Part shown: piece by piece, positions 1-54,003 of the stretch
Numbering within the stretch: the first letter of the stretch is position 1
Layout of the letters: every line of letters begins with the position of its first letter
From: a candidate division Zixibacteria bacterium SM23_81
GTDB taxonomy: Bacteria > SM23-81
Assembly: GCA_001304015.1 (NCBI GenBank)
Contig: LJUY01000013.1
Coordinates: 1 to 54,003 of the forward strand
Direction: 5' to 3'
DNA length: 54,003 bases
Translations under genes and position numbers: made by a program
The notes under the pieces: model-generated
Told to the model about the DNA's origin: nothing
What the model saw: only the letters and a program-made list of their open reading frames with translations
Database searches by the model: none

Positions 1-49
1 CGCCCTTCAAGAAACCGGCAATCAATTTCATATCTTCTTGACGCTTCAT
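1..49 (-). CDS. Partial gene start, possibly ECF/sigma-70-like factor
   Basis: An ATG at 49 on the minus strand opens a frame that runs off the window edge, giving the 16 residues MKRQEDMKLIAGFLKG. The pattern (D-x-x-L-I-x-x-x-L-x-G) is that of the first helix of many ECF-type sigma factors, which usually continue D-x-x-A-F, but 16 residues are too few to be sure. A strong promoter at 162-190 points at it, which supports a real gene. It lies downstream of and co-directional with the TPR-CHAT gene. It could be any protein with a similar N-terminus. Confidence 0.4.
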   Translation of the reverse strand, partial: MKRQEDMKLIAGFLKG

Positions 50-161
50 GTCTCTTTTTCTCGTATCTCTAAATATCTTTTCTTAACGAGTTGTTCATTG
101 GTCAACTAATTCTACTGCCCTCAGCTTTCAACGCCGCTGAACTAACCAAATGTGTGAAATC

Positions 162-190
162 ATTTTAGCGTTCACCGAGGGAATTGTCAA
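162..190 (-). promoter_or_regulatory. Sigma70-type promoter for the partial gene at 49
   Basis: On the minus strand TTGACA (185-190) is followed after exactly 17 nt by TAAAAT (162-167). It sits in the 249-nt gap between the TPR-CHAT stop and the partial gene and would give a leader of about 105 nt. Nothing else is seen in that gap. Confidence 0.65.
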
Positions 191-298
191 CAGAAAATGA
201 CATGACTACATCACGGAAACAACAGAGACAAACGAGGCATGCCCAACATAAAACTGGATCGTGGTCAGTCTGCAGGCCAAACAAAGCGTCTTTTTCTT

Positions 299-3200
299 TC
301 ATCTCCAATCGCCCACCGCCACAAAAGCACCCCAGGTAAAAGGATGCGTGGATCTGCTCTGTTGGCCCAGCTGCCGTAACTGAGACAGCGAAGCCTCCCG
401 CATGGCAGCTACTGTGGTTGCACCACTCAAACGACGCTCATATAACTCTAACATATAGTCCCGTGTTGGGCGATCTCCTACCGGCCATAAACTCATGATA
501 ACTGTGCGAGCACCAGCCAATTGAAACGCTCGCCGTAACCCAAACACACCCTCACCCTTCTTCAACTCCCCCAAACCAGTCTCGCAGGCCGACAAAACAA
601 CCCACTCAGTCCCTGTTAAATCCAGGGAACAGATCTCCTCAGCTGTCAAAATCCCATCGTCCATGTTTCGCTCACCGGCACCAGCCCCATGTAAATTCGC
701 CCCCGCCAAGAACAAACCCGCTAGCAACAAAGGATTCTCGCCTATTACTTCATCTTCTGCCCAAAAAGCTTTTGAAACTTTATGCTTACTAGCATCCGCA
801 CACTCAGCCTGAAGATAATAGGAATGCGTAGCTAAGTGCATCACCCGTTTCCCTCTCGCTTCGGCTTTCAATCGATCCTCAAGAGCCTCCACGCCCAAAT
901 ACATACTCACCCTCTCACCTGTTTGCTCAGCAAATAATCTCCCCAACTCCCGCACCTCGCAACCAGAGGCAGGTAATGGCTCGGCTTTTATTTCATCTAA
1001 TCGATCACAACTCGATCGGGTATTCCTCAGAGTCACTGCCGTGGGAGATAGAATCTCGGCGGACTCAACCACTACCTCACCGGATCGAGCCACTGCTGTC
1101 GCATTAAAATCAGGATCGCCAAAGGCCAGAAACCCCTGGCCTGGCCTGTCGTCGGATTGCAACCTGATAATATCACGACCTGAGGAAAGGTACTGAATGG
1201 GATAACGCCCAATGAGGTAGCCGCCATCCGGAGTAGGTAGCCCTCCAAAACACACTAGATTAAAAGAGGCATCAGGTGAGACTAATACCATCTCAGCTTC
1301 CCCTAATTCTTTCTCTATGGGCACCCAAATTCTCCGATATAGAGCACCGGCCACCTGCCGATACTCCTCTTCCTTAGCTGAACTTGGTAGTTTACCTTGC
1401 TCAACAATTTCTTCAAAATGCTGCCGATATGCCATGATTAAAGAGTCAGTTACCGAAGAAGATCCCAGATAAATAAGCGCAGGACCTGTGGCGTTACCCC
1501 CTGACAGCACATAAGCCAGATCCCGCTCTTCCGGCCTTGCAGGCATTTCTCCAGGCCGAGCTGGAAAATGACCATACCGCAAGAACTCCACCAACACTGT
1601 CCCCTCGGTCAAATACGGGGTCACAGTCAATGCTGTGGCCTGCCTCTCCGCCTGCTCTTCCCGAAAATCTTCGCTCCTTGAGGCCAGTTCCAACTCCCAC
1701 TTCTCCTTCTCCATTATGGCCGCTTTCAATCTTGGCAAATACGCCTCCAGGTCCTCCTCTCCGGGCCCCCAGGCATAGAGGTTGGCGATCTTCAACCGGG
1801 CTGCTTTCAAAGAATCCTTAACAGCAACTATTTCCTGATCAGCAGTTCTTCTACCCAATTGATGACGGGCAGAGATCTCGTCCAACACCTGCCCCTTGGA
1901 CTGCAAGATAGCGGTGACGACAAAAGAACGAACTGAATCCGGCGCTTGTGAACCGCCCAGTGCATATGCTGCGGAAACCACCAAATCCAATACATCTCGA
2001 ACCTTCTCGGCATACAATAAAGCCTGTCGCTCCGAAGAGATGGCATATATATTCTCCAATTGACGACGACGAGACAAAAAAGCCTCACAGCACCTGGTCC
2101 AGGAGGTGTGTGCATCCCCTTGAAGCAGTGCAAAACGACTCAATCCCTCGATACAGAGGGCTACATCAGGATGTTCCGGACCCAAAGCTTTTTCTCCTAT
2201 GGTAAGCGCACGCTCCATCAAAGCTTTTGCCTCATGATATTCGCCTTGATCGCTCTGCAACTGGGCTAGACCTGATAATGCGATAGCCACATCCGGGTGT
2301 TCTGGACCAAACACTTTATCCCAGATTGACAATGCCCTTTCATAATACTCTTTGGCACCTTCATAATCCCCTTGTTCGTGAAGTAGCTGCGCAAAATTAT
2401 CAAAACCCAGAGCCATATAAGGGTGCTCTGAGCCCAAGGTCTCCTCGAAAATCTCTAAGGAACTCTTCAAAAGCAGCTTTGAATCTTCATAATTGCCTTG
2501 TGCATATGATAAGGCGGCGAGATTGCCAAGGCTGAGAGCCACATCCGGACTATCAGGTCCCATGGCCTCCTCATAAATAGCCAGCGCCCTTTCCCAAAGT
2601 GGCTTTGCACTGACATAATCGCCTTGTACGAAAAGTATGCCACCTAAATTTATCAGGCTTTCGGCCACCTCAGGGTGATCCGTTCCTAAAATTTTCTCCC
2701 TCATTTCTAATGCTCGTTCTAAAAGCGGTTTCGCCCTCCTATAGTTTCCTTTATCGTAAAAATGAATACCAAGATTTTCAAGAGCCTTGGCCACCATTGG
2801 ATGTTCGCTACCCCAGACTTTCTCCCTGATGGCCAAAGAGCGCTCATAATACGGTTGTGCGCCAATAAAATCTCCCTGATCGGAGAGAAGGGTGCCGAGG
2901 TTGTTCAAACAACCGGCCACATCCAGATGCTCAGGTCCCAACGTTTTCTCCCAGATGGACAACGCTTGTTCAAAACACAGTTTCGCATCCGCATAGTTTC
3001 CTTGATCACTCAGGAGAATACCAAGGTTGTTGAGAACTAATGCCACATCCGGATGTTCGACACCCCAGATGTTCTTATAAATTTCTAAAGCTTGTTCATA
3101 ATAATGCTTCGCACCTGAATAATCTCCTTGGATTTGCAAAGCGTAGCCAACGTTATTTAAGCTGGCAGCAACATCAGGATGTTCAGACCCCAATGTATTT

Positions 3201-3970
3201 TTTCTTATCGTCAATGCCCGCTCGAAATACACCTTCGCCTCTGCATAATCCCCTTTGTTGAAAAACAAACCGCCAAGAGAGTTGAGGACCTTGGCGACTT
3301 GTGGATGTTCCGGACCATACAGCTCTTCTCTGATGGCCAGCGAGCGCTCTAAAAATTGCTCTGCTCCCAAATAGTCACCTTGATCAGAGAGCAAAACGCC
3401 AAGGTTGTTTAAGCTGGCTGCCACATCTGGATGTTCTGAACCCAACACCGTTTCCCTAATCGCTAAAGCCCTCTCCAGATGCGACCTAGCACGACCATAA
3501 TCGCCTTGGATTTTCAAAATATTACCGAGGTTGTTGAGACTCACAGACACATGAGGATGTTCAGGACCGAAAAACTTCTCCCTGATGGTCAGACTTCGTT
3601 CACCCAGCAGTATCGCTTCCTCCAGCTTCCGCAACTCCTGAAGCGCTTTCACTCTGCAATCAAGACAACGCGCGCTGAGCGTGTCCTCACCACCATAGAT
3701 GGAATCCGAAAGAGATAGGGCGGTATTGCAGATAGAATCTGCTAATGCGTACTTACCCACATCACACAACGAATCCCCCACCGTAATCATATGAAGTATT
3801 TCAGCACGATGAGCGTCAATTTCACCAGTTTCAGCTAAAACAGAACTCCCCAAGACTCCGTTGGGAATTCCAGAGAAAGGGCCTGCAGTTATAAAGAACA
3901 GCACAACGCCCACATAGAGAATAACTGATAGAGATGAAAGAAGAGGATTCTGATCACGCAAGGATCTCAT
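299..3970 (-). CDS. Secreted TPR-CHAT caspase-like protease
   Basis: This 1223-aa protein starts with a hydrophobic signal or anchor segment (about residues 8-30). Then come twelve nearly perfect 42-residue tetratricopeptide repeats of the kinesin-light-chain/TPR_12 type (about residues 123-627, each with G-x-E-H-P-x-V-A and L-G-x-L-L-x-x-Q-G-D-Y), a helical linker, and a C-terminal CHAT domain. The CHAT catalytic pair is visible: His about 1049 in HLATHS and Cys about 1129 in LSACETG. CHAT proteins are caspase-clan cysteine peptidases, in several lineages triggered through TPR-bound partners. I chose the ATG at 3970 over the upstream one at 4039 because GAGG lies 8 nt before it and the signal segment follows directly. 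The target is unknown. The export signal is unusual for effector-type CHAT proteases and suggests periplasmic or surface action. Confidence 0.9.
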   Translation of the reverse strand: MRSLRDQNPLLSSLSVILYVGVVLFFITAGPFSGIPNGVLGSSVLAETGEIDAHRAEILHMITVGDSLCDVGKYALADSICNTALSLSDSIYGGEDTLSARCLDCRVKALQELRKLEEAILLGERSLTIREKFFGPEHPHVSVSLNNLGNILKIQGDYGRARSHLERALAIRETVLGSEHPDVAASLNNLGVLLSDQGDYLGAEQFLERSLAIREELYGPEHPQVAKVLNSLGGLFFNKGDYAEAKVYFERALTIRKNTLGSEHPDVAASLNNVGYALQIQGDYSGAKHYYEQALEIYKNIWGVEHPDVALVLNNLGILLSDQGNYADAKLCFEQALSIWEKTLGPEHLDVAGCLNNLGTLLSDQGDFIGAQPYYERSLAIREKVWGSEHPMVAKALENLGIHFYDKGNYRRAKPLLERALEMREKILGTDHPEVAESLINLGGILFVQGDYVSAKPLWERALAIYEEAMGPDSPDVALSLGNLAALSYAQGNYEDSKLLLKSSLEIFEETLGSEHPYMALGFDNFAQLLHEQGDYEGAKEYYERALSIWDKVFGPEHPDVAIALSGLAQLQSDQGEYHEAKALMERALTIGEKALGPEHPDVALCIEGLSRFALLQGDAHTSWTRCCEAFLSRRRQLENIYAISSERQALLYAEKVRDVLDLVVSAAYALGGSQAPDSVRSFVVTAILQSKGQVLDEISARHQLGRRTADQEIVAVKDSLKAARLKIANLYAWGPGEEDLEAYLPRLKAAIMEKEKWELELASRSEDFREEQAERQATALTVTPYLTEGTVLVEFLRYGHFPARPGEMPARPEERDLAYVLSGGNATGPALIYLGSSSVTDSLIMAYRQHFEEIVEQGKLPSSAKEEEYRQVAGALYRRIWVPIEKELGEAEMVLVSPDASFNLVCFGGLPTPDGGYLIGRYPIQYLSSGRDIIRLQSDDRPGQGFLAFGDPDFNATAVARSGEVVVESAEILSPTAVTLRNTRSSCDRLDEIKAEPLPASGCEVRELGRLFAEQTGERVSMYLGVEALEDRLKAEARGKRVMHLATHSYYLQAECADASKHKVSKAFWAEDEVIGENPLLLAGLFLAGANLHGAGAGERNMDDGILTAEEICSLDLTGTEWVVLSACETGLGELKKGEGVFGLRRAFQLAGARTVIMSLWPVGDRPTRDYMLELYERRLSGATTVAAMREASLSQLRQLGQQSRSTHPFTWGAFVAVGDWR
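2090..3604 (-). repeat. Twelve 126-bp coding repeats (TPR array)
   Basis: The TPR section of the CHAT gene is a tandem array of twelve units, each 126 bp (42 codons). Neighbouring units share long identical words for G-x-E-H-P-D-V-A and the Q-G-D-Y turn. The near-constant length suggests expansion by unequal recombination. Confidence 0.85.
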
Positions 3971-4345
3971 CACCCAGACCTCATTTCTTATCAGCTTGCT
4001 AAAAGCAACTACACGACAAGAGATGAATCGAAGTCCCAAAAAAGCAAAAAAGAGTTAGGAGTCAAAAGCTTGGCCAAATAGCATGTGCACCTTTTTATTA
4101 TCCACGACAATATTACCATCAAATTTCAATTTTTTCAACAACTTTTTTCTTAAAAAGCACATCGTTCACAATATGATCCCAAAGTTGCTTCAATTTAATG
4201 CTCCGAAATGTCTAATTTTAACAATTTATGGTGCGATTGCAAACTTTTTAAGTGCCTATAAAAAAAGGTAGAGCCCCTCATCAGAGAGGCTCTACCTTTC
4301 ATAATTTCCGGCCGCCGGGCGATCAATACTGTCCAGACCGTCCAA
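3971..4345. other. AT-rich gap between nuclease and CHAT genes
   Basis: There is no supported gene. The stretch 4083-4260 is strongly AT-rich. The only clear element is the nuclease terminator at 4261-4299. No convincing promoter for the CHAT gene could be picked out. Confidence 0.6.
4261..4299 (-). terminator. Rho-independent terminator of the nuclease gene
   Basis: A perfect 12-bp stem (AAAGGTAGAGCC at 4264-4275 with its complement at 4288-4299) closes a 12-nt loop. On the minus strand it is followed by a run of six T. It lies 47 nt downstream of the stop of the nuclease gene. Confidence 0.85.
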
Positions 4346-5206
4346 CTAGTCAAAATTCGCTCGGGCCCATGCTTGAAACGTATCGCTCTCTATTTTTTCT
4401 TCAATATCGTCGGGAAGCTGCCACAGGAAATCCAGCCTACTTTTTGCCTCGACGTCATTGATGGTGCAAAGATGGCTCACAATAGGGTTATCTCTGGGTG
4501 TTTCCTGATCGAACATGAAGCTGGCACAGATGACGGAATCAGTCTCCAGGGCCACAATTTTCCAGTAGCCAGACGGTACCTGGTGAGGTTCATCTGCTCC
4601 GGGTAAAGCTGGAAAGCCTCTCTCATACAAAGGCCCGGTTATCACATAGACCACATGGCCAGCTTCAACAAGCCCTCTGACCTTTTCTTCAAGTCTTTTC
4701 CAGGGACCCTGGTTGAGGGCTGACTTCTGCGGCGTGATGTTGGACAGGTAATTGGTCTGGGCCCAAAAATCCGTGCCCTTAAATGAAGCCAATGGTGCCT
4801 GATGGCCGCGATCGACGCTCAGATCCTCCCAGGCACCATCGTAGTCATCTGTTTCCAGCGTTTCCGCATCATCGAGCCATGGATCGGCTTTGAAATTGCG
4901 CCTGGTGGTCGCATCACCACTCACACTCTTTTCATCGAGACGATAGGCGACCCAATCGGCGAATTTGGTACGGTCATTGGATGACAGGGCGTAGATGTCC
5001 CTGATGATGAGATCGTTTGTCGCGTCTGTCCCCATGGGGCAGCCATAGAAGAAGTGCTTGCTGTGAATTTCAGAAGTATTTGTCCCCTGCCCCAAAGCTT
5101 GAACCGGAGCTTGAGTCTCCTCTCGAGCACAGGAAAGAGACATGAGAACTGTCGCTGTCAAAGGTAAACCTCTAAGAGAAAGAAAACCGAGGACCCTTCT
5201 GTTCAT
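4346..5206 (-). CDS. Secreted DNA/RNA non-specific endonuclease (NUC1/EndoG family)
   Basis: This 286-aa protein has an N-terminal signal segment ending near a Cys (S-L-S-C-A), probably a lipoprotein signal with a loose lipobox. The body has the hallmarks of the beta-beta-alpha-metal NUC1 family: the D-R-G-H active-site motif (VDRGHQAP) with its catalytic His, and the downstream N-Y-L-S-N-I-T-P-Q followed by N-Q-G-P-W-x-x-L-E, which carries the Mg-binding Asn. Such enzymes cleave single- and double-stranded DNA and RNA. The role here is probably extracytoplasmic, in nutrient scavenging or competition. The ATG at 5206 is preferred to the upstream TTG at 5221 because GAGG lies 9 nt before it. 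No immunity-like gene is seen beside it. Confidence 0.9.
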   Translation of the reverse strand: MNRRVLGFLSLRGLPLTATVLMSLSCAREETQAPVQALGQGTNTSEIHSKHFFYGCPMGTDATNDLIIRDIYALSSNDRTKFADWVAYRLDEKSVSGDATTRRNFKADPWLDDAETLETDDYDGAWEDLSVDRGHQAPLASFKGTDFWAQTNYLSNITPQKSALNQGPWKRLEEKVRGLVEAGHVVYVITGPLYERGFPALPGADEPHQVPSGYWKIVALETDSVICASFMFDQETPRDNPIVSHLCTINDVEAKSRLDFLWQLPDDIEEKIESDTFQAWARANFD

Positions 5207-5252
5207 AGCGCTTATCCTCAACCTTTCATGCTGGATATCCTCACAATCCCCA

Positions 5253-8200
5253 TCACCAACCCGGCGAAATCAAAAACCCGAAGTGCGCTCCCTTATCGGG
5301 ACGCTGAAAAGGATAGGCATAATAGACCTGCCAGACCAGGTAGCCGAACAAATTGAAACGCGCAGCCAGGCCGGCGCTGAAGACGGGAACTCTGTCCGTG
5401 GACCGGGTGGCCAATTTCCAGACCGGTTTTTCATACTTCGTCCAGGCGACGCCGCCGTCCAAAAAGGCCACCAGATCCATGGGAATGAAAGGATAGTTGA
5501 TCAGCCCCAGCTCCTCGTTGCCGAACACGGGCAATCGCAGCTCTACATTCATCACCCCGGCTCGTGAACCCACCAGTCGATCGAACTCGGGGCACTTATT
5601 CGGATCTTCGGTCTCGGTGCACTCGGACAGATCAAAGGACTCCAAACTGTAGCCACGTACCCAGGTTTCATACCCCAGCAGCAGAGAGGTCAATTGGGGA
5701 CTCTCAGAGTCTCCCAGATAACGGCCCTGATGTAGCAGGCGCCAGGCCAGGGTCATGGGGCGCCAGAAATGGTAACGACGGTAATCCGCAAGAAGAGTCA
5801 GATACTGGAGAGACCCAAAGGTCGGCTCCACCTGGAAACGGAACCTCCTTCCCTTGATGGGTGAGGTAAATCCAAAAAATGAATAGTCCCCCACATAGGC
5901 CAGATTGGCATGAACCAAATTCAGTCCCGATGGGTCGTCTACATCTATTTCCTCCTTTTCAAGAACGATACCGTCGAACGTGGTCAGCAAACGTTCCGCT
6001 TCTACATCATAGCTTATTCGGGTGAATCCAAGCCCAAGTTCCGTTCGCCGATTCATGGTAAAGGGGTATTCGGCGAAGAGATTGAGGCGATCGAGATAGA
6101 CTCTTTGATTTAAGAGCAGTAGCTCCCGCGCTAGGAATTGCTGATTGCCGTCTGTCACGGTGACGACCCCTGAGGCCATGTAGGCCGTTAGGTAAGGGAT
6201 GTGGCTGGCAGACAGGCCCCAATTGACTCGTTTGCGAAGATTCTGGTAAAGGACCTCTCCGCCCAGATCTTTGATATCGCCACCAGCCTGCAATGCTACC
6301 CCCAGCATATGATCGCCCAGCAGATCGCTGAAATAGATGCTGGTGCTGCCGCCAAACTGCGTGCCGAAGCGATCAAAGGACACCCCGATGGTCGACTGTC
6401 CCACATATATGGGCTGAAGCTTCGGTTTGTAATCTGAAAGAGAAAGCTCACTGTGGGGCACAAGCCCCGCCTCCGGTTCCATCAAATAGCCCTCGACCAC
6501 TCCTTGGTGCTCATCAACCACGGGCGGCAGAGACACATTCGCCATGTAGCCGGCGTCATCTGGAGAAAAAAGGATTCCCTCCGCCTGTTCTGGATCCAAG
6601 GCGTAGATGTTGTACTCGGCATCCTCAAAGACGCTGAAGACCACGCGACCTGTGTTTTGAGACACGGTCATGGCCGGCGACAGTGCCGTCAGGCCGCTGA
6701 TGCCCGTGGCGATGTGGGTCACTCGATAAAACTCTTGGGCATCAAGGGAGTAGCGGTACAGATCGCTGAAGCCGTCGGGGTCGGCGACAAAATACAGATC
6801 GCGTCCCTGGGAAGAAAACTGGGGATTGATATGCTTGGCACTGTCGGTCATGGAGATAAGCTGTATTTGCTCGGTTTCCAGATTGTAAAGGCCTATTTTC
6901 AGCGGCTCAAACACTAACTCGTCGAAATCCGTTCCCCCGCCACGATCGGTGGCAAATGCCAGGATCTTGCCATCTGGCGACCAGGCCGGCTGAATATCCG
7001 CATGCCGGTCATTGGTTAATTGTCTTATAGTGTCATTATTCAATTCAAGCAAATAGAGGTCGCTGGTGCCACCCGATGTCCCCGACAGGGCCATGTGATG
7101 CCCATCGGGTGACCAGGCCAGATGCGTGATCTCATCCACATTTTGTATTCTGAAGGTTCGCTCTATTTTTCGAGAGGGCACATCGAGTATGGCGATCTCG
7201 TTGTTGCCCTTCTCAAGCACGACAAAGGCGAAACGGCGCGAATCCGGAGACCATGAGCCCGCAGAGTTCATGAAACTGAGGGCATCGAAATGGGCATCTG
7301 TATCGGAACTGACTAGCTTCTTTGTGATCCGGCCCGTCTGCGCATCGGCCAAATAAAGGTCCAGGCTGAACAGCCCACGCCTGGATAGAAAGACCACCTG
7401 CCGGCCATCGGGGCTAATCGCCGGCGCCAGATTCGTGCCTCCCTGCCCGGCGACGATGCGTTCTCCTGCTTCTGAGGGCTTAGTGCGACCGACAAGTTGC
7501 GGCCCATATGTCTGACGGGTTACATGCTGCCAATCCTTTGACAGAGAGTCGATGTCCACGCCGATGATATTGGAAAACCCCTGCTGCCAGCCGTCGGCCA
7601 GGACAGAATAATACAGCTTGGCCACGGTGGAGTCTCCCCAGGTGCCCGCTAGGTAAGCCCAAATAGCATGTCCGTAGCGATAGGGAAAATACTTTTGATC
7701 TCGGGACACCTTCCCAATGGTGGGCAGGTCTTCATGGAGCACGGCATCGCGCATCCACATGGCTGTGAGCGGATCCTTTGGGCCGATGGACAGGTATTCC
7801 GCCATTCCCTCGACGAACCACAAGGGCATCTCGTTGGTAACCACAAAGCCCTTTTTCCTCGACTTCATGATGCTGAACTGAAATGCGTGGACCAACTCAT
7901 GGCCCAGTACGTGATCGTTGTCTTTGTAAATGCCGGCAAATGGAAGAACAATTCGATTCTTCAACCCCTCCGTCACCCCTCTAACCCCTTGAGGTATCAA
8001 CCCGGAGATGACGTTTGTCTGTTGAAAGTCCGGGTGATCGGCATAGACAACAATGGGCTGAGGTTCCTTGAAGGCGTGCTGGAATACTCGATTGAATCTC
8101 TGGTACCACCGCTCCAGCATTCTGGCCGCATCATGAGCAGCCTCCGACTCCGCGGGATAGAAATAGACCTCAAAATGTTCTGTACGGAGGACCTTGAAAT

Positions 8201-8342
8201 CGAAATCCTCATACTGAACCTTATTTCTACCGAAATATTGGCCAGAGGCATTTATGGGCAGGAGAAGCAGGAGCATGCCTATCGCAACCGCTGACCAATG
8301 AGGCAAGTTTCTCCAAGACATGCCTTTGAGATGTTTCATCAT
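5253..8342 (-). CDS. Outer-membrane metallopeptidase with TolB-like propeller and beta-barrel end
   Basis: This 1029-aa protein has a signal peptide (about 1-34), then a clan MA peptidase domain with H-E-L-V-H at about 148-152 and a third-ligand Glu in W-F-V-E-G-M-A-E near 178. A TolB/WD40-type beta-propeller follows (repeated S-P-D-G-x-x-x-x-F and W-S-P-D-G blades, about 300-560). The C-terminal part is rich in alternating aromatic strands with R-G-Y and ends in ISPGW, resembling a BamA/surface-antigen barrel. The family is common in FCB genomes, usually annotated as a biopolymer transporter Tol or peptidase MA protein; the substrate is unknown. Start: the first listed codon is a GTG at 8348, but AAAGG lies 5 nt before the ATG at 8342. 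Confidence 0.8.
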   Translation of the reverse strand: MMKHLKGMSWRNLPHWSAVAIGMLLLLLPINASGQYFGRNKVQYEDFDFKVLRTEHFEVYFYPAESEAAHDAARMLERWYQRFNRVFQHAFKEPQPIVVYADHPDFQQTNVISGLIPQGVRGVTEGLKNRIVLPFAGIYKDNDHVLGHELVHAFQFSIMKSRKKGFVVTNEMPLWFVEGMAEYLSIGPKDPLTAMWMRDAVLHEDLPTIGKVSRDQKYFPYRYGHAIWAYLAGTWGDSTVAKLYYSVLADGWQQGFSNIIGVDIDSLSKDWQHVTRQTYGPQLVGRTKPSEAGERIVAGQGGTNLAPAISPDGRQVVFLSRRGLFSLDLYLADAQTGRITKKLVSSDTDAHFDALSFMNSAGSWSPDSRRFAFVVLEKGNNEIAILDVPSRKIERTFRIQNVDEITHLAWSPDGHHMALSGTSGGTSDLYLLELNNDTIRQLTNDRHADIQPAWSPDGKILAFATDRGGGTDFDELVFEPLKIGLYNLETEQIQLISMTDSAKHINPQFSSQGRDLYFVADPDGFSDLYRYSLDAQEFYRVTHIATGISGLTALSPAMTVSQNTGRVVFSVFEDAEYNIYALDPEQAEGILFSPDDAGYMANVSLPPVVDEHQGVVEGYLMEPEAGLVPHSELSLSDYKPKLQPIYVGQSTIGVSFDRFGTQFGGSTSIYFSDLLGDHMLGVALQAGGDIKDLGGEVLYQNLRKRVNWGLSASHIPYLTAYMASGVVTVTDGNQQFLARELLLLNQRVYLDRLNLFAEYPFTMNRRTELGLGFTRISYDVEAERLLTTFDGIVLEKEEIDVDDPSGLNLVHANLAYVGDYSFFGFTSPIKGRRFRFQVEPTFGSLQYLTLLADYRRYHFWRPMTLAWRLLHQGRYLGDSESPQLTSLLLGYETWVRGYSLESFDLSECTETEDPNKCPEFDRLVGSRAGVMNVELRLPVFGNEELGLINYPFIPMDLVAFLDGGVAWTKYEKPVWKLATRSTDRVPVFSAGLAARFNLFGYLVWQVYYAYPFQRPDKGAHFGFLISPGW

Positions 8343-8715
8343 CCTCACCTTTCCTCAGCGACAGTTGAGCGCAAAAACTTCCTCATTCTCTTTCTTCTGG
8401 TCTCATCAGTAAAATATGCTTTCTTGTAAAAAATATCAAGTGCTTTGAATAGCAAATCCCTAACCTATTCCATAAAATTAATAATGACAGAGCTTTAAAG
8501 TCGATCTCTAAGGGGCCGCAGTTGCTCCCTCTGGACGAAGTTTCGAGAGGGTGATGTCCTCCAAACCATCACGGTAATCAGGATACTCTAGGATAATTGG
8601 CCGGATCACCAACCCCTCTCCCCTGCCGCTAAATTATGCCTTGACTCCTCCGGGTATTTGTATTACCATGCCTCTGGATTCTGGTGCCAGAACCTAAAAA
8701 TGCGGTCTAAAAGCT
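8343..8715. other. Divergent intergenic region
   Basis: This 373-nt region separates the minus-strand metallopeptidase gene from the plus-strand spermidine-synthase-like gene. It holds the minus-strand promoter at 8411-8439. On the plus side a TTGACT near 8642 lacks a well-spaced -10, so no plus promoter is claimed. No small gene was seen. Confidence 0.6.
8411..8439 (-). promoter_or_regulatory. Sigma70-type promoter for the metallopeptidase gene
   Basis: On the minus strand TTGATA (8434-8439) is followed after 17 nt by TATTTT (8411-8416), about 70 nt upstream of the start codon. Confidence 0.5.
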
Positions 8716-11013
8716 ATGCGCAAATCCCTTATCTTCGCCCTAATACTCATCGGCGTCACCGCCATGATCGGGCAGGTGGTGCTGATGCGGGAGCTCATCG
8801 TCGTCTTCTACGGCAATGAGGCTTCTTTGGGGGCCATATTGGCCGCCTGGATGTTCTGGGTGGCCGTGGGCAGCTGGGGGCTGGGCCGCTTCGCGGATCG
8901 GTTCAAGGACAGATTGTCCATCTTGACTTTTTGTCAAATCGGCGTTCTGCTCTTGTTCCCCACCGTTCTGTTTGCGACCAGAAATGTCCGCAGCATTTGG
9001 GGCACCTTTCCCGGAGAGATCATCGGATTTGGCCCCATGATGATCTCCTCTTTTATTCTTCTGGCGCCCCTCTGCCTGCTCCTGGGCTTTCTCTTTGCCC
9101 TGGGATGCAGAATCTTCTCCAGTTTCTACGGCATCTCCGTGCGGGGCATCGGAAACGTGTATATCTTAGAGGCCATCGGGGCCAGTATGGGAGGCCTGGT
9201 CCTCAATTTCCTGCTCATTCAAATTCTGGATCCTTTTCAGATCGCCCTGTCTGTCGGCGGAATCAATCTCCTGGCCGCTCTTATTATCCAATTCTCTCCG
9301 ACTCAACGGGGAAAGTCCAGAGCCCTCAAGTTTCTGGTGGTGATTCTGCTCGTTGGCGCCACGGGGCTCCTTCTGAGCGGTGAGGCCAGCCAGCTGAACT
9401 CCCTCTCCTCAAAGCTTCAGTGGCGCCCCCTTGATTTGATTCACCATGAGAACTCCATCTACGGAAACATCGCCGTGACCGCCATGGGCGACCAGTATAG
9501 CTTCTTCCAAAATGGGCTCCTCATGTTCACCACCGGAGATGTCATGGCCGCCGAGGAGGCCGTCCATTTTCCGCTACTTGAGCATCCTGCTCCCCAGCGC
9601 GTGCTCCTCATCGGCGGCGGGATCGGCGGCAGCCTCCGGGAAATCCTCAAGCACCCGGTCTCGACCGTGGATTACGTGGAGCTTGATCCCATGATCATCG
9701 ATGTGGCCCAGATGTTTCTGTCGCCACAGGCCTGGGCCTCCATGAAAGATCCCCGGGTCCGGGTGCAACACCAGGACGGCCGCTTTTTCATCAAGCGCAG
9801 CGAGGAGCGGTACGACGTCATCGTTGTTCAACTCCCCGATCCCTACACCGCTCTGCTCAACCGTTTCCATTCCTTAGAGTTTTTCCGTGAAGCCGAAAAC
9901 ATCCTGGCTCCAGAGGGGCTTCTGGCCTTCAGCGTCTCGTCGGCGGAAAATTACATCAGCCCCGAGCTGCAACAGTTCCTGGGCTGCCTGGACCAGACCT
10001 TACGGAGGGTTTTCTCTCGCATCGGCGTCATCCCCGGAGAGGTGAACCACTTCCTGGCCACGAACCGGCCCCAGGGCATCTCTCTCCATCCGGATTCTCT
10101 GCTGGTCCGACTGCGGGCACGCCGGATCGAGACCCAATTTGTGCGCGAATACTACCTGCCGTCCAGGATGAGCCCGGAGCGAACGGCCTTCCTGGACGAA
10201 GCTATCCGGGGTGCGAAAAAGGTGCAGATTAACAGAGACTTTAAACCCATCGGGTACTTCTATGATATGGTGCTGTGGAGCACCCATTTTCAGTCGGCTT
10301 TCAGAAATCTCATCCGGGTCTCATCCCGCCTGCACTTCTGGCATCTTGCCCTTACCTTGGCCATCCCGCTGGGCTTGATTCCCATCCTGTGGGGAAGAAA
10401 GCCCAGTTTCACGCCCAGATTCCCCGTCCTTGTGGCCATCGCCACCACCGGCTTTTCGGAGATTCTCTTTCAGGTGGTCACGGTGATCGGCTTTCAGGTT
10501 CTCTACGGCTACGTGTACTATAAACTCGGTCTGATCTTGACCTCTTTCATGGTGGGCCTGGTCCTGGGCAGCTGGATGATCAACAGGAGGCTGGGCCACC
10601 TCAAAGATGACCTGCTCACGTATGTCAAGATTCAGGGAACTGTGTGCATCTATCCCTTGCTGATCTCATTAGTTCTGGTAGGATTGGCCTCTCTTCGGGC
10701 TGGTCCCTTCTCCCAGCTGGTTCTGGGGAGCATATTCGCCTTTTTCCCGGTGGTGGCGGGATTCATCGGCGGCTTGCAGTTTCCTCTGGCCAATAAAATC
10801 TGCCTAAGAGACAGAGATAAAGTGGGACGGACAGGGGGCTTCATCTACGGCCTGGATCTGCTGGGATCATGCGGGGGAGCTTTCCTGGCCGGCACGCTCC
10901 TGATTCCCATCCTGGGCATCTTCCAGACCTGTCTGTGGGTGGCCATGCTCAACGGCTGCGTCTTTATCCTCCTGCTGGTCTCGCTGCTAAGAAGATCAAG
11001 ACCTCTGCCATAG
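8716..11013 (+). CDS. Membrane-fused spermidine synthase-like protein
   Basis: This 765-aa protein has three parts. An N-terminal multi-helix membrane section (about 1-225) resembles half an MFS transporter. A soluble Rossmann methyltransferase/spermidine-synthase fold (about 235-470) carries the nucleotide motif G-G-G-I-G-G at 300-305, the acidic V-E-L-D-P loop and D-G-R-F-F. A second membrane section (about 530-760) follows. Such fusions are widespread and annotated as fused MFS/spermidine synthase; few are characterised. In classical SpeE the active site is D-x-x-D-P. Here the corresponding stretch reads Q-L-P-D-P, so the first Asp is replaced and aminopropyl transfer is uncertain. No strong Shine-Dalgarno precedes the ATG. 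It is the only plus-strand gene between the window start and 50 kb. Confidence 0.85.
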   Translation: MRKSLIFALILIGVTAMIGQVVLMRELIVVFYGNEASLGAILAAWMFWVAVGSWGLGRFADRFKDRLSILTFCQIGVLLLFPTVLFATRNVRSIWGTFPGEIIGFGPMMISSFILLAPLCLLLGFLFALGCRIFSSFYGISVRGIGNVYILEAIGASMGGLVLNFLLIQILDPFQIALSVGGINLLAALIIQFSPTQRGKSRALKFLVVILLVGATGLLLSGEASQLNSLSSKLQWRPLDLIHHENSIYGNIAVTAMGDQYSFFQNGLLMFTTGDVMAAEEAVHFPLLEHPAPQRVLLIGGGIGGSLREILKHPVSTVDYVELDPMIIDVAQMFLSPQAWASMKDPRVRVQHQDGRFFIKRSEERYDVIVVQLPDPYTALLNRFHSLEFFREAENILAPEGLLAFSVSSAENYISPELQQFLGCLDQTLRRVFSRIGVIPGEVNHFLATNRPQGISLHPDSLLVRLRARRIETQFVREYYLPSRMSPERTAFLDEAIRGAKKVQINRDFKPIGYFYDMVLWSTHFQSAFRNLIRVSSRLHFWHLALTLAIPLGLIPILWGRKPSFTPRFPVLVAIATTGFSEILFQVVTVIGFQVLYGYVYYKLGLILTSFMVGLVLGSWMINRRLGHLKDDLLTYVKIQGTVCIYPLLISLVLVGLASLRAGPFSQLVLGSIFAFFPVVAGFIGGLQFPLANKICLRDRDKVGRTGGFIYGLDLLGSCGGAFLAGTLLIPILGIFQTCLWVAMLNGCVFILLLVSLLRRSRPLP

Positions 11014-11082
11014 CCAGCATGGAAGTCCAGTGAACCGCCTGGCTAACAAGTTATTCCATCCTCCTTGTTCACGAAGAACGAA

Positions 11083-11116
11083 ACGGCAGAATCCCCAGCC
11101 AGAGGATTTCTGCCGT
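11083..11116. terminator. Hairpin between convergent genes
   Basis: ACGGCAGAATCC (11083-11094) pairs with the arm at 11104-11116 with one bulged A. It lies between the plus-strand gene ending at 11013 and the minus-strand gene ending at 11156. There is no T tract, so termination is only plausible. Two smaller inverted repeats follow (GTTCTCC at 11124/GGAGAAC at 11149; CCTCTGG at 11144/CCAGAGG at 11160). Confidence 0.35.
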
Positions 11117-11155
11117 ACGGAGTGTTCTCCCTTTGAACAGATGCCTCTGGAGAAC

Positions 11156-11983
11156 TCAACCAGAGGCCAATTGTACCTTGGCCCAATATTCCAGACGCTC
11201 GGGCCTTTGCCCACCCGGCATCCGGCCGCCCCGCATACCACCTCCACGCATCCCACCCGGCGGCATTCCCTGGCCGCCGGGCGGCATGCCTCCGCCCATC
11301 TTCTCTCTCATTCGGTTCCTCATCATCTCCCGATCAAACTCAGCCGTCTCAAACCCAACGCCGATGATCTCGCTGGCACCTGCGCCGATGGCGGTGGGAT
11401 GCTGCGGGCCCCTGATGAGAGGGACTCTCAGCTCGTAGACGAGCTTCCCGCCCGAGTAGTCCAGCCTGACGGCGATTTCCTCTGAACCGTGCGTGAGCAT
11501 CCTGATGCTCTTGCCCTTCTCAGGTCCCAGGATGACCATCTCTTTGGCCGACTCCTTGACCATCTCCCTGAGCCTCTCGGGATCCGGCGCACTCTCCCTA
11601 GGCATGGGCATCTTCTCTGGGCTCATGTCCTCCCCAGAGAATTGCATCTCCAAGGGAAAGTTGATCCCGAAGGTTTTCTTTTTGCCCCCCTTGGGGTCAA
11701 ACCAGACGGTTAATCCCGAGCCTATCATCTGATGCACTCTCTGGAAATCAATTGATGCCAAACAGATGTACAGATACTCTTGGTCATTTAGCAGCCCGAT
11801 GGCGACGTTCTTATCCTCGACATAGGTCATGGCGTTTTCCCACTCATCATCGACTCCGTCGATGGTCACTTCACGATCCCGCCACGTGCTGGTGAGCTCT
11901 TGGCCTCCACATCCGACCAGAGATGTGGCCAAAGTTGCTATGATTATCCCAAGTTGCGGAAATCGGGTGCGTTCCCATCTCAT
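11156..11983 (-). CDS. Lipoprotein with CBM9-like domain and Met/Gly-rich segment
   Basis: This 275-aa protein has a clear lipoprotein signal with lipobox L-V-G-C at about residues 22-25. The following region (I-D-G-x-x-D-E-W, then Y-L-Y-I-C-L-A-S and W-F-D-P-K-G) matches the pattern of the family 9-like carbohydrate-binding/DOMON-type sandwich found in many secreted proteins of uncultured bacteria. Near the C-terminus (about 230-262) is a low-complexity stretch rich in Gly, Met, Pro and Arg, with repeated G-G-M and P-P-G-G. It follows the repeat-protein gene in the same direction after that gene's terminator. Function is unknown; the Met-rich run could bind soft metals, which is speculation. 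The start at 11983 has AGGAG 10 nt upstream. Confidence 0.65.
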   Translation of the reverse strand: MRWERTRFPQLGIIIATLATSLVGCGGQELTSTWRDREVTIDGVDDEWENAMTYVEDKNVAIGLLNDQEYLYICLASIDFQRVHQMIGSGLTVWFDPKGGKKKTFGINFPLEMQFSGEDMSPEKMPMPRESAPDPERLREMVKESAKEMVILGPEKGKSIRMLTHGSEEIAVRLDYSGGKLVYELRVPLIRGPQHPTAIGAGASEIIGVGFETAEFDREMMRNRMREKMGGGMPPGGQGMPPGGMRGGGMRGGRMPGGQRPERLEYWAKVQLASG

Positions 11984-12012
11984 GGCTCATTTCTCCTTTT
12001 CTAGGGACGACG

Positions 12013-12050
12013 AAAGTGGGGGGGCAACCGAACCTGTGGTCCCCCCCACT
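12013..12050 (-). terminator. Terminator hairpin of the repeat-protein gene
   Basis: A perfect 10-bp stem AGTGGGGGGG (12015-12024)/CCCCCCCACT (12041-12050) with a 16-nt loop lies 30 nt beyond the stop at 12080 on the minus strand. Only a short T run follows (TTTC), so it may be a weak terminator or attenuator before the lipoprotein gene. Confidence 0.6.
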
Positions 12051-12079
12051 CATTATACCGTGTCGTCTGAGAGGTTGGT

Positions 12080-13519
12080 TTACTTGAGCAAAACCATGCG
12101 ATGGGTCACCGAATGCAGGCCGGCCTGGATCTTATAGAAATAGACCCCGCTGGCCACCGGCAGTCCGTCGTGGCGACGACCATCCCATGTCACGCTATAG
12201 CTTCCAGGCTGCAAATATCCCATGTCGAAGGCACGCACCAGCTGCCCGGAGATGTTGAAGATCTGTATTTGCACCTTTCCGGGCACGCTGATGGAATATT
12301 GAATCATCGTCTCGGGATTGGCCGGGTTGGGATAATTCTGGGCTTGGATTGGGGCCTCATCACCCTTTTCCGTGGGTCCAATTCTGCCAGCATCCTCTGG
12401 CCCCTCGATGCCGAAATCGGCCAGCATCTCCTTGATGGCGTCGCACATCTCCGATTGGGGAACGCCTGACAGCCACAGATCCAAGGCGGTCGTGCGGGTT
12501 GTGGCCCTCTGCTCGTTTGACAGAATGGACAGGTCTGGAAGGTCAACGCCAAGATCCTCCAGCAACGCCCTAACAGCTTCGTGAACCTCCTCGGGGGACG
12601 CTCCCTGACGCTGCAGTTCCCGAGTGGTCTCATGTACGGCTTCCCTTTGTTCCTGGTTTAATTCGGGCTTTAAGCATCTGTGGAAATGTCCCAAGGGACC
12701 CTTGTCGAAATGATCCCAGCCATGCTCGGGCATCTGAAGGCCATATTCCTCGAACTGCTCAGCAGCGGCGGCGCGAATCTCCTCTCCGGTGGCACCATCT
12801 TGCCAAAGTTCGTAGACCACAGCGCGGAGGGTCTTACGCTGCTCGGCAGTCAGCTCAGCCGGCGGCTCGGGGAGCTCGATGCCCCACTGCTGCATCTTCT
12901 CCTGCACGGCAGCTCGGGTTTGCTCTCCGGTGGCGTCCCGGTTGCGCATCTCGCGGATCATCTGGTGAATCTCCTCCCTCTGCTCCTGGCTCAACGGAGC
13001 CATCAAACCCGTGTGTCGATGGCCGAAACCACCGGCATCACGTGGACCTGCCGGATGCTCGGGTAACTCGACGCCAAACTCTTGGAGCATCTCCCTGACG
13101 GCATCGTGTATCTCCCGGCCGGTGGCGCCGTCTTGCCATAACTCTAAGGTTTGGCCTCGAATAGCGGCCCTCTGCCCGTCGGTCAGATCTTCCATAAAAT
13201 CTCGCCTATCGTGCCGGAAACCGCCCAGCTTGCCTTTCCCACCTGGGCGCTCCGGCAACTCAATGCCCCACTGGGCAAGCAATTCACCGACCGCTTCGTG
13301 GATCTCCTCCCGGGAGGCGCCCTGCTCACGCATCTCCGAGATCAGCTCCTGAACAACCCCCCTCTGCTCATCGGTCAGGCTGGAGAGAAAGCCTTTTCCC
13401 GGGCCACCACCGCGATGTCCGCCAAAGAGCTGCGCCGACACATGGCTGTGTAATCCCAGCAATAGAGAGCTGCTCAGCAGAAGGGACAAGACCATAAGTG
13501 CTAGATGAGAGCGTTTCAT
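12080..13519 (-). CDS. Secreted six-repeat helical protein with T9SS type A-like C-terminal domain
   Basis: This 479-aa protein has a signal peptide (about 1-29) and six tandem repeats of about 45-65 residues. Each begins L-T/S-x-E-Q-R, continues through a helix-turn-helix with G-A-T/S-x-E-E-I, and ends W/F-G-I-E-L-P-E. Odd repeats (1, 3, 5) and even repeats (2, 4, 6) form two subtypes, the even ones carrying L-W-Q-D-G. The C-terminal 80 residues (N-Y-P-N-P-A-N-P-E-T, then G-V-Y-F-Y-K and a final M-V-L-L-K) are the FlgD-like/type A sorting domain of type IX cargo. The L-T-x-E-Q-R start recalls the LTxxQ motif of Spy/CpxP-type periplasmic proteins, but relationship is unproven. It has a very strong ribosome site (AGGAGGT). 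Function is unknown. Confidence 0.8.
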   Translation of the reverse strand: MKRSHLALMVLSLLLSSSLLLGLHSHVSAQLFGGHRGGGPGKGFLSSLTDEQRGVVQELISEMREQGASREEIHEAVGELLAQWGIELPERPGGKGKLGGFRHDRRDFMEDLTDGQRAAIRGQTLELWQDGATGREIHDAVREMLQEFGVELPEHPAGPRDAGGFGHRHTGLMAPLSQEQREEIHQMIREMRNRDATGEQTRAAVQEKMQQWGIELPEPPAELTAEQRKTLRAVVYELWQDGATGEEIRAAAAEQFEEYGLQMPEHGWDHFDKGPLGHFHRCLKPELNQEQREAVHETTRELQRQGASPEEVHEAVRALLEDLGVDLPDLSILSNEQRATTRTTALDLWLSGVPQSEMCDAIKEMLADFGIEGPEDAGRIGPTEKGDEAPIQAQNYPNPANPETMIQYSISVPGKVQIQIFNISGQLVRAFDMGYLQPGSYSVTWDGRRHDGLPVASGVYFYKIQAGLHSVTHRMVLLK

Positions 13520-13538
13520 AGTTCCTACCTCCTTTTCT

Positions 13539-13772
13539 CTAAAACATCTTCTTCAGGTTTCTCAATTCATTGTAGAATTGAAGGAACGAGCTGTTGATGA
13601 ACTCCACCTTGAGTTGATCACCGTTTCCATCGACGTCGAAGGTGAAGAGTGTCTTTGATTTCTTTTGATCTAATTTGATGAGATGATGACCCTTCATCTT
13701 CAGGTATGCTGAAAAAGCCAGGTCGTCGGTGGTGATGTGATGGTCTGTAAGTTGATGTGCATCTTTGTTCAT
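13539..13772 (-). CDS. Small DUF5659-like protein
   Basis: This 77-aa protein has no signal. The arrangement F-S-A-Y-L-x-x-K-G-H, a middle F-x-F-D-V-D-G, and a C-terminal L-Q-F-Y-N-E-L-R-N-L-K matches my memory of the DUF5659 family, small proteins of unknown role also seen in phages and archaea. It sits 19 nt upstream of the six-repeat secreted protein and in the same direction, so the two are probably co-transcribed. A GAGG ribosome site lies 9 nt before the ATG. An overlapping frame (13618-13833) is its shadow. Confidence 0.7.
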   Translation of the reverse strand: MNKDAHQLTDHHITTDDLAFSAYLKMKGHHLIKLDQKKSKTLFTFDVDGNGDQLKVEFINSSFLQFYNELRNLKKMF

Positions 13773-13965
13773 CGAGCATCACCTCTCTTTTGAGCTGTTC
13801 ATTTTGCCTCAAGCTCAGCGTCAGTCTCTCCATAAACGGTGCGCCATAAGGATACCGTTTTTATCTCACTCTCTCGATACATTCGATGAGACAATGGATC
13901 TTTTGATTTTATTCCCGCGTGTGACAAAAAACTTTCATGAGGTGGATCACTAGAACATCCAGCTT

Positions 13966-15189
13966 TTATTCATAATGCAGGGCATCGATGGGATTTAGAG
14001 CGGCGGCCTTGCGAGCCGGAAAGAAGCCGAACAGAACCCCCACGGTTCCGGCGAAAAAGAAGGCCAGCAAGACGATACCAGGCTGAATGAGGGCCCGGAT
14101 CGGCGTGAAGGTGTTCAGCACGAAGGAAGCGCCGAAGGCCATCAAGATGCCGACGAGACCTCCGATCAGGCTGAGGACCACGGCCTCAGTCAGAAACTGC
14201 GTCAGGACATCACTGCCGCGCGCGCCGATGGCCAAACGTATGCCGATCTCACGGGTCCGCTCGGTGACGGTGACCATCATGATGTTCATGATGCCGATGC
14301 CCCCGACCACCAAGGAGACGGCGGCTACAGCGCCCAACAACAGGGTCATGGTCTGCATGGTCGCGGTGGCCGCCTCGGTGATGTCGGCCTGGTTGCGAAT
14401 GCTGAAATCGTCTTCCTCGACCGGGTCGAGCCGGTGAGACGATCTCAGAATGGTCCGGACCTCTTCCTGGGCTGCGTCCATGGCCTCCAGAGAAACGGCG
14501 CTGAGGTTGATCATGTTGACATAGTTCCTTCCGCCTTTCAGGCGATAGAGAACGGTGGTCGAAGGGGCCAGGATGGTGTCGTCCTCGTCGCGGCCCATGG
14601 GATTCTGCCCCTTCTCCGCCAGCACGCCGATAATGGTAAAGGGCGTGTTGACGATGCGGATCTTCTCCCCGGTGGGATCCTGGCCGCCGAACAGCTCATC
14701 GGCCACCGTCTGGCCAAGAAGGGCTACCTTTTTTCGCGAGCGGACGTCCGTTTCGGTGAACATCTGGCCGTATTTCAGCGGCCAGTCGCGAATGGACAGG
14801 TATTGAGGAGAGACACCCACGATGCTTGTGTTCCAGTTGTTTCCCCCGCCCACGACCTGCCCGGCTGAGCTGACCACGGGCGAGATGCCGTCGATCAGCG
14901 TGGCTTGATCCTCAAGGTCTTTCACATCATCGAGGGTCAGACTCTGGCGGCTGCCAGCCCCGCGGTGCACCCCACCCATGCGACTGCCGCCGGGAAAGAC
15001 GATGATTAGGTTGCTGCCCAGGGCGGTGATCTGCTCCTCGATGCTCTTCTGCGATCCTTCCCCGATGGCCACCATGATGATGACGGCGCTGACCCCGATG
15101 ATGATCCCCAGCGAGGTCAACAGGCTGCGCAGGCGGTTCTTCGTGATGCTTCGATAAGCCGCCTTGAGAAGATTCCGAATCGGCATCAT
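13966..15189 (-). CDS. MacB-family ABC transporter permease
   Basis: This 407-aa protein has the MacB/LolCE-type topology: one N-terminal transmembrane helix (about 20-45), a large periplasmic MacB_PCD domain (about 50-270), then three helices of an FtsX domain with the I-N-I-M-M-V-T-V-T-E-R-T-R-E-I-G-I-R motif. Such permeases work as mechanotransmitters, driving substrate from the periplasm through TolC rather than across the inner membrane. Its ATG overlaps the stop of the ATPase gene by 4 nt, indicating translational coupling. With the ATPase, HlyD and TolC genes upstream it completes a tripartite exporter. The substrate is unknown. Confidence 0.92.
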   Translation of the reverse strand: MMPIRNLLKAAYRSITKNRLRSLLTSLGIIIGVSAVIIMVAIGEGSQKSIEEQITALGSNLIIVFPGGSRMGGVHRGAGSRQSLTLDDVKDLEDQATLIDGISPVVSSAGQVVGGGNNWNTSIVGVSPQYLSIRDWPLKYGQMFTETDVRSRKKVALLGQTVADELFGGQDPTGEKIRIVNTPFTIIGVLAEKGQNPMGRDEDDTILAPSTTVLYRLKGGRNYVNMINLSAVSLEAMDAAQEEVRTILRSSHRLDPVEEDDFSIRNQADITEAATATMQTMTLLLGAVAAVSLVVGGIGIMNIMMVTVTERTREIGIRLAIGARGSDVLTQFLTEAVVLSLIGGLVGILMAFGASFVLNTFTPIRALIQPGIVLLAFFFAGTVGVLFGFFPARKAAALNPIDALHYE

Positions 15190-16058
15190 ATGATCTTTTC
15201 CTCTTCACTATCGGTCTCACATGTGGACACGTCTGTCTGTTGAGGCGGCGAAGTTACCCGAAGGCCATGACCGGTGAAAAAGGCCGGCTCCCCATCATGC
15301 CCCATCATATCTCTGTCTTCACTGTCCTTGTTCTCGAAAGCGACGAGATCCCGTTTGGCATCGCGGCGACCCTCGACAGCCGCATCCTGAATGATGACAC
15401 CATCGCGCAGCTTGACGACCCGGGCGGCATACGCGGCGATATCGAACTCGTGAGTCACCAAGATGACGGTCATGCCCTGATCGTTGAGATCCTGAAAGAC
15501 GGTCATGACGTCAATAGAGGTGCGGGTATCCAGATTCCCGGTGGGCTCATCGGCCAGGAGAATGGAGGGCTGGTTGACCAGAGCACGGGCGATGGCCACT
15601 CGCTGCCGTTCTCCGCCGGAGAGCTGATTGGGCTCATGATCCAGCCGGTCGCCCAGGCCGACCCGCTCCAGCGCCGCCCTTGATTTCCTCATGGGATCCT
15701 TGATGTGCCCCGTCCGGTCATAGAACAGGGGCAGCTCAACATTCTCCAGGGCGGACGTCCGTGGTAACAGGTTGAACACCTGGAACACGAAGCCGATCCT
15801 TTGATTGCGGATATCGGCATACTGATTCTTGGTCAGAGAGCTGACGTCCATGCCCTCAAGAGAATAGCGCCCGGAGGTGGGCTCGTCCAGGCAGCCCAGT
15901 ACGTTCATCAGAGTGGATTTTCCAGATCCCGACGAGCCCATGATGGCCAGCATCTCGCCCTGGTGAACTATCAAACTGACACCTCTCAGGGCGTGAATCT
16001 GAACCTGACCCATCTGATACACTTTGGTGACATCTTCCGTTTCGATGATGATGCTCAT
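15186..16058 (-). CDS. ABC transporter ATP-binding protein (MacB/LolD type)
   Basis: This 290-aa ATPase has Walker [10 protein letters not shown], a Q loop in F-V-F-Q-x-F-N-L-L, signature L-S-G-G-E-R-Q-R, Walker [10 protein letters not shown] and the H loop T-H-E. It pairs with the MacB-type permease encoded immediately downstream (4-nt overlap). About 60 residues past the usual end of such ATPases form a charged, probably disordered tail (D-S-E-D-R-D and a final D-S-E-E-E-K), an oddity. The ATG at 16058 is chosen over the one at 16088 because AGAGGG lies 5 nt before it and the family starts there. Confidence 0.93.
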
Positions 16059-16094
16059 GACGACCCTCTTCTGTTCCGTATTAACCATATGAGA

Positions 16095-17426
16095 TCAGAA
16101 TGGTCTTCTGAACGGCATCCCGGATTGAGGCGATGCTTTCGATTCCTCTTTGTCCTCGAGAACGGCGCTAATGACCTGTTGACCCTCGTGGAGTTTGACG
16201 TTTCCCCGCCATCCAGCAGATTCACGGCGGGTGACTCCAGCGACATCTGCCGGAGGATCGAGCAACACGATCTCTGTCTGCTGGCCGTCGGTGGCGCCCT
16301 TTCGGACGGGCAACATGTTCATCTGACCATGCTCATCAAGAAACCACAGAGCTGCCACATCACTCGGCGAGTCCTCCCCGGAGAACAAGTCCCGCATAAT
16401 ACCCCCTCCCGGGGATCGCTCCCGGGCCGTCCGCTCCCGAGTTTGATTCCTGATCGAATCGGGCATCGACTCGAGACGCCGCTGCATCGTCCGGCGAATT
16501 TCCTGCAACATCTCCTGAGTGGGCTGCAGGCGCAGAGCGGCGTTTGACACCAGCAAGACATCCTCCCGCTGCTCGATGATAAAATCAATGGTGGCCGTCA
16601 TTCCGGGCAACAGCAGGCCATCCGGATTGGGTGCGTCCACGATGACGGTGTAGTTGACGACATTCTGCACGGTGGTCGGCTGCAGCCGAACCTGTTTGAC
16701 GATCCCGCTGAACATCCGGTCCGGATAGGCCTGAACATCGAAGCGGACCGCTTGACCTTCCCGGATATATCCGATATCGCTCTCATCCACCTGGGCATGG
16801 ATCTCCATCTGAGATAGATCCTCGGCGATGATGAACAGGACCGGCGCCTGAAGGCTGGCGGCCACCGTCTGCCCCTGTTCGACGGCCCTTTGAATGACGG
16901 TCCCGTAAATAGGCGAGCGGATGACGGCGTAGCCCAGATTGGTCTCCGCTCGCCCCAGGGCAACCCTGGCTGACTGGAGGCTGGCCCTGGTGGTCTTCAC
17001 GCTGATCTCCAGGGGCAAAAACTCCTGCTCTGAGATAAAGCCCTTCTCGAACAGGGGGAGATTGCGCTGGTGATCCGCCACCGCTTGATCGTACAGAGCT
17101 TGGGTACGGTTCACCTGGGCCTGGGCATCCAGCACGGCTGCCTTCAGCAGGGATGTGTCCAGCACGGCCAGCACCTGTCCTTTTCGCACCACATCGTTGA
17201 AATCGACGTTGAGGACGTCGATGATTCCCGACACCTGGGTACCCACCTCAACGGTGCTCACAGGATTGACGGTTCCCGTGGCAGAAACGGTGTTCTCCAG
17301 GTTGCCCCGGGTGATCTCGACGAACTGATAGGCGCCCTCGGTGCCATTCTTGCGAGCCCAGAGGAGCAGAATCATGGCCAGTGCGGCGATGACCGCGCCC
17401 AGGGGAATGAGAACTTTTCTCTTCAT
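16095..17426 (-). CDS. Periplasmic adaptor (HlyD/MacA-like membrane fusion protein)
   Basis: This 443-aa protein has an N-terminal membrane anchor (about 8-24), a first lipoyl half with G-T-V-N-P-V-x-x-V-E-V-G-T-Q-V-S-G, a helical hairpin (about 95-160), the second lipoyl half with R-S-P-I-Y-G-T-V, a beta-barrel and a membrane-proximal domain. These are the domains of the MacA/RND adaptor family linking the inner-membrane pump to TolC. An insertion between about 295 and 365 (M-Q-R-R-L-E-S, R-E-R-S-P-G-G-G) is longer than in MacA. The start at 17426 has GGAGG 9 nt upstream; the frame reaches 17444. It lies between tolC and the ATPase gene. Confidence 0.92.
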   Translation of the reverse strand: MKRKVLIPLGAVIAALAMILLLWARKNGTEGAYQFVEITRGNLENTVSATGTVNPVSTVEVGTQVSGIIDVLNVDFNDVVRKGQVLAVLDTSLLKAAVLDAQAQVNRTQALYDQAVADHQRNLPLFEKGFISEQEFLPLEISVKTTRASLQSARVALGRAETNLGYAVIRSPIYGTVIQRAVEQGQTVAASLQAPVLFIIAEDLSQMEIHAQVDESDIGYIREGQAVRFDVQAYPDRMFSGIVKQVRLQPTTVQNVVNYTVIVDAPNPDGLLLPGMTATIDFIIEQREDVLLVSNAALRLQPTQEMLQEIRRTMQRRLESMPDSIRNQTRERTARERSPGGGIMRDLFSGEDSPSDVAALWFLDEHGQMNMLPVRKGATDGQQTEIVLLDPPADVAGVTRRESAGWRGNVKLHEGQQVISAVLEDKEESKASPQSGMPFRRPF

Positions 17427-17477
17427 GGTGTCGTTCCTCCACATCTGACATCGACTCTTAATTAGTGCTCTCTGTGA

Positions 17478-18857
17478 TCACAAAGGAAGCGCAGGACACG
17501 CATCCAGTCTGCCAGCGTAATAGTCGAGGGCCACTCGGCTGAGCAATAGACTATAGCTAGACTGAATCCAATCGTTATTGGCGGCCACATACTGAGCCCT
17601 GGCAAGCGTGAGCTCTGCCAGTATGGCCGAGCCAACGTCGTATCGTTCCTCGGTCACCTCCAGAGCCTGCCGGGCGAACTCTCGCTGTGTTTCTGCCGCC
17701 TCCAGCTGTTTTTGGGACGTCTGATAATCAAACAGCGATTGCTGAACTTCAAAAGTAACCGTTTGCGTTAGGTCTTCCAGGCTCAAACGTTCATTGTCCA
17801 ATTGGACCCGCGCTCTTTCGATGGCGCTCTTGGTCACAGAACGATCGAAGATCGGTATGGACAGGGACAGGCCGACCCTGGCGTCGGGATTGATGTCCAA
17901 GATTTGATCGGAGAAATCCGCATATTCAAATGAGCTATTATAACCTGAACCCACCTCGGCGGAAAGGGAGAGCGTCGGCCAGTAGCCGGAACGAGCTGCC
18001 TTGATCTGTTTCTCGACCGCCTCAATAGAGAAGGCCTGAGACCTGATATCTGTGCGATTTTCCAGGGCCATACCCAATTGAACGTCGACATCTCCACTGG
18101 CCAGCTCAGAGACAAGATCCTCAATCGGCATCACCTCAACCTCGTAATCCATAGATGGAGACAATCCGATCATTTTAAGTAACTGTAACTTGCTGATATT
18201 CAGATATTCCTCTGCCTGCAACACTCTCAGCTCAGCTTGAGAGATCCCCGCTTGTTGCTGCAACAGATCGGCCAGGGAACGATTGCCCACTTTATAAAAC
18301 TCCTCGATGCGCTCCAGTTGCTGACGTTGCGCGGTGAGGTTTTCGCGCTCACTGGCAAGCAACTCCTCATCCATAAGCACCTGCAGGTAACGGGAGAAGG
18401 TCTCGAAAATAACCGAGTCTTTAACACGCAAGAGACTCTCCTCGTTTGCCAATAGCTGCCTCCTAGCGTTCTGCAGGGAGGCAATATTGCCGAATCCGTC
18501 AAATATTGTTAGTCGTGTGGATAGACCCAGATTCAAAGAATGACTTTCCCGATTCTGCGTCACATCGGTCATTGGATCATAGTCTCGGGAGTACCCCTGA
18601 GAGGCCGAGGCCGAGGCACTCAAGTTGGGAAAGAAAGCGGCTTTGGATTGCCCCAGCGATATTTTACTTGATGCAACCTGATAGGAGGAGCGTTTTAGCT
18701 CGATGTTGTTCACCAGGGCGATGTCAATGGCATCCTTCAGGGAGATGAATCGAGACTCCTGAGCCTGGGCGATCTGCACCGCCATGGCGAGAAGGGCGAC
18801 AGCACAAATGAGGAAAATAAGAAAATACAGACTTGATCTGTCGAGATTGGGGTTCAT
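17478..18857 (-). CDS. TolC-family outer membrane efflux protein
   Basis: This 459-aa protein has a signal peptide (about 1-34, ending A-Q-A-Q) followed by two internally similar OEP halves. Each holds long amphipathic helices with the L-x-x-A-x-x-x-N-x-x-L and Y-x-x-G-x-x-x-L-A-E-L-T-x-A-R patterns of TolC subunits that trimerise into the outer-membrane and periplasmic channel. It is the first gene of the pump half of the cluster and is preceded by the ECF-type promoter at 18936-18967. The start at 18857 has AAGGA 9 nt upstream; another ATG lies 6 nt earlier and the open frame extends to 18950. Confidence 0.93.
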   Translation of the reverse strand: MNPNLDRSSLYFLIFLICAVALLAMAVQIAQAQESRFISLKDAIDIALVNNIELKRSSYQVASSKISLGQSKAAFFPNLSASASASQGYSRDYDPMTDVTQNRESHSLNLGLSTRLTIFDGFGNIASLQNARRQLLANEESLLRVKDSVIFETFSRYLQVLMDEELLASERENLTAQRQQLERIEEFYKVGNRSLADLLQQQAGISQAELRVLQAEEYLNISKLQLLKMIGLSPSMDYEVEVMPIEDLVSELASGDVDVQLGMALENRTDIRSQAFSIEAVEKQIKAARSGYWPTLSLSAEVGSGYNSSFEYADFSDQILDINPDARVGLSLSIPIFDRSVTKSAIERARVQLDNERLSLEDLTQTVTFEVQQSLFDYQTSQKQLEAAETQREFARQALEVTEERYDVGSAILAELTLARAQYVAANNDWIQSSYSLLLSRVALDYYAGRLDACPALPL

Positions 18858-18935
18858 GTACATGAATCCTTTTTCCGATGGGAATGAATATTGATGGCTG
18901 ACAGATGTCCAGATTTTCTGTCTCGTCTTCTGGAG

Positions 18936-18967
18936 AATTAGACAATCCAACCGATGATAATATTCCC
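18936..18967 (-). promoter_or_regulatory. ECF-sigma-type promoter upstream of tolC
   Basis: On the minus strand GGGAAT (18962-18967), 16 nt, then TTGTCTAATT (18936-18945). The same two blocks with the same spacing lie upstream of the ECF sigma gene. The layout equals the RpoE pattern (GGAAnnn, 16 nt, GTCTAA). The leader to the start codon would be about 70 nt. Confidence 0.75.
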
Positions 18968-19087
18968 TGCGTCTTGAAAAATCCGCCTGGAATCACAACG
19001 GGCCACCCTCAGACTAGAGAAAAGCCGCTGAGCCATCCGCGGTCAGAGGCCATCCTTAGAAGGTCATTTCGCTCTTCTATGATGATA

Positions 19088-19552
19088 TCAACCCTCGTCT
19101 CTCTCTGGTGGTGGTGGTGGAGGTGGTCCTGGTTCACTGGGAGGCGGCTGATGTCCTGGTTCGCGCCATCTGGAAGGACCAGGCCTTCGTCCCCTCAGAT
19201 ACTTTGGCGGCTTCGGTTGCCTTTCCAGACGCTTTTTCTGCCCGTCCGTGAGGATGGGATCCAGGTCTTTCCTGAGGGAATCTCTCAGAGCCAACATCTC
19301 ACTCTCGAAATGGGAATGAATCTCTAAAAACTGCTCTGAGTGTTTCATTAGGATCTCGTGCACCGCTTCCCGCTGTGACTCATCAGGGCCGATGAGTTCC
19401 TCGATGCGGGTGGTCAAATGCTCGGGATGACGAAGGTTCACGAACCGTCTCACCCGATGACGAAGGACGGCTCCGGTGATCAATGAGCCAATGACCATCC
19501 CGATGACGAGCGTGACGACAATGATGATATACGTTTTTGTCTCGATCTTCAT
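19088..19552 (-). CDS. Membrane-anchored Spy/CnrX-like periplasmic sensor
   Basis: This 154-aa protein has an N-terminal membrane anchor (about 8-28), then a four-helix periplasmic domain with E-L-I-G-P-D-E-S-Q-R-E-A-V-H and D-P-I-L-T-D-G-Q-K-K-R-L, the spacing of the Spy/CpxP/ZraP/CnrX heavy-metal-sensor family. Several His residues cluster in the helical part (H-P-E-H, M-K-H, I-H-S-H). The last 40 residues are a Pro-rich tail. Its start overlaps the anti-sigma stop by 4 nt, so the three upstream genes form a coupled unit. By analogy with CnrX it would sense the periplasm and release the anti-sigma factor; that is inference. Confidence 0.75.
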   Translation of the reverse strand: MKIETKTYIIIVVTLVIGMVIGSLITGAVLRHRVRRFVNLRHPEHLTTRIEELIGPDESQREAVHEILMKHSEQFLEIHSHFESEMLALRDSLRKDLDPILTDGQKKRLERQPKPPKYLRGRRPGPSRWREPGHQPPPSEPGPPPPPPPERDEG

Positions 19553-19983
19553 AGCAGATCCTCCATAGTGGCATCGAACGGAGACTCCAGTACTTCCACT
19601 AGGGTCTCCTGGGACATGCCGAAGGCGCCAGTGATGGAAATATCTCCGCTCTTCACAAAATTGTAAACCAATAAAAGAAGAATAGCCGTGGCAGAGACCA
19701 CAGCCACCCGACGAAAGGCCAGCTTAAGAGACTCGAAGAACTTTTCCAGGCCATTTTTCGCCTCCGTTGCTGAGGTGATGGCGTGCATCACCCGTTCAGC
19801 AAAAAAGGGGCGAAACGATTTGGCTGCGCTAGCAGAGATCTCATTTCGAAGGGCAACGATGCGGTCCTTCTCGTCTCGCAACTCCTTCGACCGCGCCAGC
19901 GCCTCATTAAGCTCCTCGTTCTCCTCTGGTGTCAGGGCGTCGTCAAAAAACCGATAGAGCAAATCAATGGCTTTTTTATTCAT
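19549..19983 (-). CDS. Probable membrane anti-sigma factor
   Basis: This 144-aa protein has a cytoplasmic N-terminus beginning L-L-Y-R-F-F-D-D-A-L-T-P-E-E, the typical first helix of anti-sigma domains (L-x-x-Y-x-D-G-x-L), and one transmembrane helix at about 92-110. There is no His-x3-Cys-x2-Cys zinc signature, so it is not a ZAS-type protein and is closer in layout to CnrY. About 34 residues follow the helix in the periplasm. The gene overlaps both the sigma gene and the Spy-like gene by 4 nt, which fits stoichiometric co-expression. No close family name could be assigned from sequence alone. Confidence 0.75.
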   Translation of the reverse strand: MNKKAIDLLYRFFDDALTPEENEELNEALARSKELRDEKDRIVALRNEISASAAKSFRPFFAERVMHAITSATEAKNGLEKFFESLKLAFRRVAVVSATAILLLLVYNFVKSGDISITGAFGMSQETLVEVLESPFDATMEDLL

Positions 19984-20543
19984 CGCTCATCTCCATAATA
20001 TGGTATTAACAGCTCTTTCAACTTTTTCTGCGCCCGCGATAGGCGTGATAGCACAGTACCTAGGGGTACATGCAAAATTTTGGCCGTTTCCTCCGCTGAA
20101 TAACCATCGATGAGCCTTAACACAACCACAGCGCGGAACTTGCTTTCCAGCTTCCCAATGGCCCGCTGCACGATTTCCTTATCCTCATTTTTTTGACCGT
20201 TCGCTTTTGTATCGGGCAACTCATAAATCTCTTCTGGTGATTTCTGATAGAACAACAAGCCCCGACGTCTTCGCCGCTTCAGCTCATTCAAGGACAGGTT
20301 GATGGCAATACGAGTGAGATAAGTTGCCAAACTGGACTCTCCTCGAAACTTCTCCATATTCTTGTATAAACGTATGAACGTTTCCTGACCAACATCTTCT
20401 GCCTCTGCACAATTGCCCAGCATGCCGATAACCGTCGCGGCCACGCGGGGCTCATGGCGCTTGACGAGTTCCTTGAAGGCTTCCTGATCGCCCTGGCGTG
20501 CAGCCGAGACCAATTTAGCGTCGGTCAAATTTTGTTCCGCCAA
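19980..20543 (-). CDS. ECF RNA polymerase sigma factor
   Basis: This 187-aa sigma-70 family ECF protein has region 2 (A-R-Q-G-D-Q-E-A-F-K-E-L-V, then E-D-V-G-Q-E-T-F-I-R-L-Y and L-A-T-Y-L-T-R-I-A-I-N) and region 4 (F-R-A-V-V-V-L-R-L-I-D-G-Y-S-A-E-E-T-A followed by G-T-V-L-S-R-L-S-R-A-Q-K). No extra domains are present. The start appears to be a TTG at 20543, with AGAGGG 11 nt upstream and no nearby ATG in frame. The promoter at 20570-20601 matches the one before tolC, so the factor probably controls itself and the exporter. It is the first of seven co-directional genes. Confidence 0.93.
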   Translation of the reverse strand: MAEQNLTDAKLVSAARQGDQEAFKELVKRHEPRVAATVIGMLGNCAEAEDVGQETFIRLYKNMEKFRGESSLATYLTRIAINLSLNELKRRRRRGLLFYQKSPEEIYELPDTKANGQKNEDKEIVQRAIGKLESKFRAVVVLRLIDGYSAEETAKILHVPLGTVLSRLSRAQKKLKELLIPYYGDER

Positions 20544-20569
20544 AATGTCAGATTCCCTCTCTTTTTATT

Positions 20570-20601
20570 AATTAGACAACCGATTCTCATGATGCATTCC
20601 C
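20570..20601 (-). promoter_or_regulatory. ECF-sigma-type promoter upstream of the sigma gene
   Basis: On the minus strand GGGAAT (20596-20601), 16 nt, then TTGTCTAATT (20570-20579). It is identical in both blocks and spacing to the site upstream of tolC and lies about 27 nt before the sigma start codon, so autoregulation is likely. Confidence 0.75.
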
Positions 20602-20740
20602 GTATTCATCGATTTTTTGAATTTTCTCACAAATCCGGAGATGATTTTTGATATGGAAGGTTGTCGCTCACACCATATAGGAGAATCTGATTGTTCACAC
20701 GTCTCGTCATCCCGGCAAATGCCGGAATCCCCCTCTCTCA

Positions 20741-20909
20741 TGTCATTCCTACGAAGTTTATCCCCACAAAAGTGGGGACTTGTCCCCCAGAAACCTGCCC
20801 CCGCGAAAGCGGGGAGCGAGGAGCGCGGAGTGAGAAGCAGGAATCTCCGGATTCAAGAATCCTAACAGATTTTCCTTCAACAGAGACGCCTGCATGCGCA
20901 GGCATGACA
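20741..20909 (-). repeat. Interspersed palindromic element, copy 1
   Basis: This element of about 169 bp is bounded by TGTCATTCCT and GGCATGACA and built from nested palindromes (CCCCGCGAAAGCGGGG, CCCCACAAAAGTGGGG, CCTGCATGCGCAGG). Read on the minus strand it matches copy 2 at 47449-47568 along most of its length (shared words GTCATGCCTGCGCA, CTGTTAGGATTC, GAGATTCCTGCT, TTCGCGGGG). Copy 1 has an additional GTGGGG hairpin of about 40 bp. Confidence 0.75.
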
Positions 20910-20970
20910 ACTGTCTATATGACGTCGGGTATATCCCAGCGACGAGCCGATTCTTTAACGAGCTCATTGA

Positions 20971-21001
20971 AAAAGGCCGCCCCTGCAGAGAAAGACGGCC
21001 T
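20971..21001 (-). terminator. Terminator of the deoxyribosyltransferase-like gene
   Basis: On the minus strand the AGGCCG arm (20996-21001) pairs with CGGCCT (20974-20979), followed by TTTT. It lies 27 nt after the stop at 21029. The stem is short (6 bp) but GC-rich. Confidence 0.6.
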
Positions 21002-21028
21002 CCTGAAAATCATCCTGCAGAGAGCAGG

Positions 21029-21460
21029 TCAGGCGGAGGGGGCACATCTGCGGATAAATCTCTCCAGTATCTCCTCAAGCTCTCTCGTTGACTCATACGT
21101 TTCCAGGGTCAACAGCTCAGATGAGTTTCCCGAGATCATGGCCGACAGGGATCCCGATGATCGGTGGCGGAGACAGAGCGCCGGAATGTTTCTCACGTGC
21201 AGGGCAAAAGAAATCTCATACCCCACGCCCAAGCTGGGCGCAGAGACCTCTGCGATGATTACATCGGCCTGTTGGAGCCATTGCACATCCCGTCGATAGA
21301 TGCCCTGGTCGTCCAAGACGGAATCCTGCCCTTCGCCTGATTGAGGCACAAGCTCGGTCAGGGGAACATGGCCCATCTGCTGGATGAGAAGCACGATTTC
21401 TCCAAAGAACCGACCATAGGATCGATCCCCGCGTATGGGCCCAGCACAATAGACTTTCAT
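21029..21460 (-). CDS. Nucleoside 2-deoxyribosyltransferase-like protein
   Basis: This 143-aa protein begins M-K-V-Y-C-A-G-P-I-R-G, the phosphate/sugar-binding start of the NDT/RCL (DNPH1) family. It continues with D-x-x-W-L-Q-Q-A-D-V-I-I-A-E-V-S-A-P-S-L-G-V-G-Y-E, where the Glu of G-Y-E is the expected nucleophile and the A-E-V-S segment lines the pocket. Family members cleave or exchange the N-glycosidic bond of 2-deoxynucleosides or their 5-phosphates. Length fits the DNPH1 side of the family. It stands alone between a repeat-bearing gap and a terminator, with a weak ribosome site. A house-cleaning role in nucleotide salvage is the likeliest reading. Confidence 0.85.
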   Translation of the reverse strand: MKVYCAGPIRGDRSYGRFFGEIVLLIQQMGHVPLTELVPQSGEGQDSVLDDQGIYRRDVQWLQQADVIIAEVSAPSLGVGYEISFALHVRNIPALCLRHRSSGSLSAMISGNSSELLTLETYESTRELEEILERFIRRCAPSA

Positions 21461-21529
21461 AGTATTATTCTGTGTGATTTAGAATATGTGATGATTAGAC
21501 CTAATAATTAACGCCCATGATGATCGCCC

Positions 21530-21602
21530 GTAATACGCAATACGTATTTCGTATTACGTATTTCGCAGATTCCCATTACGCCATACGCATTGGGTAATGC
21601 GG
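21530..21602. repeat. Degenerate TACGCAATACG-type tandem words
   Basis: The gap between the deoxyribosyltransferase-like and LysE genes is made of imperfect 7-11 nt words such as TAATACGCAA, TACGTATTTCG, ATTACGCCATACGCAT. A relative of this array occurs at 45169-45221. It is non-coding. Confidence 0.7.
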
Positions 21603-21604
21603 TT

Positions 21605-22237
21605 TCATAACAAGATCCACACGCCACGATATAAGAAATAACCCCCGAACAGCACTAAAAATAGGCCGCAGAATATGAACAGACCCCGGTAGAATCGCCC
21701 GGCCACGAATTTATGCCCAAAGGCAATGAGAGCCGCGATGAAACTATACCAGACCAGATCTGAGAGGAAATGGCCGCTGTAAAAAGCCGCTATGCCACTG
21801 TAGCCCCGCTGCAATGACAGGGAGATATAGGCCATGCCCACGGTAGCCCACCACAGAAACCAGTAGGGATTTGACAGGCTGGTCAGGATGCCCGCCAGCA
21901 AGGGAGACGTGGGCGTAGCCCCGGTCAATTCCGACTCTCCCTCACCCCCACCCTTCCCCGACAACATCCCCCACCCCATCCAGGCCAACACCAGTCCGCC
22001 GACAATGCCCAAAACCCCGGTGACTGGATCCAAGACCAGATACTGCCCCAAACCCAGGATGACCCCCACAACCAGGGCCAGCTCCAGGATGGCATGCCCC
22101 AGCACGATAAGGGGACCGACGATAAATCCCCGACGAGTGGCATGGCTAATGGTGACGGCCAGCACAGGACCAGGCATAAGGGCTCCGGAGAGTCCAACCA
22201 GAAAGGAGGTGAGGAAGATCTGGGGGAGGGTGTCCAT
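21605..22237 (-). CDS. LysE/RhtB-family exporter
   Basis: This 210-aa membrane protein has about six hydrophobic helices. The N-terminal segment G-L-S-G-A-L-M-P-G-P-V-L-A-V-T-I-S is the LysE family signature, and T-S-L-S-N-P-Y-W-F-L-W-W-A-T-V-G is the mid-protein loop motif typical of the family. LysE-type proteins export amino acids or related compounds in exchange for protons. The substrate cannot be told from sequence. It starts 52 nt after the stop of the site-2 protease gene, in the same direction, so probably the same transcript. Confidence 0.88.
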   Translation of the reverse strand: MDTLPQIFLTSFLVGLSGALMPGPVLAVTISHATRRGFIVGPLIVLGHAILELALVVGVILGLGQYLVLDPVTGVLGIVGGLVLAWMGWGMLSGKGGGEGESELTGATPTSPLLAGILTSLSNPYWFLWWATVGMAYISLSLQRGYSGIAAFYSGHFLSDLVWYSFIAALIAFGHKFVAGRFYRGLFIFCGLFLVLFGGYFLYRGVWILL

Positions 22238-22289
22238 GGGATGTCAACTTGGATTACGTGCCACAGCGGATATGCAGCTCGCCGAAGTC

Positions 22290-23144
22290 TCACAGAATAT
22301 CCGGGAAGGGCACCGGGGTAAAGGATAAGATGAACAGGATGAGCATGAACACCCCGATGAGCTTCCGCTTCACATCCAGCGGAGTTTGATCATCCCTGGG
22401 CGCGGGATGCTTGATCAGGCCCAGCACCAGAATGAGAGCGATGAGAAAAAACCAGGGCCGGAAAAAGTACCAGGCGATGAGCGCGAAAATGCCCAAGGCG
22501 ATCGAGAAAGCCCACCTGCTTCTCTGGCCCATTAAGGCATACACCACATGCCCCCCATCGAGCTGTCCGATGGGGAGAAGGTTGAGGGCCATGACGTAGA
22601 GCCCTATCCAACCCGCAAAAGCCACCGGGTGAAGGAAGATGTCAAAACCCTCGGGAACGATGCCCACGAACACCTTAGCCAGGGCAAGGAAAAGAATAGA
22701 ATCGCCCAATCTGAAGGTCGGTACGGAGACCTCGGAAAGGGGAAGAACAGAGGAGTGCTTCAGGCCGAGAATGATAGCTGGGATCGTGAAAAAAAATCCG
22801 GCCAGAGGGCCGGCCACGGCGATATCGAAGAGGGCTCGACGACTGGTCATCGAGCCACGCATCTTGATAATCGCACCAAGGGTGCCAAAGGGAGGGAGAA
22901 AGGGAATGAAGAAAGGAAGGCTGGCGGGAACACCGTATCTTCGGGTCATGAGAAAATGACCCATCTCGTGGGCCAAGAGGATGGTCATCAGGCTGGCGGA
23001 ATAAATCAGCCCTCCCACCGCAAAAGTGGTCAGAACCGTCAGGACAAAAAGGATCACATTCCGCCAGCGACCCAGACCCTGCCATTTCTTCCAGGCTCTT
23101 TCAAGAGGCCCAAACAGGGCACGAAGAATCCGTCTCCGCTCCAT
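22290..23144 (-). CDS. Site-2 protease family (M50) membrane metallopeptidase
   Basis: This 284-aa protein has several transmembrane helices. The zinc motif H-E-M-G-H lies in the second hydrophobic segment (I-L-L-A-H-E-M-G-H-F-L) and the third-ligand motif L-L-P-I-G-Q-L-D-G-G-H lies near residue 200. This is the N-x-x-P/L-D-G pattern of intramembrane proteases of the SpoIVFB/RseP clan. No PDZ domain is present, so it is of the short SREBP-site-2-like type. Possible substrates include anti-sigma factors; one is encoded 3 kb away, but a link is unproven. GGAGG lies just 2 nt before the ATG, closer than usual. Confidence 0.88.
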   Translation of the reverse strand: MERRRILRALFGPLERAWKKWQGLGRWRNVILFVLTVLTTFAVGGLIYSASLMTILLAHEMGHFLMTRRYGVPASLPFFIPFLPPFGTLGAIIKMRGSMTSRRALFDIAVAGPLAGFFFTIPAIILGLKHSSVLPLSEVSVPTFRLGDSILFLALAKVFVGIVPEGFDIFLHPVAFAGWIGLYVMALNLLPIGQLDGGHVVYALMGQRSRWAFSIALGIFALIAWYFFRPWFFLIALILVLGLIKHPAPRDDQTPLDVKRKLIGVFMLILFILSFTPVPFPDIL

Positions 23145-23189
23145 ATCCTCCGTCTCAGCAACTCCTAAGAAACTCTAGACCCGGACCGT

Positions 23190-23624
23190 TCACTCGTCAA
23201 GAATACCCTCGGTCAGGGAGAGGGCGATGCTGGAGAGCATGACCTCTACTCCTAGCTTGGTGAAATCGCCGGATAGAAGCTCCCTCTTCACATTGGCGTA
23301 TAGGGAACAAGCCGCTCCTTTCTCGATGACAAGCCCCGAGATCTTGCCCCCGAATTCCCCGACGAAGGTCACCTCCCCCAGATCATCGCTGATGACGTAG
23401 CCGGAACAGGCATGCAGTTGAAGGTGGCTGGTGTTGGTATACACCACGACAAGGGTGCCTTTTTCTGGACCCAGGGGGATATTGGGATAGACCTCCAGAA
23501 TGAGGGCCCGCTGTTCCTCTGGGTTGCTTAACCTCAAGAAGTAGTGGTCCTTTTCCTTGCGAACCTCCTCTGGTTCCAACGCCTTGACGATCTTATCGAT
23601 ATCTTTTGGGGTGATATTGGCCAT
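23190..23624 (-). CDS. Conserved-looking hypothetical protein
   Basis: This 144-aa protein has no signal peptide, transmembrane helix or motif I recognise. Its first 35 residues are charged and helical (P-K-D-I-D-K-I-V-K-A-L-E-P-E-E-V-R-K-E-K), followed by a mostly beta region with alternating hydrophobics and the phrase Y-T-N-T-S-H-L-Q-L-H. It has normal codon use, AGGAA before the ATG, and sits between the site-2 protease gene and a small charged ORF in the same direction. The strand-rich body could be a small binding domain. No function is proposed. Confidence 0.6.
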   Translation of the reverse strand: MANITPKDIDKIVKALEPEEVRKEKDHYFLRLSNPEEQRALILEVYPNIPLGPEKGTLVVVYTNTSHLQLHACSGYVISDDLGEVTFVGEFGGKISGLVIEKGAACSLYANVKRELLSGDFTKLGVEVMLSSIALSLTEGILDE

Positions 23625-23689
23625 TTCCTATCTCTGTTGAAAATTGATCTTGCCGATAATCGTTGTGATCCTTTAAAAAAATGCGGGGC

Positions 23690-23881
23690 TTATTTACGAC
23701 CGGGTGACTTGTAACTTCTGATTGATTTCCTCTTGCTGCCCGGGAGGTGGTCCCAGTGTTTGCGGCTGCGCTTTCGACGCCGAGGAGGCGCCGGGTTCCC
23801 TTGGTCCCTATCTTCCTCATCTCGATCCTGTCGAACATCATCCCGGTCGCGGTGCTCATCCTTCCCTTTGGATTCGATCAT
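23690..23881 (-). CDS. Small highly charged protein downstream of yifB
   Basis: This 63-aa frame has an acidic/basic first half (E-S-K-G-K-D-E-H-R-D-R-D-D) and a strongly basic second half (P-P-R-R-R-K-R-S-R-K). Its ATG at 23881 has a perfect AAGGAG 8 nt upstream and lies 18 nt after the yifB stop, which argues for a translated gene. The basic end suggests nucleic-acid contact. No family is recognised, and overlapping frames on the other strand exist, so it may still be chance. Confidence 0.5.
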   Translation of the reverse strand: MIESKGKDEHRDRDDVRQDRDEEDRDQGNPAPPRRRKRSRKHWDHLPGSKRKSIRSYKSPGRK

Positions 23882-23899
23882 AACCACAACTCCTTCCCG

Positions 23900-25432
23900 C
23901 TACATCCACAGATTTCTGTCCAAACTGCGATACTGAATTGCCTCGGCGACGTGTGCTGAACTGATGGACTCTTGCCCCTCCAGATCGGCTATGGTGCGGG
24001 AGACCTTCAGGATGCGATCATAGGCCCTGGCTGAAAGTCCAAATTTGGACACCGCCATCTGCAGCAGGTTCGAGGAGCTGGTATCGATGGCGCAGTATCT
24101 CCGAATATCCTGAGATGACATCTGAGCATTGCTGTAAATTTTACGGTGCTGAAACCTGGGAAGTTGCAACTTTCGTGCTCGTATAACGCGTTCTCTGATA
24201 GCCGATGAGGCGTCTCCTTGTGATAGCCCCGACAGCTCTTTGTAACGCACGGCTGGCACCTCGATGTGAATATCGATACGGTCCAGCAGCGGTCCAGAGA
24301 TGCGCGACATGTAACGCTGAATCTGCAAAGGTGTGCAGGAACATTCCACCCGCGCATCGGAGTAGTAACCACAGGGACAGGGATTCATGGCCGCAGCCAG
24401 CATAAAATTTGCCGGATAGGTCAGAGAGATGTTGGCCCTGGCGATGGTGACCTGACCATCCTCCAATGGTTGCCTCATGACCTCCAGCACATTCTTTTTA
24501 AACTCGGGCAGCTCGTCCAGAAAGAGAACCCCTCGATGGGCCAGACTCACCTCCCCGGGCCTGGGATGATGGCCTCCTCCAATAAGCCCAGCATCGCTGA
24601 TGGTGTGATGAGGCGCTCGGAATGGCCGGATGGCGATGAGGGCTTTCTCCCTGGGCAACAGGCCGGCCACCGAGTGAATTCTGGTGGTCTCCAGGGCTTC
24701 ATCCAAGGTCATGGGGGGCAGAATGGTGGGAAGGCGCCGAGCCAGCATGGTTTTCCCAGAGCCCGGAGGACCTACCATGATGATGTTATGACCCCCTGCT
24801 GCAGCCACCTCAAGGGCTCTCTTAACGTGCTCCTGGCCCTTGACATCGGAGAAATCCGCATCGTAATGTGAACTTTGGGCGAAGAGATCATCTAGGTCAA
24901 CGGTGAAGGGCTCTGGGCACTTCTGCTCATTGAGCATCTCCACCGTCTCGCCCAGGGATGATACGGGGAAAACCCGCAGGCCCTCGACGATGGCCGCCTC
25001 CTGGGCATTGCCGGATGGAACTATTATGCCCCCAACCTGTTGACGGCGCGCCTCGGTGGCCATGGAGAGCACCGCCCGAACGTTCCGCAAGCTCCCATCC
25101 AGAGAGAGCTCACCCAACAGCACCATCCGCATCAGCAGCTCCCGACTCACTTGATCGGTGGCGGCTAGGATACCCACCGCTATGGGCAGATCAAAGCCGG
25201 CGCCCTCTTTGCGAATGTCGGCCGGGGCTAAGTTGACTGTAATTCGCTTTCGCGGAAACACGAAGCCCGCATTCTTGATGGCTGCGCTGACCCTGTCTTT
25301 GCTCTCCTTAACGGCACCGTCGGGAAGTCCTACAGTAGAAAAATATGGAAGACCCCCACTGATGTCAACTTCGACTCTCACCAGATAGGCTTCTATCCCC
25401 AGATTGGCGCTGCTTAAAACCTGAGCCAACAT
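23900..25432 (-). CDS. yifB: YifB/ComM-family Mg-chelatase-like AAA ATPase
   Basis: This 510-aa protein has an N-terminal ChlI/Lon-S16-like fold (about 1-170, G-L-P-D[10 protein letters not shown] and [11 protein letters not shown]) and a central AAA+ Mg-chelatase domain with Walker [16 protein letters not shown]. The conserved N-P-C-P-C-G-Y-Y motif, an arginine-finger region and a C-terminal helical lid follow. ComM, the best-studied member, is a hexameric helicase helping branch migration in natural transformation; many members lie in non-transformable species. The promoter at 25500-25528 gives a leader of about 60 nt. A small charged ORF follows in the likely operon. Confidence 0.93.
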
Positions 25433-25499
25433 GGCAAAACCTCCATGCGGCTCCGCTCGGCTTGCGACCTTCCAGTTTGAATTTCAAAGATCCGTAAAT

Positions 25500-25528
25500 A
25501 CTATACGAATTATCCCACAATCTGTCAA
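25500..25528 (-). promoter_or_regulatory. Sigma70-type promoter for yifB
   Basis: On the minus strand TTGACA (25523-25528), 17 nt, then TATAGT (25500-25505). This is a near-consensus promoter in the 254-nt gap between the giant TPR gene and yifB. Confidence 0.75.
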
Positions 25529-25621
25529 GCTCTAAATTTCGTCTACAAAATGCCAGTCCTTCATTTCCTCGGTTCAAAGGAGAACTGCAGATTTCGCTCA
25601 CCTCGCTTGGCGGCAGCGATA

Positions 25622-25653
25622 GAAAAAAGACGCCGTGAACCTCACCCGGCGTC
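25622..25653 (-). terminator. Terminator of the giant TPR gene
   Basis: GACGCCG (25629-25635) pairs with CGGCGTC (25647-25653) around an 11-nt loop. On the minus strand the stem is followed by TTTTTT. It lies 33 nt past the stop at 25687. Confidence 0.8.
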
Positions 25654-25686
25654 CGGACAGAGAAGATTTTTCCTGGGAATAGGGAA

Positions 25687-28600
25687 TTAATCTCCCAGCC
25701 TGTCCAGCCTTTCCTGAGCCAGAGCTCCCCACTGGTCGCTGAGACCCCGAGAGGCCACGAGCTTTTGATAAAGGCTTCTGGCCTCCTCCATACGACCCAG
25801 CTTCTCATAGGACAGGGCAGCATTGTACTCTGCGGTGGCCGCCCATTGAGATTCATGAGGATACAAATAGGCCACGCGCAGATATTCCTGGGCTGCTTTC
25901 TCATACTCCCCCGAGTGAAAATACGATTCGCTCAACCAGAATTGCACCTCGGCGCCCAGCTCTGCGTCATTGCTGACATCGATTTGTTCAAACGTGCGCA
26001 GGGCTTCCCCTGTCCGATCTGCTTGCAGATAGGCAAAGCCCAGTCTTAGGGACCACTTTTGTCTCTCGGGATGATTCGGAAATTTCCTAAGCAAGTCCTC
26101 ATAGGCAGCGCTAGCGCCATCCCAATCGTTCATCTTTCCACGACATATACCGGCGTTAAAGAGAGCATCTATCACCAGCGTATCTTCACTAGCCTGATCA
26201 GCAACCCGTTCATAGTGTTCGGCAGCTTGATCATAGCGTTCCAGACCATAAAGAGCACTGCCCATCTTGAACAGGGCTTTATCCCCCCACGGGCTCTGGG
26301 GATGGTTCTTCATCAAGGATTGAAACCGATCCGCAGCTTCGGTGAATTCGCTCGACTGAAGGGCCATGAGGCCCAAATAGTACTCGGCTTCTCCTGCATA
26401 CTGGCTGTTTTTATGATGATTTATCACAGCTTGAAAGGATTCGCGTGCCGCACTCTTCTCCCCCTGGCGGCGATACGCCTGGCCTTCCTCCACCAGCAAC
26501 TTGGCCACCAAATCCACACGTTCCACATGAGCCTTCTCAAACTCCTTTCTCGCTGCCCTAGCTTCCGGAAAATAGGCCAAACGATAGAGACAGATGATCC
26601 TTTTGGACTCCAGGTCCGGCCTCCTTGCCTCATCTGTAATTATCTCTAGGGCTCGCTCGTAATGCATCTGGGCTTCCACAAAATTCTCGTTGCTAAAGTG
26701 CACCTGGGCAATTTTCTCCAAGGCCTCAACCACCAGATTGCTGGTCGGAAAATCCCGCACCAAGCTTCCGTAGCTGTCCAGGGCTTTATGCGATGCACCG
26801 ACTGTGAGATAGAGATCGCCCAGGGCAAGCCGTAATCTATCATCCCGGTCCTCGATGGATATGGCATGTTCCAGACTGGACAAGAGATCCTGAGCCTCAC
26901 GCCGATTCCCCCTCTGGGCTGAATCTCGCGCCAGAAGAACAAGAGCTCGTATCCTCAGAGGGCTCTCGGGATAACGCTCTCCAAACTCCTCCAGTACCCT
27001 GGTGGCTCCCTGCGTATCCCCCGCAGCCCACAGAGATTCCGCCCACCGGAGGCATGCTTCCTCGGTGAGGAAATGGTAAGGAAAACTCTTGGCCACGGAT
27101 TGAAATAGTTGCGCTGCCAGGCGATGCTCTTGACGTTGAGCTTGAATCTGGGCCTGAATGAACAGAACCTGGCTTTGAAGCCCGCTTTGGGGAAATTGTT
27201 CCAGAAAACTCTCACACTGATCCAGGACGACAACCTCATTGCCTTGCCTTTGGGCTATGGCAATCCGTTGGAAGGCTGCGGTATCGGCCCAGGGGCTGTG
27301 AAAATGTCGACTCAAAACGATGCCGTACACGGAATCGGCCTTGGCCAGAGTCCACTGATCTTGGGCTGCCAATCCCATACAGGCTTGGCCAATCCTCAAA
27401 TAGGCGGAGGCTTGCCACTGGCTTTCCTGATACGTGTTCACAAAGGAGCTGTACAGATCCAATTGATCCAACCAGAGTTCTTCGCTTTGGGAGGTGCTGT
27501 TCCTGAGAAGATCGGCGATGATCCGCAGGGCGCACTGGTCGGCCCAAGCGCTTTGCGGGTAATCTCTGAGCAGCTGACGACAGGCCTCCACCGAGGCATT
27601 CTGTGCTTCGGCAGCTTCCCTTTTGTTTCCCTCCAGCCTTAACATCTCAGCTTGGGTCCGATAACATTCCACTAGCTGGAACAGAGCTTGGTCCGCCAGA
27701 GGAGACTCGGGATATTTGTGTACATATCTCTTCAAAGTTGCCGCCGCCTTTGGAAAATCCTTGAGATGTCGAAAATAGATCTCCCCTAAACGCAGATCCA
27801 CATTCTCTTTCTCCACCGAGCCCGAGACAAGCTGATCGTGAATGTTCACCAAAAGCTCCAAGGTCGAACGCTCATCCAAAACCCGGTATGTACTCAGATA
27901 GACCACTTTCTCCTGGGCTTCAGGATATAAGGGGCTGAGAGGGTGTTCCTGAACGAAAACCCGGTAGACCTGGAGTGCCTGACCATTTTCCCCGCTGGTC
28001 TCGTGACAACGCCCTACGGCAAAATCGGCATCGTCTACGAAGGGGCTTTGGGGATATAAAGAGGATAACGCCTGGTAAACTCGCAAAGCGGCCTGGGGCC
28101 TGTTTAGGTCTCGCTCGAGAATTTGTGCCGTGCGAAAGTACAGGGAATCGGCCTGAAGAGATTGAGGATAACGGCGGAGAAATTCGCGGTAGGCGGCCAG
28201 GGCTCGTTCCAGCGCGCCCATGTCATAGAGGCTCGTGGCTAGCTCGTTCCAGGACTGGGAATTCCACTCTGCCTCCTCATCTTCTCTGGTTAACTGCTCC
28301 AGAACGATCACAGCCGAGTCAGGATCACCCAAAGCCCGCAGGGACCGTGACAGGCCCAGTTTCGCTTCAGGTGCCATTTGGCCCTGAGGGTATAGGGTTA
28401 ACCATCTCCGGTAAGCGCTCACAGCTCTCTCATGGTCTGCTGCCAGACGTAAAGACTCCGCCTGTCGAAATCCCGCCCACTCTGATAGCTCATCTGCTCC
28501 CTCCCGAGAGGCAAGGTTTCTATAGACCTCCGCTGCCTGCGAATACTCTCCACGATCCAGGTGTATGCCGCCCAAGAGAGAGAGGGCACTATCCAAATAG

Positions 28601-29340
28601 ACCGAGCCCTGTCCCTCCCCGATGAGCAGGGAGAGGAGATCCATGGTTCCTTTTTCCTGACCTTGAAGAGCCAAAATTTTGACCTCCCTGAACCTGGCTT
28701 TGGCCAGGTCCTCGGGACTGGTGGCCTTTTGAGCGGCTGCCTGATAAGCTGTCCGCGCCTGATCCAATAGACCTAAGTGAAATAAAATTTCTCCACGAGC
28801 AATATGGGCCGCATATACTTGGGGGCTCTGGGGAAACCTTTCCACGAAGAAATCGAATTCCTTCAGGGCCCTTCCCATCTCCCCCGCTCTCCGCAGAGCA
28901 TCTGCCATCCCAAAGAGGGCTTGTGAAACCCAGGGACCATCCGGTTCCGCACGATAACTACGTGAAAAGGCCGAAGCTGCGTCCGAGAAGTGGTCAGAAC
29001 TTATCAAACAGTTCCCAAGCCGAAACCAGGCCTGAGAGGCAAAACGGCTTTGGGGATATTTGGCCAGAAATTGCCCATAGGCCTCCTTGGCCTGAGTCAA
29101 ATCCCCCTGGGCAAAAAAGGATTCGCCCACCATAAACTGGGCTTGGGCTACCAGATGACTGGTAGGATTTTCCAGAGTGAAATTGCGATATTGCTCCGCA
29201 GCTAACAGATAGAGTCCATCATCATAAAGCTTCTTAGCAAAAGCAAGCTCTGGTGGCGCATCCTGACCCCAGGCAACCGCAACCAACACGCTCAGGAACA
29301 TCAGAGAGCAGACGAAACCCACTCTCACGCTTTGACCCAT
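25687..29340 (-). CDS. Giant secreted/periplasmic TPR protein
   Basis: This 1217-aa protein has a signal peptide (about 1-26). Most of the rest is tandem TPR units of the BamD/YbgF (TPR_6) kind, recognised by repeated Y-P-Q-S-P/x-A-D-x-A-L-F-x-x-G and A-x-x-x-Y-x-x-F-L-x-x-Y-P; I estimate over 20 units. Such arrays scaffold envelope complexes, but no partner domain is attached. Start: the frame extends to 29391, but the ATG at 29340 begins the signal peptide and has GGGGAG 10 nt upstream. It follows the GGDEF gene in the same direction and ends at a clear terminator. Confidence 0.85.
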   Translation of the reverse strand: MGQSVRVGFVCSLMFLSVLVAVAWGQDAPPELAFAKKLYDDGLYLLAAEQYRNFTLENPTSHLVAQAQFMVGESFFAQGDLTQAKEAYGQFLAKYPQSRFASQAWFRLGNCLISSDHFSDAASAFSRSYRAEPDGPWVSQALFGMADALRRAGEMGRALKEFDFFVERFPQSPQVYAAHIARGEILFHLGLLDQARTAYQAAAQKATSPEDLAKARFREVKILALQGQEKGTMDLLSLLIGEGQGSVYLDSALSLLGGIHLDRGEYSQAAEVYRNLASREGADELSEWAGFRQAESLRLAADHERAVSAYRRWLTLYPQGQMAPEAKLGLSRSLRALGDPDSAVIVLEQLTREDEEAEWNSQSWNELATSLYDMGALERALAAYREFLRRYPQSLQADSLYFRTAQILERDLNRPQAALRVYQALSSLYPQSPFVDDADFAVGRCHETSGENGQALQVYRVFVQEHPLSPLYPEAQEKVVYLSTYRVLDERSTLELLVNIHDQLVSGSVEKENVDLRLGEIYFRHLKDFPKAAATLKRYVHKYPESPLADQALFQLVECYRTQAEMLRLEGNKREAAEAQNASVEACRQLLRDYPQSAWADQCALRIIADLLRNSTSQSEELWLDQLDLYSSFVNTYQESQWQASAYLRIGQACMGLAAQDQWTLAKADSVYGIVLSRHFHSPWADTAAFQRIAIAQRQGNEVVVLDQCESFLEQFPQSGLQSQVLFIQAQIQAQRQEHRLAAQLFQSVAKSFPYHFLTEEACLRWAESLWAAGDTQGATRVLEEFGERYPESPLRIRALVLLARDSAQRGNRREAQDLLSSLEHAISIEDRDDRLRLALGDLYLTVGASHKALDSYGSLVRDFPTSNLVVEALEKIAQVHFSNENFVEAQMHYERALEIITDEARRPDLESKRIICLYRLAYFPEARAARKEFEKAHVERVDLVAKLLVEEGQAYRRQGEKSAARESFQAVINHHKNSQYAGEAEYYLGLMALQSSEFTEAADRFQSLMKNHPQSPWGDKALFKMGSALYGLERYDQAAEHYERVADQASEDTLVIDALFNAGICRGKMNDWDGASAAYEDLLRKFPNHPERQKWSLRLGFAYLQADRTGEALRTFEQIDVSNDAELGAEVQFWLSESYFHSGEYEKAAQEYLRVAYLYPHESQWAATAEYNAALSYEKLGRMEEARSLYQKLVASRGLSDQWGALAQERLDRLGD

Positions 29341-29449
29341 TAGCACAATGCTCCCCGAACCTCTTCCCCCCCGCATACCCAAATTTCTCACAGCAATTTT
29401 TCTCCTTCAGCGCAGCTTCAAGCAAGGTTCTGTGAGCCAGATGTCCTCT

Positions 29450-31180
29450 TCAGCAACGAACCCTGTTTCTGCCCTCTCTTTTAGCTCTGTATAGGGCTTT
29501 GTCCGCCTTTTCGACTATATTCTCCTTGTCGTCGCCGTCTTCGGGAAAGGTGGATAGGCCCACGCTGACGGTCAAATTGTAAGCGTCCCGATTGGGATTG
29601 GAGAACTCTTCCACGTTCTTTCGGATCCGCTCAGCCACTACTAAGGCTTGCTCCTTGCTGCACTCTGGCAGCACGATGGCGAACTCCTCCCCTCCATATC
29701 TGGCTACGAAATCCACCTTTCGCACGGAGCTTTCCAAAACTTTGGCCAAGGCAATCAGCAGCTTATCCCCAGCCATATGGCCAAAGGAATCATTATAGTT
29801 CTTGAAGTGGTCGATATCCAGAATGATCAGCGAGAAAATGCGGTGATAGCGCTTGGCTCGATCCTCTTCCTGGTTCAACTTCTGCTGCAGATATCGATGA
29901 TTGTAAACCTGGGTCAAACCATCCCTAATAGCCAGTTCCTCGGTCTGTTTATAGAGCTGGGCGTTTTGAATAGCAATAGCCACATTTCCGGCCAGGGTCG
30001 CCAAAAACGTCCGTTCTCGGGATGCGAAACCCCCGGGCACCACGGTGCTCAGGCTCAGCACACCAAGAACTTCACCCCGTGACAAAAGAGGTACGGTGAA
30101 CTCCCAGAGGGCATTTGCTCCATCCGAAACCTCTTCATCCCGTAAAGAGGATGCCAGAGCGGAACGGGATCGACCTGTCCGGGCGGCCTCTAACACCGTC
30201 GGAGAGGGTTCGGCGGGAGACTCCCAGTTCTCTATGCCAGGACTCATGGAGTAACGGGCCTCCAGTTTATCGGTCTCCGGGTTCTTGAGCCATACCACCC
30301 CCGAAATGAAATTAATAACTCCACCGATGAGCCCCAGAACCTCTCGGGTCAGCTGTTCCTGATCGAGAATAGTGCTAAAGCGTTTGCTGACTTCTCGAAC
30401 GATAGACAGATTGCGGCTCACAACGGTGCTTCTGGCCCACAGCTCCAAAGCCAGGACAAAGGTTGCCACCGGGATCAAGAAGAGCAACGTCCCATCGGGG
30501 CCATAGGGAAAGTAGATGTAGAAGATGCAGATACTGGTGGGCACGAATATCAGGAAGGCCAGTGGCTTCAGGAAAAATGAGCTCACCATAGCTCGCAGCG
30601 AAATTCTCCGGTTCCATAAAACGGGCAGAGCCTCGAGGACAAGGCCGATGACCAAATAGGTCACCACGCTTAGAACAATCGCGGTCCAGGTGAGGTTCAC
30701 TACCCCCCATCTTCCACCCAGAGCAGCAAAGACGAATCCCGCTCCCATAGCCGCCAAGATGAACCGGCCCATCTGAAACATGGCCACTGAGATGGATCTT
30801 TTACGCAGCAAGAGATGACGAACAAAGGCTCCAACACCCGAACCCACAGCGGCTACGCCAGGTCCGAAGAGCAGCAAATTGGCATAAGTGATGATGAAGT
30901 GGAAGGAGATGCGCCGGTTTCTGGCAAAGGAAACCGTATGGAGGGTAGCCAGGATGTTAACGACAACGAACAGGGAGGCGGCCTTTGCGGTGGAGAAGTT
31001 CAGTTTCAGGAGGGACAACTCCATCAGCACCATGCCAGTCCCGAAACAGAGGATTCGATAAAGTGTGCTGGCCCACCATCTCCAATTTCTCCACCCCCCC
31101 GCTACCTCGGACAGTGATTCCAAACTGGGGTCACCTCGGTGGCCCAATTCCTTGGCCAACTTATCCAGAATGGACTCCAC
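29450..31180 (-). CDS. Membrane GAF-GGDEF diguanylate cyclase
   Basis: This 576-aa protein has a short cytoplasmic N-terminus and about six to seven transmembrane helices (about 35-260). A GAF domain follows (about 275-410), then a GGDEF domain (about 420-575) with an intact active site R-Y-G-G-E-E-F and an R-K-V-D inhibitory site five residues before it. It should make cyclic di-GMP from GTP with product inhibition. The open frame starts at 31264, but a GTG at 31180 has AGGAG 5 nt upstream and gives M-E-S-I-L-D-K; I use that start. No PilZ or EAL protein is in the window. It lies 131 nt after argF. Confidence 0.9.
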   Translation of the reverse strand: MESILDKLAKELGHRGDPSLESLSEVAGGWRNWRWWASTLYRILCFGTGMVLMELSLLKLNFSTAKAASLFVVVNILATLHTVSFARNRRISFHFIITYANLLLFGPGVAAVGSGVGAFVRHLLLRKRSISVAMFQMGRFILAAMGAGFVFAALGGRWGVVNLTWTAIVLSVVTYLVIGLVLEALPVLWNRRISLRAMVSSFFLKPLAFLIFVPTSICIFYIYFPYGPDGTLLFLIPVATFVLALELWARSTVVSRNLSIVREVSKRFSTILDQEQLTREVLGLIGGVINFISGVVWLKNPETDKLEARYSMSPGIENWESPAEPSPTVLEAARTGRSRSALASSLRDEEVSDGANALWEFTVPLLSRGEVLGVLSLSTVVPGGFASRERTFLATLAGNVAIAIQNAQLYKQTEELAIRDGLTQVYNHRYLQQKLNQEEDRAKRYHRIFSLIILDIDHFKNYNDSFGHMAGDKLLIALAKVLESSVRKVDFVARYGGEEFAIVLPECSKEQALVVAERIRKNVEEFSNPNRDAYNLTVSVGLSTFPEDGDDKENIVEKADKALYRAKREGRNRVRC

Positions 31181-31311
31181 TGGCACTCCTTTTCTTAAAA
31201 TAAGTCCGAAGAGATCAGAATGCTTCAGTCGCTGAAAGGAGCATGTCGGGATCGATAAGAACAATACAGGGATTGCAAAGAGAGGCAGAGAGGAGACTCA
31301 TCCGGACCACC

Positions 31312-32223
31312 TCAGGCCATCAATTTGACCAAGACGGCCTTCTGAATATGCATTCTGTTCTCGGCTTGGTCGAAGATCACAGAATGCGGCCCGTCCATGA
31401 CCTGATCGGTGATTTCCTGACCGCGATGGGCAGGAAGACAGTGCATGACCTTTACCTGGTCGCTGGCATGGGCGAGCAGGGCTTCGTTAACCTGATAACC
31501 GGTAAAGTAGTGTGCCCGTTTCTCAGCATCGGCCTCTTGGCCCATGCTGGTCCACACATCCGTGTAGATAACCTCCGCCTGGTGCACAGCCTCTTGAGGG
31601 TCGTTGGTTAGGAGCACAGAGCTTATCCCTGCAGAACGCGCCTTCTCGAGGATCTGCTCGTCGGGCTGATATCTTGGGGGGGTGGCAATTCTGAGATCCA
31701 GTGGTATTCGGGATGCGGCGTTGAGCCAGGAATTGGCCACGTTGTTCCCATCGCCTACGTAAGCCACCTTGGTCCCATCCAAATTTCCACGCCATTCTAG
31801 GATGGTTAGCAGATCGCCCAACACCTGACAGGGATGGAGCAAATCGGTCAGGCCGTTGATCACCGGAACAGAAGCATATTGAGCTAGCTCTACCACGAGC
31901 TCGTGACCGAACAGTCGAGCCATAATCCCATCCACATACCTGGCCATAACTCGGGCCACGTCAGCGACAGACTCCCTTTGGCCCAATTGGATATCCTCTG
32001 GCGATAAATACACGGTCTGGCCACCTAACTGATACATCCCCACCTGAAAGGATACTCGTGTACGATTCGATGGCTTCTGAAAAATCATGGCCAGGGTCTT
32101 TCCCGCCAACGGAATGTGAACCTTACCGCTCTTGGTTTTATCTTTCATCTCCAAGGCTGAGTGCAAGAGATGACCAATTTCTTCGGCCCCAAAATCGGTG
32201 ATAGCTAGCAAATCTTTCTTCAT
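31312..32223 (-). CDS. argF: Ornithine carbamoyltransferase
   Basis: This 303-aa enzyme transfers the carbamoyl group to ornithine, giving citrulline in arginine synthesis. It shows the carbamoyl-phosphate motif S-N-R-T-R-V-S-F, the M-A-R-L-F-G-H and H-P-C-Q segments, and the ornithine-binding H-C-L-P-A-H-R-G near the C-terminus. An N-D-P-Q-E-A and D-V-W-T-S-M-G-Q stretch is also typical of OTC rather than ATCase. It follows hslU by 54 nt; no other arginine gene is nearby, so it is probably a biosynthetic singleton. It is cytoplasmic. Confidence 0.95.
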   Translation of the reverse strand: MKKDLLAITDFGAEEIGHLLHSALEMKDKTKSGKVHIPLAGKTLAMIFQKPSNRTRVSFQVGMYQLGGQTVYLSPEDIQLGQRESVADVARVMARYVDGIMARLFGHELVVELAQYASVPVINGLTDLLHPCQVLGDLLTILEWRGNLDGTKVAYVGDGNNVANSWLNAASRIPLDLRIATPPRYQPDEQILEKARSAGISSVLLTNDPQEAVHQAEVIYTDVWTSMGQEADAEKRAHYFTGYQVNEALLAHASDQVKVMHCLPAHRGQEITDQVMDGPHSVIFDQAENRMHIQKAVLVKLMA

Positions 32224-32277
32224 CGTCTCTTCCTGTGATGTTCTTTATCTCAAGCGGGAAATCCATCCGCGGGAATG

Positions 32278-33627
32278 CTACAGGATATAGCGACTTAAAT
32301 CCTCGTTCTCGACAATATCCTGAAGGGTCTTTTTAACAGTCTCTGCGGTGATCTTCACCTGCGTCTTTTTGGCATCGGGCACCTCAAAGAGAACGGATTC
32401 CAAGAGCGTGGTCATCACGGTATGAAGTCTTCGAGCCCCGATGTTCTCGCCTCTCGAATTCACCAAACTGGCAGTGCTGGCTATCTCCTTGATAGCCCCA
32501 ATGGTGAAAGAAATTTTGACACCCTCTGTGGCCAGCAAGGCCGTGTACTGGGTAATCAAAGCATTTTTCGGCTCAGTGAGAATTCTGATGAAATCCTCAA
32601 CGGTCAAGCTGTCCAGTTCCACCCGAATGGGAAAACGACCCTGGAGCTCGGGAATGAGATCGGAGGGCTTAGACATATGAAAGGCACCAGCAGCGATGAA
32701 CAGCACGTGATCACTCCTGACCATTCCGTACTTGGTGGGCACACTCGTTCCCTCCACGATGGGTAGTATGTCCCTCTGGACTCCCTCCCTGGACACATCC
32801 GGACCCACTTTTGAACGCTGGCCAGCAATCTTGTCGATCTCATCTAGAAAGACGATCCCAGAGTTCTCCACCCGGTCTCTGGCTTCTCGGGTGACCTCTT
32901 CCATGTCCACAAGTTTTTGGGCTTCCTGTTGGGCCAAGATTCTTCTCGCCTCAGCCACTGTTACTTTACGACGTTTGCTCCGTTTGGGCATGAGTCCCCC
33001 GAACATCTCCTGAAAGTTGATCCCCAATTCCTCCATGCCCATGGGCGAGAAAATCTCCACGACGGGATATCGCCCCTCGCTCACCTCCAACTCCACCAGA
33101 CGATTTTCCAAACTCCCGGCTCTCAGCCGCGCTCGTAATTTTTGTCGAGTTCGTTGGTGTTGTTCCTCCATCTCTTCCCCAACCTCTCCTTCGCGGCGCT
33201 TTTTGGCTGGCGGAAGGGGCAAAAGAAGATCCAACACCCGTTCCTCGGTCAACTCAGCCGCTTTTTCTTGCACCGCTTCCGTCTTTTCCTTTTTGACCAT
33301 GTTCACCGCCAGATCGGTCAACTCCCGAATCATGGACTCCACATCTCGCCCCACGTACCCCACCTCGGTATATCGAGAGGCCTCCACCTTGATAAAGGGA
33401 GCATTGGCCAGGTGGGCCAATCGTCGGGCGATCTCTGTTTTGCCAACCCCCGTGGGCCCAATCATGATGATGTTATTGGGCATAATTTCATCGCGTAGGG
33501 GCTCCTGAACTTGCTGGCGGCGCCACCGGTTTCGCAAAGCGATGGCCACTGCTTTCTTGGCCTTGTCCTGGCCAACCACATACTTATCCAGGGCGGCCAC
33601 AATCTGCTTGGGAGTTAACTGATCCAT
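32278..33627 (-). CDS. hslU: ATP-dependent protease ATPase subunit HslU
   Basis: This 449-aa AAA+ unfoldase partners HslV. It starts with the conserved [17 protein letters not shown] and has Walker [10 protein letters not shown] charged intermediate domain (about 140-240) is somewhat variable, Walker B is F-L-D-E-I-D-K-I, and the I-R-V-E-L-D and G-A-R-R-L-H-T-V motifs follow. The C-terminus is L-S-R-Y-I-L, the tail that inserts into HslV. It starts 21 nt after hslV. Length is normal for the family. Confidence 0.97.
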
Positions 33628-33648
33628 TGAAACCTACCTTATCTCCTC

Positions 33649-34176
33649 TCACAGCTCCTCGATGAGAATCTTTTCGTTAGTATAAACACTGATGGAGGCC
33701 GCGATTTTCATAGCTTCCTGAACCACAGACCGGGCGTCCAGGTCAGAATGTTTCAATAGGGCTCGGGCAGCAGCGAGAGCATATGGTCCGCCAGAGCCGA
33801 TGGCCACGATCCCGTCGTCAGGTTCAATCACCTCGCCGGTTCCGGAGATAATCAAGCCATGTTTCCGATCCATCACGGCCAGAAGGGCCTCTAACCGACG
33901 TAGATATTTATCTGTGCGCCAATCTTTGGCCAGCTGGACAGCAGCCTTGGGCAGATTTCCAGAGAATTGCTCCAGCTTGGCCTCGAAACGCTCGAACAGG
34001 GTCAGGGCGTCGGCTGCTGCGCCCGCGAAACCAGCTAGTATGCTGTCCTGGTATAATCTTCGAAGTTTATTGGCATTGTGCTTCATCACCGTGTCGTGAA
34101 GAGTCACCTGTCCATCTCCACCAAGGGCCACACGCCCTTTACGCCGGACCCCGATGATTGTGGTTGCTGTGAACAT
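33649..34176 (-). CDS. hslV: ATP-dependent protease subunit HslV
   Basis: This 175-aa threonine peptidase is of the proteasome-beta fold. The start is the ATG at 34176, with AGGAG a few nt upstream; the reading frame remains open to 34572 but that part has no family similarity. The protein begins [12 protein letters not shown], where a four-residue propeptide precedes the expected N-terminal Thr nucleophile. It also has [15 protein letters not shown] and the G-S-G-G-P-Y-A motif. HslV and HslU form the degradation machine for misfolded cytoplasmic proteins. Confidence 0.96.
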
Positions 34177-34217
34177 CAAACGCTCCTTATGGTAAATCGG
34201 AATGTTCGTGATTGGAT

Positions 34218-35525
34218 TTATGACGCAGCAAAATCTGCTCTCCTGCCATCGGAGACACCCCACAGGATGAACAGGCCGATGGCCGCGAGAATCGCCAAAG
34301 AACCCACCGCGAAGCGATATTTCAAGACATGAAAAGTTCCCAAGAGCTTCACCACCAAGCCCCAGATGAGAGGGCCGAAGATGGCGGCCGTCTTTCCGGA
34401 GAAAGCGTAGAGCCCGAAAAATTCGCCTAGCATCTCCCGGGGAACAAGAGTGACCAACAAGGGCCGTGCTGAGGTCCACGTAGAGCCCATAAAAATACCC
34501 ACCAGGGATCCCGCACACCAAAAGACCCACCGATCCCCCGTGAAGATAACCAAACAAAGAGACACAATCCAACCTATTAACACGCCTTTCAGCGTCTTAC
34601 TGGCGCCGAAACGGTCGACGACAAAGCCGCATATGAAAGAGCCGATGATGGCTGAAGTCGTGGAGACCATGAAAAAAACTATGACTACGTTATCGGTGAA
34701 GCTCATCACTTTGACCGCGTAAACGGCCATGAATGCGATGACGGCGCTGATAGCATTTTCGTAAAAGAACTTAGCTACCAGAAAACGCAACACCGTCGGG
34801 TATTGAACACTGCGGCCGAGGGCTTTCCATATACGGTTTAAGCTCTCATTAAATTTCAGTTTCGCGGGCGCAGCGCCCCCGGTCGTCCGATCGCGAAGGA
34901 ACAAAAAGGTGGGCAGGGAACAGACCAGAAAGAGCAATCCCGTGGGCACAAAGGTGGCGCCCCGTCCGCCCCCCGATATGAAGGGAATCTCGAGACCGAA
35001 AATGCTTCCCTCGTTAAAGGGCATCACCAGAACCATTCCGACAATAGCGCCCATATAACCCAGGGCCACCCCGTAGCCGGATATCTTCCCCATGGTTCTG
35101 GGAGTGCTGACCTCAGGGAGCAGTGCGTTGTAGAAGACCAAACCACCCTGATAGCAGTAATTAGCCACCACAAAGAAAAAGAGAGCGCAGAGGACCTTAG
35201 CCTCAATGGACAAACCGCTCTGCCCCACCAGGCCAATGAGGGCAGTGAAGAGGACGCAGGCAAGGGTGAGGGCGATGAGAAAGGGCATTCGGCGACGGAG
35301 GTGATCCGAAACCGTCCCCAAAAAGGGCATGGAGATGGCCACCAATCCCATGGAAATAAAATGAGCCCAGCTGACCCAGATGTCCTCCCAGCCGTGGTTG
35401 ACGGTTATCCACAGCGGGAAGTACAGACTGACCACGTTCATGGAGAAAATGGTGTTGGCGAAGTCGTAAAAGACCCACGAGAACACCTCTGGGCGATTCT
35501 TGGGTCGAGACTCAGCGTTCTCCAT
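34218..35525 (-). CDS. MFS transporter, UMF1/Atg22-like
   Basis: This 435-aa protein has about twelve hydrophobic helices in two halves separated by a cytoplasmic loop (about 215-250). The first helix carries [10 protein letters not shown], the hallmark of the UMF1/Atg22 branch of the major facilitator superfamily, whose eukaryotic members export amino acids from vacuoles. Bacterial substrates are unknown. The gene lies 41 nt upstream of hslV in the same direction; no shared function is implied. The start at 35525 is followed by a short polar stretch of 15 residues before the first helix. Confidence 0.88.
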
Positions 35526-35571
35526 GGCGATGCACCATCATCTCGAGAGGCTCCAATGGTCAGTGGCTCCT

Positions 35572-35991
35572 CTAGTGAGTGAATAGAAACAATCCCACCA
35601 AGATGCCCAGCCCATCGGCAGCCAGGTCTTTATAGCTGCAGGTGGGTGGAGTTTTTCTCTTGTCGGTCACCTCCTTAATCACGCACCCCAGGGCGGTGAG
35701 ACTGACCGCCATTATCCTGGAATCCTCGGCTTCGCACAGCCAGCGATCGTGCAGAAGATGAAAGCCGACCCCCACCATACCAGCACTGACGACCAGGTGA
35801 AGCCTTTTGTCCCTTGTCCACCAACTGTCCGTGGTCAGACCGGGCGAGTTTCCTTTCTGTAATTCGGATTTGAGAGACAGGGAATCGAGGCGGGGATCGC
35901 CATATGCTGGGGACCTTGCCAGGGAGGTCAACCACAACAATAGAAGACCCCCCCAGATGATTTCCTTTAAAGGAGCCCGGATGTGCAGCAC
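35572..35991 (-). CDS. YfiM/DUF2279-like exported protein
   Basis: This 139-aa protein has a hydrophobic N-terminal signal (about 10-30), then W-T-R-D-K-R-L-H with a conserved D-K-x-x-H, two or three hydrophobic helices, K-E-V-T-D and S-Y-K-D-L-A-A-D-G-L-G. These elements match the YfiM-like family (DUF2279), membrane-associated proteins of unknown role; the D-K-x-x-H and K-E-x-x-D residues could form a small active or metal site. It starts 11 nt after the HD gene stop, so the two are likely co-transcribed. Confidence 0.7.
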   Translation of the reverse strand: MLHIRAPLKEIIWGGLLLLWLTSLARSPAYGDPRLDSLSLKSELQKGNSPGLTTDSWWTRDKRLHLVVSAGMVGVGFHLLHDRWLCEAEDSRIMAVSLTALGCVIKEVTDKRKTPPTCSYKDLAADGLGILVGLFLFTH

Positions 35992-36002
35992 TTTTGCACC
36001 AC

Positions 36003-36548
36003 CTAGAGCCCTAAATCCTGGTCGACGGTCTGCATGGCCTCCAGTGCAAGTTGGACAAAAGAGGCTAGGCTCAGACCCAAGCTCTCACAAGACTTTATCT
36101 GTTCTCTGTTGGCACCAGCAGCGAATCTCTTCTCCTTGAAACGATTGAGCACGAATTGGACGTCCACCTCTTTCAGTTTTTTGCCGGGATGCATCAAAGT
36201 GGCAGCCACGATCAAGCCCGTCAGTGGGTCCACGGCGTAAAGCGCCTTGTCCAGTCTTGTCTTAGCCTCTCGATGGCCGGGATGAGCCTTAATGGCATCG
36301 ATAATGCCTTCCTCGATGCCCAAACCTTCAAGGATCTCGGCGGTTACCAGTCCATGGCGAGGGAAATCATTCACCGTCTGGTCATAGTCCAGATCGTGAA
36401 GCAGGCCAGTCAGCCCCCAGAGCTCTTCGTCCTCTCCGAAATGCTGGGCTAATTTTCGCATCACTGCCTCGGTGGCCAACATATGCTTCACCAGATTTTT
36501 ATTCTTGACATGGGAACGCACCAAATTCAATGCCTCAAAGCGATCCAT
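36003..36548 (-). CDS. HD-domain phosphohydrolase
   Basis: This 181-aa cytoplasmic protein is built around an HD fold: an N-terminal helix with H-M-L-A-T-E-A, the signature G-L-L-H-D-L-D-Y-D at about residues 48-56, H-G-L-V-T-A-E at about 65, a later H-P-G-H and a D-P-L-T-G. This is the HDIG-like pattern of small nucleotide phosphohydrolases that bind one or two divalent metals. The substrate is unknown. It lies between the mreB terminator and the YfiM-like gene, so it starts its own transcription unit, though no clear promoter was found. Confidence 0.88.
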   Translation of the reverse strand: MDRFEALNLVRSHVKNKNLVKHMLATEAVMRKLAQHFGEDEELWGLTGLLHDLDYDQTVNDFPRHGLVTAEILEGLGIEEGIIDAIKAHPGHREAKTRLDKALYAVDPLTGLIVAATLMHPGKKLKEVDVQFVLNRFKEKRFAAGANREQIKSCESLGLSLASFVQLALEAMQTVDQDLGL

Positions 36549-36583
36549 GTTTTCACTCCAGTGAAAGTAGCAAAAAACTATAT

Positions 36584-36614
36584 AAAAAGGTAGTCACCCT
36601 GAAGGCAAACTACC
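36584..36614 (-). terminator. Terminator of mreB
   Basis: GGTAGT (36589-36594) pairs with ACTACC (36609-36614). On the minus strand the short stem is followed by TTTTTATA. It lies 27 nt beyond the mreB stop, making mreB a probable single-gene unit. Confidence 0.5.
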
Positions 36615-36640
36615 CCCCATAAACCTCATTTCAGGAAACC

Positions 36641-37669
36641 TCAATCTTTACTGCTCTTCATCAACATCTTGGAATATCTGCCTAAATTCTCCAATACTTT
36701 GCCTGCACCCATCACGACGCAGGTGAGAGGATCGTCGACGATGTTGACAGGAAGATTGATTTCCTGACGCAGCCTCGTGTCCAGCCCCCTGAGCAACGAG
36801 CCGCCTCCAGTCATGACAATCCCTCGGTCCAGGATATCGGCAGCAAGTTCAGGAGGTGTTCTCTCCAGGGCCTGTTTCACGGCCTCGACGACGGCGTTGG
36901 TGGCCTCGTTAAGAGCCTCGCGAATCTCCACGGAGCTGATTTTGAGAGTTCTAGGAATGCCGGCTACTAGGTCGCGGCCCTTTACCTCCATCTCTATTTC
37001 CTGCTCCAGAGGATAGCCCGATCCTATTTTGATCTTGAGAGCTTCCGCCGTCTGGTCGCCCACCAGGAGGTTATAGTTCTTCTTCAGGTGTTGGACAATG
37101 GCCGCATCCATCTCATCTCCACCCACCCGGATGGAGGTGTTGTTGACAATTCCCGAGAGGGCGATCACCGCGATCTCCGAGGTTCCACCACCCACATCGA
37201 TAACCATGTTGCCCGAGGGCTCCTCCACGGGCAACCCTATCCCTATAGCTGCAGCCATGGGTTCGGCGATGAGAAAGACCTCTCGGGCCCCGGCATGCTC
37301 AGCAGAGTCGCGTACGGCTCTCTTCTCCACCTCGGTGATGCCCGACGGCACGCAGATGACCACCCGGGGTCGCACTAAAAAGCGGTATTTGAGAACCCGT
37401 TTGATGAACTCCCGGAGCATCTCCTCGGTGACCTCAAAATCGGCGATCACTCCGTCCTTCATGGGTCGGATGGCCACGATGTCCTTAGGCGTCCTCCCCA
37501 ACATCTGTTTGGCCGCATTGCCGATGGCCAGAACCCGACGAGTTGACCGATCCAGCGCCACTACGGAGGGCTCATTTTCCACAATGCCCCGGCCCCTCAC
37601 ATATACCAAGGTGTTAGCCGTGCCTAAATCTATGCCGATATCGTTGGACAAAAAGCCAAACCACGGCAT
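36641..37669 (-). CDS. mreB: Rod shape-determining protein MreB
   Basis: This 342-aa bacterial actin polymerises at the inner membrane and guides sidewall synthesis. It has the phosphate-1 motif [11 protein letters not shown], the phosphate-2 [10 protein letters not shown], and the adenosine motif [12 protein letters not shown]. The N-terminal W-F-G-F-L-S is a candidate membrane-binding segment. Length is standard. It has a strong AAAAGGAGGT ribosome site and its own promoter and terminator. The mreCD, mrdA and rodA genes that often follow are absent here, implying the shape cluster is split. A rod-shaped or curved cell is therefore expected. Confidence 0.96.
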
Positions 37670-37741
37670 TCAAACCTCCTTTTCCCTCTAAATTCCTCTG
37701 CACGAGAATCAATTCCTAACGCGCTCTCATTAGACGAAACC

Positions 37742-37770
37742 AAGTTAACACAAATGCCCTTCGGAGTCAA
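37742..37770 (-). promoter_or_regulatory. Sigma70-type promoter for mreB
   Basis: On the minus strand TTGACT (37765-37770), 17 nt, then TAACTT (37742-37747). The -35 is good, the -10 weak. It lies between the lysA terminator and mreB, giving a leader of about 65 nt. Confidence 0.5.
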
Positions 37771-37781
37771 TGATTTTTTGC

Positions 37782-37810
37782 AAAAAAGATCGGCAAAACC
37801 GGCCTCGATC
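37782..37810 (-). terminator. Terminator of lysA
   Basis: On the minus strand a bulged stem (GATCG-AG-GC with GCCGATC) closes a 7-nt loop and is followed by TTTTTT. It starts about 25 nt past the lysA stop. Confidence 0.5.
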
Positions 37811-37834
37811 AGCTGGGCCTGAGCAAGGACCAAA

Positions 37835-39121
37835 TCAACCGTTCTTCTTTGAATCTAGACGAGCCTCTAAGGCCAGCCCCGGAATCAATTCGTTGGCCAT
37901 CATATCCTCAAAAGATTCCCTTTTCCTGATTACAGCATATCGATGACCAAAAACAAGAACCTCTGCAGCCCTGGGGCGACCATTATAGTTGGAGGACATG
38001 GAGGCGCTATACGCCCCCGTCTTCATAACGGCCAGCATATCACCCGCAGCGGGTCGAACCATCTCTCTATCCCTGGCAAGAAAATCGGCCGTTTCACAGA
38101 CCGGTCCAACAACATCGGCCACGATCGAGGGAGCTGTTTTCTCCCGAAGGGGCAGAATCTGATGCATGGCTCCATAGAGACTGGGTCGCACGAGATCGTT
38201 CATGCCAGCATCCACCACGATGAAGTTCTTAGTGGAGGCTTTCTTCAGATATAGAACCCTGGTTACCAGGGCACCCGCGGGCCCCATCAAGGCGCGTCCT
38301 GGCTCGATAATCACCGAGTAATCCAACCTCTGCAACTCATCCTTCACAACTGCCAGCCACTGCTCAGGGCTCGGCGCCACTTCTTTATTATAGGAGATGC
38401 CCAAACCTCCACCTATGTCCAGGTCACGAATCATGATTCCCTTACGGCGAAGCTCTTCCATAAGCGGGATAATTTTTTTCAGCGCCTCTACATAGGGCGC
38501 CGTGGACAAGATCTGTGAGCCCAAGTGAAAGTGCAGCCCCGTCACCTGGATTCCAGGCAAGGTGGAAGCTCTCTGGTAAGCAGAGACGGCCTCCGCCAGG
38601 TCCAGACCAAACTTGCTATCCCCCCTGCCAGTGGCCACATACGGATGGGTGTCTGCCCTTACATCGGGGTTCAGTCTGAGGGCAACCCTGGCCTGGCGTT
38701 GCAGCTTCTGGGCCGTGCTATTCACCAGCTCCAGCTCGGGCACCGACTCTACATTCAGCTGACGGATATCAGCATCTATGGCCCAGCGGATTTCCTCCTC
38801 GGTCTTGCCCACGCCGGCGAAGACAATGTGGCTCGGCGGAAATCCTGCCTTCAGCGCCCGATATAGCTCACCTCCAGAGACCACATCAGCCCCACAACCC
38901 AGGGAGACCAGGATCTTCAGGAGGGCTAAATTGCCGTTGGCCTTGAGAGCGTAGCAAATGATTCCTGGCAATGGCTTCAGGGCCCTTCGGAACTGAACGA
39001 AGGTCTCTATGAGCAGACGACCACTATAGACAAAATACGGGGTGCCCACCTCTGCGGCTACGGAGACCAAGTCTACCTCATCGCAGAATAGGCTTCCCTC
39101 TCGATAGGCAAAAGCCGTCAT
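37835..39121 (-). CDS. lysA: Diaminopimelate decarboxylase
   Basis: This 428-aa PLP enzyme decarboxylates meso-diaminopimelate to lysine. The fold-III signatures are visible: the PLP-binding lysine in C-Y-A-L-K-A-N-G-N near residue 61, H-F-H-L-G-S-Q near 199, the glycine loop G-G-G-L-G-I, E-P-G-R-A-L near 277, and the C-terminal P-V-C-E-T-A-D and G-A-Y. A specific DAPDC rather than arginine or ornithine decarboxylase is supported by these motifs and length. It follows the Ig-like lipoprotein gene by 49 nt and is the last gene of that run before a terminator. Confidence 0.95.
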   Translation of the reverse strand: MTAFAYREGSLFCDEVDLVSVAAEVGTPYFVYSGRLLIETFVQFRRALKPLPGIICYALKANGNLALLKILVSLGCGADVVSGGELYRALKAGFPPSHIVFAGVGKTEEEIRWAIDADIRQLNVESVPELELVNSTAQKLQRQARVALRLNPDVRADTHPYVATGRGDSKFGLDLAEAVSAYQRASTLPGIQVTGLHFHLGSQILSTAPYVEALKKIIPLMEELRRKGIMIRDLDIGGGLGISYNKEVAPSPEQWLAVVKDELQRLDYSVIIEPGRALMGPAGALVTRVLYLKKASTKNFIVVDAGMNDLVRPSLYGAMHQILPLREKTAPSIVADVVGPVCETADFLARDREMVRPAAGDMLAVMKTGAYSASMSSNYNGRPRAAEVLVFGHRYAVIRKRESFEDMMANELIPGLALEARLDSKKNG

Positions 39122-39170
39122 ATAATTCCCCCTCTATGAGCTCCTGGAGAGCAAAAAATGGCCTGCTCTC

Positions 39171-40877
39171 TTAGCGTTCCAACACGACATCCACCCCACC
39201 AGTCTCCCACCGAGAACGTATCATCACCGTATCCTGGCTGACCCAGAAAGGCTCCGCCGGGATGAAGGGAATAGGTCGCCCCCAGCTAAAGTTGCTATTC
39301 CCGTCCAAATCGAGAAACGCACTTATCAGATAGCGCCCAGGGAGAAGGCTCTCAAAGCGATACTCTCCAGTTTGCGAGAACACCTGTCTTTCACGGCCAC
39401 CCTTCTCTAACGCATAGGCCTGAAGGAAGACCCTTCCTGAGTCGGGAAGCCCCAGTCGCGTGACCTTGCCCGAAAGAGAACCTAACTTCTCGGCCTCCAC
39501 GGTCTCAAACCAGGTCTCCGGGACGCCTTCTGCCATAGCATTTCCGGCCAAATCCCTTAAACCTAAAGCGCTTAGAGAAATGCTATAGACGCTTCCAGCT
39601 CCCAGACCTTGGTCAGGGTAAAATGTCAGCTTGGCCCCATGAGCCCATTGAAATTGGCCCACCAGGGGCACACGGGCACTGTCCAACACAACAATTGAGG
39701 TCTCCGCTGAGATGGGCTCTATGGCCTCATCGAAACATAGGGAAATGGGCGCATCCCGAAAAATCCCCTGAGCGGAGTCCGGGGGCCAAAGCTCCACCAG
39801 CCTGGGTCCTATAGTGTCCGGTAGATCACTGCCCCAAAACTCATGGTGGTGGCTCGGAAGGGTCAGCTGGTTGCCAAACAGGTCCTGCAATCCCCTAAGG
39901 GAGAGCTGATACCGTTTGCCCTCTTTTTGAGGCACCGTATTCAGGATGATTCGGTCTTGTGATCCGCATTCCAGGCTCACCGCCCTGATATCCAGGGAAA
40001 TAGATGTGTCCTCTGCTGAGAATAGATGATATGACTCCGGGACGACAGCGCTGACACTGTCCAAGGCTTCATCGAAATACAGAATCACTTTGTCCCCCCT
40101 GGAAACTTCCAAAGTTTTCAATGAGGGGCCTACGGTGTCCAGATGGGCTAGGCGCAGGGATAGCTTCTGGCCCGAAGATACGGCCTGGGACAAAAGCACA
40201 TCACGGCTGGGAACAGCCAGAAGCTCGGTATCGGCATCGAATTTTCTATCGCCGTTGAGATCTTCCACAGCGAAGCACCGATACCGACCTTCACCGAGGT
40301 TATCGAAGCGGAACTGACCCATGGCATCTGTTTGCGTGACGTAATCGGGCGGCTGCACGGCCAGGTCTGTGTGCACATCTCCACTCAGTTGGTAGGCCCA
40401 AAGATCAACGCCCATTCGGAGAAAAATATCCTGATACACCTGACCGGAAACAGACCCCTGATCAATTCTCTCTCCAGTGGAAAAGGCGAAGGAATATGAT
40501 TTCAATAAATTATTTTTTCTTAGGTCTTTACAAGTAACACCTAAAGTAATTACATAGGTTCTATCCTCCTGAAGACCCTCCGGTAGTGTCACCTTGAGCG
40601 TTCTGCCTTTCCACTTTGTATCTGGGCTTTCTCTGGGGCGAGGAGAAATAAACAGCGCATCAACAACGGAAGACCGGTCCATGGCCTCACTGAAGGTGAC
40701 GGTAATTTCCTGGTCTAAAGATACATGCGTGAGGTTGGCTTGGGGGGTGTGATCCACGACTTCCGGTGGAATCCGATCGACTGGCCCACCAGGCGGAGGT
40801 CCCTTATGGGCACACTGAAGGACTAACAGCAGCCAAAGAAGAGGTGGGAGGAACTTTTTGATCTTCTTATGGTTCAT
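39171..40877 (-). CDS. Ig-like (SbsA/CNA-like) exported lipoprotein
   Basis: This 568-aa protein has a hydrophobic signal ending at L-Q-C, probably lipidated though Gln before the Cys is atypical. It then has G-P-P-P-G-G-P-V-D-R-I-P-P, a linker common in FCB lipoproteins. Four or so Ig-like units follow, each with a T-x-S-x-D-x-x-I-x-x-x-F-S/D-E-A motif (about 50, 235, 340). The last part has a G-D-L-D-G-N-S-N-F calcium-loop-like turn. The open frame continues upstream, but the start at 40877 overlaps the stop of the TPR gene by 11 nt and has the signal peptide. Its ligand is unknown; it probably displays on the envelope surface. Confidence 0.8.
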   Translation of the reverse strand: MNHKKIKKFLPPLLWLLLVLQCAHKGPPPGGPVDRIPPEVVDHTPQANLTHVSLDQEITVTFSEAMDRSSVVDALFISPRPRESPDTKWKGRTLKVTLPEGLQEDRTYVITLGVTCKDLRKNNLLKSYSFAFSTGERIDQGSVSGQVYQDIFLRMGVDLWAYQLSGDVHTDLAVQPPDYVTQTDAMGQFRFDNLGEGRYRCFAVEDLNGDRKFDADTELLAVPSRDVLLSQAVSSGQKLSLRLAHLDTVGPSLKTLEVSRGDKVILYFDEALDSVSAVVPESYHLFSAEDTSISLDIRAVSLECGSQDRIILNTVPQKEGKRYQLSLRGLQDLFGNQLTLPSHHHEFWGSDLPDTIGPRLVELWPPDSAQGIFRDAPISLCFDEAIEPISAETSIVVLDSARVPLVGQFQWAHGAKLTFYPDQGLGAGSVYSISLSALGLRDLAGNAMAEGVPETWFETVEAEKLGSLSGKVTRLGLPDSGRVFLQAYALEKGGRERQVFSQTGEYRFESLLPGRYLISAFLDLDGNSNFSWGRPIPFIPAEPFWVSQDTVMIRSRWETGGVDVVLER

Positions 40878-42552
40878 ATTGATCCAGCTTGTCCTTGATC
40901 TTCTCATCGTAAGGATTAAGCTCCAGAGCGCTTTGCCACTTCTGGATGGCTTCTGCCAACCTCCCCTGCTGAAGGTATACATCCCCCAGATGATCGAACA
41001 TGACCGCTTCATCTCCCGATCCGAGAATGGCTTTGGCGAGGTACTCCTCGGCCAGAAGAAGTTTCCCCTGACGAAAGTACACCCAGCCCATGCTATCCAG
41101 ATAGATGGCACTTTCGGGCTCAATCTCCAGGGCTCTCTCGATAAACTCTCGAGCTGCCTCCAAACGCACCCCGCGATCTGCTAACATATACCCTAGATAG
41201 TTAAGAGCCCAGTGATCACCGGGATCAAGGGCCACAATGTGCTGGAAAAGGTCCACCGCCCTGTCGAAAAAGCCAGCCCGCTCATAGCTGGTAGCCAAGT
41301 CCCTGATAACATTGCTGCTATCGGGAGCCAGAGAAAGTGCCTGCTTCAAAGCGCTGACCGCCTCCAAATACTTGAATTGGCGCATATAACTGACTCCCAA
41401 TAGATGATAGAGGCCTGACTCCCCGGGCATGGAGAGCACAGCTTGTTGCAGAAGGCTTTCTGCCTGGGAGAATTCCTCTTTTTGAAGCAGCGCCACCGCC
41501 AGGCTTATCCAACTCTCGGTCGCGGTCTCATCAAGACCGATGGCCTCCTGAAAGAGTCCGATGGCCCCTTCCATATCACCCTGTTGGGCCAAAATACGAC
41601 CTAAATAAAGCGGCACGCTGGGGTCATCTGGGGTCAAAAGACGAAGAGCATGGAGGCTTTCTTGGGCTTTATCCAGATGACCACAGTTGTAGAGAAGCAT
41701 CGCCAGGTGTCTTTGGGCATAGACGTTGCGGGGCTCACGCTTCATGATCTCACGGTATTGCTCGATGGCCTCCTCATGCCTTGAGAGCCTTAGATGAAGG
41801 GTCGCGAGCCTGAATCTCAGATTGGACTGATCAGGCATCAGGCTTAAAGCCTGCTGATACGTGGAGATACTCTTTTCAATCTGGCCCACGTCCTCGTACA
41901 GTTGTGCCAGACCCACATGGGCCTCTACCAGATCCATCTTCAAGGCCAGAGCCTTCTTATACTCACCCTCGGCCTCCTCAAGCCTATCCATGCTGACCAA
42001 CAGCAAAGCCCGCTGGACATAGATCTCCTCGGGATGAGGGACAATGCCGATCATACGGTCGTATTGCTTCAAGGCTTCATTCGGGCGGCCTTGCATTTGA
42101 TGGATCAGAGCCAAGTTGTAGTGGGTCTGGACGTTTGCTGGCGCGAGCTTTAGGACACGAGCATACATCTTTTTGGCCAGGTCCAGTCTGTTCAAGTGGC
42201 GGTAGCAATCACCCAGAAACAGGTGTACAGGCACAGAGGAAGCATCTGCCTGGGCAACCTCCTCCAACAAGTTCGCAGCTGCCTCCCACCAGCCCATCTT
42301 GCCGTAAGTTCGAGCCAAGGCTAAGCGAACATCCACCGACCACGGATCGTACTCCAGGGCTTGGCGGTATTCCCGCGCAGCCGCCTCAAAATAGCCTTGG
42401 AGCTCCAACAAATCGCCACTGGCAAAATGCCAGTATGCCTCGGGAGGAGTAGAAACAGGGAAAACGCGTTCTCTCCTCGTGGACGCACAGCTCACCGTAA
42501 GCAGGCAAATTAGCCCCATCCAAAGGATTTTGGATAAAAGCGGAAATCTCAT
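40867..42552 (-). CDS. TPR lipoprotein
   Basis: This 561-aa protein has a lipoprotein-like signal (about 1-22, ending T-V-S-C-A-S). The rest is a superhelix of about 14 tetratricopeptide repeats of 34 residues, recognisable by L-x-x-x-Y-x-x-x-G-x-x-x-x-A-x-x-x-Y-x-x-A-L and P-x-x-x-x-x. No enzymatic domain is attached. It overlaps the Ig-like lipoprotein gene by 11 nt, so the pair are translationally coupled and may work as one envelope complex. The start at 42552 has AGGGG upstream; the open frame to 42636 has no ribosome site. Confidence 0.85.
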   Translation of the reverse strand: MRFPLLSKILWMGLICLLTVSCASTRRERVFPVSTPPEAYWHFASGDLLELQGYFEAAAREYRQALEYDPWSVDVRLALARTYGKMGWWEAAANLLEEVAQADASSVPVHLFLGDCYRHLNRLDLAKKMYARVLKLAPANVQTHYNLALIHQMQGRPNEALKQYDRMIGIVPHPEEIYVQRALLLVSMDRLEEAEGEYKKALALKMDLVEAHVGLAQLYEDVGQIEKSISTYQQALSLMPDQSNLRFRLATLHLRLSRHEEAIEQYREIMKREPRNVYAQRHLAMLLYNCGHLDKAQESLHALRLLTPDDPSVPLYLGRILAQQGDMEGAIGLFQEAIGLDETATESWISLAVALLQKEEFSQAESLLQQAVLSMPGESGLYHLLGVSYMRQFKYLEAVSALKQALSLAPDSSNVIRDLATSYERAGFFDRAVDLFQHIVALDPGDHWALNYLGYMLADRGVRLEAAREFIERALEIEPESAIYLDSMGWVYFRQGKLLLAEEYLAKAILGSGDEAVMFDHLGDVYLQQGRLAEAIQKWQSALELNPYDEKIKDKLDQYEP

Positions 42553-42626
42553 CGCAGGCCTTCCCCTAATGTATATCTTTTTTAAACTAATATTGCCACG
42601 GAGGAAAAACAAGGAAAAAGATAGAC

Positions 42627-42660
42627 AAAAGCCCATCCAGCAATCTCCCGCCAGATGGGC
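42627..42660 (-). terminator. Terminator of lamin-tail gene 1
   Basis: GCCCATC (42631-42637) pairs with GATGGGC (42654-42660). On the minus strand TTTT follows. The sequence resembles the terminator of the second lamin-tail gene (43740-43778), consistent with duplication of gene plus terminator. Confidence 0.75.
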
Positions 42661-42699
42661 CTCCCTATCCTTTTCTCTTCACCGTGTCAACCAGAAAGA

Positions 42700-43623
42700 T
42701 CAGCGGTACTTGGCCTTGATTTCCCCCCAAGTGGTCTGATCCACTCTGGTGGTTCCCGTAAAAACACTGATGGGCCCATAGAATATCTCACGGCCCTCCA
42801 TATCCACTTGACGAAGCTTATAGTAGTAAGTTCTATCCGGGAGGATATCTATATCATGGTAGACATAACTGTGGGGTTCCAGGGAGGAACCATGCCCGGG
42901 AATGAGCCCGGAAATGGCCTGATATTCCCCATCAAGCTCCTGAGCCCGCCATACAAAGAAACCCATATTATTGATCTCGGTTTCCGTCCGCCAGCGCAGC
43001 GTAACAACCCCAGCGCTGAAGGAGCCGGCGAAATACGATAGATCAACGGGCAATGTGGAATCTGTGTTCAGATAGCCGGGGGTGCCATAATCTCCATCCC
43101 CATATGTAGCTGTGGTGTCCTCCACCCAATCTGACCCATCGTCGTAGCTTCCCGGCGGACCCGTCCAGCCCATGGAGTGGCCGGTGGGATCGGGCCAGAT
43201 AGGGCCTCCGTCATAGTTGATCCGAGCGATCTCTGCCTTGAGGCCATCTTCCAGCACGATTTCGTCGGCGGTGTTGGCAAGATACCAAGCGGTACCGTAA
43301 GAATAATCGCAGGTGTAGCCACCGTTGGTTCCGGAATCGGCATTGTTGCCTAAAACCAAGTATCCTTTGGCGGGAACCAGTAAAGGGCCTCCGTTGTCGA
43401 TGACGTGGCTGTCAACATCGTCGTCCCGGATCGTCCAGCCGTTGATGTCGATGTCCGAAGAGGTAGAGTTGTAAAGCTCGAACCACTCTCCGTTAGCGTC
43501 ACTGACGGCTGCGGGGTTCTGCATCACCTCGTTGATGATGATGTCCCCAGGATTGGCCGCTTCCCCGGCCACAATGCACAGCCCCAGCACGAAAATCGTC
43601 ACCATACCGAATAGAGTCTTCAC
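42700..43623 (-). CDS. Secreted lamin-tail-domain protein 1
   Basis: This 307-aa protein has a signal peptide (about 1-23), a lamin-tail/LTD Ig-like domain (about 25-160) with N-P-G-D-I-I-I-N-E-V-M-Q-N-P, G-E-W-F-E-L-Y-N and G-W-T-I, then a linker T-Y-G-D-G-D-Y-G-T-P-G-Y. A fibronectin-like strand domain follows (V-T-L-R-W-R-T-E-T-E-I-N-N), and the C-terminus ends T-T-W-G-E-I-K-A-K-Y-R. LTD domains are found in bacterial secreted proteins and nucleases, mostly of unknown ligand. No sorting family I recognise matches the tail. It is a tandem paralogue of the gene at 43817-44734. Confidence 0.8.
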   Translation of the reverse strand: MKTLFGMVTIFVLGLCIVAGEAANPGDIIINEVMQNPAAVSDANGEWFELYNSTSSDIDINGWTIRDDDVDSHVIDNGGPLLVPAKGYLVLGNNADSGTNGGYTCDYSYGTAWYLANTADEIVLEDGLKAEIARINYDGGPIWPDPTGHSMGWTGPPGSYDDGSDWVEDTTATYGDGDYGTPGYLNTDSTLPVDLSYFAGSFSAGVVTLRWRTETEINNMGFFVWRAQELDGEYQAISGLIPGHGSSLEPHSYVYHDIDILPDRTYYYKLRQVDMEGREIFYGPISVFTGTTRVDQTTWGEIKAKYR

Positions 43624-43739
43624 ACTCTGCCTCCTTCCTTACAAGCCCCCCGATATGCCCTGCCCTTTCACTCAAGAGTCTATCGCTTTTATCGATTTTT
43701 TAAACTAATGACAAAATCAAGAAAAAAGCAAGGAAAAAA

Positions 43740-43778
43740 TTAAAAAGCCCGTCCAGTTGAGAACAGCTGAACGGGCTT
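43740..43778 (-). terminator. Terminator of lamin-tail gene 2
   Basis: AAGCCCGT (43745-43752) pairs with ACGGGCTT (43771-43778), with an inner CAG/CTG step. On the minus strand a T-rich run follows (TTTTTAATTTTTT). Confidence 0.85.
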
Positions 43779-43816
43779 CTAAGTTGCCCCATCTACCCGG
43801 CGCGAGAGAAAGCGCT

Positions 43817-44734
43817 TTAGCGATACATGGCTTTGATGGTTCCCCAGGTGGTCTGGTCTACGGCGGTAGCCCCAGAAAAAACGCTGATGGGCCCGTAGAA
43901 GGCCTCCTGGCCCTCCAGGTCCACCTGACGAAGTTTGTAGTAGTAAGTCTTATCGAGAATGATATCGACATCGCGGTAGAGATAGTCGTGTGGCTCCAGG
44001 GATGATCCATGTCCCGGAATGAGCTGAGATATGGGCTGATATTCCCCAACCTCCGTTGCGGCCCGCCACACATAAAATCCCAAATTGTTGATCTCCGTCT
44101 CCGTGCGCCAACGTAATACGATGGCATCTGAGCTAAAGGATCCGGTGAAAGAGGACAGGCCAACGGGCAATGAGGAATCGGTGTTCTTATAGCCAGGGGT
44201 GCCCCAATCTCCATCTCCATAGAAAGCCACACCCTCAACAACCCAGCGCGCCCCATCGTTATTGTCTCCCGGCGGTCCCAGCCAGGCCATGGAGGCTCCG
44301 GAGGGATTTGGCCAGATGGGTCCGCCGTCGTAATTGATGCGATCGATCTCCACTCCACCTTCCTCCAAGACAATCTCGTCATCGCTGTTGGAAAGGGTGA
44401 AACTGGAGTACTCATAGTCACAGCTATAGCCACCATTGGTGGCCATATCGGCGTTGTTGCCCAGCACAAGATATCCTTTAGCGGAAATCACCAGAGGACT
44501 ACCATTGTCAATGGTGTGAACATTGGCGGCGTCGTCCCGAATCACCCACCCATTGATATCTATGTCCTCTGAGGTGGCGTTGTAGAGCTCGAACCACTCT
44601 CCCTGGGTGTCACCGACGGCCACCGGATCCTGCATCACCTCGTTGATAATCACATCGCCTGGATTGGCAGCCTCGCCAGCGACGACACACAGTCCCAAGC
44701 TGAAAGTCGCTAAGATGCCGAGGAGGGTTCTCAT
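43817..44734 (-). CDS. Secreted lamin-tail-domain protein 2
   Basis: This 305-aa protein is a close paralogue of the neighbouring lamin-tail protein over its whole length. It has a signal peptide, an LTD domain with N-P-G-D-V-I-I-N-E-V-M-Q-D-P, a fibronectin-like domain (V-L-R-W-R-T-E-T-E-I-N-N-L-G-F-Y-V-W-R-A), and a tail T-T-W-G-T-I-K-A-M-Y-R. The start at 44734 has AGGAG about 8 nt upstream; the reported open frame runs 45 nt further. The tandem copies share even the downstream T-rich stretch and terminator shape, so the duplication is recent on the gene-family scale. The role is unknown. Confidence 0.8.
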   Translation of the reverse strand: MRTLLGILATFSLGLCVVAGEAANPGDVIINEVMQDPVAVGDTQGEWFELYNATSEDIDINGWVIRDDAANVHTIDNGSPLVISAKGYLVLGNNADMATNGGYSCDYEYSSFTLSNSDDEIVLEEGGVEIDRINYDGGPIWPNPSGASMAWLGPPGDNNDGARWVVEGVAFYGDGDWGTPGYKNTDSSLPVGLSSFTGSFSSDAIVLRWRTETEINNLGFYVWRAATEVGEYQPISQLIPGHGSSLEPHDYLYRDVDIILDKTYYYKLRQVDLEGQEAFYGPISVFSGATAVDQTTWGTIKAMYR

Positions 44735-45100
44735 GTTGTGACTCCTTGCTGAAATGGAAACACGATGGTCTCTGCTCACGATCAGGCACTCATGGCTTTC
44801 ACCTCCCGGGAAGATGGTGGCACCTCCCTCGAGATCAATTTATGTGCCAACCCAGCAGCGAAAGGAGGGCTGGCAGGATTTTCTACAACTCTTTAACGCT
44901 CTGGATGTTCGTGTCAGCACTCCTAATAAATTCCGGTCAACACATCGTAAAACACCTCCCCCATCATACCCAGCCTTTCTCCTCTCTCGTTTATCCGAGC
45001 ACTTTATAAGAGATTCATCCCGTCTCTAAAGTTCCCGCAGAGTTGGGTATTCTGTTTGCAATCGATTCACAGACCCCGTGCTGTCTGCTTCGAAAATCGC

Positions 45101-45135
45101 AAAAAAAGCCGTCACCACTTTTCATGGCGACGGCT
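45101..45135 (-). terminator. Terminator of glnA
   Basis: AGCCGTC (45107-45113) pairs with GACGGCT (45129-45135), extendable to 10 bp with one mismatch. On the minus strand the stem is followed by TTTTTT. It is 127 nt beyond the stop. Confidence 0.75.
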
Positions 45136-45168
45136 ATAAGCTGGTAACATTTTGCGAGTTTTATACCC

Positions 45169-45221
45169 TACGCAACACGCATCACGTAATACGCATCACC
45201 TAACACGCTCTACTCAATACG
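45169..45221. repeat. Degenerate CACGTAATACGCATCAC-type words
   Basis: Imperfect repeats of about 10 nt (CGCAACACGCATCACG, TAATACGCATCACC, TAACACGC) resemble the array at 21530-21602. It is non-coding and lies between the glnA stop and its terminator. Confidence 0.6.
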
Positions 45222-45261
45222 ATCTCCGACCATAGAATCCCGATCCAAATCTCAATCCAAC

Positions 45262-46692
45262 CTACACATCATAATACAAGCTGATCTCATACGGATGAGG
45301 CCTCTGACGGACATCATCGGATTCGCGCATCTTCTGCTCGATCCAAGTCTCCACCAGGTCCTCGGTGAAAACGCCTCCTTGGATTAAGAATTGGCAATCA
45401 CAGCTCAGAGCGTCCAAAGCCTCCTTCAAGGATGTGGGCAATCGCTTGAGCTTGGCCAGCTCCTGGGGATCCATCGTGAAAACGTCCACCTCGAAGGGCC
45501 CGAAGCCCGCCTCCTGAGGATCAATTCGACGCTGAATGCCATCCAAACCGGCCAGCAACATGGCTGACATGGCCAGATAAGGGTTGCAGGTGGCGTCGGG
45601 TGGACGAAACTCAATGCGTTTCTGGTGGGGCTTGATGGCATATTGGGGCACTCGGATGGCCGCGCTTCTATTAGCCGCGGCGAAGAACAGATTTGTGGGG
45701 GCCTCGAATCCGGGAACAAGGCGCTTGAAGGAGTTGGTGCTGGGATTGGTGAAAGCCAGCAGGGCCGGGCCGTGAGCCAATAGCCCACCAACATAGTACA
45801 GAGCCAGCTTGCTTAACCCAGCATATCCATTGACATCATAGAAAAGGGCCTTTTTACCCTGGAACAGGTGTTGGTGAAAATGCATGCCGCTACCAGCTTC
45901 GTTGTACAGGGGCTTAGGCATGAAGGTTACCGTACGATTATGCTGACGGGCCACCATCTTGACCATGTATTTGACCAACTGAGCCTTGTCGCCTGCGTTG
46001 GTCAGGGTGTCCATGAGAATCTCGATCTCCGACTGCCCGGGCCCCCCCACCTCGTGATGGTGGTAGCGCACCTTGATGCCGCATTCCTCGATGCACCGGA
46101 CCATCTCCGTGCGCACGTTGTACAGCACATCCAAGGGGGGGATAGCGTGATATCCCCCCTGAGGCGGTATTTTGTGCCCCAGATTGGTCCCTTCTCGCAA
46201 CCCGGAGTTCCAATCGGCTTCTTCGGAGTCGATGACATATGAGGACAGGTTTATGTCGTTCCGGTAGGAAACGTTGTCGAAGATATACCACTCGAACTCA
46301 GGACCCCACAGGCTTCGATTGGCAACCTTGCTCTGATGCAGATAAGCCTCTGCCCTTTGAGCCACGTGGCGTGGATCTCGAGAGTAAGGGGCTTTGGTAT
46401 CAGCCTCACAGGCGTTGCAGATAAAGCTCAAGGTCGGCTGATCCCAAAAAGGGTCTATGAAACCCGTTTTAGGATCCGGAATCAGGACCATGTCCCCACT
46501 CTCCAGTTTCTTGAAACCGGGGGTTCGCGAGGCGTCGAAGCCAACGCCTTCTGTAAAGATCTCCTCCCCAAATCCCGTTCTGGGGATGGTTACGTGATGC
46601 CACCGACCGAACAGATCGGTGAACTTCAGGTCCACCATGCGCACTTTTTTCCTCTGGACGAATTCCATGACCTCCTTGAGATCCGAGAACAT
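45262..46692 (-). CDS. glnA: Glutamine synthetase type I
   Basis: This 476-aa enzyme makes glutamine from glutamate and ammonia with ATP. It shows the beta-grasp start (V-D-L-K-F-T-D-L-F-G-R-W), the catalytic E-F-E-W, H-H-E-V-G-G-P-G-Q-S-E, G-S-G-M-H-F-H-Q and R-I-E-F-R-P-P-D-A-T-C-N-P-Y motifs. Its C-terminus is of the E. coli type (G-G-V-F-T, final Y-Y-D-V). Where E. coli has the adenylylated Tyr in N-L-Y-D-L-P, this protein has Phe405 (D-V-F-T-M-D), so that control is probably lost. An inverted repeat and TATAAT lie 230 nt upstream. Confidence 0.95.
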   Translation of the reverse strand: MFSDLKEVMEFVQRKKVRMVDLKFTDLFGRWHHVTIPRTGFGEEIFTEGVGFDASRTPGFKKLESGDMVLIPDPKTGFIDPFWDQPTLSFICNACEADTKAPYSRDPRHVAQRAEAYLHQSKVANRSLWGPEFEWYIFDNVSYRNDINLSSYVIDSEEADWNSGLREGTNLGHKIPPQGGYHAIPPLDVLYNVRTEMVRCIEECGIKVRYHHHEVGGPGQSEIEILMDTLTNAGDKAQLVKYMVKMVARQHNRTVTFMPKPLYNEAGSGMHFHQHLFQGKKALFYDVNGYAGLSKLALYYVGGLLAHGPALLAFTNPSTNSFKRLVPGFEAPTNLFFAAANRSAAIRVPQYAIKPHQKRIEFRPPDATCNPYLAMSAMLLAGLDGIQRRIDPQEAGFGPFEVDVFTMDPQELAKLKRLPTSLKEALDALSCDCQFLIQGGVFTEDLVETWIEQKMRESDDVRQRPHPYEISLYYDV

Positions 46693-46711
46693 ATATACCC
46701 CCTGGGAAAAG

Positions 46712-46806
46712 ACCGTGGATCGTTAATCGTGGATCGTGAATCGTTAATCGTTGATCGTGAAAAGAAAGGGTCGAGGATTCAAGGGTTCAAGGGTTCAAGT
46801 GATCCC
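46712..46806. repeat. Composite GATCGT/GGTTCAAG repeat, copy 1
   Basis: A block of GATCGTTAATCGT-like words (46712-46760) is followed by GGGTCGAGGATTCAAGGG and two GGTTCAAG words. The same order recurs at 47005-47101. Confidence 0.7.
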
Positions 46807-46920
46807 ACTCTACCCCTGAAAAACCAATGTAAACTGACTGGATCTTCTAGGATTCGATGTTTTTTTTCCCCTCTACCCCTCGAATCCTAGGATTCATGAA
46901 TCCCCACGCAAAAGATTTGG

Positions 46921-46951
46921 ATTATATGTTGGGTTTAGTACCTCAACCCAA
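46921..46951 (-). promoter_or_regulatory. Possible regulatory site upstream of glnA
   Basis: An inverted repeat TTGGGTT (46929-46935)/AACCCAA (46945-46951) abuts a perfect TATAAT (minus strand, 46921-46926), but no good -35 lies at 17 nt. This would give glnA a leader of about 220 nt crossing the repeats. Confidence 0.3.
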
Positions 46952-47004
46952 TCTATATTTCAGATACTTGAGGTCTTTAAACATAATTGCTCCCTTTTTG
47001 ACCA

Positions 47005-47101
47005 GCGTGGATCGTTAGGCGTGGATTGTTAATCGTTGATCGCGGATCGTAGAAACAAAGGGGTCGAGGGGCCGAGGATGCGAGGATTCAAGTGACCCCA
47101 C
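47005..47101. repeat. Composite GATCGT/GGATTCAAG repeat, copy 2
   Basis: The second copy of the composite at 46712-46806, with the same order of words and nearly the same length, about 200 bp away. Both end ...TTCAAGTGA followed by YCCCAC. Confidence 0.7.
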
Positions 47102-47135
47102 CGCTCACTTTAAAAGATATAAATAGAAAACTGTA

Positions 47136-47330
47136 ATTGCGAGGAGGCTTTGAGGGAATCGAAAAGCCGACGAAGCAATCTCCATATGTACTAGATGTGG
47201 GACATAATCTGTATCGCTGTGCTCAAAGTCCATTTCAAGATAGCTACCCGGAGCCTGTCCAGTTCCTTTGCTTCGCTCAGAGCTTGACCTGAATGGAATA
47301 AAGGAATGAATACCACGAAGGGCTCGCAAT
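47136..47330. repeat. 195-bp element with ATTGCGAG/CTCGCAAT ends
   Basis: It is bounded by an 8-bp perfect inverted repeat, ATTGCGAG (47136-47143) and CTCGCAAT (47323-47330). Internal words (CGACGAAGCAATCTC, CTTTGCTTCGCTCAGAGC) recall small palindromic mobile-like elements of many bacteria. It encodes no transposase. Confidence 0.6.
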
Positions 47331-47448
47331 GACCTTTTGATTCTATCCCCGATCACCAATCACCGAATTAATGAAATATTAAGACTCCAACCCTGTCAAG
47401 TCAACTGTTTTCTGACCGCACAGCCAATTTCAAGCACCTCACCTCACC

Positions 47449-47568
47449 TGTCATGCCTGCGCAGGCAGGCATCTCGGCTGCAAAACACCTGTTAGGATTC
47501 ATCGATTCAGAGATTCCTGCTCCCCGTTCCCCGCCTTCGCGGGGACAAGCTTCGCAGGAATGATAACA
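47449..47568 (+). repeat. Interspersed palindromic element, copy 2
   Basis: This 120-bp element starts TGTCATGCCTGCGCAGGCAG and ends GCAGGAATGATAACA. It matches the reverse strand of copy 1 at 20741-20909 but lacks the roughly 40-bp GTGGGG hairpin. Confidence 0.75.
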
Positions 47569-47673
47569 CTAAAATAGTCGGTTCTCGCTTTTCGCTCTCG
47601 AAGCACGCTACGTCTATCGTGAATCGAAGATCATCTATCGTTGAAGGAACTATAAAAAACCAGGGGGCGGGGT

Positions 47674-47743
47674 CCGGGACCCGGGATTCGTAAGTCATCA
47701 GATCCAAAACGGATTTTCACGATTCCCGAATCCCGGTCCCCGG
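47674..47743. repeat. Large 17-bp inverted repeat
   Basis: CCGGGACCCGGGATTCG (47674-47690) and CGAATCCCGGTCCCCGG (47727-47743) are complementary except for a one-base shift, around a 36-nt spacer. It lies immediately downstream of the lamin-tail gene 3 terminator. Confidence 0.65.
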
Positions 47744-47751
47744 GCTTTAAC

Positions 47752-47786
47752 AAAAAAACCGCCGGGACCTCTCAGATCCCGGCGGT
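47752..47786 (-). terminator. Terminator of lamin-tail gene 3
   Basis: A perfect 10-bp stem ACCGCCGGGA (47758-47767)/TCCCGGCGGT (47777-47786) with a 9-nt loop. On the minus strand it is followed by TTTTTTT. It lies 24 nt past the stop at 47811. Confidence 0.9.
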
Positions 47787-47810
47787 CTTCTTAACTACGA
47801 TGCGGTCAGC

Positions 47811-50150
47811 TTACTTCATGAACACCATCTTCTTTGTGGCGGAGAAATCATCGGTTTGTAGACGGTAGAAGTACACACCGCTGGCAATATCTGTGGCAGT
47901 CCAGCTGACCGTGTGACGACCAGCATCCCTGGTCTCGTCAACCAGAGTGGCCATCTCCTGACCTAGCAGGTTGTAGATCTTTAGGGTCACATGGATCTTG
48001 GCAGGAATAGCGTAGCTGATCTCGGTGTTCGGGTTGAACGGGTTAGGATAGTTCTGATTCAGCGCGTAAGCCATAGGCACGGCGTTTGGCGTCACGTTGC
48101 AGACCATGGGATGCATGGTCTCTTTGCCGGCCAGATCCACGTCGCTGAGCTGATAGGAGTAAGTCACCCCGTTGGTCACTTTGCGATCCACGTAGATGTA
48201 GTCATGGGCATCTCCGAAGGCCGGCACGGAGGCGATCTTCTCGCCGTCACGGTAAACGTTGAAGGAGTGATTGTCGACCTCGGAGGCGGTTGCCCAAGTG
48301 AGGGTCACCTGGCCATCGCCTGCTACGGCATCGAAGGACATCAGCTCGATGGCCACGACCTCCTGGATGTCGGAGGCATCCCTGGGAAGCAGCTCAAACT
48401 GATCATAAGAGTAATCCACCACCCCGATGAGGTAGTCGAAGTTCTGCCCCACGACAGGCGTATAGAGGTTGTACAGGTCGTCGTCCACCTCGCATGCCTC
48501 GGCCTTGGCGTTTTCGTTCACATACCACTGGCCGTACAGGCCAAGGGCCGTGCACTGCACATCGGTTACCCGAACCAGGACGCCTTCATAAGGTTCCCCG
48601 GGATAGGCACAGCTATCTTCCGCCGACAAGGTTGTGGTGGTGATATCCAGAGGATTGAACAGCGCGTTACCGGTGGAGAGAACGATGACCTCGCTGACGC
48701 TCCCTATTTCAGTTAAGCCGCTGTACTCGGCTACAACGCCCTCAACCTGCACCTCGTCGCCCAAGTTGAGAGCGTAACCGCCCTCGTACACGAAAATACC
48801 GCTCCACTCCGCCTCGGCCTCCTGGATCCAGAAATTATTGTTGTACTTAACGGCATGGACGATGCCGGATGTGACCACCGTCTCGCCGACGTGGGAAGAA
48901 GGATAGCAGTCGGCCTTTGTGCCCGGGTTATACTGGATCTCATAGATGGTCAGAGTGTCGGGTTGGGGAGTCACGTTCAGATCCTCGGCCATCCTGGGAA
49001 GGACCTCATATTCGCTGTAGCTATAGTCGCAGATGCCGATGATATAATCGAACTCCTCCCCGACGAAAGGATCGTAGAAGTAGAGATCGTCGTCCACCTC
49101 ACAGGCGCCGGTGCCGTCGTCCACCCACCACTGGTTGTCTCCATCCAAATCTGCGGTGCACATCACCTCGGTCACCTTAATCAGACAGCCCTCGTAAGGC
49201 TCCGCGTCCGCCTCGCAGCCGCCGGCCAGGGTGCCGGTCAGGACGTCCAGCGGCGCTGGCAGCGGGTTGCCAGAGGACACGACGGTAAAGTCGTCTTCCA
49301 CGTCACCCAACTCGGTCAAGCCATAGTACTCGGACACCGTGGCAGTAAATTCCACCTCGTCGCCTTCACTTGGAGTGTGGCCATAGTCATAGACGTATAT
49401 ACCACACCACTGTGCTGAACCATCCTGGATCCAGTAGCCGCCGCTCTTCGTCGCGGTCACGATGCCGGAGGTGAAGACCAGCGAGTCAACTTCGGGTGAA
49501 TCATAGCAGTCTGATCCCACAGCGGTGGTGTACTGGATCTGGTAGATGGTCAGGGTGTCGGGCACAGGTGGGGCCGGGCAACCGGTATTCGCAGCGCCGG
49601 GGGTGCCATAGTCGCCATCCCCATAGGTGGTCGTGCACTCCTCATCCCACTTGGTACCATCGTTGTTTTCCGCTGGGGTGCCCATAAAAGCCATGGTGGC
49701 GCCATTAGGATCCGGCCAGACGGGACCGCCGTCCCACTCGATGCGGGCGATCTCCACCTTGGTGCCGTCATCCAGGATGATCTCATCATCGCTATTGCCC
49801 AGAGCAAAGCTGGAGGGAAATACATAGTCGGGAGTATAACCGCCATTGGTTCCAGAATCGCCGTTGTTGCCCAGGACAAGATAGCCCCCTGCTGGCACCA
49901 CCAGTGGACCCCCGTTGTTGATGGTGTGGCTGTTCGTACCAAGGTCACTCATCGTCCAGCCGTCGATATCGATGCCCGCGCCGGTGGTGTTGTAAATCTC
50001 AAACCACTCTCCGCTAGCGTCAGCAACAGCTGCTGGATTCTGCATCACCTCGTTGATGATCAGGTCCCCAGGGTTGGCTGCCAGAACATATCCCGACAAT
50101 CCAAACGTACACACCGCAACGATCAATATCCCAAAAATCTTCTTGCTCAT
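47811..50150 (-). CDS. Secreted multidomain lamin-tail protein with T9SS type A-like end
   Basis: This 779-aa protein has a signal peptide (about 1-24) and a lamin-tail domain (about 25-165) closely like those of the two smaller paralogues. Two tandem units of about 200 residues follow, each opening D-T-L-T-I-Y-x-I-Q-Y and containing T-S-G-I-V and G-D-E-V-x-x-x-x-x-V-x-E-Y-x-G-L-T-E, an OB-like fold often attached to secreted nucleases. A fibronectin-like domain and a C-terminal type A sorting domain come last (N-Y-P-N-P-F-N-P-N-T, final K-K-M-V-F-M-K). No nuclease catalytic domain is present. The T9SS machinery is not in the window. Confidence 0.85.
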   Translation of the reverse strand: MSKKIFGILIVAVCTFGLSGYVLAANPGDLIINEVMQNPAAVADASGEWFEIYNTTGAGIDIDGWTMSDLGTNSHTINNGGPLVVPAGGYLVLGNNGDSGTNGGYTPDYVFPSSFALGNSDDEIILDDGTKVEIARIEWDGGPVWPDPNGATMAFMGTPAENNDGTKWDEECTTTYGDGDYGTPGAANTGCPAPPVPDTLTIYQIQYTTAVGSDCYDSPEVDSLVFTSGIVTATKSGGYWIQDGSAQWCGIYVYDYGHTPSEGDEVEFTATVSEYYGLTELGDVEDDFTVVSSGNPLPAPLDVLTGTLAGGCEADAEPYEGCLIKVTEVMCTADLDGDNQWWVDDGTGACEVDDDLYFYDPFVGEEFDYIIGICDYSYSEYEVLPRMAEDLNVTPQPDTLTIYEIQYNPGTKADCYPSSHVGETVVTSGIVHAVKYNNNFWIQEAEAEWSGIFVYEGGYALNLGDEVQVEGVVAEYSGLTEIGSVSEVIVLSTGNALFNPLDITTTTLSAEDSCAYPGEPYEGVLVRVTDVQCTALGLYGQWYVNENAKAEACEVDDDLYNLYTPVVGQNFDYLIGVVDYSYDQFELLPRDASDIQEVVAIELMSFDAVAGDGQVTLTWATASEVDNHSFNVYRDGEKIASVPAFGDAHDYIYVDRKVTNGVTYSYQLSDVDLAGKETMHPMVCNVTPNAVPMAYALNQNYPNPFNPNTEISYAIPAKIHVTLKIYNLLGQEMATLVDETRDAGRHTVSWTATDIASGVYFYRLQTDDFSATKKMVFMK

Positions 50151-50509
50151 TTACTTCCTCCTTTTCAAGAGAAAAGATCGCGGACGCAAAAACCGATACT
50201 TTTCTGCGACCAATATCACCCCCTTCATCGGAAAAAGTCTCATTAAGCTTAGACTTACACAATAACATTACCAATCAGAATCGCTCTCTTCACCTCCTTA
50301 GGCCTAAAAAGGTCCAAAATGCACCTATTCCCTTGCTACACTACCCTACACTACCATTCTACCAGAAAGCTCCTTTTTTGTCAAGTGTTTTTTTTCGCAT
50401 ACTTGAAGATTTTCTGGTCGAGTGTATTTTCTCCTTGACAGGGCAGGAAGAAAGTGTTAGTCTTTTGTTGCTTTAACCAGGGGATAATAATCAACCCATG
50501 GAGGAGAAG
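50151..50509. other. Divergent gap upstream of OPT transporter
   Basis: This 359-nt AT-leaning gap separates the minus-strand lamin-tail gene 3 from the plus-strand OPT gene. It holds the plus-strand promoter at 50435-50463. No gene is supported, and no clear minus-strand promoter was found. Confidence 0.6.
50435..50463 (+). promoter_or_regulatory. Candidate promoter for the OPT operon
   Basis: A perfect TTGACA (50435-50440) is followed after 17 nt by a weak TAGTCT (50458-50463), about 45 nt before the start codon. Confidence 0.4.
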
Positions 50510-52489
50510 ATGTCCTCAAATTCACCCAACTCCCAGCCGCAAACAGAAGGTAAACCGGAAGTGCAGTTTCAACCCTATGTTCCCGCCCAGAAAACTATCG
50601 CTGAGTTCACCGTCAAAGCTATCCTTCTAGGAGTTTTTCTGACATTAGTGATGAGCGCCGCCAACGCCTACGTCGGCCTGTACGCCGGGATGACCGTTTC
50701 GGCCAGCATCCCGGCAGCGGTTATCTCCATGGGAATCCTGCGCGGCCTGCTGCGCCGGGGAACTATTCTGGAGAACAACATCGTTCAGACCATCGCCTCG
50801 GCCGGAGAATCCCTGGCCGCTGGCATCATCTTCACCGTGCCCGCCCTGGTGCTCACCGGCGTGTGGACCGGCTTCAAATTCTGGCCCATTTTCCTGATCG
50901 CCCTGCTAGGTGGCATCCTTGGCGTGGTCTTCATGATCCCCCTGAGACGAAGCCTGATTGTGGAGGAGCAGCAGCTGGTCTATCCGGAGGGGGTGGCCTG
51001 TGCCGAAGTCCTGGAGGTCGGCGAAGAAGGCGGCACTGGCTTCGGGTACATCATATCTGCCATGGGAGTCGGGTTTGTCTTCAAATTCTTCGTCAACGGA
51101 GTCTCCATCATCAAAGAGACGGTGGAGGGGGCCATTCGCGCGGGCAAAGCCGTTCTCTATTTCGGCAGCGACATAGCCGTGGTCCTCATCGGCGTGGGGT
51201 TCATCGTGGGCTTCAATATCTCCCTGCTGGTCTTCATCGGCGGAGCCCTCGCCTGGCTGGTGGGATTGCCCGTATTGAGCCTGTTCCGGAGTATCGAACC
51301 GGGGGTCTCCGCCCTGGATGGCGCCTGGAACATCTGGGGCACTGAGATCCGCTACATGGGCATCGGCGCCATGGTGGTGGGCGGGATCTGGTCTATCATC
51401 AAGATCCGCCAAGGCATTCGTACCGGCGTGAGAGAGGCTCTATTTGGATATCGGGACGGGCAAGGGGGAGGATTGTTGGTGCGAACGGAGCAGAACCTCT
51501 CCCGTCGGCTGATCCTGGTGTTGTTGATCGCCGCCGTCATCCCCATCTTTCTCCTGTACAGCAACCTGATCGGCTCGGCCAATATCGGCTTGGTGTCAAC
51601 GGTGGCCATGGTCATCAGCGCCTTCTTCTTCGTGGCCGTGTCCAGCTATATCGTGGGCTTGGTGGGCAGCTCCAATAACCCCGTCTCGGGGATGACCATC
51701 TGCACCATCCTGTTCGCCTCGGTCCTGCTGCTGCTGTTCGGCATGTCCGGGAGCAACGGCATCCTGGCCGCCTTGGGCGTGGCCGGCGTGGTCTGCTGTG
51801 CCCTATGCACCGCTGGGGACGTCTCCCAGGATCTCAAGACCGGTTACATAGTCGGGGGTACCCCGCGGAAGCAGCAGCTGGCCCAGCTGGTGGGTGTGGC
51901 AGCAGCCGCCTTCATCATGGCCCCAACTCTGACCCTGCTGAACAATCACTACGGCATCGGCACCGGAGAGCCCGGCGCCTTGCAGGCAGCCCAGGCCACC
52001 CTATTTGCCAATATCGTCAGGCCCATCTTCTCCGGACAGCCCCTGCCCTGGCTGATGATCGGCATCGGAGCGGTTGTGGGGATCTCCCTGATCATCATCG
52101 ACGAGGCCCTGCGAGCCCGAGGTTCTCATTTTCGGGCTCATGTGATGCCCGTGGCCGTGGGCATCTATTTGCCCCTGAGCCTATCCGTGCCAATTCTGGC
52201 AGGCGGTTTGGTGAGTCTGCTGGTGAGCAAGCTGGCCTCCCGCCGAGGATTCCAGGCCGCTAAAGAGGCCCAGCACCGTGGTACTCTGCTCAGCTCCGGC
52301 CTGATCGCCGGCGAGGCCGTTATGGGCATTGGGGTAGCCTTTTTCGTCTGGTTGACAGGAATCGAGCTGCCCATCCACATCCTGGAGAGTGACTTGCTCT
52401 CGGTCTTCCTGTTCGCCGTGCTCATCTTCCTGCTGGCCTGGTTCGCTCTAAAGGGCAAGAAGATCACAAAGAAATTCAGTAACGTTTAA
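50510..52489 (+). CDS. OPT-family oligopeptide transporter
   Basis: This 659-aa membrane protein has about 16 hydrophobic helices. The first contains M-S-A-A-N-A-Y-V-G-L-Y-A-G-M-T-V-S-A-S-I-P, the OPT family entry motif; later N-N-P-V-S-G-M-T and a Y-P-E-G-V-A-C-A-E-V-L loop are also typical. OPT proteins import oligopeptides or metal chelates by proton symport. The frame begins at 50498, but the ATG at 50510 has GGAGG 5 nt upstream and is preferred. It is followed by an aminopeptidase gene, a pairing that makes sense for peptide uptake and hydrolysis. The substrate is not known. Confidence 0.93.
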   Translation: MSSNSPNSQPQTEGKPEVQFQPYVPAQKTIAEFTVKAILLGVFLTLVMSAANAYVGLYAGMTVSASIPAAVISMGILRGLLRRGTILENNIVQTIASAGESLAAGIIFTVPALVLTGVWTGFKFWPIFLIALLGGILGVVFMIPLRRSLIVEEQQLVYPEGVACAEVLEVGEEGGTGFGYIISAMGVGFVFKFFVNGVSIIKETVEGAIRAGKAVLYFGSDIAVVLIGVGFIVGFNISLLVFIGGALAWLVGLPVLSLFRSIEPGVSALDGAWNIWGTEIRYMGIGAMVVGGIWSIIKIRQGIRTGVREALFGYRDGQGGGLLVRTEQNLSRRLILVLLIAAVIPIFLLYSNLIGSANIGLVSTVAMVISAFFFVAVSSYIVGLVGSSNNPVSGMTICTILFASVLLLLFGMSGSNGILAALGVAGVVCCALCTAGDVSQDLKTGYIVGGTPRKQQLAQLVGVAAAAFIMAPTLTLLNNHYGIGTGEPGALQAAQATLFANIVRPIFSGQPLPWLMIGIGAVVGISLIIIDEALRARGSHFRAHVMPVAVGIYLPLSLSVPILAGGLVSLLVSKLASRRGFQAAKEAQHRGTLLSSGLIAGEAVMGIGVAFFVWLTGIELPIHILESDLLSVFLFAVLIFLLAWFALKGKKITKKFSNV

Positions 52490-52527
52490 TAAAACCTGGC
52501 GATTCGAAGTGCTGAAAGGAGCCCGCC

Positions 52528-53481
52528 ATGAACGCGCTGGAAAAAGCGGCCCGCATCGCGGTTCGAGAATGCCTGGCCGTGAAGAAGGGCGAGACGGCTC
52601 TAGTTATCACCGATGAGCCCCTGCTAAAAATCGGGCGCCTTCTCTGGGAGGCCTGTCGCCAGGCTGGAAGTGAGGCCATCCTGATGGAGATCATCCCGCG
52701 CAAAACCTCCGGCGAGGAACCACCCCCTGCCGTGGCGGCCTTCATGAAGAAGGCGGACGTCCTGCTGATCCCCACCAGCAAGTCCCTGTCTCACACCAAG
52801 GCGCGCCGGGAAGCCTGTCGCGCAAGAGCCCGCTGCGCAACCCTGCCGGGCATCACCGAGGACACCATGCGCCGAGCCCTGAACGCCAATTATCAGAAAA
52901 TCGCCCAGCTGAGCCTTAAAATCGCCCATATGCTCACCAAGGGCTCCGTGGCTCATGTCACAAACCCAGCGGGTACCGATATCCGTATGTCCCTGAAAGG
53001 ACGCAAGGGGCATCCGGACACGGGCCTGGTACATAAACCGGGCGATTTCAGCAATCTGCCGGCAGGAGAGGCCTACATGGCGCCCGTGGAAGGAAGCGCG
53101 CAAGGGATTATCGTCATCGATGGATGCATCGGTGAGACGGGCGTGCTGAGAAAGCCCATCACCATGCAGGTGAATGATGGCTTGGTTACCAAGATCGCCG
53201 GGGGCGCCCAGGCCCAGATCCTGCTCCGAGCCATCAAAGGCTTGGGAAAGCTGGCCCGGAACATCGCCGAGCTGGGCATCGGTACCAACGACCGGGCTCG
53301 GGTGGTGGGCAGCCCTCTGGAGGACGAGAAGGTCATGGGTACAGTGCACATCGCCATGGGCGACAACGCCTCCATGGGCGGAAAGGTCTCCGTGGCCAGC
53401 CATCTGGATGCCATCTTGCTGAAACCCACCTTGGTCATCGACGACCAGATCATCATCAAAAAGGGCCATCTCGTAGTTTAA
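52528..53481 (+). CDS. M29-like metalloaminopeptidase
   Basis: This 317-aa cytoplasmic protein resembles the AmpS/aminopeptidase T (M29) family. Metal and catalytic candidates are Glu in N-L-P-A-G-E-A-Y near 180, Glu in E-L-G-I-G-T-N near 250, and the terminal G-T-V-H-I-A-M-G-D-N followed by S-H-L-D-A-I-L. A two-metal site is inferred from the family. It is about 80-90 residues shorter than classical M29 enzymes, chiefly at the N-terminus. It starts 38 nt after the OPT gene with AAGGAG upstream. A role in cleaving imported peptides is inferred. Confidence 0.85.
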   Translation: MNALEKAARIAVRECLAVKKGETALVITDEPLLKIGRLLWEACRQAGSEAILMEIIPRKTSGEEPPPAVAAFMKKADVLLIPTSKSLSHTKARREACRARARCATLPGITEDTMRRALNANYQKIAQLSLKIAHMLTKGSVAHVTNPAGTDIRMSLKGRKGHPDTGLVHKPGDFSNLPAGEAYMAPVEGSAQGIIVIDGCIGETGVLRKPITMQVNDGLVTKIAGGAQAQILLRAIKGLGKLARNIAELGIGTNDRARVVGSPLEDEKVMGTVHIAMGDNASMGGKVSVASHLDAILLKPTLVIDDQIIIKKGHLVV

Positions 53482-53490
53482 AATTCTGTC

Positions 53491-53997
53491 ATGGTCATAA
53501 GGATAAAGTTGACTCCCAGATTTCTGGCTCAGGTAGGCATCGTTGCTGCGCTGTATGCTGGTCTAACCATCGTCTTTCATCCCATCAGCTATGGTCCGCT
53601 GCAGGTTAGGATCTCGGAAGCGCTCACCGTTCTGCCTTTCATCTTTCCAGCGGCCATACCCGGTTTGACCTTGGGTTGCGCCATCGCCAATATCTTTGGC
53701 CCCTTTGGGCTCATCGACGTAGTAGTGGGCAGCACTCTGACGCTCATGGCGGCCCTGTTGACGGCGCGAATGCCTCGGCCCTGGTTGGCTCCCGTGCCCC
53801 CTATTCTGGTAAACGCCGCGGGCCTATCTTTTTATCTCCCCACCATGGCGGGCCTGCCTCTTGTCGGGGGCATCCCCTATCTGTCTACCTTTCTGGCCGT
53901 GGCTATAGGACAGACAGTGGCCTGTTACCTGTTGGGTTATCCCCTGCTGCTGGTCTTGCTGAGGAGGAGGTTTCGAGGAGATAGAAATACTCATTGA
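53491..53997 (+). CDS. queT: QueT-family transporter
   Basis: This 168-aa membrane protein has about five helices. The N-terminal A-A-L-Y-A-G-L-T-I-V, F-H-P-I-S-Y-G-P-L-Q-V-R-I-S-E-A-L-T-V-L-P and G-C-A-I-A-N-I-F-G-P-F-G segments are the QueT signature; family members import queuosine precursors such as preQ1. It starts 9 nt after the aminopeptidase stop. There is no ribosome site before the ATG at 53491; a TTG at 53509 with AAGGA 5 nt upstream may be the real start. No preQ1 riboswitch precedes it. The gene ends just before the window edge. Confidence 0.85.
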   Translation: MVIRIKLTPRFLAQVGIVAALYAGLTIVFHPISYGPLQVRISEALTVLPFIFPAAIPGLTLGCAIANIFGPFGLIDVVVGSTLTLMAALLTARMPRPWLAPVPPILVNAAGLSFYLPTMAGLPLVGGIPYLSTFLAVAIGQTVACYLLGYPLLLVLLRRRFRGDRNTH

Positions 53998-54003
53998 CAA
54001 ACT

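Follow-up and report, generated by a model that had tools for sequence, protein, structure and literature searches.

Promoter-like sites shared by an ECF sigma factor operon and a MacAB-type pump operon point to a small envelope-stress regulon in a candidate division Zixibacteria bacterium

The window analysed here, i.e., the whole stretch of 54,003 nucleotides of contig LJUY01000013.1 from candidate division Zixibacteria bacterium SM23_81, harbors on its minus strand a sigma factor gene followed by those for a candidate anti-sigma factor and a Spy-like protein, then the genes of a TolC-MacA-MacB-type pump, and lastly a set of genes that starts with a DUF5659 gene and includes one for a secreted repeat protein (Table 1). 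Each of these three groups is preceded by a promoter-like site. The intergenic region 5' of the sigma promoter (20690-20910) contains many short inverted REP-like repeats (cccgcgaaagcgggg and similar). The Rfam search of the window returned no RNA, and the scans for sigma-70 promoter-like and terminator-like sequences gave no more than the shuffled level. Elsewhere in the window, at 299-5221 on the minus strand, the gene of a DNA/RNA non-specific endonuclease (4346-5221) is followed after 306 nt by that of a TPR-CHAT protein of 1246 aa (299-4039), a pairing of a nuclease with a CHAT protease-type protein; Pfam confirmed the two families.

Table 1. Genes and promoter-like sites of the sigma-pump locus, in the order in which they are read on the minus strand.
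Feature	Position	Strand	Evidence and remarks
Promoter-like site 1	20570..20601	-	GGGAAT-N16-TTGTCTAATT, 5' of sigma operon; inferred start about 20565; 23.1 bits
ECF sigma factor, 187 aa, TTG start	19980..20543	-	Sigma70_r2 1.1e-17, Sigma70_r4_2 3.4e-12
Anti-sigma candidate, 144 aa, one transmembrane segment	19549..19983	-	NCBIfam antisigma 1.7e-6, below cut-off; zf-HC2 below cut-off
Membrane-tethered Spy-like protein, 154 aa	19088..19552	-	Family profile against PDB Spy, E 0.002
Promoter-like site 2	18936..18967	-	GGGAAT-N16-TTGTCTAATT, 5' of tolC; inferred start about 18930; 26.1 bits
TolC-family outer membrane channel	17478..18863	-	OEP 3.8e-61
MacA-like periplasmic adaptor (HlyD family)	16095..17444	-	HlyD_D23 7.8e-21; RND_mfp above cut-off
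ABC ATPase, MacB/LolD type	15186..16088	-	ABC_tran 1.8e-34
MacB-type permease	13966..15189	-	MacB_PCD 1.1e-53, FtsX 1.4e-17
Promoter-like site 3	13885..13916	-	GGGAAT-N16-TTGTCTCATC; inferred start about 13880; 25.1 bits
DUF5659 protein, 77 aa	13539..13772	-	PF18903 6.2e-8, above cut-off; first gene behind site 3
Secreted Spy-like repeat protein, C-terminal sorting-type domain, 479 aa	12080..13519	-	FlgD_ig 2.5e-11, Por_Secre_tail 3e-7; Metal_resist 5.7e-6 (below cut-off)
Predicted lipoprotein, 275 aa	11156..11983	-	Probable end of third operon

The sigma factor matches regions 2 and 4 above the cut-offs and gives no match to region 3, the combination expected of an ECF (sigma-70 group 4) factor, and it scores 101.7 bits against the sigma70-ECF model TIGR02937 (cut-off 42.9). 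Because it reaches only 107.8 bits against the RpoE equivalog model TIGR02939, whose cut-off is 236.15, it is, judging from these profiles, not an RpoE orthologue. The following gene is predicted to encode the anti-sigma factor on account of its position, the single transmembrane segment and the weak profile match; the zinc-binding anti-sigma (ZAS) motif HX3CX2C is absent from all the members (12/12) of its family. Likewise, weak profile matches and position are the basis on which the third protein is considered Spy-like: 5 of the 13 members of its family match the LTXXQ profile (best 5.5e-6) and the window protein gives no match, while its predicted structure (pLDDT 74.9, pTM 0.40) retrieved no meaningful PDB match in a fold search. 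Since the 13-member alignment contains no invariant His, Met or Cys besides the start Met, and thus no conserved ligand residue, metal sensing of the CnrX type appears disfavoured. In the loci of the relatives, the anti-sigma and Spy-like genes are found behind the sigma gene nearly everywhere.

According to the original prediction, identical blocks separated by 16 nt stand upstream of the sigma gene and of tolC. Both sites are indeed there, on the minus strand, site 1 reading GGGAATGCATCATGAGAATCGGTTGTCTAATT and site 2 GGGAATATTATCATCGGTTGGATTGTCTAATT, and in either one the spacer measures precisely 16 nt; shuffled sequences led to an expectation of 0.01 matches to GGGAAT-N16-TTGTCTAATT in the window. 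The genome-wide scan (3.07 Mb, 92.6% complete, 99 contigs), which might have revealed stray matches, brought none to light: the pattern GGGAATN{14,18}TTGTCTAA occurs at exactly two places in the 3,074,913 bases, corresponding to sites 1 and 2, and the reversed-pattern control has 0 matches in the same genome. Allowing up to two mismatches adds a single genome site, site 3, with two mismatches, located just behind the permease gene. The two sites initially noted are thus both confirmed, and the number of predicted promoters must be raised to at least three, all lying within 7 kb of the 3.07-Mb genome. With three mismatches, 18 further matches appear (9 in the control at up to three mismatches). 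A weight matrix trained on 16 sigma-upstream sites, all of them from other genomes, was also scanned over the window and the other loci; in the window it returned exactly three matches at 23-26 bits, the next best being 10.0 bits, while 40 Markov shuffles went no higher than 16.1 bits. Of two further genome matches to a relaxed pattern, C9:105724 was taken as a chance occurrence because it falls within a long reading frame on the opposite strand. The other (GGAATGTTTCATATATCTTGTGATGTCTAA, G000:C12:24460-24489, locus L181), located 5' of a secreted-protein gene, has a longer spacer and is a weak candidate for site number four.

The E. coli RpoE promoter has a 16-nt spacer and the -10 element GTCTAA. 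Its -35 box is GGAACTT (PMC8103513). Reading the window site as GGAATNN-N16-GTCTAA makes its layout equal to GGAACTT-N16-GTCTAA; of the comparison with RpoE-type promoters made originally, spacing and layout hold, whereas the -35 element is GGAAT(AAA) rather than GGAACTT and the sigma factor does not belong to the RpoE orthologues.

In order to follow the site in other organisms, sigma homologues were inspected across several phyla. Sixteen other genomes, whose sigma factors are 53-74% identical to that of the window, carry the site 5' of the sigma gene, with GGAAT and TGTC.AA invariant; these sites were chosen by searching for the previously noted motif and therefore represent no independent test, which is provided instead by a held-out set. 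The latter was drawn from 30 sigma loci in the phylum of genome G048 (apparently KSB1/Calditrichota, Caldithrix included), 26 of which remained once four repeats of loci already used, recognised by contig names or lengths that were equal, had been left out. A site scoring at least 15 bits was detected within 160 nt upstream of the sigma gene in 24/26 cases, the in-gene control stretches reaching at most 6.3 bits; at locus L101, a 16.8-bit site lies just beyond the 160-nt limit. Thus, both in the window and at these 24 of 26 loci, the sigma gene is found behind its own putative target promoter, as is typical of the ECF family, which suggests autoregulation. The 296 genomes sampled from the phylum Bacteroidota yielded 24 sigma matches (one of them already used), eight of which score at least 15 bits. 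Overall, sigma homologues of KSB1/Calditrichota, Ignavibacteria, and Bacteroidota have this promoter-like site upstream of their genes, and the conservation that had been looked for in relatives does exist.

The motif was then mapped onto a sigma tree of 75 rows, where it requires 5 changes versus 19.9 for shuffled labels and is carried by 49 of the 52 rows past one moderately supported branch; near-copies and long branches weaken these exact figures, not the pattern. These data bear on two other interpretations. The paired blocks might be the operator of another regulator or a chance repeat, and no promoter at all; the sites are, however, rare and conserved, those upstream of sigma genes are directed towards the sigma frame, in most cases from a distance of 40-120 nt, and two blocks set 15-17 nt apart agree with a promoter, so this reading looks exceedingly improbable. 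Alternatively, the sites might be read by a different ECF sigma factor of the same genome, the adjacent sigma gene being only a target or sharing the code. A first look at the genome disclosed eight sigma-like candidates, and ECF factors can overlap in specificity; on the other hand, most members of the clade have the motif in front of their sigma gene, its changes follow the sigma clade, and the sites are confined genome-wide to the sigma-pump locus, all of which makes this second interpretation unlikely. We infer that the three sites would be read by the adjacent sigma factor.

Parts of the putative operon behind site 3 are found again outside the window. The search covered one further genome of the family (G001), in which a perfect site occurs at the orthologous place, before the orthologous 77-aa gene. 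The commonest second site in the relatives is located before the Spy-like repeat gene (at least 10 relatives). Homologues of the predicted lipoprotein, for which the Pfam search gave no match, stand behind the repeat gene in relatives, and at L040 the further sites face an LTXXQ/Metal_resist gene and the lipoprotein gene, which there has a site of its own. A different arrangement was observed upstream of the sigma gene in four Bacteroidetes (L037, L038, L041, and L046; minus strand), in which a PepSY-TM-like gene diverges from sigma and is preceded by a separate site, placed back to back with that of sigma.

As for the pump, all the parts of a MacAB-TolC system (a permease with MacB_PCD and FtsX, an ABC ATPase, an adaptor, and TolC) exceed the Pfam cut-offs, while the scores against the equivalog models remain below theirs, both for MacA (157.1, cut-off 342) and for MacB, a protein here split in two (262.0 and 275.7, cut-off 966). 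The tolC site was seen in the window only. The link between regulation and pump that had been proposed from this site is nevertheless upheld by other loci: in an Ignavibacteriales genome (L044), the pump is divergent from sigma and a separate site precedes hlyD, and in two KSB1 genomes (L031 and L040) the Spy-like gene is followed by the pump or by its permease. Moreover, in one lineage of Bacteroidota (L145-L148, L150, L153-L156, L158, and L161), the sigma, anti-sigma and Spy-like genes are followed by hlyD; at all the loci read at length (8/8), sigma, anti-sigma, Spy, MacA, ATPase, and permease are colinear, the ATPase being 61-65% and the permease 50-55% identical. In these Bacteroidota, the GGGAAT/TTGTCTAA site is missing upstream of sigma (L154 reaches no more than a weak match of 13.2 bits), and no replacement motif 5' of the sigma gene was evident by eye across the lineage.

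Most KSB1/Calditrichota loci have no linked pump, nor has G001, the nearest relative. In G001, a 52-aa remnant of the 3-prime end of the permease gene occupies the syntenic place, flanked by the Spy-like gene and the second site (L025 / L133, G001:C38); since this remnant is all that is left there and the best full-length permease elsewhere in that genome is 40% identical, with no close pump copy found, the pump operon was probably lost in the G001 lineage. It might be argued from these absences that the true regulon comprises the sigma and repeat operons, the pump being a passenger whose site was gained by chance or duplication. This is quite unlikely, and slightly more so than the involvement of a different sigma factor, given the 26.1-bit site before tolC, the hlyD site of the Ignavibacteriales genome and the colinearity of pump and sigma genes in a distant lineage. 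On the strength of gene linkage, the pump is better regarded as a variable output of the predicted regulon, whereas the candidate anti-sigma factor and the Spy-like protein accompany sigma almost constantly.

Parts of this locus recall systems known from other bacteria. In the CnrYXH system of Cupriavidus metallidurans, an ECF sigma factor and a membrane anti-sigma factor are joined by a periplasmic protein of the Spy/Metal_resist type that is tethered to the membrane, beside an efflux system. The window has a comparable predicted set near its pump, which is of the MacAB type whereas the cnr pump is of the RND type, and its Spy-like family differs in having no invariant His/Met/Cys. With E. 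coli RpoE-RseA the locus shares an ECF sigma factor, a single-pass membrane protein as anti-sigma candidate and a promoter of the form GGAA-type -35, 16 nt, GTCTAA, and it departs from it in the GGAAT(AAA) box and in the third gene, which is Spy-like, an RseB-type gene not being seen. The pump resembles MacAB-TolC in its TolC channel, MacA-like adaptor, MacB_PCD/FtsX permease and ABC ATPase; unlike in the MacB model, which is one protein of 648 positions, ATPase and permease are separate. EcfO-Reo was set aside as an analogue because its anti-sigma factor bears an outer-membrane beta-barrel domain. The closest studied analogue found, by gene content, appears to be CirY/CirZ-Spy of Phocaeicola vulgatus, which likewise consists of an ECF sigma factor, an anti-sigma factor, and a Spy-like gene that is co-transcribed with them; when the anti-sigma factor is lost, sigma and spy rise along with two adjacent envelope genes, and as outputs a carbohydrate-binding hydrolase and a glucosaminidase/LysM protein are reported, with no pump, in contrast to the window locus (PMC13114119). 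The main text of that study prints no promoter motif (PMC13114119). A literature search for the motif and for ECF factors with Spy and MacB returned no description beyond this analogue.

Taken together, these data argue that the locus very probably represents a small autoregulated ECF-sigma envelope-stress regulon, comprising the sigma operon, the TolC-MacA-MacB-type pump and the DUF5659/repeat operon. The membrane anti-sigma factor would keep sigma in check until an envelope signal frees it, a signal that the Spy-like protein might relay or damp; that this protein has a regulatory role, rather than only a protecting one, seems to us a little short of an even chance. Once free, sigma would transcribe from three promoters, each built as GGAAT(AAA)-spacer-TTGTCTAA, those of the sigma/anti-sigma/Spy-like genes, of the pump, and of the DUF5659/secreted Spy-like repeat operon, the likely effect being that harmful compounds or peptides are exported and envelope proteins protected.

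A broader and more tentative proposal, which we consider conceivable though rather doubtful, is that of an undescribed ECF group extending over KSB1/Calditrichota, Ignavibacteria, Bacteroidota, and this candidate phylum, for which GGAAT(AAA)-N15/16-TTGTCTAA would be the specific promoter code. In this group, a membrane-tethered Spy-like protein would regularly complete the sigma switch as its third part and would connect stress in the periplasm with secreted Spy-like repeat proteins as well as, in several lineages, with a MacAB-type pump; the ECF group of this sigma factor may already be catalogued. For these uncultured phyla, for which no worked-out ECF regulon was found in the literature, the analysis offers a promoter code and a minimal regulon in which a Spy-like periplasmic protein and an efflux pump would be tied to one switch. 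With such a code, regulon prediction in these genomes would become a sequence search, and the conserved sigma/anti-sigma/Spy-like trio points to those relatives that may be suited to signal tests.
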